NCBI GenBank assembly: GCA_002189035.1 | Contig: CM007991.1 | Coordinates: 4,092,001-4,156,000 of the forward strand | DNA: 64,000 nt | Direction: 5' to 3' | Origin: Utricularia gibba | Taxonomy: Eukaryota > Streptophyta > Magnoliopsida > Lamiales > Lentibulariaceae | Shown: positions 1-64,000 of the stretch, one piece after another | Layout of the letters: every line of letters starts with the position of its first letter | Numbering within the stretch: position 1 is the stretch's first letter | Program-made: the position numbers and the translations under genes | The notes under the pieces: generated by a model | What the model saw: the letters and a program-made list of their open reading frames with translations, nothing else | The model's database searches: none | What the model was told of the DNA's origin: nothing

Positions 1-1934
1 ATGAAGGGCTTGTGTTTGAGCTATGTGGTAGTCGAGCTTCCCCTGTATCGCCTCTTTCAATTATTCTGGGTATCTGTTCTTTCTTTGTCGAGCCAGTGTG
101 CCAATTCATTGGACCAAGGCTGGTTTGGGCTAGTAGCAGTGGTTTTCTGTTTGTTTGCATGGTTGGGATTACTAGCTTCATAATTCATATCTTCAAGAAG
201 GGAAAAAATCTCAAATTTCACAAATGATGATGAAAATCCAGGCCATTGTCTATTGCTGTCAGACGTTTTTCTGTGGATCTTCACGAATGACACTCAGATT
301 GTAATACCCCTTGTGCAGATCCATGGGAGCCCTCGAGTTGATCCCATGGTAACATGTGCTGGACTTAAAAGTCAGGAGTTTCTGTTCATGTTCTGTTGGA
401 ACTGGTTACTCTGTAAAGTAACAAATTCACATCTCAAGATTCCCGTTTCTGCAGAATGGTTCTCTGTAGCTTTCACTTGCAAAACTCATTGGTGAATGAT
501 ATTTCTCAAATCTTCAGAAAAGAAAAAAGGGGTAATGAAAATGGGTGATTTGAAAACCTGAAGGAAAGTGGTTAGCAAGTTGCTTTCAAGTGGAAGAAAA
601 GGATGAAACTGGGGTGTCAGTTAAGAGGCTGCTGTCACATGGCCTTTCCCCCCTTTGTCATTAACTCGCGGTGCATTGAAACAAGTGGAGCGGGAATAGC
701 ATCCATACCTGTCTGCTGCTTGTCTATATTGTACGCGCTCCCAGCTTTTATCTTTTGTTCTTGCCGCACCCCATGCGCACCATATCATGTCTAACAGAAG
801 CCCTTTGAGTAAGGTGAACAAAACAATACCAGGCTTGCTATATATTCACTCAGTCGAGTGGTGAGATGTCAATATTCAGTGTTTCAGCCCGTGATTCATT
901 GATGGCACCCTGTTACATATGGGGGTCATTCAGCTATCTTGGTCTTGTGTGTAGTTGCCGAGACCAATTGAACCATCCACCAACCTTGGTAAATGGTTAG
1001 AGGACAGAAGTGTACTGTACACAAGGGAAAGAAAGTGAGGACAAACGACAAAAATGAAAAGGTCCCTCCAAGATAGGGATATATGGAAGAAAGCAAGGCA
1101 AGCAAAGGAAAAAGACACTTGGAGGGGGCCGCCATCACAGGAAATAGAAAAGCTGGGTAATCCCTGTGCAGACAGATTCTTTTCCAATACAAGAGATGAA
1201 TACATTTCTGATGATAGAATGTATTATTCATAAAAGATGGTTTTTTATGCTCCATTCTTTTTGGTTTGTGGGGAATGGTATTGGGGATAGTGAATGTGGA
1301 ATGGTCTCAGGCACGATGGCTGTTGGTGGATTAGTTAGCAATCCCTGACCCCTCACTTTCTGATCCACACATATTCCCATATGGGGTTGTACCCTGCAAT
1401 AACTTGCCCTCTATTAGATTTTCTTTAATGAATCTTACGTGCGTTTGACTCTGTGAAGGCGCCTTCATTCTTCCTGCATGTGAGATATGTAGGTATATGT
1501 AAAGGTAAATGCAGTGATGCACACGAGTTGAATGAATGCATTAGATTGGCCCCATGTTGACAATGAGTGAATGAAGTTGATCCAGACATCAGGTTTAGAG
1601 ATGAAAAGGACATGTCACCATGAAATATGAATTGAATGAGATTAGATTCCTTCTTTTTCTTACAAATGCTTCAACCTTTCATGTCTACTGATGTTCTGAT
1701 TGCTGAGAATGAATTGTAACCTGAATGACTTGACGAGGCTGGGTGGTATATATCCACCAGAGGTATGAATGTGTCTCCCTCTAAGGCCAGCTCACATCAT
1801 TGTAATTTAGTTTTCTCTGTTTTGTGTAGGACAAAAAATGATGGCCCTTTTCTATGGTTCTTGGATATAATATTTACTCCAATCGTGACTATTTCTTCTT
1901 TCATCAGTTTTCAGTCTCCATCTCCAGAACTGGC
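1..1934. other. Unassigned region upstream of the HD-Zip gene
   Basis: No coding region is supported here. The short open frames on both strands lack recognisable domains. Base composition is moderate and less AT-rich than the spacers further right. The stretch directly precedes the HD-Zip gene, so it probably holds that gene's promoter and 5' leader, perhaps with a leader intron; I could not place a transcription start. Confidence 0.4.
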
Positions 1935-2015
1935 ATGATGGGTGCTGATAGATCATCTTCACACAAATTGTTCATTGATGATCTGCAGTTAGCACTGATT
2001 GAACTTCAAGATTAG
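1935..2015 (+). promoter_or_regulatory. Candidate upstream ORF (26 codons) in the HD-Zip leader
   Basis: Two adjacent ATG codons open a frame that closes with TAG at 2013-2015, 19 bases before the main ATG at 2035. The peptide begins MMGADRSSSHKLF. It lies immediately upstream in the same exon-like sequence, so scanning ribosomes would meet it first if the transcript starts upstream of 1935. Upstream ORFs that reduce translation are known in the HD-Zip I family (AtHB1). Whether this one works the same way is inference. Confidence 0.4.
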
Positions 2016-2034
2016 TCGTTGCTGGAGGGAAAAA

Positions 2035-3209
2035 ATGGCCTTTTTCCACTCCAATTTCATGCTTCAATCATCTCATGAAGATGAACAGAATCTTCCATCC
2101 ACATCTCTTGCTTCTCTGCTCTCTCCATGCGCTCCACAGGAGTTTCAAGGTAACCAAATTATTTATTCCTTTTCATCATCAGCTGTAAGGAAGGGAAATA
2201 CATGGATTGAAGCACTGGTTTTGGCTTTGGAGGCTTTTTGACCATTGATGAATATTAGAAGTTTGGCTTATGCTTTTTCAAAAGAAAGTAGGAAAAAAAG
2301 CTGGTGAAAGCCATCTCCTTTCTTCCACATGTTGAGTCCCATCAATCTTGTACATGATTTTCATGAGCCTCCCCTTGTTTAGTAGGTGTGAATTCACAGT
2401 TCTGGAAGAGATCCATGTCATTTCCAGCAGGAGCTGAGTTATGTGAAGAAATGACTCAAAACAATCATGGTGAAGATGAGTTGTCTGATGATGGCTCTCA
2501 ACTTGGGGAGAGGAAGAGGAGACTCAACATAGAGCAAGTGAAAACACTGGAGAAAAATTTCGAATTGGGAACGAAGCTGGAGCCGGAGAGGAAAATGAGG
2601 CTTGCTCGAGATCTTGGGCTGCAGCCACGTCAAGTAGCCATCTGGTTTCAAAACAGAAGAGCTAGATGGAAAACTAAGCAACTAGAGAAAGACTATGATC
2701 TTCTCAAGCGGCAGTTGAAGGCAGCCAAGGCTGAAAATGACGCTCTTCAGGCACAGAACCAGAGACTTCATGCTGAGGTAAGCATCTTACCAACAAAAAT
2801 CTCTTGCCTTTGTAAGAGATTGCTGATATTCATACGGGGGAATGATGATTGTGATTAGATACTTGCACTGAAGAATAGGGAGACAATTGAGTCTATCAAT
2901 CTGAACAAAGAAACGGAGGGCTCATCCAGCAACAGAAGTGAAAACAGTTGTGAAGTGAAGCTGGAGACTTCCAGGAATCCAGATATTGACAGCCCCGTTG
3001 CCACAGTGCGGCCCGCCCTATTCCCATCTTCAGTTATGCGGCACAATGCCGTCGAACAGCTCTTCCAGAATCCACCGAGGCCCGAAATACATATTCCCAC
3101 GAGGATGGATCATGCTGTGAAGGAAGAAAGTAGCTTCTGCAACATGCTTTGTGGGGTGGATGATCAAACACCGTTTTGGGCATGGATGGAACACCCCAAC
3201 TTCAGCTGA
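2035..3209 (+). CDS. HB13-like: HD-Zip class I transcription factor, ATHB13/ATHB23-like
   Basis: Three exons: 2035-2149, 2386-2777 and 2859-3209, giving 285 aa; all introns are GT-AG. The start [10 protein letters not shown] and the KRSMSF block (about residues 46-51) are typical of the ATHB13/ATHB23/ATHB3/ATHB20 branch. A homeodomain lies at about 80-136 with the recognition-helix core [13 protein letters not shown] at 125-137. It runs directly into a leucine zipper with heptad positions L138, L145, A152, L159, L166 and L173. The [13 protein letters not shown] block follows. The tail is rich in acidic and aromatic residues ([11 protein letters not shown]), a probable activation motif. Family members bind the pseudopalindrome CAATNATTG as dimers in the nucleus and act in stress response and in cotyledon and stem growth. 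A short upstream ORF precedes the ATG. The family assignment is secure; the exact paralogue is not. Confidence 0.95.
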
Positions 3210-4857
3210 ATCAAGACTCCTGAATCATAATCCACAGCAACCTGGCTTATGAGAAGGTGTTACTTATTTTTCCTTGTTTTTTCGCTCTTACATCTGAGAT
3301 ATGTGTACAGTACAAACTACAGAGTGGTGGCATTTTCTGAGTCATGAGAGGAATATATAATGGCAAAGATGCCTTTTGATCTTTTACTTGACATGTGTGT
3401 GAGAACAAACAGTGACACTTCTCCTTGAAGGATGAACAACAGTTTTTACGCGGTAAAAAACACAAGCAATGAAGCTTGAAGATGAGGGTGAGATGGACGA
3501 ATCTGAAGCACACAATCCAATGAGAAGCTGAGGACAAGAAGAGGAACATTAGTCATATCTCCTCTTTTTCTCTTGCCTGCGCTGACAAGTGACAATGACA
3601 CGCGAACAGAGGCTTCTGCAAGGAATCTCCTTCTCACTCTGCCTGCCACATTAGCCCATAAACACACATTCACATACATTTCACATACATTTCATTCCTT
3701 CATTTTGCTGTATTTAGTGAAGGGCTTGATTTTCGAAGGACCATCCAGAATAGTGATTATACAACCTTTTTAATTGTTTGAAGGACAGAGCTGACACTTC
3801 TTTAGTCACGATTGTTTAAGAGTAATAGTAATTAGGAATGTAATTACTATACTTAATTATAGAGTAGTATATTAATATATCTAAGTATAATATAATTAAA
3901 TACATATATACTTGATTATATATAACGTGTGATATACGATAATAGATATTTAAATATAATTAATTCAATCTTTGTATTTATGTATATCACTTTATATATT
4001 TAAAAGATAAATATAAAAATAATATAATCATATAAAATTAATATATATATATTAATTAATCAAACAATGGTTTATATATCAACTTGATTATAAATTTTCT
4101 ACACTATACTATCAAACAAATTTAAGTGTTACAATCCTTTTGACCTTTGAGATTAATAGAATCTCCCGCATGATTGGTGCCTTTTGCACAGAAGTCTCTT
4201 GCTTTCTTGCAAGTTGCAAGTCGACATAGTTTGGTTTTGAGTGTTGGCGCATAAATAGATCGTTTAGTTAGTTATTAGTTGCGGTGAACGGTTTATATTA
4301 AACATGAAATGGGATCATGGTAGATGGATTCTATGGAGCCAAGCAAAATGCAAAGATTTTACTCACCAGTAAAAAGAAAGGCCAATTTCCTATCGCCATA
4401 TCCCTAGAAACGACACCCCTGTTTAGCTTTTAGGATGACAGAGGATACGCCTGAGCAATAAATGACAACTGCTAAGGAAATTGTAAGACAGGGTAGGTTG
4501 ATCAGCCTGGGATCATATGCAATGCTCCGGCAGAAGGAACTGTTTTAGGGACAGGCTGATGTGATTTAATATTGAAAGATAAGATGATTGCCTACAAGCT
4601 TCAATCTCCACACTGTTGACAAATGGAATAATTCTCATTGTTGCACCTATTCATAACCATGTATGCTGTAGCCTACAGAGACTTGAAGTTGAAACAAAAT
4701 GGCTTCCAAACAGTAGTGTAAGATACAAGCACCACACCACTGTACAAATCAATAAGAAGGAACAACAGTGGCATATTTTGTGGTGGATCTATATGAATTA
4801 GTATTGAGTCCACTGTACTCACTTGTGATCAGATGATGATTCATGAGCCAAAAAATC
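3210..4857. other. Intergenic spacer between HD-Zip and UTR genes
   Basis: The first ~600 bases after the HD-Zip stop are of moderate composition and should contain its 3' UTR. From about 3820 to 4130 the sequence is extremely AT-rich with many TATA/TAAT runs. The last few hundred bases (about 4150-4857) should hold the 3' UTR of the transporter gene, which ends at 4858 on the minus strand. I recognise no gene or transposon ends. Confidence 0.5.
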
Positions 4858-6856
4858 TCATGGTGTCTTCCTCTTCTTCTGTGTTCTCTTCATCTTCTTC
4901 CACTTGAGATAAATTTGGTATGATAGCCCAGAAAATACCATTACAACACTTCCCCATTGCTTAAGAGACAGAGGGTTTCCACCAAGAAGTGAGGACACCA
5001 CAATGCTCACGAATTTCCGGGTTGTCGTTATGGTCGTATTGGTTAACGAACCAAATTGACTGATGGTTAAGAATATAAAGTTCTGGCCAACTGCACCACA
5101 CAAACAGTACAGCAGAATATCCCATGCTACCTCTGGGTGCTGCTTGCAGAAGTGAATTGCATTGTAGCCTATGGCATTGGGCCAGCCGAACATGAATAAC
5201 ATGTTGTAGATAGTACCCCAGATGTTCATTCCTAGCATTATGTTCCATGCATTTGTCTTAGGGTACCTGATGCATGCTCAAGTTTTTTAATCAGATATTA
5301 CAGGTATACACAAAGATCTTATGTTCCATGCATTATGTTCCACGCATTATGTTACAGAACTGATATCAGAAGCTTGAGGTAAGATTCATATTGATGACCC
5401 GACTAAAGATCTTACAAGCTAAAACAAGAATGAATAGAATACCTGGCTGTAATAGAATCCTGAGTTGCATTTGTGAACCCATCAAAAGCGAGATTCAGAA
5501 CACAAAGACTATATCCAAGTGGAGTGTTCGGATGTGCTAGTTTACTAATGGTCTTTGAGCTTGTCTGCAAGGAGAAACATGGGAAAAATATGGGTTGCAG
5601 GGGCTTTTCTACTCATGATCAACTAAACAGAGTAATAAATAAATTTACCTTTGAAAGTGCAAAGGCGGACACACCACCCGCAACCAGAAACGTGCAAAAA
5701 TACTCGGGAATGGTGTATCTAATCCCATATACAAGTGTACCCATAAGCATTACTGAAAAAGAGGATGTAAATATTGTCAGACAACAGGAAATCCCACCAT
5801 GCGGAGCACAAATACTCAAATTGCTACCTCACCTGGAATCATTTTTGAGGACTTTGCCAGGACCTGTACTCAGAGAAACATAAATCAGTTCCTATTATAG
5901 AATCGTTTTGTCCACAAGAAGCGACATGTGGAACTTGACTATGTAATTAAGAATCATATAATCACATCGCAGCCTAGTGAAGTACATTGCTGAATTTCTC
6001 CAGATCAAAGAGGTAACATGATATTGTAACAACCCAAAAATCTTAGGTGCTAGTAATCTTATACATGCCTGCGCAGGATAACTAATGTACTTCAAGGCTT
6101 CAATCCCCATAGCAGGGCCAATTGTATTAGTAATTCCAGCGCTCCAGTAACTCCACCAAGGAGCACCGTTTTTTCCATCACTCGACCAAATCGTTATCAC
6201 TACTCAAAGGAAGGGAAAGATGGCATTGTGAATATTAAGCACGACTCTAACATCATGCAGTAGAATACTAAACGAACTTACTTAAAAACGACCATATCAA
6301 ACACACTACATTTTGTGCAAGGTTCAAGAATGCCAGGTGCTCAAACCTCTTCTTATCAGGACCGAACCTCTTAGTTGAGCTGCACCAAATTCCAAAAACA
6401 AACATCACTCAATAATAATAGCTATAGATGAGACGACAAAAGGAAGGCACACTGACACACTCTGAAATATATCTACAACCATAAACCCCAATACCAGAGT
6501 TATACCAGAGTTCTGTAAGGAAAAAAATTCCTAGAGACCACAGCCTCTCGCAGATGTAATTACATAATCACATTCTGCGCCGATTTTACATTTCACTACT
6601 CACCAAATAAGAGTTAAAAACAGTAGTGATTCGATCTAAAACATCCCAAGCTTAAAATCCCTAGTTTTCCTAACCTCTCTTTCTGCAAAAACTGAAACTT
6701 TACTACAGATCACACTACAAATCCAATAAAAGAATCATATGATGAATCTTACACGGTCTCCTGAAGAACCCCCTGATAAATATATGCCGCCCAAATACCC
6801 GACACACAAAATAACAAGAGAAATACGCGGCGAAGACCAGCAGCATGCGCCTCCAT
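4858..6856 (-). CDS. UTR1-like: UDP-galactose/UDP-glucose transporter (nucleotide-sugar transporter)
   Basis: Seven exons in reading order: 6856-6753, 6379-6282, 6199-6069, 5863-5833, 5752-5649, 5564-5443 and 5266-4858. They give 332 aa, the length I recall for Arabidopsis UTR1. Family signatures include the N-terminal VSGIWAAYIYQGVLQE helix, the KRFGPDKKRFEHLAFLNLAQ loop, GAPWWSYWSAGITNTIGPAMGIEALKYISYPAQ, VMLMGTLVYGIRYT, and TITTTRKFVSIVVSS near the C-terminus. The protein is a multi-pass exchanger importing UDP-glucose/UDP-galactose into the ER or Golgi lumen for glycosylation and ER quality control. The last residues (RKTP) resemble a weak C-terminal basic ER-retrieval signal. The intron between exons 3 and 4 begins with GC instead of GT. 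Four TGGGCY promoter motifs lie 200-300 bp upstream. UTR1 and UTR3 cannot be separated by eye. Confidence 0.95.
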
Positions 6857-7060
6857 TGCCTACTTCGAAGGCTGTCTGCAACTATGCGGCGAAGACCACC
6901 ATTACGTTCCAACGTTCGTGGGATCATCAAATATATTCGTCCGGTACTGGTGTGCTACGTGGTTATCCACGTGGACATCTCCTATTGGTTTAAAACAGCA
7001 GCCGCTGAATATTATTGGCTGAAAGACGCGGCGGCTTTCCTGAGGCTGGCGTAACGCTAA

Positions 7061-7159
7061 TGGGCTTATGTTACGGTATGGCCCATATCTCCATCCCTTT
7101 CGGACCAACTTTACTGCATATGCATTGTAGGCCCATAATCACCATTCCTTACTGGCCCA
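7061..7159 (-). promoter_or_regulatory. Cluster of four TGGGCY (site II) motifs upstream of the transporter gene
   Basis: TGGGCT occurs at 7061-7066, and GGCCCA (TGGGCC on the minus strand) at 7080-7085, 7130-7135 and 7154-7159. All lie 200-300 bases upstream of the minus-strand ATG at 6856, in a GC-richer patch. TGGGCY 'site II' elements are known plant promoter motifs of housekeeping and growth genes and are bound by TCP factors. Clustering upstream of this gene fits a proximal promoter; activity is inferred. Confidence 0.55.
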
Positions 7160-7165
7160 ATTTAC

Positions 7166-8601
7166 GGAGTATGCATGAATTTACCGATTCATATATTCGG
7201 ATGCATCCATTTGAAAAATTACAGGTATGTTTTAATATTTATATTAAATTATCTACAAAATTAATAAAATGAAATAATTTTTACTAAAAAACGAAAAAAT
7301 TTAAAAAATCATTCAACATAATAAAAAAAACCTAATCAAGGAAAACTAGAAAACATCAATTCACTAGATATTAAAATTTAAAATAAATAACATTAATTTA
7401 TGGATCATCACTACAATTGTACATCGTAAATTAAATGTAATAAAAAATTATTACAAATAATTTTAAATGATGTCAAATCAATTGAGGTAGCACTATTATC
7501 ATCAACAAACATGATATATATATATATATTATCATTGGGTTATCAAGTGATAAATTAGATATTTATAATATATTTTCAATACTTAGTCCTACATGCTAAT
7601 GTTTAAATGGATCATCTTTATAAGATTATATACTTCTATATAAACGTCAAAGATTGATACTTTGCCAACTAAATCTTCAGTCATCTACAATATTAATTTG
7701 TTTCTATGCTTTGAATATGTGAAGACATGTTATTCATTTCAGGCACATATGAAGATGAGGATTGTCCAACAATTTTTAAAACAAAATCTAAAGATATGGT
7801 ATTGAGTAAACATAAAAATGGCACCAATCAATTGATATTAACTTATATTTAACAATTAGAAACTTGGTTGATTTGAAGACACCATGATATTTCATAAATC
7901 CATTAACTCTGGTTTGATCATTATCTTGTTGTTTATTGAGGATAGTACATCTCTGAAAAAAACTGATTTCAATGTTGAGAGTAAAATATCAAATACTAAA
8001 TTATCTAATAATGTGAACAAAAATATGATAAGAATATTTTCTATCTGATAAAAACATGTAGAGGATTAAAGTTATGTAACCATTTAACTTTTACTTCATT
8101 TCAAAGGTTCGTAATGTTTTCATAATATGATAAGAATATATTAATATATCACATATCTCATAAACTAAATGAAGAGATTGTTTTTCTATATTACAAATTC
8201 AGATCATACCATGAAAATGCTCTCAAATATAGCATATCTTCTCATTATTGTGCAATGGTTACACCTTCTAACTTTGGTTGGTTACCTCAAACATTGGATA
8301 CAAAAAGTGAAATTCACTTCTATTCAAGTGAACGCGTGAAATAAACATAACTCGATTCTCTAACAACACTTGACATAATCTTGGTACTTCTTCCATTATT
8401 TCAACCATGTAACTTCCTTCTTTAAAAATGGACATTCCTCAATTCGAGTGGCCTTAGGTATGCTTGACCTATGAGAGTGTCAATTCATAACTCTCCCAAA
8501 ATTTTCTATCTCAAGATAACACGAAACGAAGATATCAAGTACACGAATTTTCATAACTCTCCCAAAACAAATCCAACATCAGTTCAAAGGGTATTCATTC
8601 C
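7166..8601. other. AT-rich spacer between UTR and WHIRLY genes
   Basis: Strongly AT-rich with short runs such as a TA tract near 7512-7529. No coding frame is supported. A short direct repeat (TTCATAACTCTCCCAAAA) occurs near 8486 and again near 8550, close to the 3' end of the WHIRLY gene. I see no clear transposon ends. Confidence 0.5.
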
Positions 8602-10205
8602 TCATCTGTTCCATTCAAACTCAGAAGCATACCTAGAAGTGGCACCAGCAGCAGCACGATTCGAGTCTTCCGGCTTTACGGAGTTTGCGAAAGTGTTCCA
8701 TCCCAGTAGGTATGGAACTATGAACTGCTTGAACATAAGGATCATCAGCATCAAGACCAGAAAGTTGTTTCATTCCTCACAGAAATGAAACTGAAACCTT
8801 ACATTAAAAGATGATACGAGAACAGCTAACTCTGCCTTTGTGATGGGGATGTATATGCTCTCATCCACATTTGTTATCTTGTTTTGAACACCTGCACAGC
8901 AGCAAGGACCATTTAAGAGAAGAAAAGATGTTGCTTATTTTCATTAGTTTTAACCAAAACTATATTCGTAGGAAGAACAAGGGGATACTCAGATTGAAGA
9001 AGTGGCCAGAACCATCAGGCAAGGGCTCCACCTTCAAGACTTTCCTTACTCTACCCTCGTCACTGTAACAATCAAAGATAAAGGAACTCGACATAAAAAG
9101 ATATGCAAGATGGTTTAATCTTAAGTTGGCTCAAGCAAAATTCCTAATGCACTTTTTATCAGCCATCAGCCAATCAAGTGTACCTCATGAATTCAGGATG
9201 GCGTTTAGTGTAAAGTTAAAGAAGCATACAAGGATCTGTTTGCAGCCCTACCTTTTCCCTTTAAAGGGATCATGAAAGAACTCACACGAATCCCTCGCCC
9301 CTAAGCTGATGATGGTTCCAATCTCAGTCACTGACAATGAGAATACCTGGGAATATCCAAAGGAAAGCACATAAAATTTGTATAAAAGAGCGGCAAACCA
9401 AGGGGATACGTGAGTTCTAGGGTAAAGAAAATGTAATCCTTGTATACTACTGTTTGCTCATTCAGACAGTAAAAATCAAGAGAGGCCACCTTTGGGAAAG
9501 TAACAAATTAAAATGCATATCAGGCTTCCATTACTGAAACATAGAGTTACAAGATCCATGGGCACAAGGATAGCTTTAACAACTAGACATTCACATTACC
9601 TGTTTCCTACTCCAGTCATATTGACGAGTACCAACACCAGGAGCAAATTGAAGCAAAATAAAGCCTTCCTTTGAAATCTTAAATGCCCCAGACTGCTCAA
9701 GTAAATGTAGCAAACCACTTAGAAGAGAAATACAAATTGCATACACAGAGGATGAAGAAGAGCATTGACTAACTTACACCCAAAGGTGAGAACTCCGGAG
9801 GCCTTGGTTCCACCGTAAGAGCAGCTTTCCCCTTATATACCGAGTATCCAACGTAAACCCTTGGTGGCAGTTGCCCTATTCAATAAAAGAAGAAAAATGC
9901 CATGAAAATCTCAAGAGGCACACCAGACCCAGACGTATATATGAACAAAAGACTACAATTATCAACGCACCACCGGGCACTGAAGAATCATAAGTTGAGA
10001 ACCCTTGATTTTGTTCTTTAGGTGTCAAGTACTGAGCTTTCACACCCAGCTGGCGTTTTCCATGTAGGGTGATGGAAGAAGCTTCACCTTCTCTTCTTCT
10101 GGGGAAGACTGTAACGCATGGAGCAGCCAAGGTGTTGGAGGATAATCCACTCTTTAGGAACCAAGGTTTAACTCCTGGGTTCGCAGATAGAGCGGGACTC
10201 AACAT
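8602..10205 (-). CDS. WHY1-like: WHIRLY single-stranded DNA-binding protein, plastid type
   Basis: Seven exons in reading order: 10205-9974 (end could be 9971), 9875-9778, 9692-9600, 9346-9252, 9062-8989, 8891-8803 and 8724-8602; about 267 aa. Residues 1 to about 70 are basic and rich in Ser, with almost no acidic residues at the start: a plastid transit peptide. The Whirly domain starts at [19 protein letters not shown], whose KGKAALTV core (about 92-99) drives assembly of tetramers into 24-mers. [45 protein letters not shown] and [11 protein letters not shown] follow in family order. The acidic-aromatic C-terminus (FEWNR) also matches. WHY1/WHY3 bind ssDNA in plastid nucleoids, suppress illegitimate recombination and support plastid gene expression; WHY1 also acts in the nucleus. 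The gene is head-to-head with the zinc-knuckle gene at 10454. Confidence 0.95.
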
Positions 10206-10453
10206 TCTGGTTTTTTTAAGGAACTCCGTCAACTCCCAAGGCGAAAGGGTTTTGAAGACCAAACGGAGCGGTATACGGATCCAAATACATTTAAAGACCT
10301 GACCCAGTTTCCGTTTTACTTCACTTGAACCTCCACCGACCCATATCCATTTTATGTCCACCCACAGTTCGTGTCTCTTCTTTCTGCAACATCCCAGGTG
10401 CCCAAGATTTCGCCTTTCAATCTCCCTGTTTCCTTCATGTAAATGAACCAAAA
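10206..10453. promoter_or_regulatory. Compact bidirectional promoter between WHIRLY and zinc-knuckle genes
   Basis: Only 248 bases separate the WHIRLY ATG (minus, 10205) from the ATG of the divergent gene (plus, 10454). Both 5' UTRs and both core promoters must share this stretch or overlap the opposite gene. I see no clear TATA box at the expected places. Both products carry plastid-type N-termini, so shared control is plausible, but that is inferred. Confidence 0.6.
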
Positions 10454-12247
10454 ATGTCTTCGCTTTGCTCGTCCTTGCCGTTCGGGATGCTTGTGCTTCT
10501 TCCGAAGTATGGCCATAATAACCCGCGGCAGTCTATATTTCCGCGGTTAAAGAGAAAAAAATCTAGCTTTCTTGGTTCTCCGATCTCCTCTTTTTCAAGC
10601 AGCCACAGCAATTCTGCATTTTCAGAGAAACCACCAGTTAGTCTCGCGTACATTTTCTGAGTAACAGGATAGAAGGAAGCCTTCATTTTTGCATTGTTTA
10701 TGGGTTAACTGGGTGTTGTGTTTTGCAGTTGGGATATGATCCTGAGGAGTTTCTTGATATTCCTGCTGATTTACAACCAAGGTAGCCGTTCTTTTCATCG
10801 CATTTTGAGCTTTAGTAATCGTCTCTGTTGTTCCTAGATCTCAATTCCACTCACAGGAAGGTTTCTTTATCTTCTGCTTCAAAACCGAGATCATGGTTTG
10901 GTCCCAACGGTCAGTACATCCGAGAATTGCCTTGTCCGAATTGCAGAGGAAGAGGCTATACCCCATGTGTCCAATGCGGAATAGAAAGACCTCGACCAGA
11001 TTGTTCGCTCTGTAACGCAAAGGTAGCCACTTTCTATCTTAATATTCCTAGTTTTTCGGAGTTTGAAAATCCTGATTTCGTTAGGGAATGGTTTCTTGCG
11101 ATCAATGCCACGGAGATTGTGTTATCTGGGAAGAATCAATTGACGAGCGACCATGGGAGAACGCCCGCTCAGTGTAAAGATGTTTTTTTTTGTTCATGGA
11201 ACAAAAGCCACTTTTTTTTCCTGCAAATGATTAATACTCTGGAAATCTGGATGGGTTTTTGAAGTTCCCCACTTAGGGTTAAGGAAGATGAAGAAGTCGA
11301 TGACTTGGAGATAAAACTGGATGTAAAGAAGAAAAGGAGGCGTGCTTATCAGTCCTCTGATCCTGAAGTTAACTTGAAGATAAGCAGATCTCTAAAAGTT
11401 AGTTATTTTTCTCTGATGAGATAGTGAAGGCTATGTGGAACTCTTGGGCAATCATAAGTTTAATCCTTTCGGTTTAGTTGAGTGTTTGCAGATTCTGAAT
11501 GCTAAAACTGGAATATTCAGCAAGAAGATGAAGATAATCCATCGAGATCCTATTCTTCGTGCACAAAGAGTGGCTGCTATCAAGGTTTTTCTCTTTGTTC
11601 TCTCTTGACTCTTCGCTTTAGCTAGTTGTAGAGATTTATAAAGGTGTCTCCTGGACAGAAAACCAAGGGGTCCCCTGCTGCAAGGAGACATGCTTCTGAA
11701 ACCATGAAGATATATTTTTCTGATCCTGAAAATCGTCGCAAGAGAGGCATTGCAATGAAAGGTCCTAAGAATCTGAAATGATGATCCGAATACTGCTGTC
11801 TCCTGCATCATCTAACGACAAGGTATTTCTGCAGGCGTAAGATTTTATTGCCAAAACTGTGGAGGTGAAGGCCACAGGAGAAGCTATTGTCCAGAAATTC
11901 CAAACAGGGAAACCAAAGCTCAATTCAAGTGCCGGATTTGTGGGGGAAAAGGGCATAACAGGAGGACTTGTCCAAGATCGAAACCAATGGAGAAGGCAAG
12001 CACTCAGCGTGGGGATCACCATTGCAAGGTATGTGGCCAACGTGGACATAACCGGAGAACATGTACACAGATGGCTGTAAAAGAATCATGGTTAGCTGGA
12101 ACTCAGGGAGAGGGAATGTCTAAAAGGAGCTACACATGCCATCTTTGCCAACAGAAAGGTCATAGCATGAGAACCTGCCCACTTAGAAATGAACATTCAA
12201 AGCCTGACTTGTCTGATCATGCTTTTCATGGCAATGATAAAGATTGA
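10454..12247 (+). CDS. Zinc-knuckle (CCHC) protein with DnaJ-like cysteine repeats
   Basis: Eight exons: 10454-10636, 10729-10781, 10857-11022, 11085-11173, 11277-11397, 11492-11584, 11659-11761 and 11835-12247; about 406 aa. Residues 1-60 are rich in Ser, Lys and Arg and look like a plastid transit peptide. GPNGQYIRELPCPNCRGRGY opens a DnaJ-type zinc-finger region (about 96-150) with CPNCRGRG, CVQCG, CSLCNAKG (split by an intron) and CDQCHGDC. A basic middle region follows. The C-terminal third has four CCHC knuckles of the form C-X2-C-X4-H-X4-C: CQNCGGEGHRRSYC, CRICGGKGHNRRTC, CKVCGQRGHNRRTC and CHLCQQKGHSMRTC. Plant homologues are annotated only as zinc-knuckle family proteins. RNA binding or plastid protein assembly is a guess. 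The exon 4/5 junction (11173/11277) is the least certain. Confidence 0.85.
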
Positions 12248-12643
12248 TTTTTCATCCCGCAGGAGTGTGTGGTCATTAGAGATGTACAGATGTGTAGTAT
12301 AATTAAGATCAAGCCACCTTTCGCATTAATTGGCTAATGGGGGTGTTTGAGATGACATTCTTGCTTAGAGTTTTCCTTTCTCAGATTGCAAATGAAAATG
12401 GCAATAATGACTGTTTCTTGTTGAATGTACGCATCACTGTATGTTGAGTACAGATATACAGAAAGATGCATGAGAAAATAAGCAACTTGATGTTGCTGTT
12501 ATTCTCTCTTGGAAAAGATTCCAAGGAACGTGCTGAGTTATGCAAAGGACTTATTTTTGTGTGAATTTCACAAGGAACGTGGTATGTCTAAACTATGCAT
12601 TAACTTACTGTATATTGGGGAAACCCATTTGAGCTTCCTTCGG
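12248..12643. other. Convergent 3' ends of zinc-knuckle and amylase genes
   Basis: The stops of two convergent genes are separated by 396 bases with no coding potential. The stretch must contain both 3' UTRs and poly(A) signals, so the transcripts may overlap in antisense. Confidence 0.6.
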
Positions 12644-15600
12644 TTATGACAGTTCCCAGACCTTATAATCCTTCCCCTCCATAGCTACAGTCCAGTTTTG
12701 CTGATCCCGTGTGGCATCATGGTTGCCAGGTCCAATCTTCACTGCTACCTTTTCATCTATGATTGCTGCATATACGTCTTTCTCTGCTTTCACAATCTCA
12801 ACCTTTTGGATCAAGAAAACTTGGCTGTTATCATTGTTTATGTTGACTGATTGAACTAAATGCGAACAAGGGTCCAAAACGCTTACTATGCTCCGGCAGT
12901 GGATCTTGTTTCGTTTTCTGATGGATATGAGTGACTCGATCTCAGGACGAAGCCCAGAAAAAATGTGATCATAGAACACTGAAGGTGTCCCAGGGTGAGT
13001 TAATATGTAGCAATAACCTTGCATTTCCTTCCCAGCTGGGAATCTCCAGTGACCCTTCATAACAGGAAAAAGGAAAAAGTGTGGGTATATATACTGATTG
13101 ATTCGCAAGATTCTGCAAGTTAACTGTCTTCAAACAAACCTGAGTTGAACCAGTGTCATGGTTTTCTATGAATGTTACTGCTCGAGACGGCCACCATCCC
13201 ATTACTCCCGGAGGCTTTCCCTTCTCATCTGATAAACGCCAGTATTCACATTTTTCAAGGACCTGTGCATCAAAATTCTTGAGTAAATCAGTCCCAACAT
13301 TCATTTGTAATACGGATTGCTTTCTGCAAGAAGTTGTAAATGGTGGATTAAGACAACTCGAGAAGGGAAACCAGAAACGAGATCTTACAGAATGTAGAAT
13401 TCCCTTTGTTGTGACATCAAATGCACCTGCACTCCCATTTGTAGCATTTATCCAGTCTATGATTCTTTGCCTGTGAGCATCCTGGTTTCGATCCATTTGA
13501 CCATATGTGTAACTAAGGGAATCCCAGAACTCTCCCACAGCAAAGTAAGGTTCTGTGGCGGCCATGTATTCCTTGATGTAACCACCCCAAAAGCCACGCA
13601 CAAAATCGAACCTCCACCCATCGAATCCAACTTCTTCCCTGCACAAGTTCTCATCTGCGTTAGCAGATGGCAACTTGAATATATCAATGAAGGGAGATGA
13701 TGTTAAACTGAGGACTGACCTTAACCATTTCATCCACTCCTTTATATCCCTCCTGACAAAGTCTTGTGAGTGATCAATATTCGGGGCTGCATGAAAGTGG
13801 TCGCCACTGCTCCGGTTACCCCTTCCCTGCAATAGATCAGAGGCATGAGCAGACCAAAACCGATATCTGAATCAAGTTGAGGAAGTAGAATGGTATGAAC
13901 CTGGAAATTTGGATCATCAGAGACAACTGCACGATCATCCCAGTTCATGCGACCACCAAAAATGTTCCAGATGCCATTTTGATTCCGATATTGAGCACAG
14001 CGGTGGTTTAAGACAACATCACCAAGAACTTTTATACCAACTTCCTGTAATCTCTTCACCACAGCTTTTAATTCGTCAATGTTTCCATAACGGGAATTTA
14101 AGTTGTAAAGATCTGTAGGCATGTATCCCTCCGGTGATACAGAAGCAGTGGGTGGAGGCAGCCAGATCACAGTGAAACCAATATCAGACAGCTCCAAGGC
14201 TTTGTCATGAAGTTCTATGTAACATCTTCCTGACTTGTGGGATTCCCAGTTGAATCCCTGACATAGTATTTCAAAACCTGAACCAGTTCCAGATGATATT
14301 TTTACAGGGGTTAGCTGATCTTCGTCTTCCAATTGAGAAATCCCTGTAAATTTAGGCATTGAAGTTCTAAAGATACTATAGGCTTCTGCAGCTAACTTCT
14401 CAATTTCTTGAAGAATGCTCTCTTGAACTGCCTTGCTTTTTGTTGTAAGACTCCTCTCAGATGAAATATTATTCACAAGATGTCGTATGTTGCTAATGAT
14501 ACCATCTGCGGCTGCAGAATCAATGTTATCCACTTCCAAGCCATCAGAAGCTGTGTAACTTCTGAACCCCCCCTCATTGCTAGGATCAGATGGAGCATAA
14601 TGTTTCCCCACAGTGACTGATCTTGATAAGGGGATGTAAAAATCATTTCCCTTGCAGTTTAACCATTCACTCTCATTGACCTTCAGCACAAACATGAATG
14701 CTGAGAGTCCATCTATTACAGGAATTGATACCCCTGAGCCATGCCCATCATCCTTTTTCTGTATAATACACAAAACAACAAAGTGCAGTAGCACATTAAA
14801 AACTGACTGAACACTGAGCTAGAAATAAATCTATGGCCTAAATGCACTACTCATGCTGAAAATGTCGCTTCAATAACTAAAACAAAGCGGAGGTACCTGC
14901 AACAATGTCTGGAATGCCTTGTTTTTGAAAATGGTTGTTTCAGGAGGACATGCCTCGGAAGGGATTTCCCATCTATTACTGCCATCTTTTGAAACACCCC
15001 AGTGTATGACTACATCTCCAGGCAAATCTGTTTCAATATCCAATACACTCCCATTTCTCTCCGGACTACGCCTTACGGATACGGTTACAGAGTTAGAGGA
15101 AATTAATTCCTTGAAGACAGAATGCTCTTCAAAGAAACCGTGAATACCCCATCTTTTTAACTTTGACTCCTGGGAGCCATCTCCTTCAAAGTCATTATCT
15201 TCATTGTTAAGCAACATATTTGATATTTTTCCAAACGCTCCTGCAAGAAAAAACCATATTCCTTGGCTTTGAAGTGTGAGAAAATGCACATTCATCAGAG
15301 TGAACAGCATATTTTAATAGTTCACCGTCTTTTTTTACCACTGCTTTTAAGAACCATGCATAGGATTTAGAACAACCTGTCCATGTACTCGAGCTCTTTC
15401 TGGACCCAGCTCCATTCCCACCATCCTGCAGACTCTCAGCAAGAAGCACCTTAAAGTCCCCCCCATATGCTTATACCATCGTGAAGTTTCTTCATCCTGA
15501 CAAGTTTACAACGAACTTAGGATACATTATGGGCTAAAGAGATTCATATGCAATACTCACTTTTAGACCATCATATTCCTCACAACATTAGCAAACAAAC

Positions 15601-16733
15601 CTTCAACACGAAGTTTATCGCTGAAATCGAACAGCTATATTTGAAATCAATTTTCAGTTCATAGAAAGTGCTTCCTTCAACTAAAGCAGGCACTTCTTCC
15701 AAAGGAGTCTCAACAGCGTAATCCTGGAGAGCCATTTGTGCTATACCATTATTAGGTTAATAAAGAAATAGAAATCTCTTAGAAGTGATGGTAAGAATCT
15801 GCCGTGAACCTTAATGGCAATAGTTCCTGGAGGCCTCATTTCCATTGGTGGCTGACCCCATTCACTGCGTCAGTGAGAATGAAGGAGACTAGTGTTAAAG
15901 AACTTTCATTTGCATCTTCAAATAAGCTCAAAATCTCGGATTCAAACCATAGACGAAGATGGAAATCGGTGAGCAAACAAGAAAGGTACTTTTTCTTAGG
16001 CTACAGAAAACCGAGAAACGTATCCATTTAGTACCTGGGACGCGTACCTGGAGGCATCTTCCACATAACGAACTCCCCAATGAAGAATCCATTTTCCAGG
16101 TAACGTACAACCCACGATTAGCTGCCAGCAATTATCATCTGTTCCACGTTCTAATCTGATTGTAATCTTTCCTTCGATCTGCTAATCAGGAAATGGTTAA
16201 AACTTACCCAAACAGACGAACACACTCAACCCCCCAGGAAGAAAACTGAAAATATGAAACAAATGGAGCCAGTAAAAGCGAAAGGCCCAGCCTTTACACG
16301 CTTTCATGTAATTACACTGCTTATCCTGAAAATGGTGCACGCGGCGATTCTCCAAAACCCAATTCCTAGAATAAGAAATACTCAAACAAGTACGGGCCAA
16401 TCATCCGAACATAAACAATTACGATAAGACATTCAGATCCAAGTAAGACGAACATCCCACCTGCTCAGATCTCTCCAGATGAAACATCTTTCTAAAAATG
16501 ACTTCCGATGATTCATTGGTCGAGGTTTCGGCCGAGCGGAGAGCTTGTGCAGGCGCGAAATTCCGGCGGGCGTTCGAATATCTGACATGGCAAGATGATC
16601 CCAAAGGTGGGAGCTTTTGAGAAACCCCCTGACGGCATTCCTGAACAGGCGTCAAACAATCCACACGGCGGCGATGGTGGCGATGACGATGGCGTAGACG
16701 GAACAGTAGTGGGGCCGTCGTTATGGCTGACAT
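12644..16733 (-). CDS. AMY3: Alpha-amylase 3, plastid (CBM45-CBM45-GH13), with a frameshift
   Basis: Twelve exons in reading order: 16733-16461, 16178-16048, 15864-15810, 15723-15601, 15496-15377, 15240-14897, 14758-13901, 13826-13720, 13638-13389, 13262-13140, 13054-12887 and 12802-12644. Product is about 903 aa if the frame is repaired. A plastid transit peptide is followed by two starch-binding CBM45 modules (about 90-215, with [16 protein letters not shown], and about 270-390, with [23 protein letters not shown]). The GH13 domain (about 500-903) keeps region I DVVLNHR, the nucleophile in GWRFDF, the acid/base Glu in FAVGEFW and the transition-state Asp in FIENHD. AMY3 hydrolyses alpha-1,4 bonds of leaf starch in the stroma. 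Exon 5 is 120 bases where phase demands 121; one base is missing in a run of seven C at 15458-15464. This is either a sequencing/assembly error or a real null allele. The intact active site and well-preserved frame elsewhere favour error. Confidence 0.93.
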
Positions 16734-16833
16734 CTTTTTCTCGCAATCGGACAAATGCAACTGCACATCCTTTCAATACGAAAAGTTGGTTATATTTTCG
16801 AAAAAAAGGCCAATAAGCCGAGAACTTTTTAGA

Positions 16834-17031
16834 TATTATTATGCACCCTTACGTGGCCTTTCGAAGGGGTTCTTTCCACATTTCTGAAACATAAGGGATG
16901 AATATGCAAAACTTTGTTGCGCACCAAAAGTAATTATTATACACCCCTTACGTGGGCTTGCCAGGGGTTGTTTTGATATTTATCAAACATAAGGGATGAA
17001 CATGCAAACCTTATTTGGGGGACCAAAAGGT
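16834..17031 (-). repeat. Diverged ~98-bp tandem duplication upstream of AMY3
   Basis: Two units (about 16834-16931 and 16932-17031) share TTATTAT, C-rich CACCC(C)TTACGTGG, CAAACATAAGGGATGAA-like, ATGCAAA and CCAAAAG blocks in the same order with scattered differences. They lie 100-300 bp upstream of the AMY3 ATG (16733, minus strand). Each carries an ACGTGG core, the heart of G-box/ABRE elements. A promoter role is inferred. Confidence 0.65.
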
Positions 17032-17923
17032 AATTCACTTTCGAAGGTAAGATTTGAGTGGACGATGGGCAGCATCTTGCGCTGCTCCACGGATCGTGCA
17101 TTTTTTTTTCATATATTTTTAATCTCAAATACTATGAGCCAGGGTTAGTGGACTCGGGATCCGCATCTGATACCGTGTCCCTATTATTTAAAAAAAAAAC
17201 CGAAAACTCACCTTACGGAGGAGAGTGCATCCACGCACTGCGTTGGACACCGGGACACGGACATGCCGATGGATCATCGAGAATTATGTAATAAAATATG
17301 TAGTGCAAAAACAGTGCACTAAAAAAAATAATGTGAAATGTGTAGGTAGTGAAACGACTACAATATATGCATAATTGAGTTTATGATACTTTTAATTTTA
17401 AAAAATTATTTTTCAAGAAATGCTTTTAATATAATAAAATTAAGTATTTGTAGTTTTTTTAAAAAAATAATAAATATTTCCAAAATTTTATTATTTTTTA
17501 AAAATTTATGTGACTCCTACTTGATAATAAAATTTTTTTTCTAAAATTGAAAACTGTTTCAAATAAAATTGAGTTTACACCATAAAAAACTCGAGTATTA
17601 TAAATTCATTATAAACTTAATCGATTTTATTTCAGTCGAATTCCTTGATTATTGTCATTTGGGCTTTAGCGGTATGGACCGAAAAGATGGGCCTGTTTTC
17701 CCATTGAAGATGGACACTTACCCGAGTCTGACCCGCCCATCGGTGTCGGGCAGGAATCGAGTGCTGTATTGCAATTTGCAACCAGAGGGCTACAGATGAA
17801 TTTATTGGACGACATTCAATTCGGCATACCACGCAATTCCCTGTGGTTTGCCACCTTCACCCAGTTAGGACCAGAATTAACCCACCTAAAGGCTAAGTAT
17901 AATAGTGAAGTAATAAATAAGTA

Positions 17924-17964
<41 letters not shown>

Positions 17965-18064
17965 TTTTTTACTTTTAATAAAAACAAAAATATACACAAA
18001 TTAAAAGATTGACAATTCAAAAAACCAGCAAAAAGGATTGATGAGAAAAAAAACTCAGGGTGAA
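17032..18064. other. Spacer between AMY3 upstream region and the MULE
   Basis: Mostly AT-rich. A GC-richer patch at about 17640-17880 contains GGGCTT and GGGCCT motifs and resembles promoter or exon sequence, but no protein is recognisable. The patch ends just before the dinucleotide repeat at 17928. Confidence 0.45.
17928..17960. repeat. (AT)n microsatellite
   Basis: An uninterrupted alternating A/T tract of about 33 bases, followed by AT-rich sequence. Length is likely to vary between individuals. Confidence 0.95.
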
Positions 18065-18073
18065 CAATAGAAG

Positions 18074-18140
18074 GCAAATTACTTATCACACCAACATTCG
18101 GAGATATAATTCCATATTCTAGTCAACTTTGTATTCTAGT
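18074..18140 (+). repeat. Left terminal inverted repeat of the MULE
   Basis: Pairs with the reverse complement of the right end. Conserved blocks are AAATTA(C/T)TTATCACACCAA near the outer edge and CAACTTTG about 55 bases in. Identity is roughly 80% by eye. Confidence 0.8.
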
Positions 18141-18305
18141 GTTCCACTTCATTTCCACATCATCATTTTTTATTTAATTTTTATATCAAAATTCAATCAG
18201 GATTTTATATTTATATTTTACACGAAAATTCAAATAAATAATATATTATATTTATTTCTTTTTATAAAATATTATAACTAATTCGTCCAGCATAATAATA
18301 CATAC

Positions 18306-18640
18306 GTGACACTGACATGTTCAGATTTAAATATTAAAATTCTGAAAAAAGTTTGATGTAACATTATATTAATTTATCTTTTTTCCAATTCAAAATTAAA
18401 AAATGAATCAATAGTACACATATGATACTGATATGTACAGAAATAACATTAAAATTCTGGAAAAAGTTTGGTATAATATTAAATTAATTTATTTTTTTTC
18501 AATTCAAAATTAAAAAACGAAACAATATTACACATGTGATACAGACATGTTCAGATTTTAACATTAAAATTCTGAAAAAATTTGGTGTAATATTAAATTC
18601 ATTTGTCTTTTTTCCAATTCAAAATTTAAAAACAAAGTAT
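18306..18640 (+). repeat. Three tandem ~115-bp units in the MULE subterminal region
   Basis: Units begin near 18306, 18421 and 18536. Each contains GATAC(T/A)GA(C/T)ATGT-like, CATTAAAATTCTG(A/G)AAAAA, a T-run followed by CCAATTCAAAATT, and a short ATAGTACACAT-like end. The third unit grades into the transposase region. Such arrays are common near MULE ends, where they may bind transposase. Confidence 0.8.
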
Positions 18641-21200
18641 ATAATGAAATATACATCTCAGATCATTATTCTTTCTTTTTTTCTTCCTTTTACAATTTTA
18701 ATAGCTTCCTCTCCAATTGAGATCTGGTTGTACTGGGAGGTAACTTGTTTTATGGAAACAATGGTATGTGCTATGATTCACCATCACGATTTTCTACTTG
18801 GGTTGCTCGAGATACCTCAATTTCCATGTTGCTATCGTTGACTTATAAAGTTATGCAACTATCTTCAACTGAGTATTGTATTACCATCATTGTGAACTAT
18901 GTTGCTATGGATTTAACAATGGGTTTTCAAAGGTACTGCCATCCTCTTGATTAAACGGATGATAGTTTTTCTTTGATTTTTAATCAAAGTCATATGGTTT
19001 CAAGTGTTGATATGTATATTAGTGCAACTCCAAGCTTCATGAATTTGATCATTTAACAACACACTGATATGTAATTTTTTTTTCCAAATAACATTTATTA
19101 TTATTAGTTTTAAATTACATTTAGGATATTTTTTTGAATTCATATGATTAAATTGTGCTAATGATATATTTTATGTTTTATTTTTAGTTAATGTTGGAGA
19201 AGCATTAACCTGTTGTAATAATCCATGCACTTCACCAATATATCACAATCCTTCGCCACTAGAATCACCTTGTAATGAAGACATATTATGGGGTTCAGAT
19301 AATTTATGTGAGGAAGATGTTATTGAGCAAGCTGAAAACGAAATGATGCAAGAAGTTATTCCATCTCCACTTTCTTCAAGTGATGATGATGATGAATATA
19401 AAAAAGGCAAGTTTTATGAAAACGATGTGACAATGAAAATTCCAATAGCAATTGAGTTTGAGAAGACTTTAAATTTCTTTGATGGGACAAGCGGTGATCA
19501 ATGCAATAGGAGTTTTCTTCAAAGATAAAACTTCAATGAAGGAAGCATTGAATTATTATTGTATCACGAAGCTGAAAAGGCCTTTTCATGTTGAGAAGAG
19601 CAACAAAAAGCAATATGAAAAAAACTGTATCAACCGAAATGCAACGCCTCCATGTGAATGATGTGTTAGGGTATGGAATAGCAGTTCACTCAGTTTTGAA
19701 CAGTGACACAATGGGAGGGGTCTCATACTTGCTTTTCTAGTAATTCCAAAACTACTAGAAATGATAGTATTACTAGCAAATTTGTGTCTCTTCATATCAT
19801 GAATACGGTTAATGCGAATCCAGGGATACGCGTTTCTGATGTCATTGATGATATTGATGAAGTTTATCATTTCAAGATAACATATAAGCTTGAATGGACT
19901 GCTTTAGGCGTGCTATCATGCATATGTATGGTACTTGAGAGGAATCGATGACAAAGCTCCCTTCTTATTTGTTATCTATTAAGGAATCCAACCTACGTAA
20001 TTCATTTTTATTATTTTATAAATATTGATGTTTGTTTACTAACATATTTGTTTTATCACAGATACTATATTTGAATATTAGAATCTTCGTTCTCATGATG
20101 ACAAGCAAATGCTACACATGTATTTTGGGCTTTTGGATCATGTGTCAATGCTTTTAGGTATTGTCGTTCGGTTATTACTGTTGATGGACCACATCTATAT
20201 GCAGGATATAAATATCACCTTCTAATAGCATGCACACTCAATGGTGACCACACTATAATTCCACTTGCATTTGCTATTATTGAAGAAGAATCTTATGAAT
20301 CCTGCTATTGGTTTTTTAACCTTTTGGTTAAGCATATCGTGAAAGTACGTCATATTTGTCTAATAACTGATCGTGGTGCAGGATTATTATCTGCGATTAA
20401 GAATATAACTACTTTCAATGAGCCTATGGGAGATTACAGATTTTGTATGCAACATCTACTTGCAAATTTTATGTCACATTTCAGGTCGAAACATTTGGTT
20501 AATTTATTTTGGAAAGCTGCCTTGAGTGCAAAAACAGAAAAATTTCAAAAAGTTATGCAAAATATCAGAAATAATAATGAGGTAGCATTTGAGTATCTCC
20601 ATGAAATCGATACAAAGCGATGGACATTATCATATGATGATGACATTAGGTAACTTGAAATGAAATAATTTTATTTATATTATTTCTATGTTAACCCTAT
20701 ATTTCTTATTTTTGCAGATGTGGTGTGCATACCACAAGTATCTCTAAATCATTAAATAGTGTTTTACGTTGGGCACGAAGATTACCTCCAAAATCTCTTG
20801 TTGAGGCCACTTTCGAGAGATGTGTTAAGATTTTCACAAATAGTAAAGCAAAGATGGATTTACTCATGGAAAGGGGTCAATTGATTACTTCATATTCATT
20901 ATCTGTTTATAGGAAATGTGATGACAAATCAACCAACTACAGGATCAAGAAATACAATGCAGAAAAAATGAGTGTCACTGTGATGTCTCTAAGCGAAAAT
21001 TATAGAAAAAAAAAATTACTATATTGTTTGTTTGATAGATTTGATATATACTTGTGGAAAATGGCAGCAAAAAGCTATTCAATGTTCACATGCTATTCAA
21101 GTAAGAATTATCTTTTGATATATCATGTTATTTGTAATATCATAACAATTGTTAACTTTATTCCTCTTTTAGATGTACAAGGAATTCAATAAAGATGCAA
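18640..21200 (+). pseudogene. MuDR-family transposase pseudogene
   Basis: The recognisable part starts with an acidic N-terminal region (about 19195-19500, DDDD stretch) and an FKDKTSMKEALNYY-type MuDR N-domain near 19515. The catalytic MULE domain follows: DGPHLYAGYKYHLLIACTLNG and PLAFAIIEEESYESCYWFF just before 20330, then ITDRG (second catalytic Asp) and CMQHLLANF near 20360-20480. After a probable intron (20650-20717) comes a CGVHTTSISKSLNSVL stretch, read without any other family hallmark. It is broken: the conserved YGTWEES motif near 19950 has TGA in place of the Trp codon, reading frame changes between blocks near 19500 and 19900, and a zinc-knuckle end is not in frame. It cannot make active transposase. 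Confidence 0.85.
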
Positions 21201-21709
21201 GTTCTTATATTTCAAAATATTATCAAGTGAATACCCTTGCGAAAATATACAAAATATAATTTAATCCACCAATTCCTGAGAGTTGATGAGGTGCATCTCC
21301 ATTTGATTTTATTCACAATCCAACAAGAAGAGTGAATACCAGAGGTCGTGCTAGATCAACATCATTTTCAAGCAGCTTAACTCATATACATTCGAAGAGA
21401 AGATTAAGATTTGATGAATTTTAATTTTAGATATTTTTGAGAATGTGTTTTCGAGACTTTGAGATTCTAATTCGAATAATATTGCTTATGCATTTATTAA
21501 ATATTTTATTGCATAATTTTTGCATATATTTAATTGTTATGTTTTAATTTATTGATTAATATAAATATAATTATATTGTAATATATTATATTTAAAGTTT
21601 TCAATATAAAATATGATTAAATATATATATTTTTTTAGAAAATTATGTATTTATATGAATTTTTGTGCAAAAATAAATATGAAATAATGATGTGTAAATA
21701 AAATGCTAT

Positions 21710-21781
21710 ACTATAAGTCAAAGTTGATTAGGATATAGAATTCTCTATTCAAATATTGGTGTGATAAATAATTTACTCGAT
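21710..21781 (-). repeat. Right terminal inverted repeat of the MULE
   Basis: Reverse complement matches the left end from GTAAATTATTTATCACACCAA to CAACTTTG. It has five extra outer bases (ATCGA read inward) between the conserved end and the target duplication, so one end has gained or lost a few bases. Confidence 0.8.
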
Positions 21782-21790
21782 CAATAGAAG

Positions 21791-22474
21791 CAAAAGCTAT
21801 GAACCTAGATGATGAAAAGAGGTATGAATCTAAATTTTACAAGTGCATTATTTGCTCAAGATGTGGGTAAAAATCTAAAGTATAAATTTTGTTCACACAA
21901 AATTTTCGAATGTTACATTAAAACAATGTAAATCATGTTGTTCTTTTATGATAACTCATATTTTACTAAAAATAAATCTCATTCCTATAATTCATATACT
22001 TGTAAAATAAGTACCTTCAATGAATTTGATTATACATATTTTGTTCATGTTTTACGTTATAAAATGAATATGTTTCATACTAAAATCAGATATTTTCTGA
22101 GTAATTTCTAATATTTTGTTAATTTTAGTACTATTTATATTTTATGTAAAAAAAATAAAATAAATCGATAATTTAATATATTTTATATTTTTTAATATTT
22201 ATCTAAGTGCTATGAGTAGGGTCATATAACAAAGCATGTCTAAATCATATACATAAAGTTGACTGACAGACACGCACACAAGGAGAGACATGCTAGATTA
22301 TTCTAGCCACCAGAAATCTCTATAATTTTTTATTTTTATAAATATTTTGCAATACAATTTAAAATTATTGAAACCCATTTTTAAAATTCTCATCATCATC
22401 CACAAGGACCACAACCGATGTCTTTTATTTCTTGAATGCTGAGTACACGCGTAAAGTAGGACCCATGCATGGCG
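21791..22474. other. AT-rich spacer right of the MULE
   Basis: Low-complexity AT-rich DNA with no supported frame. From about 22430 the GC content rises abruptly (see the finding on the GC-rich fragment). Confidence 0.5.
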
Positions 22475-22554
22475 CATGGCGGAGCCCGTAGATAGAGACG
22501 GAGAGTATCACCGCGAAACAACCGACAACCTATCAGTTCGCCGCCGGCGGAGGC

Positions 22555-25500
22555 TTGTTCAACGCTATGAACATACATCAAAACTTTTGAATGAAATTCA
22601 ATCATTAGAGGGTGATCTACCTGACACCAAGGTAATTGAGAAAGCCACTATGAGCTTGCCGATGAACTTTGAAGCCAAATTATGTGGAATGGAGGTAGTC
22701 GAAGCGGTAAAAAAGATGGTACCTAATTATGATGACCATGAAAGAAGCATTAGAAAAAGAATGTCGTTCTTTTTCCATGAAAGAAGGAATGTCGTTCTTA
22801 AATTTCATCATTGAATTGGAAGCATCGGAAAAAAAATGTCCATGAAAGAAGGAATAACAACAAATAATGTGGAATTTGTGCTTATCAACAAAAATCAGAA
22901 TCAACAATATGATGACAAAGTCAAGAGAATTCCACAAACAAATATTTTATAACAAAAACCTACTATTGAAACATGCCAATATGTGGTAAAATAAACCACA
23001 AATCAAAAGTATGCTGGAGCAGAAGAGGGGATTGTTGCAAGTATTATGGGTAGAAAAATTACAAAGCTGAGTTCTATTGGTGAAAACCAGAGAATGTATG
23101 TGATTGATGTAAAGGAAATGACCACTTTGAACGAGTATGTCCAACTAAAGGTGGAAAAATTGAACTCAACAATGCATCTCATCAAGAAAATCAGAAAAAA
23201 ACTACCTTTTCTATGTTTGAAGGTGGAAGGGAAATACCTTTTAGATTGATTAGTATGAATTTGCCACATCATGTAAATGAACACAGAAAGAGGTTGGTTA
23301 ATGGATAGAGGAGCCACAAATCCCATGTACAATAATAGAGTCAATTCTCCACATTATGCAAAGGAATGACATGTGGCATGTTTGGATGCACAGAACATGG
23401 TGCGAAGGTTGTGGAAAAGGGGACCATACTCATATCTATTAAAGAAGGATTGTTTCCAATGAATAATGTGACATTTGCTCTGAACATTGTTCAAAATCTT
23501 CTTAGTCTTGGAAAATTTGATAGGCACCAATATAAAATCATATATGAAGGAGAATTTTACTATATTACAGATTTAGAAGCTAAAGTTATTTTGAGAGCTT
23601 GGTTGCTGACCAACAATCTATATAGAATCAATAAATCAAGATTAGATAATTACATGCTTAATGCATTCAGTCATGCTAATTTATGATACATAAGATTTAG
23701 ACATTATGGAACTCAAAATTTACAAACACTGAGAAAGAAAACAAAGGAACTAAAAGACGTAAAATTTCAACGGAAATGTCGTGTAACATGTTAGAAAGGG
23801 AAACAAACAAGACATGAGTTCACTTTGAGTACCAACAGATCAATTCAAAAGCTGGAACTCGTACACATAGATTTATGTGACCCATTTCATAAGACTTTAT
23901 TTGGAGGTAGCAAATACTTCTTACTTTTTGTTGATGATTATACTTGATACTACTTGCTTTACTTCCTGAAATCAAAATACTAGACATATGAGTATGTTAA
24001 ACAATTTAAGAGCATGGTGAAAAAACAAAGTGAATTCAAGTTGAAGTCTTTGAGATCTGATAATGAGGGAGAATATACCTCTAACGTCTTGAGAGCACTC
24101 TACAATGAAGAGGCAATTGTGCATCACTTTACAGCTTCGTATACTCCTGAGCAAAATAGTGTTAGTGGAAGGAAAAATAGAATCGTTTTGAAAATATAAC
24201 TAGATGCCTTTTATTTGAAAAAAAACATACTCATTTGTTTTTGGGCATAAGTTGCCTCAACTACAGTGTATCTTCTAAACATGCTTTTATCTAGAGTTAT
24301 AAGTCGCGAGAATGTATATGAGTTGTGATTTGAAAAGCACCCAGCCAGAACCACGCGTGCAAGTTTCCTTGCATGTAGCTCATCCGTGATAACTTCTTTG
24401 CAAATTTCCTTTCTTCTGGCCATAGGTGTCATCAATGCCATTGAGCTTTGGTACTCATCAATAGTAAGTTGTAAGAAATTGTAATCACCTGAAGGTCTTT
24501 TGCAGTGATGTTATCAATGGTATAAAGTTTTGTCCATGTAAGTGAGAAAAAACAACATAAGCAAGACGAAAAGCCAAAAGTGGGAATATTTGTGGGATAT
24601 AGTGATGTTATCAAAGGGTATAAAGTATTATTCCCATATATAAAAAAATTGACTATAAACAGAGATGTAGTGTTTGATGAAGGTATACAATATATTCTAA
24701 ATGATGACTTATTCACCTTATCTAAATGTCTAGGAAATACGGGATCTAGAAATACCTCCATTTCCAAGTCAACTATGGGAACAACAAATGAGATGTTCAT
24801 TAGTGGCACTCAGAAGAATTCCCAAACTCATGCAACCAGTGATCTTAGAAATTATACACAAAGGGATGCAAAGCATCCTACTCTACAGAGTGAAAGATCT
24901 GCAGACCCTGAAGCTGAAAATAATGTATGAGGTGAAGTAGAGTGTCCTGTCTTAAAGAAAATGTAAGGTATGTAGATTCTGAAGTGGAAAATAACTTATA
25001 AGGTGAAATAGAGTGTTCTATTCTTGAGAGGGTTGAAAGGTTTGCCAATCTTGAAAATGAGTATCATGCATAAGAAGAGGTATGTATGAGAAATGAGGCT
25101 AGACGAAATGAGAGAAACTAGAGGACATCATCCTGGTGGAATGATTATATTACTAACCTCAATGAGTTTGAAAATGAAAGTATCTATGATAGAATAATAA
25201 ACTCAAATGGTTAAGAAAATTACTTATGCAAATATGAAAACTTACCATCAAATAAGTTTGATGTGCTATCATGCATACCATCACATATGCTCTAGCTATA
25301 AAAGAAGACAAATGGAAGAAAGCCATGATTGAGGAATTAGAGTCTTTTGAGAAGAATACTACCTAGGAATTCATAGAAAAACCACAAGAATTACACATTG
25401 CTCTTGTTACATTGAAATGGATATGAAGACAAAGCAAAATCCAAATGAGATAGTTAATAAGTTTAAAGCAAGGCTTGCAGTCAAAGGTTACTCATGGATC

Positions 25501-26990
25501 AAAGTGACAAACTATAACAAAATATTCACACCTTTAGTTAGACTTTACATTGTGAAGCTCCTTCTTTCTCTAGCAGCGATTAATGGTTGGTCAATGTACA
25601 TATGGATGTGAAGATATCTTTTTTGAATGGTAAACTTGATGAGGATATTTATACTACACAAATGTAGGGATTTGTTAAACAAGGACAAGAGGACAAAGTG
25701 TATGAACTGAAAAAACAGTGTATGATCTAAAACAAGCTCTTAGGGTATGGAACACAAATATTGATGATTTTTTGATAAAGATTAATTTCACTTAATCACA
25801 TGGAGATGCTAGTGGATCATTTGGAAAATGCTCTAAAACATGAATTTTGATATAAGCAATCTAGGTTTGACAACATATTTTTTAGGTATGGAAGTTCAAC
25901 AAATCAAATTTAAAGGAATATACATTTCGCAAAGGAGATATAGCTTGAAACTTTTGGAAAGATTCAATATGGTGAAAGACAATCCAGTTAGAACACCAAT
26001 GAACTGCAAAGAAACTTTAGAACCATACAAGATGAGATTTTTGTAGAAGCCTAGTTGGAAATCTTATCTAATTATCTCATACAAGATGAGACCTTTGTCA
26101 CACAATGAACATGCTATCTTGGTACATGGCAAAACCAAAGATAAGTCAAGCACCTACAAAAAGTATTAATCATTATATAAAACAAAAAACTACAGATTGA
26201 TGAATTCTCTATGAATATTCAAAAAAGAAGACCAAATATGTGATCTTGGAAACATATTCAAATAGCAATTACAAAATAAATAAAGATTCAAAGAGTACAA
26301 CCATTTATCTGTGTTACCTCACAAATTGTCCCATTGCCTGGTATGCGAAAAAGCAATTGGTGATAGCACAAATCACATTATAGCTAGAATATATTTCTAC
26401 ATTTCTTTTTTTTTTTTTGTCTAATTGAGGCAAATTCTTTTAAATCTAGGTTTTGAGCAAAAGGAAGCAACGCCTCTATATGTGTATAACGAGACAATAC
26501 TTGCCATTGCAAAAGATCCTGCACATTTCATAAGAGCAAAACACATTCGAATTAAACTTCATGTGATATAAGAATATTTGAGGAAGAGGGATGTGAAGCT
26601 CATCTTTGTGGAGACTAGAAATCAAAAAGTAGATACTTATTAAGGGTTTGTTTGGTACTGCCTCAAAAAACAACTTCAAAGAAGTGATTCTAGAAGCGCT
26701 TCAATTTTTTTTGGAGTAGGGGTACCCCAACTTCTAAACCCTAAACCAACTTCTAAAAAAATCGAAGCACTTCATTATTTCAGCTCCATATGAAGCATAA
26801 GCATCACATGTTTTGTCTGAGAATCGCTTCTAGAAGTGCTTCTACTGAAGTAGAAGCTGTACCAAACATACTCTAAGCCATTGGGAAAATCAAAACTTGA
26901 GAAGTTTAAAATGGAGGCCTGATAATATTATTTTTATTATATTTTTATATGTATTTCTAGGTGTGTTGTATAAGGTAAAATGTTGCTTTG
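22555..26990 (+). mobile_element. Decayed Ty1/copia LTR retrotransposon
   Basis: Polyprotein pieces occur in the normal copia order, with many stops and frame changes. They are gag (about 22560-22810), a protease-like GRWLMDRGATNPM region near 23295, GAG-pre-integrase and integrase (about 23690-24195, with LELVHIDLCDP and LRSDNEGEYTS), reverse transcriptase (about 25415-26040, with KARLAVKGYSW and LGLTTYFLGMEVQ) and an RNase H tail (26500-26640, AKHIRIKLH-like). A purine tract followed by TGATAAT near 26915-26925 may mark the start of the 3' LTR. I could not identify a 5' LTR, so the left side is probably truncated. The element is old and inactive. A MITE sits in its 3' end. Confidence 0.85.
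26644..26873. mobile_element. Tourist-like (PIF/Harbinger) MITE, 230 bp
   Basis: Flanked on both sides by TAA (26641-26643 and 26874-26876). The ends are inverted: GGGTTTGTTTGGTAC on the left and the complement GAGTATGTTTGGTAC on the right, followed by inverted GAAGTGATTCTAGAAGCGCTTC-type internal arms. No coding capacity. It interrupts the RNase H/3' part of the decayed copia element, so it is younger than that element. Confidence 0.8.
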
Positions 26991-29529
26991 TATGTTTAAT
27001 TGTTTCTTTTTGTGTATTTAGTTTGAAGAAATGTATTTGTTGTGAAAATAGACTCAATTGAAAACAATTGAATCGAAAATTCTAATGTTTCCTCATGGTC
27101 TGTTATTAAGTATTAATAAGGAAAGAATTAATACTGACAACGTATTTTCCATGTTGACGAGTCAAAAGAGGGTAGAAAAGTTAATGAAAAGTAGATTTTA
27201 TTCAAAAGTAGCCATCTTCTGAAAACATAAGATGTGGAGCCGAGATCTTCTTTCTAAAAACCTATGGAAAAGATGAAGATACCCTTATTGAGTGGGAACA
27301 TAAAAAAGGAAAAGATAGGGATAGCAAACAATAAGAAGCATGGAGTAGGGAGAATGGTGGTTCTCCTACAAACAACTTCGATCAACTTCTAGATTTACAT
27401 TTACAAAATCATATTTCTACCCAAAACTTGCAGATCCACGAGTCATAGCAACCACTTGACATTTTATTTTCGCTTTTCTACGCTTCTATTTCTAACGTTG
27501 AACTTGTTTTGCATTTTCTATATTTTCTTTGCTTTCTTTGTGATTATGGTGCTAGTTTTGAATGAGAATCCATTGTAGACTCTATTTCAACTTATGAACT
27601 AGTCTATTTAAACTTATGAATTAAGTTTGTGTTTCAGATTTTCAATGTTTAGCTCTTGAGTTTAACATGATTACTATTCTCGCAATTTTTCGCTCGGCTT
27701 CTGGGTGTGATAAAGCTGGGTTTAAGCTTAAAGACTCTCTTGAATGATATAAAAGTCAGATCTCAGTATCAAACTCAACTCAATCACCTCCATTTACATT
27801 TTCTATGCATTCTTTTTACTTTATGTGCTTATTCACCCCTAAAACTTGTATTATTATGTTACGTCTCATGCACGTAAGAGCTAAATTTTCAGAAACTCCC
27901 CTAATTTTAGTAAATGTAAAAGATTTTGAGAAATTGGAACCATTCCTTATGGATCAACTCTTTCTTATCATCCTACATTAATTTATATGATTAATGTAGT
28001 AGTATGTTAGATTTACGAATTTCTTTTCATGTGTTGAACATACTAGATAGTGACATTTAGCATCAAGTTCCAATGTTCATCAAGGTCAAATTGATAAATT
28101 TGAAAGAATTCAACCGAAGCTCAGAGTCCAACGACGAGGGGAGTGAAGGACTTAGCCGTCGAACCTATGAAGAAGATGAGAAGAGAGATACGTTGGCGTG
28201 AATAAATCCATCTTAGTAATTATTGTGGGCTCTAGTAAAAAGACTACCCATTAATGTTGTATACTTACATCTGACCTTGTATAAAGGAAAAAAATACAAC
28301 TAAAATAAAAAAGAAGAGATCTCATAGAGCCTCCAAATCATGAGATTCATATCCAACTGAATAAGTTTGAAAAAGTATATATACTCAAAGAAGATCCACA
28401 TAATGTATTGCCCGACAAGTATCACCAAGGAATCTGACAAGCATACTACAAACCATAATGAGCTTATCCCTAAAAAATTCAATTGCATTACTCAAGGTAA
28501 CTAAAAAATAATTTATATCAAAAGATGTTTTATTTTAGGATAAAATATAAGTATTCATATTTCTACATCAAATATGATTTTTCATATTTAAAATATATAA
28601 AATATTGAAAAAATTATTACAACTATCTATAAAAATATATCCACTTTATCCAAAAGCACATATTCAATAGATTTCTTAAATGAGACTATTATAGCTTATG
28701 AAGCTTCTAATAAAGATCATCTTGACCATAAGCATTTACTTTCATAGCCACTATCCAATCGAATTTTCATCTATTATCCACAAAATTTATATTTCTTCAC
28801 TTATCTTTTATCATAAATAGATTTTATTCTTTAATATGAGCAAAAAAGCCCTTGGATTTTTTTCACTTTTTGATGCTCAAATCTTCTTATTCTATATGAA
28901 CCATATTAAAAAGCATACTTGAAGTAAAATCCTAGAAATTTCATTGATAGTCGAAGGAGCTTTTTTGCCCATAACAGTAATTCTATATCAATTGAATTTT
29001 ATGATGGATATTATGTTTACAAGACATAATCTAGCGTAAAATTAGAAATAGATTAGCCAATGTCCATATTTATTCATAAGCATCAAACAATCTGATCAAA
29101 ATAGGTCTAACATAATGTCATATAAAAATCTCCAAAATTCCAAATTTTCATTCGAATAAAAAAGATATCTAAATACAAAAGTGATAAGATATTCAACACT
29201 TATCAAATTTTTCGTTCATTGCTAACATTGTTTTTTTTTTTTTTTATCATTTCATCGTTAGAAGTCATGATTTATTTAAGTTTAGATTCCACTATCCAGT
29301 TTACGTAAAAAAATAAGTTAAAATTGGATACTTTAATATCGAGTTGGTAATCTCATAAAATGATGTTTATATGGTAATATATAGTTCCTCATTCATTTTT
29401 AGTTGGATTTATCAAAGAATTTTCATGAATGTATGTATGTCAGAAAATAATAAAAAGAGCTGAGAAATATTGTAAAGGTGGCAAACTTATATTCAATATG
29501 GATTCCACCATCAATAATCATGATTCTTC
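26991..29529. other. Unassigned AT-rich region, partly LTR-like
   Basis: No protein is recognisable. Sequence up to about 27900 may include the 3' LTR of the neighbouring copia element or debris of another, but no mate was found. A slightly GC-richer stretch lies at about 28120-28210. From 28500 onward the DNA is strongly AT-rich, with a poly-T run near 29231. Confidence 0.4.
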
Positions 29530-30732
29530 ATATTCGGACAACTTTCCTAGCCATCACAAAGAGTTCCCTCACCATCTTGGATCCTTCTTCAATGTATTTC
29601 TGAACTAATTCTGAACCTGAGACTCAGATAAAAACGCAGTCTGTATGATGAGCCACGACTCTCGCAAGAAGTGTTTCCCCAATTCCAGGAGGTTCATACG
29701 ACAAGACATCCTTCATAGTCACAGAATCATTAGCAAATAACTAATATCGGCCATACTTTTTAAAACATCCCTTATTCTTTACCTTTGGTTGAACAATTCC
29801 AAGACTTTCAAATAACTAAGGATGTTTAATAGGAAGTTCAACAGATCAAACTAAATGCGAGAGGTTGGGGAGGAGAAACAAGTAAATGCGATCAAAATAT
29901 ACTGGTTAATGTTATACAAAGACAATAAAGCTCAAGGTAAACAAAGAGATAGTGAGAGAGAGATCTTAACCCCTTTTATTTCTTTGATTTGCTGGTCAAG
30001 TCCACCAATCATGTCATAAGTTGAATCGGGTTTCATAAGATTCACCAATGGATCAACTTTACTAGGAAGAATAAGGTGCAGAACACAGCTATCATTGCAC
30101 AACACAACTCTGGTTGAAGGAGTTATCTTGGTGATGTCAATGCTTTTGCCAATGTCAACAACATACTTTCCTTTCGGGTGCATCTATGCACAAAATAAGA
30201 ATAAGAAGTATATATTAAAAGGCAATCTTTTTAGGATATATTTGGTATATAGATAAGTTATACTTAAGATAAAAAGAGATATATAAATAAAAAGTATATG
30301 ATAGGATAATTTTATCACAATTCTTCATCTTCCATTATTTTATCTCATATTTATAATATGAATTATCCGAAGTATAATTTATACCATCTACCAAACATTA
30401 TGTTTTATTTTTTCCATTTAATTATCCCTCTTTATACTTTATACCAAATACACTCTAAGGAATAAAAGCACATTTCGTCTGAAACAAATGAAGAAAAATA
30501 AAACAAACCCAACTAACGTAGTAGCAACCTAAAATAAGGTAAACGAGTGACAATATGGAACGAGTAACAAGTAAAATCAAAATGGAAAAAAACAGATTCT
30601 TCAATGCTAAAACACATTCCGAATGCGCTCTTACCTTGACAAGGACCTTAGACTTGTCCATAACCTTGACAACCTCGCCAACGTAGGACCCTGGTTCTTG
30701 AAGAAGCTGCAACTCCTCCTTCAGTGATCGCA
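29530..30732 (-). pseudogene. RPT6 pseudogene: 26S proteasome ATPase subunit RPT6 pseudogene (truncated, introns kept)
   Basis: Minus-strand blocks match consecutive exons of RPT6 (regulatory subunit 8). Exon A (30732-30635) encodes [20 protein letters not shown] and ends in AAG|GTAAGA. Exon B (30183 to about 29965) encodes [20 protein letters not shown] through [16 protein letters not shown]. Exon C (about 29845-29787) encodes PIKHP-stop-LFESLGIVQPK followed by GTAAAG. Exon D (about 29712-29530) encodes the ATPase start. Introns remain between blocks, so this is a DNA-level duplicate and not a processed copy. It is dead: the Walker A motif GPPGTGKT reads EPPGIGET, stop codons occur in exons C and D, and the N-terminus and most of the AAA+ domain are absent. 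A MITE sits in the intron between exons A and B. Confidence 0.88.
30234..30455. mobile_element. MITE with TTTGGTATA-type inverted ends in the RPT6 pseudogene intron
   Basis: The left end reads GGATATATTTGGTATA and the complement of the right end GAGTGTATTTGGTATA; flanks are TTA and TAA. The ends resemble those of the MITE at 26644 (GGTTTGTTTGGTA-like), so the two may belong to one superfamily. The interior is AT-rich and non-coding. The target duplication is not exact at three bases (only TA is shared), so class assignment is tentative. Confidence 0.65.
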
Positions 30733-31002
30733 CTGAACAACACACAACCAGTACAACCAAAACCATCATTTTTGCTAGAAAATTTTGGGCATAACATACA
30801 GTCATCGGTAAAGTTCAAGATACTTAGAAGATTATAATATTAATGTTGTGTTGGTATTTGTGATCATATGAAAACTAATTGATTTTTAGATCAATATAAC
30901 CATAAGATAAAGTCTAATCAAAGTAAAAAATCCACTTTCTTTTTTAAGTGCAATAGAGATGAAAAAAGACATCTACATATATACATGAATGATTACAAGT
31001 AT

Positions 31003-31576
31003 GGAAAAATTTCATTAAAGTCATTAAATTTATAGCCAATTTTCAATTTTGGCATCAAAGTTTTTTTATTTCAATAAAGCCATTAAACATATAAAAAACT
31101 TTTCATTTCAAATATGAATATAAAAATTGATTTTTTGTAATTGAATAAAACAATGATAAACCTAATTTAATGAAAATATAATCTGATTTAATATAAAATT
31201 TCACTAAATACATTTAATATACATACAATTTCATTTTCATCATAAAAAATTTATTCACTAAAAAACTTAATCATAATTAAATCATTATACGAAAATTATT
31301 AACAATGTAAAAACTATTTTATTTGTAATCAAAGACAAAAAAAATCAATTTTTGTATTAATTTTTGATGAATTTAATGAAATGTTTTATTAGATTGGATT
31401 ATACTTTAATTAAATCCATGCAAATATCAGTTTACATAAATAAAAAATGAATTTTATATGTTTATTTTTAAAATTAAACGATTTTAATTTATTTAATGGT
31501 TTTAATGGAACAAAAAAACTTTGGTGTCAAAATTGAAAACGAAAGATAAATTTAATGACTTTAATGAAATTTGTAC
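31003..31576. mobile_element. Non-autonomous Mutator-type MITE, 574 bp, with 10-bp target duplication
   Basis: Identical TTACAAGTAT copies flank it (30993-31002 and 31577-31586). The ends form long inverted repeats of about 90 bases: GGAAAAATTTCATTAAAGTC on the left against GTACAAATTTCATTAAAGTC (complement of the right). Both are followed by ATTAAATTTAT, CAATTTTG, CAAAGTTTTTTT and CATTAAA blocks. The centre is AT-rich with no coding frame. Long inverted ends plus a 9-10-bp duplication indicate Mutator-type mobilisation. Confidence 0.88.
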
Positions 31577-32042
31577 TTACAAGTATCAAAGAAATGATCC
31601 CTTAGAAATTTTTGACTGAAAGCGTCTAGTTTTACACGTTTCTATCTTTTTACTAATTGTAATTATATTATATATTTATAAAACTTTCATTTTATGGTAA
31701 AAAAAAATTTGTGTTGTTGAGATAATATAATATTATTTTTATTAATACGTTTCTTTTTAAATGCATCCTATATGTTATCTGAATTTAGTGTCATCATCGG
31801 TAACCCACCTACCCCCTGCCACTCCAAGCATGAAGCATCAATGCTCGTTTTCTGGGCACCCTAATCAACGGCATCACCATCTTGAAAGCAATGCGCTTCA
31901 ACTTGGGGGCCCTTTTTTTCAGAAAGATTGAAATCTGCAAACCTCTTTTGCTATGTGGATGAGCAAATCCAATCCCCATTCACATGTAATAAGGGCTTGA
32001 GAGGGAGGGGCAGACAGGATACGACAGTTTCTTGAGGAGAAA

Positions 32043-34523
32043 ATGGAAGCGAAGAGGATCCGTATCTTCTTCTTCCTCCTGCTGCTGTTCCCACTTTCGT
32101 CTGCATTTCCTCAGTGCAAGGATCTGAGTAAGTGTGTGTGTTGTCACCTGCTTGTTTCTCCTCTGTCTGACTTTCTTTGAGTTGAAAACTGTAGGTGCTC
32201 CCAAAAGGTTGAGGGGACATTTAGGCTTCTGTGCATACAGCGGAAGTACTTGCTGTAGCTTATCTGATGATCTGCAGCTGAAGAAGCAGTTCATGGGAAT
32301 GAGCATTTCTGATTCGGCCTGCGCCTCTGCTGTGAAGTCTGTTCTCTGTGCTGTAAGTTCTTCGAGTTGCAGCTGCTTGGTCGGTAGAAATGAAATCTGT
32401 TAACCTAATCTTTCGTCCCCGCAGCGTTGTGACCCATTTGCTGCGAAGCTGTTCAGCGCTGATTCAGAGCTCAGGTCTGTTCCCTTTCTCTGTAATTCCA
32501 CTGCTGGGAATGCCGACTTCGGCTTCTGCTCCACGGTGTGGGACAGTTGCGAAGATGTCCTGATCCAGAACTCTCCTTTTGCACCGGCATTGGAAACCAA
32601 AGCTGGAAACTCTCTGAATTCCTCGCAATCCAAGCTCAAAGATCTCTGGCAATCGAAATCGGACTTCTGCAACGCTTTCGGCCGAAACCCTGAAGACCAA
32701 AGCTCAATTTGCTTCAACGGCGAACACGTTTCCCTCAATGCAACAAACACGCTGCCTCCACCGAAGGGTTTGTGCCTGGAGAAGATTGGGAACATGTCAT
32801 ATGTCAGCATGGTTCCTCACCCAGATGGATCGAACAGGGCTTTCTTTGCAACCCTTGCTGGAAAAGTTTTTCTAGCAACTATTCCCGAGCAGGATTCAGG
32901 GGGCGAACTTGAACTCAACTTGTTTGTTGATTTGACTGACCAAGTTTATCTCGATACAACGTTTGGAATGACAGGAATAGCTTTCCACCCTAATTTCGCA
33001 ACGAACGGCAGATTCTTTGCGGCATTCAACTGCGACAGAAACAGGTCCCCGGCATGCAGAGGGATGTGCGCTTGCAATTCCGATGTGGGATGTGATCCTT
33101 CAAATCTGGTTTCTGCCGGAGGAGAAGAGCCCTGCAGATATCATACAGCTATAGCGGAATACTCAGCTAATGGAACTGCTTCAAACCCATCAACGGTAAA
33201 CACTTCTGGATCAGAATGGTAACAAAAGCATTTGCACCTTATATTCATGTTTCAGAGATTTAGATTACTTACAGTCGGTAAGAGCGAGCTCAACGGAAGT
33301 GAGAAGGATCTTCACTGTGGGGCTACCTTTCACAGCTAACCATGGTGGCCAGATTCTTTTTGGTCCTGCGGATGGATACCTCTATTTCATGATGGGAGAT
33401 GGTGGAGGCAAAGGTGATCCATACAACTTCGCTCAGAATAAGGACTCTCCGATGGGTAAGATCATGAGACTCGACGTTGACAATATACCTAGTAAGTGCC
33501 ATGATCATCAAACCTTGTTCAGTTGCATAATGCTGCTCCAGCTAGTTTGAAACATTCCTTGTCCTTAAAGGTGAAGATGAAATATTGAGGCTTGGGTACT
33601 GGGGAAACTACTCTGTACCTAAAGATAACCCTTATTCAAATGAAAGGGGAATGAGACCAGAGATCTGGGCTTACGGTTTCAGCAACCCCTGGCGTTGCAG
33701 CTTCGATTCAGAAAAGCCTTCATACTTTCTCTGTGGCGATGTTGGTCAGGTAAACCTTCACAAAGCTGATGCCAATCTTACATCCTCCATATCCTTCTGA
33801 GCTCCAAGTATTTCAGGATCACTACGAGGAAGTTGATCTCATTACAAAAGGAGGAAACTATGGATGGCGTGCCTTCGAAGGTCCTCTTGTTTATCGAAGC
33901 ACGTCTGGTACTCAGAGGAACGCTTCTGTTACTGCGGTGGATCCAATCTTCCCTGTCTTGGGGTACAGCCACAAATACAACAAAGTTGGCTCTGCTGCAA
34001 TAATCGGCGGATACGTCTACCGTTCACAAACCGATCCGTGCACCTATGGAAGGTAAAAGAAGAAGGCAATTCCATGTTCCATAACAATTTTGCATAATGC
34101 TTATCTGAAATGGGGTATAATAATGAAATCTGCAGTTACGTGTATGGAGACCTGTACTCAAATCATATCTGGGCTGCATCAGAATCCCCAGGAGACAGTG
34201 GAAACTTCACCGGAACAGACATCCCTTTCACCTGTGCTCCGGATTCTCCGATCACATGCAACATGGTGGTCAACAGCAGCCTCCCTGCTTTACAGTTAGT
34301 CTTCTCGTTTGGAGAGGACAACAGAAGAGATGTCTACCTTCTAGCACAGAGCGGAGTGTATAGAGTGGTGCGTCCAAGCCGATGCAACTATACCTGCTCG
34401 AAAGAAGTCATGATGTCTAACGCTAACGCTCCACCTGCTGCACCCGCTGAGTCTAAAGCACATTCACCTGCAATGCTCCACATTTCAGTGGTGTTGTTGC
34501 TGCTCCTAGCGTTTGTTAGTTGA
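32043..34523 (+). CDS. HIPL1-like: HIPL1/HIPL2-like protein (hedgehog-interacting-like, glucose/sorbosone dehydrogenase fold)
   Basis: Seven exons: 32043-32127, 32195-32352, 32425-33195, 33275-33491, 33571-33749, 33817-34052 and 34136-34523; 677 aa. Residues 1-22 are a signal peptide (FFFLLLLFPLSSAF). A cysteine-rich HHIP-N/folate-receptor-like domain follows (about 25-190, with GFCAYSGSTCCS). A PQQ-dependent sugar-dehydrogenase-type six-bladed propeller comes next (about 205-600), with GMTGIAFHPNF, NHGGQILFGPADGYLY, MMGDGGGKGDPYNFAQ and PEIWAYGFSNPWRCSFD. There are many N-glycosylation sites. The C-terminus is a Ser/Ala/Pro stretch and a hydrophobic tail (ISVVLLLLLAFVS) with no basic end, the form of a GPI-anchor signal. 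It is expected at the outer plasma membrane or wall. Biochemical activity of plant HIPL proteins is not established. Confidence 0.93.
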
Positions 34524-34992
34524 CGTGGTTTTCATGGTGAAACTAGGGAGATTCTGAACCTTCGCTTTTTCCCCGGTAGTCCCAGAGATTGTTATTCCAA
34601 TTGGAAGATTTAGCATGGCTTCTAGTTGCACCACCACGCTGCTGTTGAAATTACAAACTTGCCACAAGGTCCATGGAGAGATAAGGATGAGGAGTAATAA
34701 GGAAGTATGGGAGATATAAGGAAGAGTTGACCTAAGGTTAGAGTATACTCTAGAAGGAAGGTATTTGTTGTCATATTTTGGCATTCAAGGGAAAATATGG
34801 GAGCACCTTTGGCATCAAATCCGTGCAACGTATTTTTTTGTTAGTTTGGTTCCTTTGGCCAGCTCTATATATTGCTGGAAATTCATGTAAAACAGTGTGC
34901 GTAAAATACAAAGAATTTCTCATTGCACCTTTTCTTTCAGCTGCCATTCATTGCAGCAGCACAGATCCAACTGAGAACCCGAACGCGAAAGA

Positions 34993-35160
34993 ATGGCGCC
35001 AATTCAACTGGCCAAGCGTACTCCGAATATCTCCATAAATCCGGCATGCAGATCTAATCCGGGGGATTGCGAACAGATACTTTCGGCCAGTTCAGCCGTC
35101 CTCCAGAAAATTTCATCCGAAAAGGAGGCACGTTTACGTAGAAATAATTCAGAAAACTAG
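34993..35160 (+). CDS. Possible small or truncated ORF (55 codons) beside the repeat cluster
   Basis: An ATG at 34993 opens a 55-codon frame ending with TAG at 35158-35160. Its start reads MAPIQLAKRTPNISINPACR. The stretch 34980-35140 is clearly GC-richer than the DNA on its right and ends about 30 bases before the left arm of the large inverted repeat. It may be the first exon of a gene cut by the repeat cluster, part of an untranslated region, or chance. I do not recognise the protein. Confidence 0.25.
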   Translation: MAPIQLAKRTPNISINPACRSNPGDCEQILSASSAVLQKISSEKEARLRRNNSEN

Positions 35161-35189
35161 AAAATCATATTAAAACCTGAACTCAAAAG

Positions 35190-35500
35190 GAGCCTAATTT
35201 AGCTAACTAGCCCTCTAACAAAAATCAATTGGCTAAATACCTCTATTTCAAATTTTTTTGCGCAATACGCCTATTTCATTTATTTTTTTGCCAAATAGCC
35301 CTAATTTTCATATATATCAAATTTAATAAAATAAAAAACGAATTTTTATTAAAAATATTAAAAAAAACTTATCTATATATATATAATATTTAGTTATTAT
35401 AATATATACAATATTTAGATTTTATACTATTAGTTTTATGAAAAATTACAATTAATAAATATTAATAAAATTTTCAATATTTTAATTAATTATTTTTAAT
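35190..35500 (+). repeat. Left arm of a ~300-bp inverted repeat (mate at 50885-51205)
   Basis: From CCTAATTTAGCTAACTA onward this stretch matches the reverse complement of 51205-50885 over about 300 bases. The core AAATAGCCCTAATTTTCATA and the following ATATCAAATTTAATAAAATA are identical in both arms. Long AT-rich inverted ends of this kind are typical of Mutator-type elements, but no clear target duplication flanks the pair. Confidence 0.8.
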
Positions 35501-36032
35501 TTTTGCATTTTTTTGACTTAGTTTAATTTTATAAAAATATATAATTTGCAACAAATCAAAATTGAACATTTTACCTATGGATTCAACAAAGATAAAAGAA
35601 TATCAATTAAACTACATACTTAAGAAAGCTTTGTTAATATCGTTTATGCATAAGTCATGCATGTGTATGCTACACGGTACCCATGTGTCTTAAACATATA
35701 TACATCAATGTGGATTATGTAACTTATGTTCATAACTTAATTGATAAATTTTTTGTAATTAAAGGTTAATGATTCAATTTGTGTTTATCTCAAATAATAT
35801 TTTTTTAAAACCTAGAATAAAAAATGCATGTTTTTGTAAAAATTGACATTCAGATGCTGATTATTATTCATATAAATTGCAATTGGATAAATATTTAGCA
35901 TTTTCAGCTATTTAGTTAATTACTTTCAATATAATAATATTAATATTATAAAAATGTATAATTATAAATGAAGATAATTTCACCAATAAATCTTGAGATA
36001 AAAATGTTGTCAATTATGTTATAACTAATTGC

Positions 36033-36405
36033 TGTTGAGTATGAATCTAAGGAGAAGCATCAGAATCCAATGAGAGATCCAGAATAGAGGCAAAAAGGTG
36101 TCATGGCAAGGAGGAGTAAGAAAAGAATAGAAGAAGATTTGGACTTAATTACGTTAGACCCAAGTTGAGAACCCACCCCATGCTCAATGCGTAATCCACC
36201 GAGACAATCTGAGGGTGGAAAATAAAGTAAGTCTACCTACCTCAATCTTAGGCAACAGTTAACAATCCAACGGTCATCTAAAGTAACCTCTATATATACC
36301 TATATAACTCATCAGAGATGTTGCTCTCTTACGTTCATATTAGAACAAAAACAGCATATTCACTTTTTCAAATATCTATACCACAACATTTCAAAATTGC
36401 ATTCA
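36033..36405 (+). repeat. 5' LTR of copia element A (373 bp)
   Basis: Begins TGTTGAGTATGAATCTAAGG and ends ...CATTCA. It is followed at once by TGGTGAACCCGACATG, a plausible tRNA primer-binding site. The first ~240 bases match the 3' copy at 44957, which has a ~32-bp stretch absent here after GACCCAAGTTG. Confidence 0.8.
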
Positions 36406-36818
36406 TGGTGAACCCGACATGAACGAAACAACCACACTGCAATCTTCTAAGCCTCAGATTGATCAGATAAGTTCGAACTCTCAATCCTCTCATCTCCTAA
36501 TTGTTTTTCTTCCTAGCAGATCTACCAGATGACATCCACTATATCTGTCACAAATAGCTCTACTCCTATCATCGATGGCAAGGGGTATGACATCTGGGCA
36601 CCAAAAATGGAAATCTACTTGAGACTTTATAGTCTCTGGAATATAATCCCCATGGACCCCCTCTTTGTAGAAATTGCTGAAGAAAAACATATGGTAGAAC
36701 AGGTGTTCACTATGAAAGAAATTTAAGTATCAACAGTACTAGCAACAGCAGTGGTTGGTGATGCTTACCATTGCATAACTAGGAAGTCACCTAGAGAAGC
36801 ATGGCTGACCCTATAGAA

Positions 36819-37205
36819 TAGGGGTGCAAACGAGTTGAGCCGGCTCGCGATCTTTTTTGAGTCGGCTCAAGCTCAACTCGACTACAGCTCGGCTCGATCG
36901 AGTTCGAGCCGAGCCAAAATCGAGCTCGAGCCAACAATCGAGCCGAGCTCGAGCTTTGCATTCCAAGGCTTGAGGCTCAAGGAGGCAAATTTTTGGGCTC
37001 GAGAAGGCACATTTTTGGGCTCGAAATGCATTTTTAGGCTCGATGCAAATTTTTGGGCTCAAATTGAGCCCGAGTTCGAGCCAAGTTTTCTTGGGCTCAG
37101 CGAGCTTGAGCTCGAGTTCAAGCCTAAAAATATACAATCGAGCTCGAGCTCGAGCTCGAAATTTACCGGAAAGCTCGGCTCGGCTCGAGCTCGTTTGTAG
37201 TCCTA
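36819..37205 (+). mobile_element. hAT-type MITE, 387 bp, rich in GAGCTCG motifs
   Basis: Exact 8-bp duplications CTATAGAA flank it (36811-36818 and 37206-37213), as expected for hAT transposition. Terminal inverted repeats read TAGGGGTGCAAACGAG and TAGGACTACAAACGAG (complement of the right end). The interior is dominated by repeats of GAGCTCG/GGCTCGA and is far more GC-rich than its surroundings. The open frames across it are low-complexity by-products. It interrupts the gag region of copia element A. Confidence 0.9.
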
Positions 37206-40112
37206 CTATAGAACATATGAAGAAAGAAGGAAGACAAAAAAAAAGAGAAATTCAAATGCTATGGATTCATGTAGACAACTTCAGAATCCGAGAAGGAGAA
37301 GTTGCCTCTAACATAGAGGTGCTACTAAAAAACGTAGAAAAGCTGAAATGACTTGGTGAAATTGTGGATGACCGAGAAGAGCAAAAACTTAAAGCGAGAG
37401 TCATTCACAACTCATTTGCTGAATTTGATGTCGTTATTGAATCCCTGGATGCCATAGGCTTTCTCGAGACCCTGACTCTCCAACACCTATTAAATCACCT
37501 CAAGAATGTAGAAAGCAGACGGAAAACTCGAAAGTGATGAAAACCTTCATGACATAGTTTTCAAGACTGCATTTATCTCAAGCACTCACAAAGGAGAAAT
37601 AGAACAGCAGACTTACACAACACCAACATTCAAGCCTATCAAGGAAGAAAAGAAAGGATCATACCCTCCATGCCCTCATTGTGCTCAAAAGAATCACTTG
37701 CCTTCAAGTTGTTTCTGGCATTCTGATGCCTACTACACTATCTGCACTGCCAAGTGTCATATAGAGAAGGTGTGCCCAACCAAGAAAATTCAGAGCAACA
37801 CTCAAGCGACATCTAGGATGATTGAGTCAGTCACAGGAAAATTAAACAATGTATCTCTTGATAATATGAATAAGTACTTGAAGATTCTGATTTATTCTTT
37901 ATGCTACAAATCAATACTTACCGAATTCAAAGATCATAGACATAATGCTACATGGCTCATTCACTGTGCTTGCAGTAATCAACTCACAAATGACACATCC
38001 ATATTTGCCTCGTATAAGCCCATTTTTGGAAAATTGCTTATAGTGGCAGATGGGACTTCTATTGTAATAGAGGGCATCATTATGGTTTGCTTAAAAACAA
38101 ATAGTGTCTTGTCAAAATTGCAGAGGTTTATCATGTTCCCCAAGCCACTCATAATCTATTGGGTGTAGGGCAATTTATTGAAAACAGCTACAAATTACAT
38201 CTAGAAGTCTCCACTTGTACTATAACTTACTTCAACAACAACATCGTGCTGAAGGTTCTAATGATAAACATGCTATTCTCTATCAACTTTATTGATGAAA
38301 ATAAATATTACAGCCTTGCATGTGCCAATGCATCACTACTATGGCACAAGCACATGGGTCATCATCATTTGGCTCAAATAAAGGCATCTGAATCAAAGGG
38401 ATCAATTCAAGGCATACCTTAAGATCTCACAAATTCTCATCAACCTTGCAGATCTTGTCTCCTTGGTAAAATGAGCAGAAGCCCCTTCAAGAAAACAACA
38501 TAAGAATCAGATTTAAAGCTGAAATTAGTGGTTATCGATGTGTTTGGCCCTATGAACATATCTACTCTGGGAGAAAATCGATACTATTTACTCTTTATCA
38601 ATGATTATTCAAGATATACATGGGTATATTTTCTCAAGCACAAATCCAAAGTTACACACTACTTCAACACGTTCAAAGCACTAGCAAAAAATCAAAGCGG
38701 GTCAAAAATATTGACTTTGCATTTAGACAATGGAGGGGAGTATAAATCAACCAATCTACGAAACATATGCAATAAAAATGGAATTCTACATCGGTTTATA
38801 GTGCCATATACACCCTAACATAATGGCATATGCAAGGGGAAAAATTGCACTATTATGAATATGTCAAGATGCCTTCTTCTAGAACACAATCTACCCTCAC
38901 ATTTTTGGGGAGAAGCAGTTAATACCTCAATATTTTTACTCAATCGCCTTCCTATCAAGGGAGTTCATGAAGGTAAGACTCCCTATGAGTTGTGGTATGG
39001 AAGAACTCCAAATCTGAAAAACCTAAAAGTTTTTGGATCATTATGTTACGTCTTTGTTCCAAAGGAAAAAAAAAGAATAAATTGGAGAATCACTCTTAAA
39101 CAGGTGTATTCATGGGATACTTTGAAAATGAAAAAGATATACAGAATATATATTACTCAATCCAAAAAACTTGAGATTCGGAGATGTACAGATGTAGTAG
39201 TGGATGAATCTAAGACCTTCACATGGGATAGCATGCTTAAAGAATCATATTATGGACATGCACACGGAATTGAATCTCTCTTTCCACAAGATAAAGTAAA
39301 AAATCGTGTGGGAACTGACAATAATTATGAACTTGAGGAGGAAAGTGAACTGGCTCTAGAAAGGAATAATGCAGCATCTTTCAGGAATGAAACAGAACCT
39401 GGTGATAATGATGGTACCCCAAATGTAACTGTCAATGATAGAAGTCATGAAAGTGCACCAACTATTATCTCTATAGAAAAGAACCATGACTATACAAATA
39501 TCCTATCTCAAAATTAGAGATGTTCAAAAGACCCACCCAAACCCAAAACCAATCGGAATCCCAATTTTTTGGGTCGGTTTTGATCGATTCTGGGTCTGGG
39601 CCGGTTTTAGGTCCGTTAAATGAAGAATCAGTTGGTTCTGGATTGGATCTAGGTCTATGGGAAAATACCTAGACTCGATGCAGAACCGATAGTATTTTTT
39701 TTATTTAAATGAAAAATTAATTTTTAAAATAACTTATAAAACCCACCACTAATAATGTTGGGCCGTGGGCTGTCAGCATGTTTTCATCATATTATTTATT
39801 AACACTTATTAGTATTATTATTATTACTTAAATAATTAAATGACAATGTGGCCCATATTTGTTGAAAGAAGTGCGGGCTTTGTAGCAACGGAGATAGCCG
39901 TGTTGATTTGGGTTTGTGGATTTGAGTAGTCTTTTGATTTTTCATGTTGCTAACTTGCTGTCATGCATGTTATGGTTTAGGCATTGAGATAGGTCATTGA
40001 GATTTGACTAATTCTATTTCTATCTGCTCTATTTAGGGTTTATTATTAATTGTGTACTGGATTTGTATTGTTTAGCTTAATTTTGTGCATTCTGATTATA
40101 AGATTTCAGGAG

Positions 40113-43100
40113 ATGGCATCAAATGATGATTCTATTGTATCTTCCACACCACCACAAATTATGGAAGATGAGTAGAATATAAGAAAGTTGGGAACGGATA
40201 TTGATGAAAAAGACAATACTTGTGGATTAGGAGTAGGCTTAGTAAGGAATGAAGAAGAGACTGAAAACAATAATACAAGGAAAGAAAGTTCAGATGTTTG
40301 GAATGATTTTAGGAGATTCTTTGATGACAAGAAAAAAAAATGGCTGACAAAATGCAATTATTGCAAGAGAACCATTTCTACAGAAATAGCCAATAGCACC
40401 TCAAGTCTCTGGAAGCATTACAATAATATTGAGGAAAAAGGCAAAGTGGACATTAGGAAATCTATTCTTCAGATTGAAAGAAAAGGTGCAGTTAAAAAGT
40501 TTGACTTTGATCCCAAAATGGCACGAGAGGAACTCACAAAAGCTGTTGTTTTACATAATTATCCATTGGTCATGGTTGAATATATCGGATTTATAAGATT
40601 TTGTGCAAGTATGAATCCTGCATTCTCTATGATTTCTCGGCATTCTCTCAGAAGGGATATTACTCAAATGTATTTGAGTTACAGATCTAAGTGCTATTCA
40701 TTGTTACAAAAAAAAAAAAATCAAGTGAAAATTACAACAGATATGTGGACAGCCGATCATAATATGAAAGGATACATGGTAGTTACAGCACATTTTATTG
40801 ATGAAGATTGGAAGTTACAAGTTGTATCTTGAGGTTCCTTTAATATCATTTAAATAAGTGAATGTATTTAGTAGTATTTTCATTATGATTTGCTTATGAT
40901 TTTTCTCTCAATTTACTTGTCGTTTTTTTAGATTTGTTTATGTTCCATCACCACATACTGCTGGAGTAATTTAAGATGTGTTGCTTCAATCGCTTATTGA
41001 GTGGAATATTGATCGGAAGTTGTACAATTACTGTAGACAATTTTTCAACAAATGTTCTTGTGATGGAATTGATTCTCCTAAAGCTTTCATCAAAAGATTT
41101 ACTTCTTGGTGGTCAGGTACTTCACATGCATCGTAATGCGCACTTATTCTAAGATTGAGAGAGCAATTGAAAAAATTCATCGGAGTATTGTGTTTTGGAC
41201 AGCTTCGCAAAAGAGAGTTGAAACATTTGATCATGCTACGAACCAATGTGGTATTGGTGGTGACAAGAAGCTAGCACTTGATTGCAAGACTCGTTGAAAT
41301 TCGACACATTTGATGCTATGAACTGCTATTTTTTATAAAGATGTGTTTCCACGAGTAGCACTTATAGAGAGATAGTACAAAAATCTTCATTTTAAAGATG
41401 ATTGGGTCAAAGCACTTATAAAGATTTTTTATAAGACTACTCTCTTGTTTTCATAAACTCTTCACACCACTACCAACTTATTTTTTACTACAATTTGTGA
41501 AATCAAGATTCAACTAAATGAATGGGTTAAGAGTGCAGATGAGACCATTTCTGGAATGGCAGAAGTGTTGGGTTTCTCGTAGACATCAAATGTTTCAAAA
41601 GCAGCGGAATTTTAAAATTTTTTTAGAAACCCCAACGCAGATCTTGGAATACGGTATACATTATACAAAGGGATGCTGAAAATACCTTTCAGATGACTCC
41701 GTTGTTCACCAACCGCCAATAGCAGACGGCCTCTATGGTATCCACACGTGGAGCACTCCGTCGATAACCTTCTCAAGGCTCTTGAATGCTGGTCGAATTT
41801 CTCAGGTGCTAGTAGAGAAAAACGCCTCCTTGTGGACCAATCTCAAAGAGTACGAAGACTCTTTGGAGCAGATCTCTATATCTAAATCTTTTTATATATA
41901 TTTTGTGACATATCAAATCATATCTCCATAAAGATCGTATCTTGTGGAGATATGCATATGTTCCAAATCTTATCTATGTGAGATCTTTTATTTTGAGTTT
42001 AATCAACATTAATCTCAAAATAGCTCTCTATTTAATTTATCCATTTTACCAATTACATCTCATGTAATTGTGTCATCCTATTTTATATCGATGAGTGACT
42101 CCACTATTGTGTATAACCCTATAGGCTTCTTTAATCAAGCCCATAATAATGGATTTATTAATTAACTTTTAATTAATCAAATCCATCATTACCGATCATG
42201 AGTGATGTCTAGTAACATATCATGATCCCCAGGATTAAAGAATAATCAGGTGAACTGATTGAGCCTTTCCATGACCAGCCACCATGCAATGAATATCTTT
42301 CATCATTCTTATATCTCATTCGATACCAGAACATGGGTGTGTGTGTCTTCTAAAGCATCGAACTTATAATTGCATTCAAGCACTAACACTCAATGACCTA
42401 CTCAAACAATTCGAGTGTCATTACCCTTGGCCCAGGACTTACTGTTAGGCTTTGATGCAATTACTTAAGATATGATCTCATCGCTAACATGAGTGATGAA
42501 TTCTTTATTGATCAATCAACTATCTCCAACCTTAAGGAGTCACATCCCTACTCATCCATACTAGGCAAGACATGGTTAGGCTCCCATTAATAATGAGCGA
42601 AAATGTAAGCTTAAGATCAAGATAACTTTGTTGACCTCAAGTCTAAGCTTACTTGCACGGCTGTCACATTCGAGATCTTGTTACTGACACTTGGTTAGCT
42701 TCCCATAGTAGCATCTCGAAGATGAGTCATCCAGTGAATCGATTCTCTAATCGACACCCACACATAGGTTCTAGTAATCTCATCACATCAATTGTGAGAA
42801 CCATTGCCTAAACAGTTTAGGGAACTCAATGTGAGCCAGCTTATCCGTATTTGTGATATCCTCATTTCACAAATACTCTAGCCAGGGAGTTTTAACTTGA
42901 TCATGAGTGCTTGAAGAATCTCACATTATGATCTCATCATAATTTCTATAGCATATAGATCAAGTAGAGGATTTTATCAATGATATAAATTTGATCACAA
43001 TTCAAAGTAAATATCAAAAGATAAGATTTGCCAATGAGTTGATTGTCTCTAAAACACATACACTAACAAGAAGACATGATGGCCAAGTTCTCCAAATATT

Positions 43101-43726
43101 GGGACACTTGACATTTAATCCTTGGAGTTGCTGCGATTTTGGATTCAAGGTATAAGATGAAACTCATTGAATTCTATTTCCCTTTTATTTATGGCAAAGA
43201 TGCTAGTGTTCATATTGAAAAAGTGTTGAAGAGTGTGAGAGATCTTTTAAAAGAATACAAGTCTCTAGATACTTCTATTTCGAGTTTATCATCTTTGAGG
43301 GCAATTGATCATGTTTCTGCATCTAGTTCGGTTACTATGAGTAGATCTGGATCGTCCACTTTGTCGATGTATGATCAGTTCATGGCTAAAGAATTTAGAA
43401 TTGTTTCAAATCCCCTTGAATTAGAGTTAGACTACCATCTCAAAGAGCCAGTCTTGCAAGGAATGGGGAATTTCAATGTGCTTAATTGGTGGTTGGTAAG
43501 TGGAAATGTGACTTATCCTACATTAAGGAAAATGGCAAGTGATATTCTAGCTATTCCTATTTCTACGGTAGCATCAGAATCTGCTTTTAGTATTGGTGGA
43601 AAAATTGTTACCGTCCTTCATAGTAGGTTGAAGGAAGATATTCTAGAAGCACTAATATACACTAGATATTGGCTACGGAATGAGATCAAGGGTAAGCCTG
43701 AAGCATTATTTATTATCACTATTTGA
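40113..43726 (+). pseudogene. hAT transposase pseudogene (zinc finger BED ... hATC), split by a solo LTR
   Basis: Starts with ATG at 40113 but meets an in-frame TAG 20 codons later. The BED zinc finger follows (about 40285-40430, WLTKCNYCKRTIS ... WKHYNN). The first catalytic region is at about 40735 (TTDMWTADHNMKGYMVVTAHF). A probable intron precedes block 40930-41300 (PHTAGVI, then ITVDNFSTN in another frame, LALDCKTRW near 41270). The ISGMAE motif at 41555 is separated by the solo LTR from MMAKFSKYW at 43077. The C-terminal hATC dimerisation domain is at 43139-43726 (DSRYKMKLIEFYFPF, then ILAIPISTVASESAFSIGG). Stops and frameshifts throughout make it non-functional. Confidence 0.88.
41566..43068. 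mobile_element. Solo LTR, 1503 bp, inserted in the hAT transposase
   Basis: Begins TGTTGG and ends CTAACA, the inverted TG...CA ends of an LTR. Exact 5-bp duplications AGAAG flank it (41561-41565 and 43069-43073). No coding region and no second LTR are present. Joining its flanks restores colinearity of the hAT protein alignment, which confirms the borders. Confidence 0.9.
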
Positions 43727-44956
43727 TAATATTTTCTAATTGCCTAATCTGATCTTATTTTATTTTTTTGTGATCTAGATATGGAACAAATCTCATTGCT
43801 TGAAGACAAACTGATTGAGGATGAGAACTTGGAGAACATTCATGATAGCTTATATACCACTGAAGCATGAAGTTCGGTTTTTTGAACTCAGATCATGTTT
43901 TAATTTGTATAAACATTTTTCTTAGTGTTTGTCAACTTTCTTTGCCTTTTAATGCTCTTCTATTGTTTGAAAGCTTTCAAATTCAATGTTTTTAGGAAAA
44001 GCCGGAATCGGTAAGGACCTAGAATCGACCCAGAATCGACCCAGAATCAATAAAGAACTGTGGTTTTGGGTCTATCAGTTCTTAATCGAGTCTGGGTTGT
44101 TTTCGGGTCTTTGTCTTTATAGTTGAGTTGGTTATGGGTTGGCATAGAAGAGACCCATGAACATCTTTACTCAAAATCGAAGCACCAAAAATAATGTAGA
44201 TGCCCAAAATACTAACTCTGATGACTCTGGCCACTCCTTACGAAAACAGGAGGAAAATCAAGCAGGCTCTTCTAAATAGATGGAACCTAATATGCAGACT
44301 ACACATGTCATTCTTGATGAGTATATGCCACATTTTCTATGCACTCAACCGAATCAAAATTATGATGAAGTACCTGTTCGAGGCTATGATTCCATCAGTT
44401 GAATTTATGGCAAAGCTCTGCTATAGACAAACTTGCTAATATTAAACCTCTTGGGTTGAAGTGGATCTTCCAAACGGAATTCAACTCCAATGGATCTATG
44501 AATAAACTTAAATCCAGATTAGTAACAAAAGTATACCTGCAAAGAGAAGGAATTGACTATTAGGAAACCTTTGCTCCTGTCGCTCGGTTTTATACTATAA
44601 AATTAGTCATCGCCTATGTTGCTTGATACTGAAGTTGTGTGATGACCTAAAGATCAAGATCCAAAAGCTGCTCATCCTAAAAATTGATAACAGATTTGCA
44701 ATCAGTATCGCACAAAACCCCATCATGTTCGGAAAAACAAAGCATATCCGGATCAAGTATCGAGTCTTGCGGGACTACGTGAAAGAAGGAAGCATTAGAT
44801 TGGAGTTTCTACCGTCTGAACAATAGGCCATAGGTATTCTCACTAAAGCCCTCTTCTCATGATACTTTGCGCAAATTTGAGAGATGCTAGGACTGAGAAT
44901 AAATCCAACATATTCTTCTACTTCCCCTCAGTTGCATCATCAAGAAGGAATGATGA

Positions 44957-45204
44957 CTGTTGAGGATGAATCTAAGGAGAAGCATCAGAATCCAGCGAGA
45001 GATCAAGAATAGAGGCAAAAAGATGTCGTAGCAAGGAGAAGGAAGAGAAGAATAGAAGAAGATATGAGCCTTATTGTGTTAGACCCAAGTTGTGCCAAAT
45101 GGGCCTTTAAGAAGGAAGATTTTGAGAACCCAACCTGCTCCATGGGGATCCACCCAGACAATCTGAAGCTAGAAAATAAAGGAAGTCTACCTACCTCATT
45201 GCTT
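44957..45204 (+). repeat. Truncated 3' LTR of copia element A
   Basis: Begins TGTTGAGGATGAATCTAAGG and matches the 5' LTR until about 45204 (AAGTCTACCTACCTCA), after which homology stops. The next bases belong to the RNase H region of a copia element in the opposite orientation, so the outer ~130 bases of the LTR are missing. Confidence 0.8.
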
Positions 45205-45689
45205 CCCAAATCCATTGATACCAAATGTCAATATGTTTGGTTTTGGAATGTTATGCTGCATGCTTGCTCAAGTTTATGGTACTTTGGTTGTCACAAAGAA
45301 TTTTCAGCTTGTAACTTGGTGCTGAGAAGTTCTGTTCTTGCAAGAATCGATCCAGCCAAATAGCCTCATTCCCTACTTGGGTAAGTGGCATATACTCTAC
45401 TTCCATAGACGAGAGTGCCACACAATGCTAAAGAGATGACAACCATGCTACTCCACCACCACTCAGTATGGTGATCAAACCTGTGGTAGATCTTGTGGAA
45501 TCAATATCCCCAACTAAATTAGAATCAACATACACACTAGGCTCACTGCAGAATGTTTCACCATAGCTCAATGCGAGATCAGCCATGCCTTTTAGATATC
45601 ATAACAGCCACTTTGCTACTTCCTAGTGCACTGCTTTCAGCCATGACAGAAAGCAACTGATGTAGCTAATTGCATACGCGATATCAAGC

Positions 45690-47085
45690 TAGACAGCACA
45701 CAAATTTTCATGTTTTTACAATATGAAAATCATGAGTTTTTAATTATATTTAGTTGTTTATTTTATAGTTTTAAATGTTTTTATATATAATTTTTTGTGT
45801 TTTAGTGGGTTAAATCCCTTGATTTAGCCCACCCATGTTCTAACCCAATTTTGAGCCCAACAGCTACCCGAAAATCATGGAAAAGTCAAGGATTTCATGT
45901 AAGTTACCACGCAATATGAAGTAATGAATACACTGTCCCGACAACAGTCTGCAAGTCAAGGGCAGGAGTAGCAGAATTGTCAGAGAATGTACTTGACTTG
46001 AGCAATAGGAGGCGAGAGAAAGGGAGAGGAGAGAGAATTGCAAGGGACAACATGTTTTTTTCAGAATACACACGGGGGGATTTTTCCCTCCAACATTCAG
46101 CAACCCCCAACGGCGGGGAGAACGACTTCTCCACCGACCAACAACTCGAACACGAAGAACATCGACCAGAAGAGGAGAAGAAGATCTTCATCCTCAAGCA
46201 CTACATCAAAAACAGTTCAACACTACTGTTGTGGTCCAGGAAGAGTAGCAGACGGAAACCAGAACTCTTACTACTTTATTTTAGTTTGTTTATATTTTCA
46301 GTTTCTGCAACCAACTCTTTCACAATGTTCTTGCCATTACATTTTAACTTCAAAGCATGAGTAGCTAAACCCTAGGGGTGTCTTAAGGTGAAGCATGATG
46401 GTGTGGGTCTAGGAGTCTTAATAAAATTCACCATTGTTTCTTAGCTCTTATTTCTATCAAACCATGGGTAGACCTAAGGAAGGGAACAAGTAGCTTCACA
46501 AATTAGATGCTTGATTTAGAGGTAGTCCAACAAATCAAGATGGGCGCAGTAGATGTTAGTCTGGGGTAGAACGAGTAGAACCGGGTAGACCTAGTTCTAT
46601 ATGCTTTGCATGCGAGTAGGCCTAATTGCAATGTTGGTGATGATATGGGGGACTAACTTAGCCGAAAATATGATGAGTGACCTAGGTAGATTTAGGTTAT
46701 TTGAAATTGTGAGTGTAGTAACATGGTAGATTAAATTAGGGATCTTAGCACTATACCACCTGCAGACCCTTAAGGCACCTTAATATTATTCTGAGTTAGA
46801 ACCAGTACCTCTTACCTTAACGTTAAGACCAGATATTGTTTACGGAAGTTGTTTACCACTGTTGGTCCGAGCTTAGACTAAGACTTACCATTACTTTGAA
46901 TTCTGCATCTGTCGAAATACATGACAAGCACAAGCTCCCTGTGATCGACCCCGAATACCACTGTATACTTTGTGTTTAATTTGTATTTTGTGAGGATTAG
47001 GAACTATAAATTTATTTGATACGGAAATTTGGTTTTATTGCAACAGCATGCTAAAATTTTCGTTTCAGTACTCATCATTATGTAC
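45690..47085. mobile_element. ~1.4-kb insertion in copia B, probably a solo LTR
   Basis: Joining the flanks restores the copia reverse-transcriptase alignment: VGSVMYIMMST ends on one side (47085) and LDIAYAISYIS starts on the other (about 45690). The inserted DNA has no polymerase. Its right end reads CGTTTCA, an LTR-type CA end, and it contains CTCCCTGTGATCGACCCCGA, a phrase common in plant gypsy-type LTR elements. No exact target duplication was found, so borders are approximate. Short frames inside it (45864-46364) have no family support. Confidence 0.65.
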
Positions 47086-50000
47086 ATAACAGAGCCCACA
47101 TAGGACGAGAAAGGGACTGTTGACATAAATGCAGCCTCGTTTTCTGTCTCCGCACCACCCACCCACTCCACTAATGAGTTTAACAGCATGATTCATAGGA
47201 GTGGACAATGGCTTACAATCAACCATATCAAACTTTCGAACCACTTGCTGAATGTACCGCACTTGACTAAGGCTAAGTGTCCTGGCTTTGCAGTCTCTCA
47301 CAATGTCTATTTTGAGAACTCTCATAGCATCCCTAAAGCTGTTCTTTCAATTGATTTAGAAATGCCACTCATGGACTCAATAACAGCTATCGTCAACATA
47401 AAGCACCAACAGCACCATGTCCCCTACAACATACTGAAAACAAGCACAAGGTTAGCTTCAGATTTCCTATAGCCCAGTTGGATCATATATTTGCCAAACT
47501 TCTGATTCCACTGACGAGGGGTCTTCTTGAGGACATATAAGCTCTGTTTGAGCTTACAAACCACATGTTCCTGACCTTGCTTAATAAATCCTAGTATTTG
47601 CTTTATAAAGATTTCTTCATGTAATTCTCCATGTAGAAGCATGATTGCAACTCAAGATCGAATTAGGCTACAAAAGACAGAATAATGCAAATCACATATA
47701 TCTTGGCCACCGGGGAGAAAATCTCTTGATAATCAACACCTTCTTTTTTATTAAACCCTTTTATCATGATTCTAGCATTGTAGCGCATGGTGCCATCAGG
47801 ATTGCGTTTTAGCTTTAAGATCTACTTATTATATAGTGGCTTTCTACGCTCAAGCAAAACCACAAGCTCATATCTTTGGTTTTTCCATAAAGACTACATT
47901 TCCTTCTTCATCATCCATCCACTTATCTTCATCAATAGTATGCATAGCCTCATTCGATTCAAGTTCTTCCTCTTCAATGATCAAAATAAATTCAGAAGAT
48001 GTATATCTAGAGCTAGGTATCACTCCTCTATATGATCTATGTAAAGGTTGAGTTGTTGGAATTGAGGGACTATCCTTAGTGGCTGGGTTCTCTGTGGAAC
48101 TTGAAGGTTGTTGCCATGCTATCTCTAGTGATGCACTTACTATTTGTCGTTGCAATGCCACACTCATAGATTGAACAAAGTCTAAGTTTATGCTAACTTC
48201 CTCACCAGTATGTGGAGACTCGTTCAATGACCATTTCTAATTTTCTAGGAAACGAACATCTTGTGATTGGACGATCTTACCAATAGCAGGATCCCATAGA
48301 CAGTAAACCAGATCTATCTCTCCATAACCTAGAAACATGTAGGATTTGGCATGATCATCCAATTTATGCCACTTCTCCACATGCACATGTACCAAAGTCT
48401 TACATCCGAACATCTAAAGATGCAAATTCTTTAGATGTTCTTCATAACTTCACTTGTCTCCCTATCCATAATTCTTCTGGGAGCTACAAATCTATGGCCT
48501 TCTTAATACTTTGATTAGACAAATAACAAGTGGTCAAGATCGCCTCACCCTAGAATTTCCCTGATAAAGCAGCATCTTTCAACATACATCTGACCTTATC
48601 AAATAAGGTGCGGTTCAATCTTTCTACTATGAGGTTGTGTTGGGGTGTTTCAGGTTCTGTCGCCATCTTGCTAATGCCAGGGTTTAGACAGTATTGTTTA
48701 AACTTCAAACTACAGAACTCATCATCATTTTCAGTCCATAGAAACTTCAGTTTAACACTAGTTTGTTGCTCAACTATTGCATGAAATGTCTTAAAACACT
48801 CAAACACCTCAAACTTGTGGGTGATCAGATAAACCCATGATTTGCATGTAGCATCATCCGTGAATGTCAGAAAGTGCTTCACTTACCCAACTGTGGGAAT
48901 ATTTACTGGGCCACTTACATTAGAGAACACCAAATCAAGCTTATCTTTGCTTTTGTGGAAATTTAATTTGAACCACTATGTACTGCTTGCCTATGATGTA
49001 GCTTTCACACACAGTTGTAACATTACAAGTGTTAATAGCACCCTTTCTAACCAATTTCTGAATGCCCAATTCTGAGAGGTGCCTCAAGCGTTTATGCCGC
49101 ACCTCATATAGCAGCATGGATTTGGCTACCATCAAGACTTCTTGAAGCTTAGGTTTTCACTCTTTGCGATAGAGTCCACCTACTAGAGTCTCACCAATCA
49201 AGAGCAAATTGACCTGCAGAGATGGCACATGTCGCACCTCTATCAATTTCAATTTAGTAGCTAAGTTTGTAATCACCACGAGATCACCAACCCTTGCAAT
49301 TTCAAAGACCGAGTCATTACCCATTTTCAAAGTACTTGAGTCACACTTCTTATAATTCACCATTCCACGCTTAGAGGGTGATGCATGGAATGATACACCA
49401 GAGTCTACAAACTAAGTATCCACCAGCCCTGCATCCCCTGCTTCAGTTGCAAGAAGAATCAATAAATCATCATCAATTTCGTTGCGATAAACTGTAGTAT
49501 TGGCTTCTGGATTTTTTGAGGTGTGTGCTAGCTGTTTTTCCCATTGTGCTTGTTTGTACCCATAGCAATCCTTTCGAAGGTGAACTTTCTTCCTGTAGTA
49601 GAAACACGTCCAGTTTTCCTTTTTGTGGTATGTACTCTCACTACTCTATGATTGATCACGATGACCAGATTTGTCACACCCTCGTCTTCCATGATGATCC
49701 CGTGACCTCCCTCTCTGATTTCCATCAACATAAGGCAATGTTCTTGGTATCAAGACCCTTTCCAACACCTGCATTTCAGTGCCGCAACTCTTCTTGCAAT
49801 AGAGCATTTGCTAAAATCTCATACCTAAGACTCCCATTGGCAGAGTTATTAAGGGTAATAACTAACGTCTTCCATGAATCAAGTAATGAGTCCATAAATT
49901 GGATAGCATGAATTTCTTCATCAAAACACATTTTGATAGAAACCATTTGATCAATGATGTCTATAAACCGGCTCAAATGCTCAGCCATCGATTTCCCATC

Positions 50001-50335
50001 CTTGTACTTCAGCTGCAACATGCTTTTATATAGAGGAAATTTATTTAGGGCATTTTCAAGACAAAACATGTACTCCAGTGCCTTCCACAATTCCTGAGCA
50101 TCATCAAATTCATTGATGCGATTCGAGAGACTATTATCGATACACAAGTTCATAATTACCACTACTTTTAGATGAAATCGACACCACTCCAAGGTTTCCA
50201 CATTTGAGGAAGAGAGTGCCCCTGCCACAATAGGCTCCCACTGGTCTTTCCATACCAGGACAGACTTGATCTTCGAGCGCCACAATGAGTAATTCGTGGT
50301 TGTAAGCTTAGGTACTCCATGGACCTCTTCCATAT

Positions 50336-50347
50336 GCTCTGATACCA
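50336..50347 (-). promoter_or_regulatory. Primer-binding site of copia element B
   Basis: On the minus strand it reads TGGTATCAGAGC, the classic plant copia site matching the 3' end of initiator tRNA-Met, two bases inside the LTR. Confidence 0.9.
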
Positions 50348-50349
50348 CT

Positions 50350-50811
50350 TGTAGTCATGTATTGATTATGAGTGTGAAAATAGAACAAGACAAGTTTAGC
50401 TAGGTAAATCCCCAATTGGGAAAACCTCTTGGTGTTGAGTTAAATACTCAATTTGCAGATTCACTAGGCTTTGAACAAGAAACACAATACACATAATGCT
50501 CCCAACCCAAATCACACATGCTATGATCACTCTCGAACCAGACAGAATCTAGCTCACACCCCCACTCTCTCACTGCACACTCCATTATAGGCAAACAGTC
50601 ACACTACGCATGAGCCTTCCTATGCATAGTGGGAAAAAACTGCTAGGCTAACTACCCAACCTTGTGGCACACCTTTCACTTGCCTACTGAACCTATTGAC
50701 CATTAAGCTCGCATTGGGTAACATGGTGTTGGACATTGGGGCTAAATTTGGGACAATAGAAGATGCAAATATTTTGATGGAAAAGTAATGACGCTTGCTC
50801 ACCAAACTACA
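50350..50811 (-). repeat. 5' LTR of copia element B (462 bp)
   Basis: Has matching terminal words TGTAGT and ACTACA in both orientations. It lies two bases outside a primer-binding site complementary to initiator tRNA-Met. No second copy was found in the window. Confidence 0.82.
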
Positions 50812-50884
50812 TTATGCATACTTTCTTCCGATTCATCAAATTGCAAGTGAGCATATATTGGAAACACAGTACGATATGGTCTTG

Positions 50885-51205
50885 CTGATCATATTTATTA
50901 AAATATTAAAATTATTATTATTTTTATTAATTATAATTTTTCATAAAACTAATCGTATAAAATCAAAATACTGTATACATTATAATAGTTTGTATTATAG
51001 AAACTAAATTGTGTATATATATATATATATATATAAGTTTTTTTTAATATTTTTTAATAAAAATTCGTTTGTTTATTTTATTAAATTTGATATATATGAA
51101 AATTAGGGCTATTTGACAGAACTATTGTGCAAAGTTTTTTAAAATAGGATTATTTAGTCAATTGCTTTTTCGCAGAGAGGTAGTTAACTAAATTACCCCC
51201 AAAGG
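50885..51205 (-). repeat. Right arm of the ~300-bp inverted repeat (mate at 35190-35500)
   Basis: The reverse complement begins GGGGGTAATTTAGTTAACTA and follows the left arm through AAATAGCCCTAATTTTCATA to ATTAGTTTTATGAAAAATTA. A TA-repeat inside (51011-51034) differs in length from the left arm. The flank outside this arm is GC-richer, like that outside the left arm. Confidence 0.8.
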
Positions 51206-53200
51206 ATTCTTTTCTAGGAGAGACCTCGATACTTCTCGATTTTGGTATTGCTCGTCTTCTCCTCCACCGGTGTCCGTCGGTCACCAGATGGCTTGGGAAA
51301 GAAGCCGTGAACAACTTATTATTGGGCTGATCTCCAGTTTCCGAATATGGGCCGGGCCGACTTCTAATTTTGCAAGGTGCTTTCGGCGCCTAAAAGCCCA
51401 CTATTTTTTTCCAAAAATAATTGATATTATGCGATATTAATATTTTAATAGTAAAAATATTATAATACCAAAAAAATAATTGCTTTGTATTAACAGATAA
51501 ATGTAAAAATATCTTGATAAATTGAAATTGGCGTAAAAATGATAAAACATTCATATAAAAAATATCTAATAAAACAACTAGTAATATAAAAATTAAAAGT
51601 ATTGAAATGGTGTGAAAAAATATTGTAAGAAAAAATAAAATCATTCTAATATGGTATTAGATATAGCAAAAATTGTCTACTATCACTTGGGATATCCAAA
51701 TCCAACTCCTCCTTCTGTTCAACTTTTGAAAAACTAAACATTTGAAATCCCATATAATTGATTCATATTTTCTAAGTCCGAAAGCGAATACGAAATATAA
51801 TTTCTTCAATAATCAAATATTGCTTAACACACCCTAAAGGTTTATATAGAATAATTTCACTCTTGAAAAAATATTATAAAAATATTTTTTTATTAAACAC
51901 GAACAAATTATATTTCATAACTAGTAGAAATGTATTAGCTATTCTTATTTTTACAAATTATCTAATTTTCTTTTTATTGGAAGTAATTTTTAAAAATTGT
52001 TTTTATCAGAATTTAATATATTAACAGCATGTATGTTTTTATATTATAATAAAATTTAACACTCTGCACACAAAAAAATGATGGAGATTAGGATACCCAT
52101 TAGAGATGAGTGACGCATTTGGATAGGGTGAGCATTCGGTGCGCCTTGTCTTTGTGGTAGGTGGGCCAGTGTGGTGTAGGTGGACCAGAGAGTGTGGCCC
52201 ACCGTTGGATGGATGCAATTCACATCAAGCGTCCAATCATTGGTTGGAATCAGAAACCTCGAGCTGTGGATGCCCTTTTCAAGGCCTCTTTCAGGAAAAC
52301 TCTCTTCTAACCTTGCCTTCAACTACATATTTTATTGCCTAGTAAAAAATATATATATTCGAGTTCTTTTTTTTTTTTCAAAATCACTTTTCCCAAACGA
52401 TTCTAAAACATAAATTAATAGATTATAGTATATTAAAAATAAAAAACATTTATAAAATTATTTTTTGGTATAGTTTGGATTTCCAAAAAAAATTATGCAC
52501 TTACAAAAATATTTTTAAGTCAAAAATCTATATCGTAACGATTTTCAAAAATTCTTTTTTTCAAAGCAGCTTTTATTTGTTCCATAAATTTTTCAAACGA
52601 ATATGAACTATAAATATTCAAAACAACAGTAATTAGTATGAAAAAATATTATAACTTTTTTAAAATAAAAATCGTTCGTATTTAATAACAAAATTATTTA
52701 TATATTGAAAACATAATTTTATCCATTTATTTATTATTATTGGAGTAGGTGAATACTCCATCACATCTCTATGTCCAAAAAAAAATAAAAAAATAAGACT
52801 CAAAAGTTGTAATGAAGCAATTCAAAAAAAACTCCAAATCTTAGGTAATATAATCTCCATGGAATAATTGCTGAATTATTGATAAGACAGAGCAAAACTT
52901 GTTAAAGGGGAAACAAGAATAGCCAAGGGATTTGATTAAATAAAATGGAAAGGGAGAGATGAGTGTTCTAAAGCAACTACTTATAGATATGAAAAATGAT
53001 CAATTATTAATAATATTTTTTTTAGAAAAAAGATTATATAAATCCAAAAGTTGTTCCAAAGAGGAAATGTTATTTTATCAATTATATTTATGGCTTATTC
53101 AAATTATAATATCAACTATGTGATAATAATTTTTCAAACATCATGTTTTTTTAAAAAAAAATAAATATAATAATAAGAAGGTGTATGCTTCAGTGATCAT
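51206..53200. other. Spacer right of the repeat cluster
   Basis: 51206-51400 is GC-richer (CTCCTCCACCGG, GGGCCGGGCC) and looks like old genic or promoter DNA, but no protein is recognisable. The rest is AT-rich apart from a mixed patch at about 52080-52330 with no supported coding frame. Confidence 0.45.
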
Positions 53201-53783
53201 TTTAGTGTTGTGATCAGTTTGGAAACGATCATGGTTTATAAACCGTGGTTCGATGTCTCATTTGCATTAATTTTTTTTCGAAATTAGAATCATTAATCGG
53301 AATTGAAACCGAAACTGAATTGTTCGCATTAAATTTTAATTGAAAAATAAAAATTGTATTTTCAATGATTTATAACAGTTCTCATGGACGCTTGGAAACA
53401 CCTTAAAAATATTGAATTTTTTTTACTTATCCACATGTGTTGTTGTAGGTACCTTAGAAGCATAACATTTTTTTAAAAATTTATTTTAAACACTCATGTG
53501 AATTGTTATAAATATCTACAAATATCCATAATTTTTTTTGGCCCTCATATTATGAAAGTATTTAATAAGATAATATTTTTCTATTATTTTTTAAGACATC
53601 CACAACGTTTGATATGATTGCGTATTCATCGATTTCAAATTATCGATTCCAAACATGATAAAATCATGATTTTTCGATTCAAAAAATAACGAATCGACTC
53701 GAAAAGATATGATTTCAATTCTGAAATTGGAATCATAACCATAACCAAAACCACGGTTTCGATTTGCACTGATTACAACTCTA
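53201..53783. mobile_element. Probable hAT-type non-autonomous element, ~580 bp
   Basis: Inverted ends TAGTGTTGTGATCAGT (53203 inward) and TAGAGTTGTAATCAGT (complement of the right end, 53783). They lie between near-identical 8-base flanks GTGATCAT (53193-53200) and GTGAGCAT (53784-53791). Subterminal regions carry mirrored AACCGTGGTT/AAACCGAAAC words. There is no coding frame. One mismatch in the duplication and two unmatched bases at the left edge lower the certainty. Confidence 0.65.
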
Positions 53784-56700
53784 GTGAGCATATGCCAGGA
53801 TGAGAAAGCAATGGAAATAAGGGATGGATGATACGAAGTTAGGCGGTGCGCTTTCGGTGGAGAGGCTTGTGCTTGCCTTGAGTCGGCATCTGTGTAGGCC
53901 GTAGATGGAAGCGACTAGCCCCGGCTTTCCTCTCGTCGCTTTCACGCTACACCTTCTCGATCCAGCACCAGTTAGGCCGCCCCGCATTCCCCCTTACTCA
54001 TTCCAACCAAAACACGATATTATTTTTGATATTATTTGGAATATTTTTAAAATTGATTTCAGTAGGGTTGCAAGTTTCATTTATTCGTGTGAAAAATTCT
54101 ATTTATGTTGAATTTGGATTCTAATGAATGATTCACATTTTATTGCTGTTTAATAAAACAGCAATACTATGCGATAAATCATATTTATTTGGTCTTCATT
54201 TTTCACGTGTCTTGCTACTTATCTAGATTAGGATAGACCTAAAAGGTATAAGAATTCACAAAAAAAGTTTAAAACCCCGATTTTAAAATTGACAAAAGAA
54301 TCGAGGTAGATAAATAAAGGTAATATTTTTAGACAGAAATAGATAGAAATGAGTAGATATAATTGTATTTATTTAATAAATAATAGACCTAAATGTAAAA
54401 TTGTTAGGAAAAATGAAATATGTCGTAACCCAAAAATTTAGGAAATGATTTGAGTAGATTTAGATTATTTTAAATGTTTCAATACATAAAAATATAGATA
54501 AAATTTAGTAGTTTATTTCATCATATTTTAATCATTTTTCTGTATGTCAAATACAAATTTATTGTTTCCCGTATTTGGATCAAATTTAATTTACTAATTA
54601 TATATTAAATTTTTAGTTTAGCCTAAGATTTAAAATAAAATTATTTTGTGACTTTATATATAAAAAGCGCATTATGAGCACAAACTTTTCATGTGTCGAT
54701 TTTAATTCTACCATACATTTTGTTTCAATTGTGCTGATTGTGAATTGAATTTTATAAATTTTATATAATATGAAAATTTCTAATTTTCACAACGACGTAC
54801 GAATTTTCGATTATCGATGTCTCTCACCAGATTGAAAGAGCCAAATCTTTGAAACAACTACTATCGAAAGTGCATGAAATACTTTGTACACGTGTTTATT
54901 CCAACTCTAGTAAATTTTACAAGAACCATTATCCGTATATTTTATTAATCTCTAACCACATAACTCTAAAATATGAAGACGATCGGAGTCAATCCCAAAA
55001 GACGATATTTTGAAAAAAAAATCTGATACTTTAAATTATTTATGCGCATATTTGGTATATAAATTTTATTCACGTGAATTTAAAATGACATATCATTTGT
55101 TTTCAGTAAAAAATAATATTTTATTTAATATATTTGTTTAGAATAATTGAAAAAATAAATTTAAATTGATTAACTAAACTCACGTGAAACAAGATTTTTG
55201 AAACACATGATTAGAGAGATATTTCATATATTTTACAAAGTCACACGAATATTAAAGAATAATATGTTATAGAACTTGGACCAATGAGATCCGTCTATTT
55301 TAAATCCGGAATTTTTTATAATATGAATTAATGATGTCGTGTATTTTGGGGTTGGGGTTATGTGGATGGTCTATCTTGGGTCTGGTGGCACGTTGTTTCA
55401 ATCCAACATAAAACTGATAGTCTTCGGGAGATGGGGGCACATAAAATGATAATTATTTAATGCGATGCCACGTAAGACATCACCCCCTACACTTCTCCAA
55501 CACGTTGCAGGGATAGGATAAAGGATCTTTAATCACTATAAATCTATCTAACGCATCCAAAATGCAAATATATGAGGGAAACCCAAGATGTGTGTGCGCA
55601 ATTTAATGAGGATATATTTTTAAAAATTACTTTACTTGCATTAGAATTTATAGTTTTTTGAGAAAAAAAAATAAAGCAAAAATGGGTTGTTTATATGTAT
55701 TAGAATTTTTGGAAAAATAGAAATATAATTTTTTTTTTTACAATTTTGTATTAAAAATCAGCGATAACTTATTTATTATTTCAATTGTATTTTAAAATAT
55801 ATATTGGGAATTTTTGTCTTTATTAATGTAAATATTTTAATGTATATAATATAAAATGAAAATTTGTAATGTCTATTAATATACATAATTTCTCATTTTG
55901 TAGAAAATAATTATTTTCTTCTAAGATGATGTTCCCTATAATTATCACTTTGTATTCCTAAAATGAGAAATTAATAGTTTTATAGAACATAATTATTATT
56001 TATTTGTTTAAAATAAATGTAAAATTCTTATTTTAAAAAATAGCAAATTAAGATAAAATAAATCAATTTGCTTCTTCTCATTAAAATAAGTTTTTTCAAT
56101 AATACTACTTGTTTTTTTATCTATTTCAATTCATTTTTAAATTTATTTTTGATTTCTTATTTCTAAAAAAATTTAAATATATTTAATACCGAACGTTTTT
56201 TGGGATCTGTTAATTTGATATTATTGCAAATAAAATTTTTATTTCGTTATATATTTTTAAAAAATTATACAATATTAAATCATTTTATTTATCATTTTAA
56301 TTTTCTAAAAATTTATTTTGAATATATGTGTGGAACATATCCTAATATCTATTTATGAGGTAAAAAAATATTTCTCGCATCTTTTTCAGTCTATTTTGAC
56401 AGAAATTTCTTCTTAAAAGTTACGCAAAACATAATTGTAAATACAATTCAATTTAATATCTTTTAAAACAAACTTATTTAACTTTGATAAAATTTCAATT
56501 TTGTATTTAAAATATAAATATAATTTTTATTTTTAAATCCAAATCAGCTTCAAATAATATCTGATTTAATTTTTTAAACCTGAAACTGAATCGAATCGGA
56601 GGGATTGAATTTGCATTTGGGGGTTCATAACAAACCTATTTTCATTGGAGTAAGAAACCAAATTGGAAAGGTGGTTGCTTGGTTAGGTAGGTGATCAGAG

Positions 56701-57243
56701 TGGCAAGTGCCAGCGTGGCACATTTACTACGGAGTTAATCTCATTCTAATCCGAAGCTAACCACCTTCATTAAAGTCATTAATCATGAAAAGAAAAGCCC
56801 ATGACGTGGGGTCCCTCCTGCTAAGCATGCTTAACTCTTTGACCGGGTCCACTGCGCCGTACGTACTGAATCCGAACTCTCACATGACGCCAGCACATTC
56901 CTCAGTGGACTTGGACCGTCGGTAGTATGTGTACTGGAATTTTCTTAAATAATAATAATATTAATAATAAATTTATTATATTAAACAATTGTGTAAAACC
57001 AGTCTTTTAAAAGCCTGCGTTACTGCAGTAAGAGAGACGCTTCGTCTCAGCTTCCGTTCCGGGCGGTGTGTCGATGGAGAGAAGACCCACGTCGCCGTTG
57101 CGGTGTACTTGCTCTTAGCTTCAGCGGGGCCGTTTTCTTTGTGTAAAAGAGGAATATTGGGGGGGTTAAAGGCAGGTGCCTCCCTGTCTCCACCGAGTTA
57201 CGTGATCTTTCGTCCGCCGCCGTCCCGTTATCGGAGTCGGAGA
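53784..57243. other. AT-rich spacer and distal promoter of the bHLH gene
   Basis: No gene is supported. 53784-53990 is GC-richer and unassigned. 54000-56600 is mostly very AT-rich, with a mixed patch at 55330-55560 containing CCACGT words. 56680-56940 holds promoter-like motifs (ATGACGTGG, TTTGACC W-box core, CGTACGTAC). The bHLH 5' leader probably lies within about 57000-57243. Confidence 0.45.
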
Positions 57244-58519
57244 ATGGATCCCGCGGGGTCGGGGATGAACGACGCCGGAGTGTATAACTTCTCTGAGATC
57301 TGGAAAGTGTTTCAGGTGGGCCCTTCGTCGACGCCGTATGGTTACGCTGTGGAACCAATGGCAACGGAAAGACAGAAATTTACACACAATCAAATCGCTT
57401 CCGGGACTGAGAAGTCGAAGAAACGGCGGGACGGAGATGAACCGGCGAGAGTGCGGACGTCGACCAGCAATAGCGCGCCTCCGAACAACAACAGTTCTAT
57501 GGTGACTGGATAATTGTGTTTGGTTCAATTCTGTGCATCTTATCGGTTTCTGCTTCCCGAATTGGATGTGAATCTTGATCTTGAATCACATCATTATAAA
57601 GATGGATTTCTGGGGGTTTCTTTTTGTATTGGATTTGAAACACGCATCTTTCTTATCGGTTTCCTGGTTCCTTCTGCAATTCCATGTTCTGATGCTACAG
57701 AGTGAAGGTGATGCTAAGAGGCTGAAGCCGCTTGAAACATCACGTGAAACTTGTAACAATGAAGAGCCACCAAGGCAAGACTACATCCACGTTCGAGCAA
57801 GAAGGGGGCAAGCTACTGACAGCCACAGTTTGGCTGAAAGGGTAATTCTAGAGCACTCCCTCTTGCTCTCCCTGAAAAACATTCAAAGGCCAAGATTGTC
57901 TGTGACTATGAAAGTATTTGTTCATGTTTCAGCTACTTTTCTTCTTTTGCTGTTATATTTGCAGGCGAGGAGAGAAAAGATCAGCGAGAGAATGAGAATT
58001 CTCCAGGATTTAGTGCCTGGCTGCAACAAAGTAAGTCTGGGAGAAAGCTTCTCCATTGCCTGCATATCCCCTTGAACTATGGGAGATATATGTTCTTCAG
58101 AAATCTCTGAAATTCATTCGTGGATCTCTGTTTCCAGGTTATCGGAAAAGCCTTAGTGCTCGATGAGATCATAAACTACATTCAATCACTGCAACGCCAA
58201 ATAGAGGTGGGCTCTCCATATCTCTCCATCTTTGCCACAAATAACAAAAGCCTCCTCTTTTTTGTAGTTTCTATCAATGAAGCTTGAGGCAGCCAACGCG
58301 AGAGCAGCCCTGGATGGATATCCCTCGAAAGATGTAAGAGCAGTTGTACATTATCGAGGTCGTTGAAAGGCTCCCATCTCAGACTGCCCTTTCTACCCTG
58401 TTCAGCGTTTTCCTCAGCAAGCTCTCGACGCTTCGTTCGGTTCGCAGAGCAGCCGAGGTTACGGGCGGGGGTCATCAACAGAATGGCTGCATATGCAGAT
58501 CGGTGGAGGATGTGAATGA
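57244..58519 (+). CDS. BPE-like: bHLH transcription factor, BIGPETAL (bHLH31)/bHLH79 subgroup
   Basis: Six exons: 57244-57501, 57701-57841, 57965-58030, 58138-58206, 58268-58333 and 58418-58519; 233 aa. The start [20 protein letters not shown] matches the BPE N-terminus. The [20 protein letters not shown] segment leads into the basic region [16 protein letters not shown], which has the His-Glu-Arg triad for E-box/G-box binding. Helix-loop-helix follows: [40 protein letters not shown] (about 118-180). It ends [14 protein letters not shown], the usual C-terminus of this subgroup. Serine instead of arginine before HSLAER fits BPE more than bHLH79. Arabidopsis BPE limits petal cell expansion and makes two products by alternative splicing of its last intron. 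The first intron's borders (57502-57700) are the least certain. Confidence 0.92.
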
Positions 58520-60463
58520 AGGAAGCAAGAGCAGCCGAGGCTCCTGCATTTCTGCCATGAATGTACCCACCTACTCCAGACATATTGTACCCCTGTATTT
58601 TTCTGCTTGGCTGTCGGTGAAGATCATGTACAGGGATGCAGAAAACAAAAGAGAATCGATATTGCAGAGAGTGATCCTGGATGGCTCCCTTGTCCGTCAG
58701 CTGCGTACGCTGTGGGTTCGTGTTGGTCCCAACTCCGACAACTTGGAATTGGTTAAATGTGAAAAATCGTTGGATTTTAAATTAAAAAAAACTTAAAAAT
58801 ATAGTTAATCATTTGGAAATTAAAAATGCGAAATATTTATAGAAAACTAGATCTAAATAATGACAAAGATAAAGTTTGGCGGGTGGTATTATATGGAAAA
58901 TATTAATAGGTAAATTAAAAATAGCATTAAAAGATTTGGATAAAAAAATATGATAAAAGATTTTGAAGAAAATCCGAAAAGTTTTCAACTCTATATAAGT
59001 ACATAAACACTAAACTCATATTAGAGTCTTAAATTTCATTCTCAAAATCCTAGGATTGAGTATAACATTTTAAATTTTCATGTTCTAAATTCAAGCATAT
59101 ATGCATAACTAATTGCGATTAAATATAATAAAGCTTTGTTTACACAAGTCTATGTATGTGATGTTGTTTTACTATATTCTTTAATATTTAATTTGAAATT
59201 TAATTTTGTTATATAATAGTATTTTCTTTATCAATATACTCTTAATAACAATTAAATCCAAAGAACATGTGGAAGAATATCATATTATGCTCAATTATCA
59301 AAAGAAAAGGACTCAATCATGTATTGTTATCCAGATACATTCAATTTAATTCACTTGTAAGAATGTGAGTTATAGGGGATATCACAATAGTTAGGATCAA
59401 ATATGGAAAAATTAGGGATTATCATAACAGATGAAATGATTTTAATGGTATAATTGATTCTATAATCTCACTAATTTGGTAAATTGTTATAATGATTATC
59501 AAACATCAATACTTCAAAATGACATCTTGGAATTTACGTAAGCAAATCAATTCTTGAAGGTAACATACATACACATAGGAGAAACCTTTTGTATTGTTCA
59601 ATCTTAACCCAAAGCCACTTATTCCATGCTATTTTAAAACCAACAATTTTATTTTATTATCGTTTATTTTTACTATGTCTTATGTATTGTATGGGGATGA
59701 TATTTATTTATTATTTCAATCAGTTTTTATATATTTGCAAATTTACCATCATATTTTTTTATTCTTTTATATTTTCTTATATTAACATTGATGTCTTTTT
59801 GTTCATTTGATAATTTTAAGCTCCATTCACTCTTTTCTTATTACTTTATTATCCTACTTATAGATTAATGATAAAGTGGTTGGGTTGTTTAATGATTAAC
59901 TAATAAAAAATTGATTAAATTTTGTAATCAATTTGTAATTGTGGATTGGGCTTCGCGAAACCGTGTCGTGACGTGTCTTTAGGTATTTTGCATTGACCGG
60001 ACATCGACGTCGCCCTCCGGGGCGAGAAAATTCCTGTCTGAAAATATTTATTTTAAATGAGAGAAAATGATGGGAGGAGATGCGTTTCCATGCCATTTGG
60101 ATTTCATTTGGGGTTCATTTGTGATCCCACCATTAGTTCGTTCTCGCTCGGCTTTCCCCACCCAAATCTGTACGACGTATGCAGACGGATCTCTATTCTC
60201 TACCTTTGCGCCTGTTGGATTATGATCGATGAGCCTGTGGCAATCATCTTTCGGACATAGGGTTTCATCAAAATGAGAACCAAGCACAAAATCAGGAAGA
60301 TATGAATACGCCTAGCTTTCCCGTTTCTGCTGGTAATTCTAGATCTCCTGTGGTAGGGCGGTAGAAAGTTTCGTATTTTCTGCTGTGAATCCTGAATCGG
60401 GTGTTTGGATCGAGGTTCCGGGAGAGCTGAAAGGTAGGGAGGGCTTGATTTCGGTATAGAAAA
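58520..60463. other. AT-rich spacer between bHLH and PP2A genes
   Basis: 58520-58790 probably includes the bHLH 3' UTR. 58790-59930 is AT-rich without recognisable genes. 59940-60463 is GC-richer and should hold the promoter and 5' UTR of the PP2A gene. Confidence 0.5.
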
Positions 60464-62450
<1,987 letters not shown>

Positions 62451-64000
62451 GCTTGACAGCAGCCAGCCTTTGGTTTGCAGCAAATGTTTTGCCGCCGTTT
62501 GCATTGCTGTAGTTGCCGTACAAGAGAAAAAAAGAACAGGGGGTGATGATACTTGACGGTAACTACTGAACCATCATCATCATTCATCATTCTTGAGTGT
62601 TGAGATTGATGCATCTGTTTCTTTCCGAGTCATGGCAGAAATAGGAGTCTTCTTGTTAGCCTGAGCCTTGGCAGACTGAATCCTCTTTCACTGTGTAATT
62701 AAATCAATAACTCTTGGGGGTTCATAAATGAGCATCTGCCATGACAAATGACACAATAGCAATTACGGTATCTCATTCGTTTCTGAGTTGCTGGTAAACC
62801 TTGAACAGAAATGAGAGTTTCCTTAGTTGCATTGTCTGACGAAAAGCCTTGGAACTGGGAGAGATTTATTATGATGGTGTATTGCATTGTCTTCATCACC
62901 TCCATGGGGTGCTTCATCTGCATGCAGAGACAAGACTTCCAAAGCATCCAAATGACCAACTGTAGAAGGTGCGCTGGACCGTTCGGGTCGGACTCTTTTT
63001 GCCTCAGATTCACCAGCACCATCTCGCTGCTTCTGCACATCGACCTTTTTCACTGAATCCAAGCCCTGGTCACATGTTGCTGGCTATGCACCACAATCTA
63101 GGGAAATAATTAGGTTATGTTTAGTTTTAATAAAATAAAAGCTAGATATTTATAGCTTATGAAAAATAAGAAATGTTTTTAAATTTATAGGTTTTTAAAA
63201 TAAGAGTCACTAATAAAATTGTTTTTAGAAAACTTTTTCAGAAACAAAATTATTTACAAAAGAACAAATTTTGATAATTTTTATGTACTCTTATTCATTA
63301 GTTTTAAGACCGAATAATGCATGTTAATTATTAATTTATTAATTAAATATATATTTGAATTTTTTGTATTTAAATAAATAATTATTATGTGGTTATAATT
63401 AAAATATATTTGGTATATAATTTTTGAAGATATATAATTAAGATATTATGAATCCCAATTCTTAAATTGGGATGTCTAAGTATGAATAGAGTTATGTGAA
63501 TTGATTATAAGTGGTATGAATCACGGTTTGAATTCTTATGAACTATTTGTCCGAATCAATTATTTTTTATAATACTAATTATATAATATATATATATATA
63601 TGATATACATTATTTATCATTTATACATTAATAAAATAAAATACGATTGAGATTTAAGATAATTAATATTTAAAATTTATAAACGATTTTTATTTGGAAC
63701 CGTACCGAAATCGATTAAGAATCGAACTAAAATCAATTGATAATTAGATCAAAACGGATTAAAAACTGAAATTGACCATTTAGATAAAAACTAGTTAATC
63801 AAAATATTTAATCGGGTTGAATGCCGGTTATTGCCATAGGGGACCGATGCACAAACATCTCTAAATACTTCTTTAGAGTTGAGTTTGATGTTTTATATTG
63901 GAATGTAATTAATATGTAAAAAAGGAGGAGATTAGAAAACGAAAAGAACTCCCCATCCGATTTATGTGGATGGGGTTGAGATGCTGAAAAAGAAGAGAGA
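62451..64000. other. 3' flank of PP2A and AT-rich end of window
   Basis: 62451-62700 should hold the PP2A 3' UTR. A mixed-composition patch follows (62700-63060). From 63100 the DNA is AT-rich. TCGGT/ACCGA and GATTAA words cluster at 63690-63870 and end in ACAAACATCTCTA, the form of a hAT terminus (compare TAGAGATGTTCA at 39515), but I found no partner end. Confidence 0.45.
62823..63062 (-). CDS. Unrecognised small ORF (79 codons)
   Basis: The frame starts MDSVKKVDVQKQRDGAGE and is hydrophilic, with many Asp, Glu, Arg and His residues and no signal peptide or membrane segment. Composition is more coding-like than nearby spacer. No domain is recognised, and it may be a first exon or chance. 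It lies on the strand opposite to PP2A, about 370 bases from its stop. Confidence 0.25.
   Translation of the reverse strand: MDSVKKVDVQKQRDGAGESEAKRVRPERSSAPSTVGHLDALEVLSLHADEAPHGGDEDNAIHHHNKSLPVPRLFVRQCN

What the first reader, a model, noticed from the sequence alone, without database searches (positions are those of the whole stretch)
36033..45204. Three-level nest: solo LTR inside hAT inside copia, all with exact target duplications
Copia A carries a hAT transposon (CTCAAAAT twice), which carries a solo LTR (AGAAG twice). A separate hAT MITE (CTATAGAA twice) also sits in copia A. If the outer inverted repeats are one element, this is four levels. The order of events is readable without any external data.
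Basis: seen in the sequence. Interest (0 to 1): 0.6.

Follow-up and report, generated by a model that had tools for sequence, protein, structure and literature searches.

The report
Ordinary stack of nested plant transposons
A dead jumping gene in a plant genome carries another dead jumping gene, which in turn carries the leftover end of a third; the nesting is real and its order can be read, but such stacks are common in plant genomes.

Summary
The core observation holds. A degraded Ty1/copia element (copia A, from 36033) holds a hAT transposon (39515-44169; CTCAAAAT on both sides). The hAT holds a 1503-bp solo LTR (41566-43068; AGAAG on both sides). Copia A also holds a 387-bp hAT-type MITE (36819-37205; CTATAGAA on both sides). 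Three other genomic copies of the hAT lack the LTR and have AGAAG once. Copia relatives lack both the MITE and the hAT. Divergences follow the nested order (copia A LTRs K=0.138; hAT to nearest copies 0.066-0.105; solo LTR to nearest copy 0.057). Corrections: "all with exact target duplications" does not securely cover copia A, whose right LTR is cut off at 45198 where copia B begins; the order of hAT and MITE is not readable. The outer inverted repeats are probably one element (35192-51198; TIRs 85% identical, flanking 8-mers 7/8), making four levels with less certainty. The solo LTR records two events. Nested TEs are textbook in plants.

The parts
35192..35491 (+). left terminal inverted repeat of the probable outer element (outer-family sequence continues to about 36024); CAAAAGGA at 35184-35191
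   Evidence: 85.5% identical over 282 sites to the right arm; family copies with the same end; 35926-36024 matches L014 at 83-84%
50893..51198 (-). right terminal inverted repeat of the probable outer element; CCAAAGGA at 51199-51206
36033..36405 (+). 5' LTR of copia A, followed by PBS TGGTGAACCCGACATGA
   Evidence: alignment to the 3' LTR; PBS conserved in L055 and L067
36406..44958 (+). internal region of copia A, defective, interrupted by MITE and hAT
   Evidence: rve and SH3_retrovirus above cut-off, Pol_BBD just below; relatives at 62-73%
44959..45198 (+). 3' LTR of copia A, cut off (lacks the part matching 36245-36405)
36811..37213 (.). hAT-type MITE (36819-37205) with 8-bp target duplication CTATAGAA
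   Evidence: natural empty site in copia relatives
39507..44177 (+). hAT transposon (39515-44169) with 8-bp target duplication CTCAAAAT
   Evidence: zf-BED, hAT-like_RNase-H and Dimer_Tnp_hAT
41561..43073 (-). solo LTR (41566-43068) with 5-bp target duplication AGAAG; strand inferred from the PPT-like sequence beside other copies
   Evidence: natural empty site in L025, L026, L027
45199..50713 (-). copia B, truncated in its RNase H at 45199; its 5' LTR is about 50348-50713; carries a 1.37-kb repeat at about 45692-47065
   Evidence: copia-type gag

Best explanation
This is an ordinary nest of dead transposable elements in a plant genome. An old element with long terminal inverted repeats (probably Mutator-like, now 35192-51198) received copia A. 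By cut-and-paste insertion copia A received a hAT transposon and, independently, a small hAT-type MITE, each making an 8-bp target duplication. An LTR retrotransposon then integrated into the transposase gene of the hAT with a 5-bp duplication, and recombination between its two LTRs later removed its interior and left one LTR. Separately, a deletion probably joined copia A's cut-off 3' LTR to a truncated copia B. Shown: the three target duplications, the empty sites in relatives, the copy families, the divergences. Inferred: the LTR-LTR recombination, the unity of the outer element, the deletion at 45198/45199.
For: Exact duplications at all three inner insertions, far above chance. hAT copies L025, L026 and L027 run uninterrupted through the LTR site with AGAAG once. 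Copia relatives run across the MITE site, and have only about 0.54-0.74 kb across the hAT site. Copia A has no second copy and hAT copies lie in other surroundings. Six of 14 other LTR copies are flanked by exact 5-bp duplications, as solo LTRs are. K2P 0.138 (copia A LTRs), 0.066-0.105 (hAT to nearest copies), 0.057 (LTR to nearest copy) follow the nesting order.
Against: Copia A's right end is lost, so its own insertion is not proven by a target duplication. The outer element's 8-mers match 7/8 only, and its interior between the copias is partly unexplained (50714-50892). The copia relatives are 62-73% identical and ten of them (L056-L065) are near-identical copies of one family, so the independent comparisons number about five. 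Alignment right at the hAT junction is too diverged to show base by base. The genome held is about 100 Mb and may be partial.
Confidence: 0.93

Rival explanations
1. The nest, or part of it (copia A with hAT), amplified as one composite element, so the order seen is inherited from an ancestor copy and was not built at this place.
For: None found.
Against: The copia A interior has no second copy in the 100 Mb held; best other match about 70%. hAT copies lie in other surroundings and several have their own 8-bp duplications.
Confidence: 0.03
2. The outer inverted repeats are two separate insertions of one repeat family in opposite orientation, not the two ends of one element, so the nest has three levels.
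For: The family is common (42 matches) and several copies show a single arm only. The flanking 8-mers differ at one base. 50714-50892 does not match the family interior.
Against: The two ends share the terminal motif and have near-identical 8-mers outside (about 8e-4 by chance); they are each other's best match in the genome; L014 and L019 are family members with both arms; family sequence reaches to within 8 bp of copia A.
Confidence: 0.3
3. Copia A integrated with an already truncated 3' LTR, and ATTGC at both ends is its true target duplication.
For: ATTGC at 36028-36032 and 45198-45202; the cut-off LTR ends in CTCA.
Against: A 5-bp match within 3 bp of the end is expected in about 1.2% of cases. 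Copia B is also truncated at this point, which a simple insertion does not explain, and GCAAT fits as the next codons of copia B's RNase H.
Confidence: 0.12

Closest known systems
Nested transposable elements of plant intergenic DNA (maize, wheat; PMC2773423, PMC4290129)
   Same: Younger elements inserted in older ones, order readable from interruption and divergence, solo LTRs with target duplications; up to 8 layers and 30,199 nested insertions on wheat chromosome 3B.
   Different: Here the layers mix DNA transposons and retrotransposons; this is a difference of detail, not of kind.
hAT superfamily with BED zinc finger (Ac/RICESLEEPER-like)
   Same: 8-bp target duplication, short TIRs, zf-BED, hAT RNase-H fold and C-terminal dimerisation domain.
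   Different: Transposase reading frame is broken by stops and by the LTR.
Ty1/copia LTR retrotransposons
   Same: Integrase core followed by SH3-like domain in copia A; copia-type gag in copia B; LTRs TG...CA; 5-bp target duplication for the solo LTR.
   Different: Copia A is a defective single copy with a truncated 3' LTR; the solo LTR is 1.5 kb long and belongs to a different, high-copy family.

Membership tests
hAT superfamily (39515-44169) | 8-bp target duplication | tested here: met
   CTCAAAAT in the window; exact 8-mers for L028, L029, L030, L031
hAT superfamily (39515-44169) | short terminal inverted repeats | tested here: met
   TAGAGATGTTCA / TAAAGATGTTCA, conserved in other copies
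hAT superfamily (39515-44169) | hAT transposase domains | tested here: met
   PF02892, PF14372, PF05699 above their cut-offs
hAT-type MITE (36819-37205) | short, non-coding, TIRs, 8-bp target duplication | tested here: met
   TAGGGGTGCAAACGAG / TAGGACTACAAACGAG; exact 8-mers in the window, L071, L077, L078
Ty1/copia (copia A) | copia order: integrase before reverse transcriptase | tested here: inconclusive
   rve and SH3_retrovirus found; the reverse transcriptase seems mostly deleted, so order is judged from relatives only
Ty1/copia (copia A) | two LTRs and flanking target duplication | tested here: inconclusive
   both LTRs present but the 3' one is truncated; ATTGC match may be chance
Solo LTR (41566-43068) | one LTR, TG...CA, no interior, intact target duplication, same family as two-LTR elements | tested here: met
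   three copies are followed by a PPT-like sequence and shared interior-like sequence; two-LTR elements not cut out whole
Mutator-like / MULE-type MITE (outer arms) | long TIRs with a target duplication of about 8-11 bp | tested here: inconclusive
   TIRs of about 300 bp (616 bp in L014); flanking 8-mers 7/8, in L019 10-mers 9/10; no transposase found

The most novel reading that the evidence does not exclude
Copia A entered with a 3' LTR truncated in U3 and integrated at that internal CA end with a 5-bp duplication (ATTGC), an example of integration of an incomplete retrotransposon cDNA.
Probability: 0.12. Interest if true: 0.3.

Novelty: new member of a known kind. Interest (0 to 1): 0.12.

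Why it matters
It is a clean worked example of relative dating by nesting: target duplications, natural empty sites in relatives and divergence all give the same order, so the locus could serve as an annotation test case for this genome. It does not change understanding of transposons.

Tried and rejected
Composite amplification: no second copy of copia A and no shared insertion in hAT copies. A short copia A LTR ending at 36244, which would give an exact target duplication: rejected because the PBS at 36406 is conserved in L055 and L067 and because 36245-36405 holds the TATA-like stretch. Copia A inserted into copia B: rejected because the sequence left of copia A matches the outer-element family, not copia. 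A second paper search gave no hits. First blastn settings gave no output and were corrected.

Full report
What was checked. The region 34000-52500 was read directly, its repeats listed, and target duplications and inverted repeats measured. Pieces were then searched in the window's own genome, of which about 100 Mb in 516 contigs is held.

The hAT. It runs from 39515 to 44169. CTCAAAAT stands immediately outside both ends. The ends are TAGAGATGTTCA and TAAAGATGTTCA (inverted). Reading frames inside match zf-BED, hAT-like RNase-H and the hAT C-terminal dimerisation domain. Shorter members of the family elsewhere have the same ends and their own 8-bp duplications: AATAAGAT in L028, GTCGTAGA in L029, AGGAGAAC in L030, CTGGGCAA in L031, and GATACAGA/GATATAGA in L027. 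This fixes the ends independently of the window.

The solo LTR. It runs from 41566 to 43068, with AGAAG on both sides. Forty of 469 candidates were scored, nearly all at 89-95% identity. Of the 14 other copies cut out, six have an exact 5-bp duplication. Three (L040, L046, L047) are followed by a PPT-like CAAGTGGGAGAT and share further sequence, as full-length elements would; this puts the window LTR on the minus strand. In hAT copies L025, L026 and L027 the base matching 41565 and the one matching 43069 belong to one uninterrupted stretch in which AGAAG occurs once. (L027 has lost the hAT part left of the site, so L025 and L026 are the full empty sites.) These show that the LTR came after the hAT. 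A solo LTR needs two events: insertion of the full element, then LTR-LTR recombination (established mechanism; inferred here).

The MITE. It runs from 36819 to 37205, with CTATAGAA on both sides. Family members L071, L077 and L078 have exact 8-bp duplications of their own. In copia relatives L055-L067 the left and right flanks of the MITE lie next to each other.

The host copia A. Its 5' LTR is 36033-36405; the PBS TGGTGAACCCGACATGA follows and is conserved in relatives L055 and L067. The internal region matches rve and SH3_retrovirus above cut-off and Pol_BBD just below it. The reverse transcriptase seems mostly deleted near 44635 (read from the sequence; no RVT match was found). The 3' LTR begins at 44959 and stops at 45198, without the part matching 36245-36405. 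At 45199 copia B begins on the minus strand, itself cut within its RNase H. So copia A has no secure target duplication. ATTGC occurs at both ends, but a 5-bp match within 3 bp is expected in about 1.2% of cases. Copia A is single-copy in the genome held: its interior has no match above about 70% over any length. In relatives the distance across the hAT site is about 0.54-0.74 kb, so they have no 4.65-kb hAT. L056-L065 are near-identical copies of one family, so these are about five independent comparisons.

The outer repeats. The arms 35192-35491 and 50893-51198 are 85.5% identical over 282 sites. They end in GCCTAATTTAG and GGGTAATTTAG and have CAAAAGGA and CCAAAGGA outside (chance of 7/8 or better about 8e-4). 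A family member with both arms (L014) is 1.56 kb long, and L019 has 10-mers matching 9/10 outside its arms. Outer-family sequence reaches 36024, 8 bp from the copia A LTR. One element interrupted by the copias is the better reading, which makes four levels; it is not proven.

Dating. K2P: outer arms 0.162 (arms need not have been identical at insertion); copia A LTRs 0.138 over 208 sites; hAT to its nearest copies 0.066-0.105; solo LTR to its nearest copy 0.057, with 1.5% private substitutions. The hAT and solo LTR values are upper bounds on insertion age. With the commonly used 1.3e-8 per site per year (from memory, for grasses; the rate here is unknown) copia A would be about 5 million years old and the solo LTR at most about 2. 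The order agrees with the nesting. The order of hAT and MITE, which are siblings in copia A, cannot be read.

Comparison with what is known. Nested insertions are the rule in many plant genomes: 30,199 on wheat chromosome 3B alone, up to 8 layers, with 3,998 solo LTRs (PMC4290129); maize likewise (PMC2773423). The locus is a tidy but ordinary example.

Method limit. Empty sites were shown by aligning the two flanks of each insertion to relatives. The interrupted copia element was not rebuilt.

Noticed in passing
L027:1-3036 (G000:C2, about 3087609-3090650): Reciprocal nesting: a shortened member of the same hAT family sits inside an LTR of the same family that is nested in the window hAT, with flanking 8-mers TCTATATC / TCTGTATC. 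The two families were active over overlapping times.
   Followed up: partly
L056-L065: Ten copies of a copia family are 99.9-100% identical to each other over 3.7 kb, and 64-68% identical to copia A: very recent activity.
   Followed up: partly
45692-47065: A 1.37-kb high-copy repeat (774 candidates) interrupts copia B; its exact ends, target duplication and class were not resolved.
   Followed up: partly
L025 and L026, 3' of the hAT coding region: Both hAT copies share a 3' end different from that of the window copy, and L025 runs into a tandem-like array of about 60-bp units.
   Followed up: no
18294-18606 and 30994-31585: About three tandem copies of a 114-bp unit, and a 592-bp inverted repeat with 143-bp arms 78% complementary.
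   Followed up: no
G000 as a whole: Some contig lengths are round (8500000, 6192500, 2492500, 642500) and the total is close to 100 Mb, which suggests that the held genome is partial; copy counts are lower bounds.
   Followed up: no
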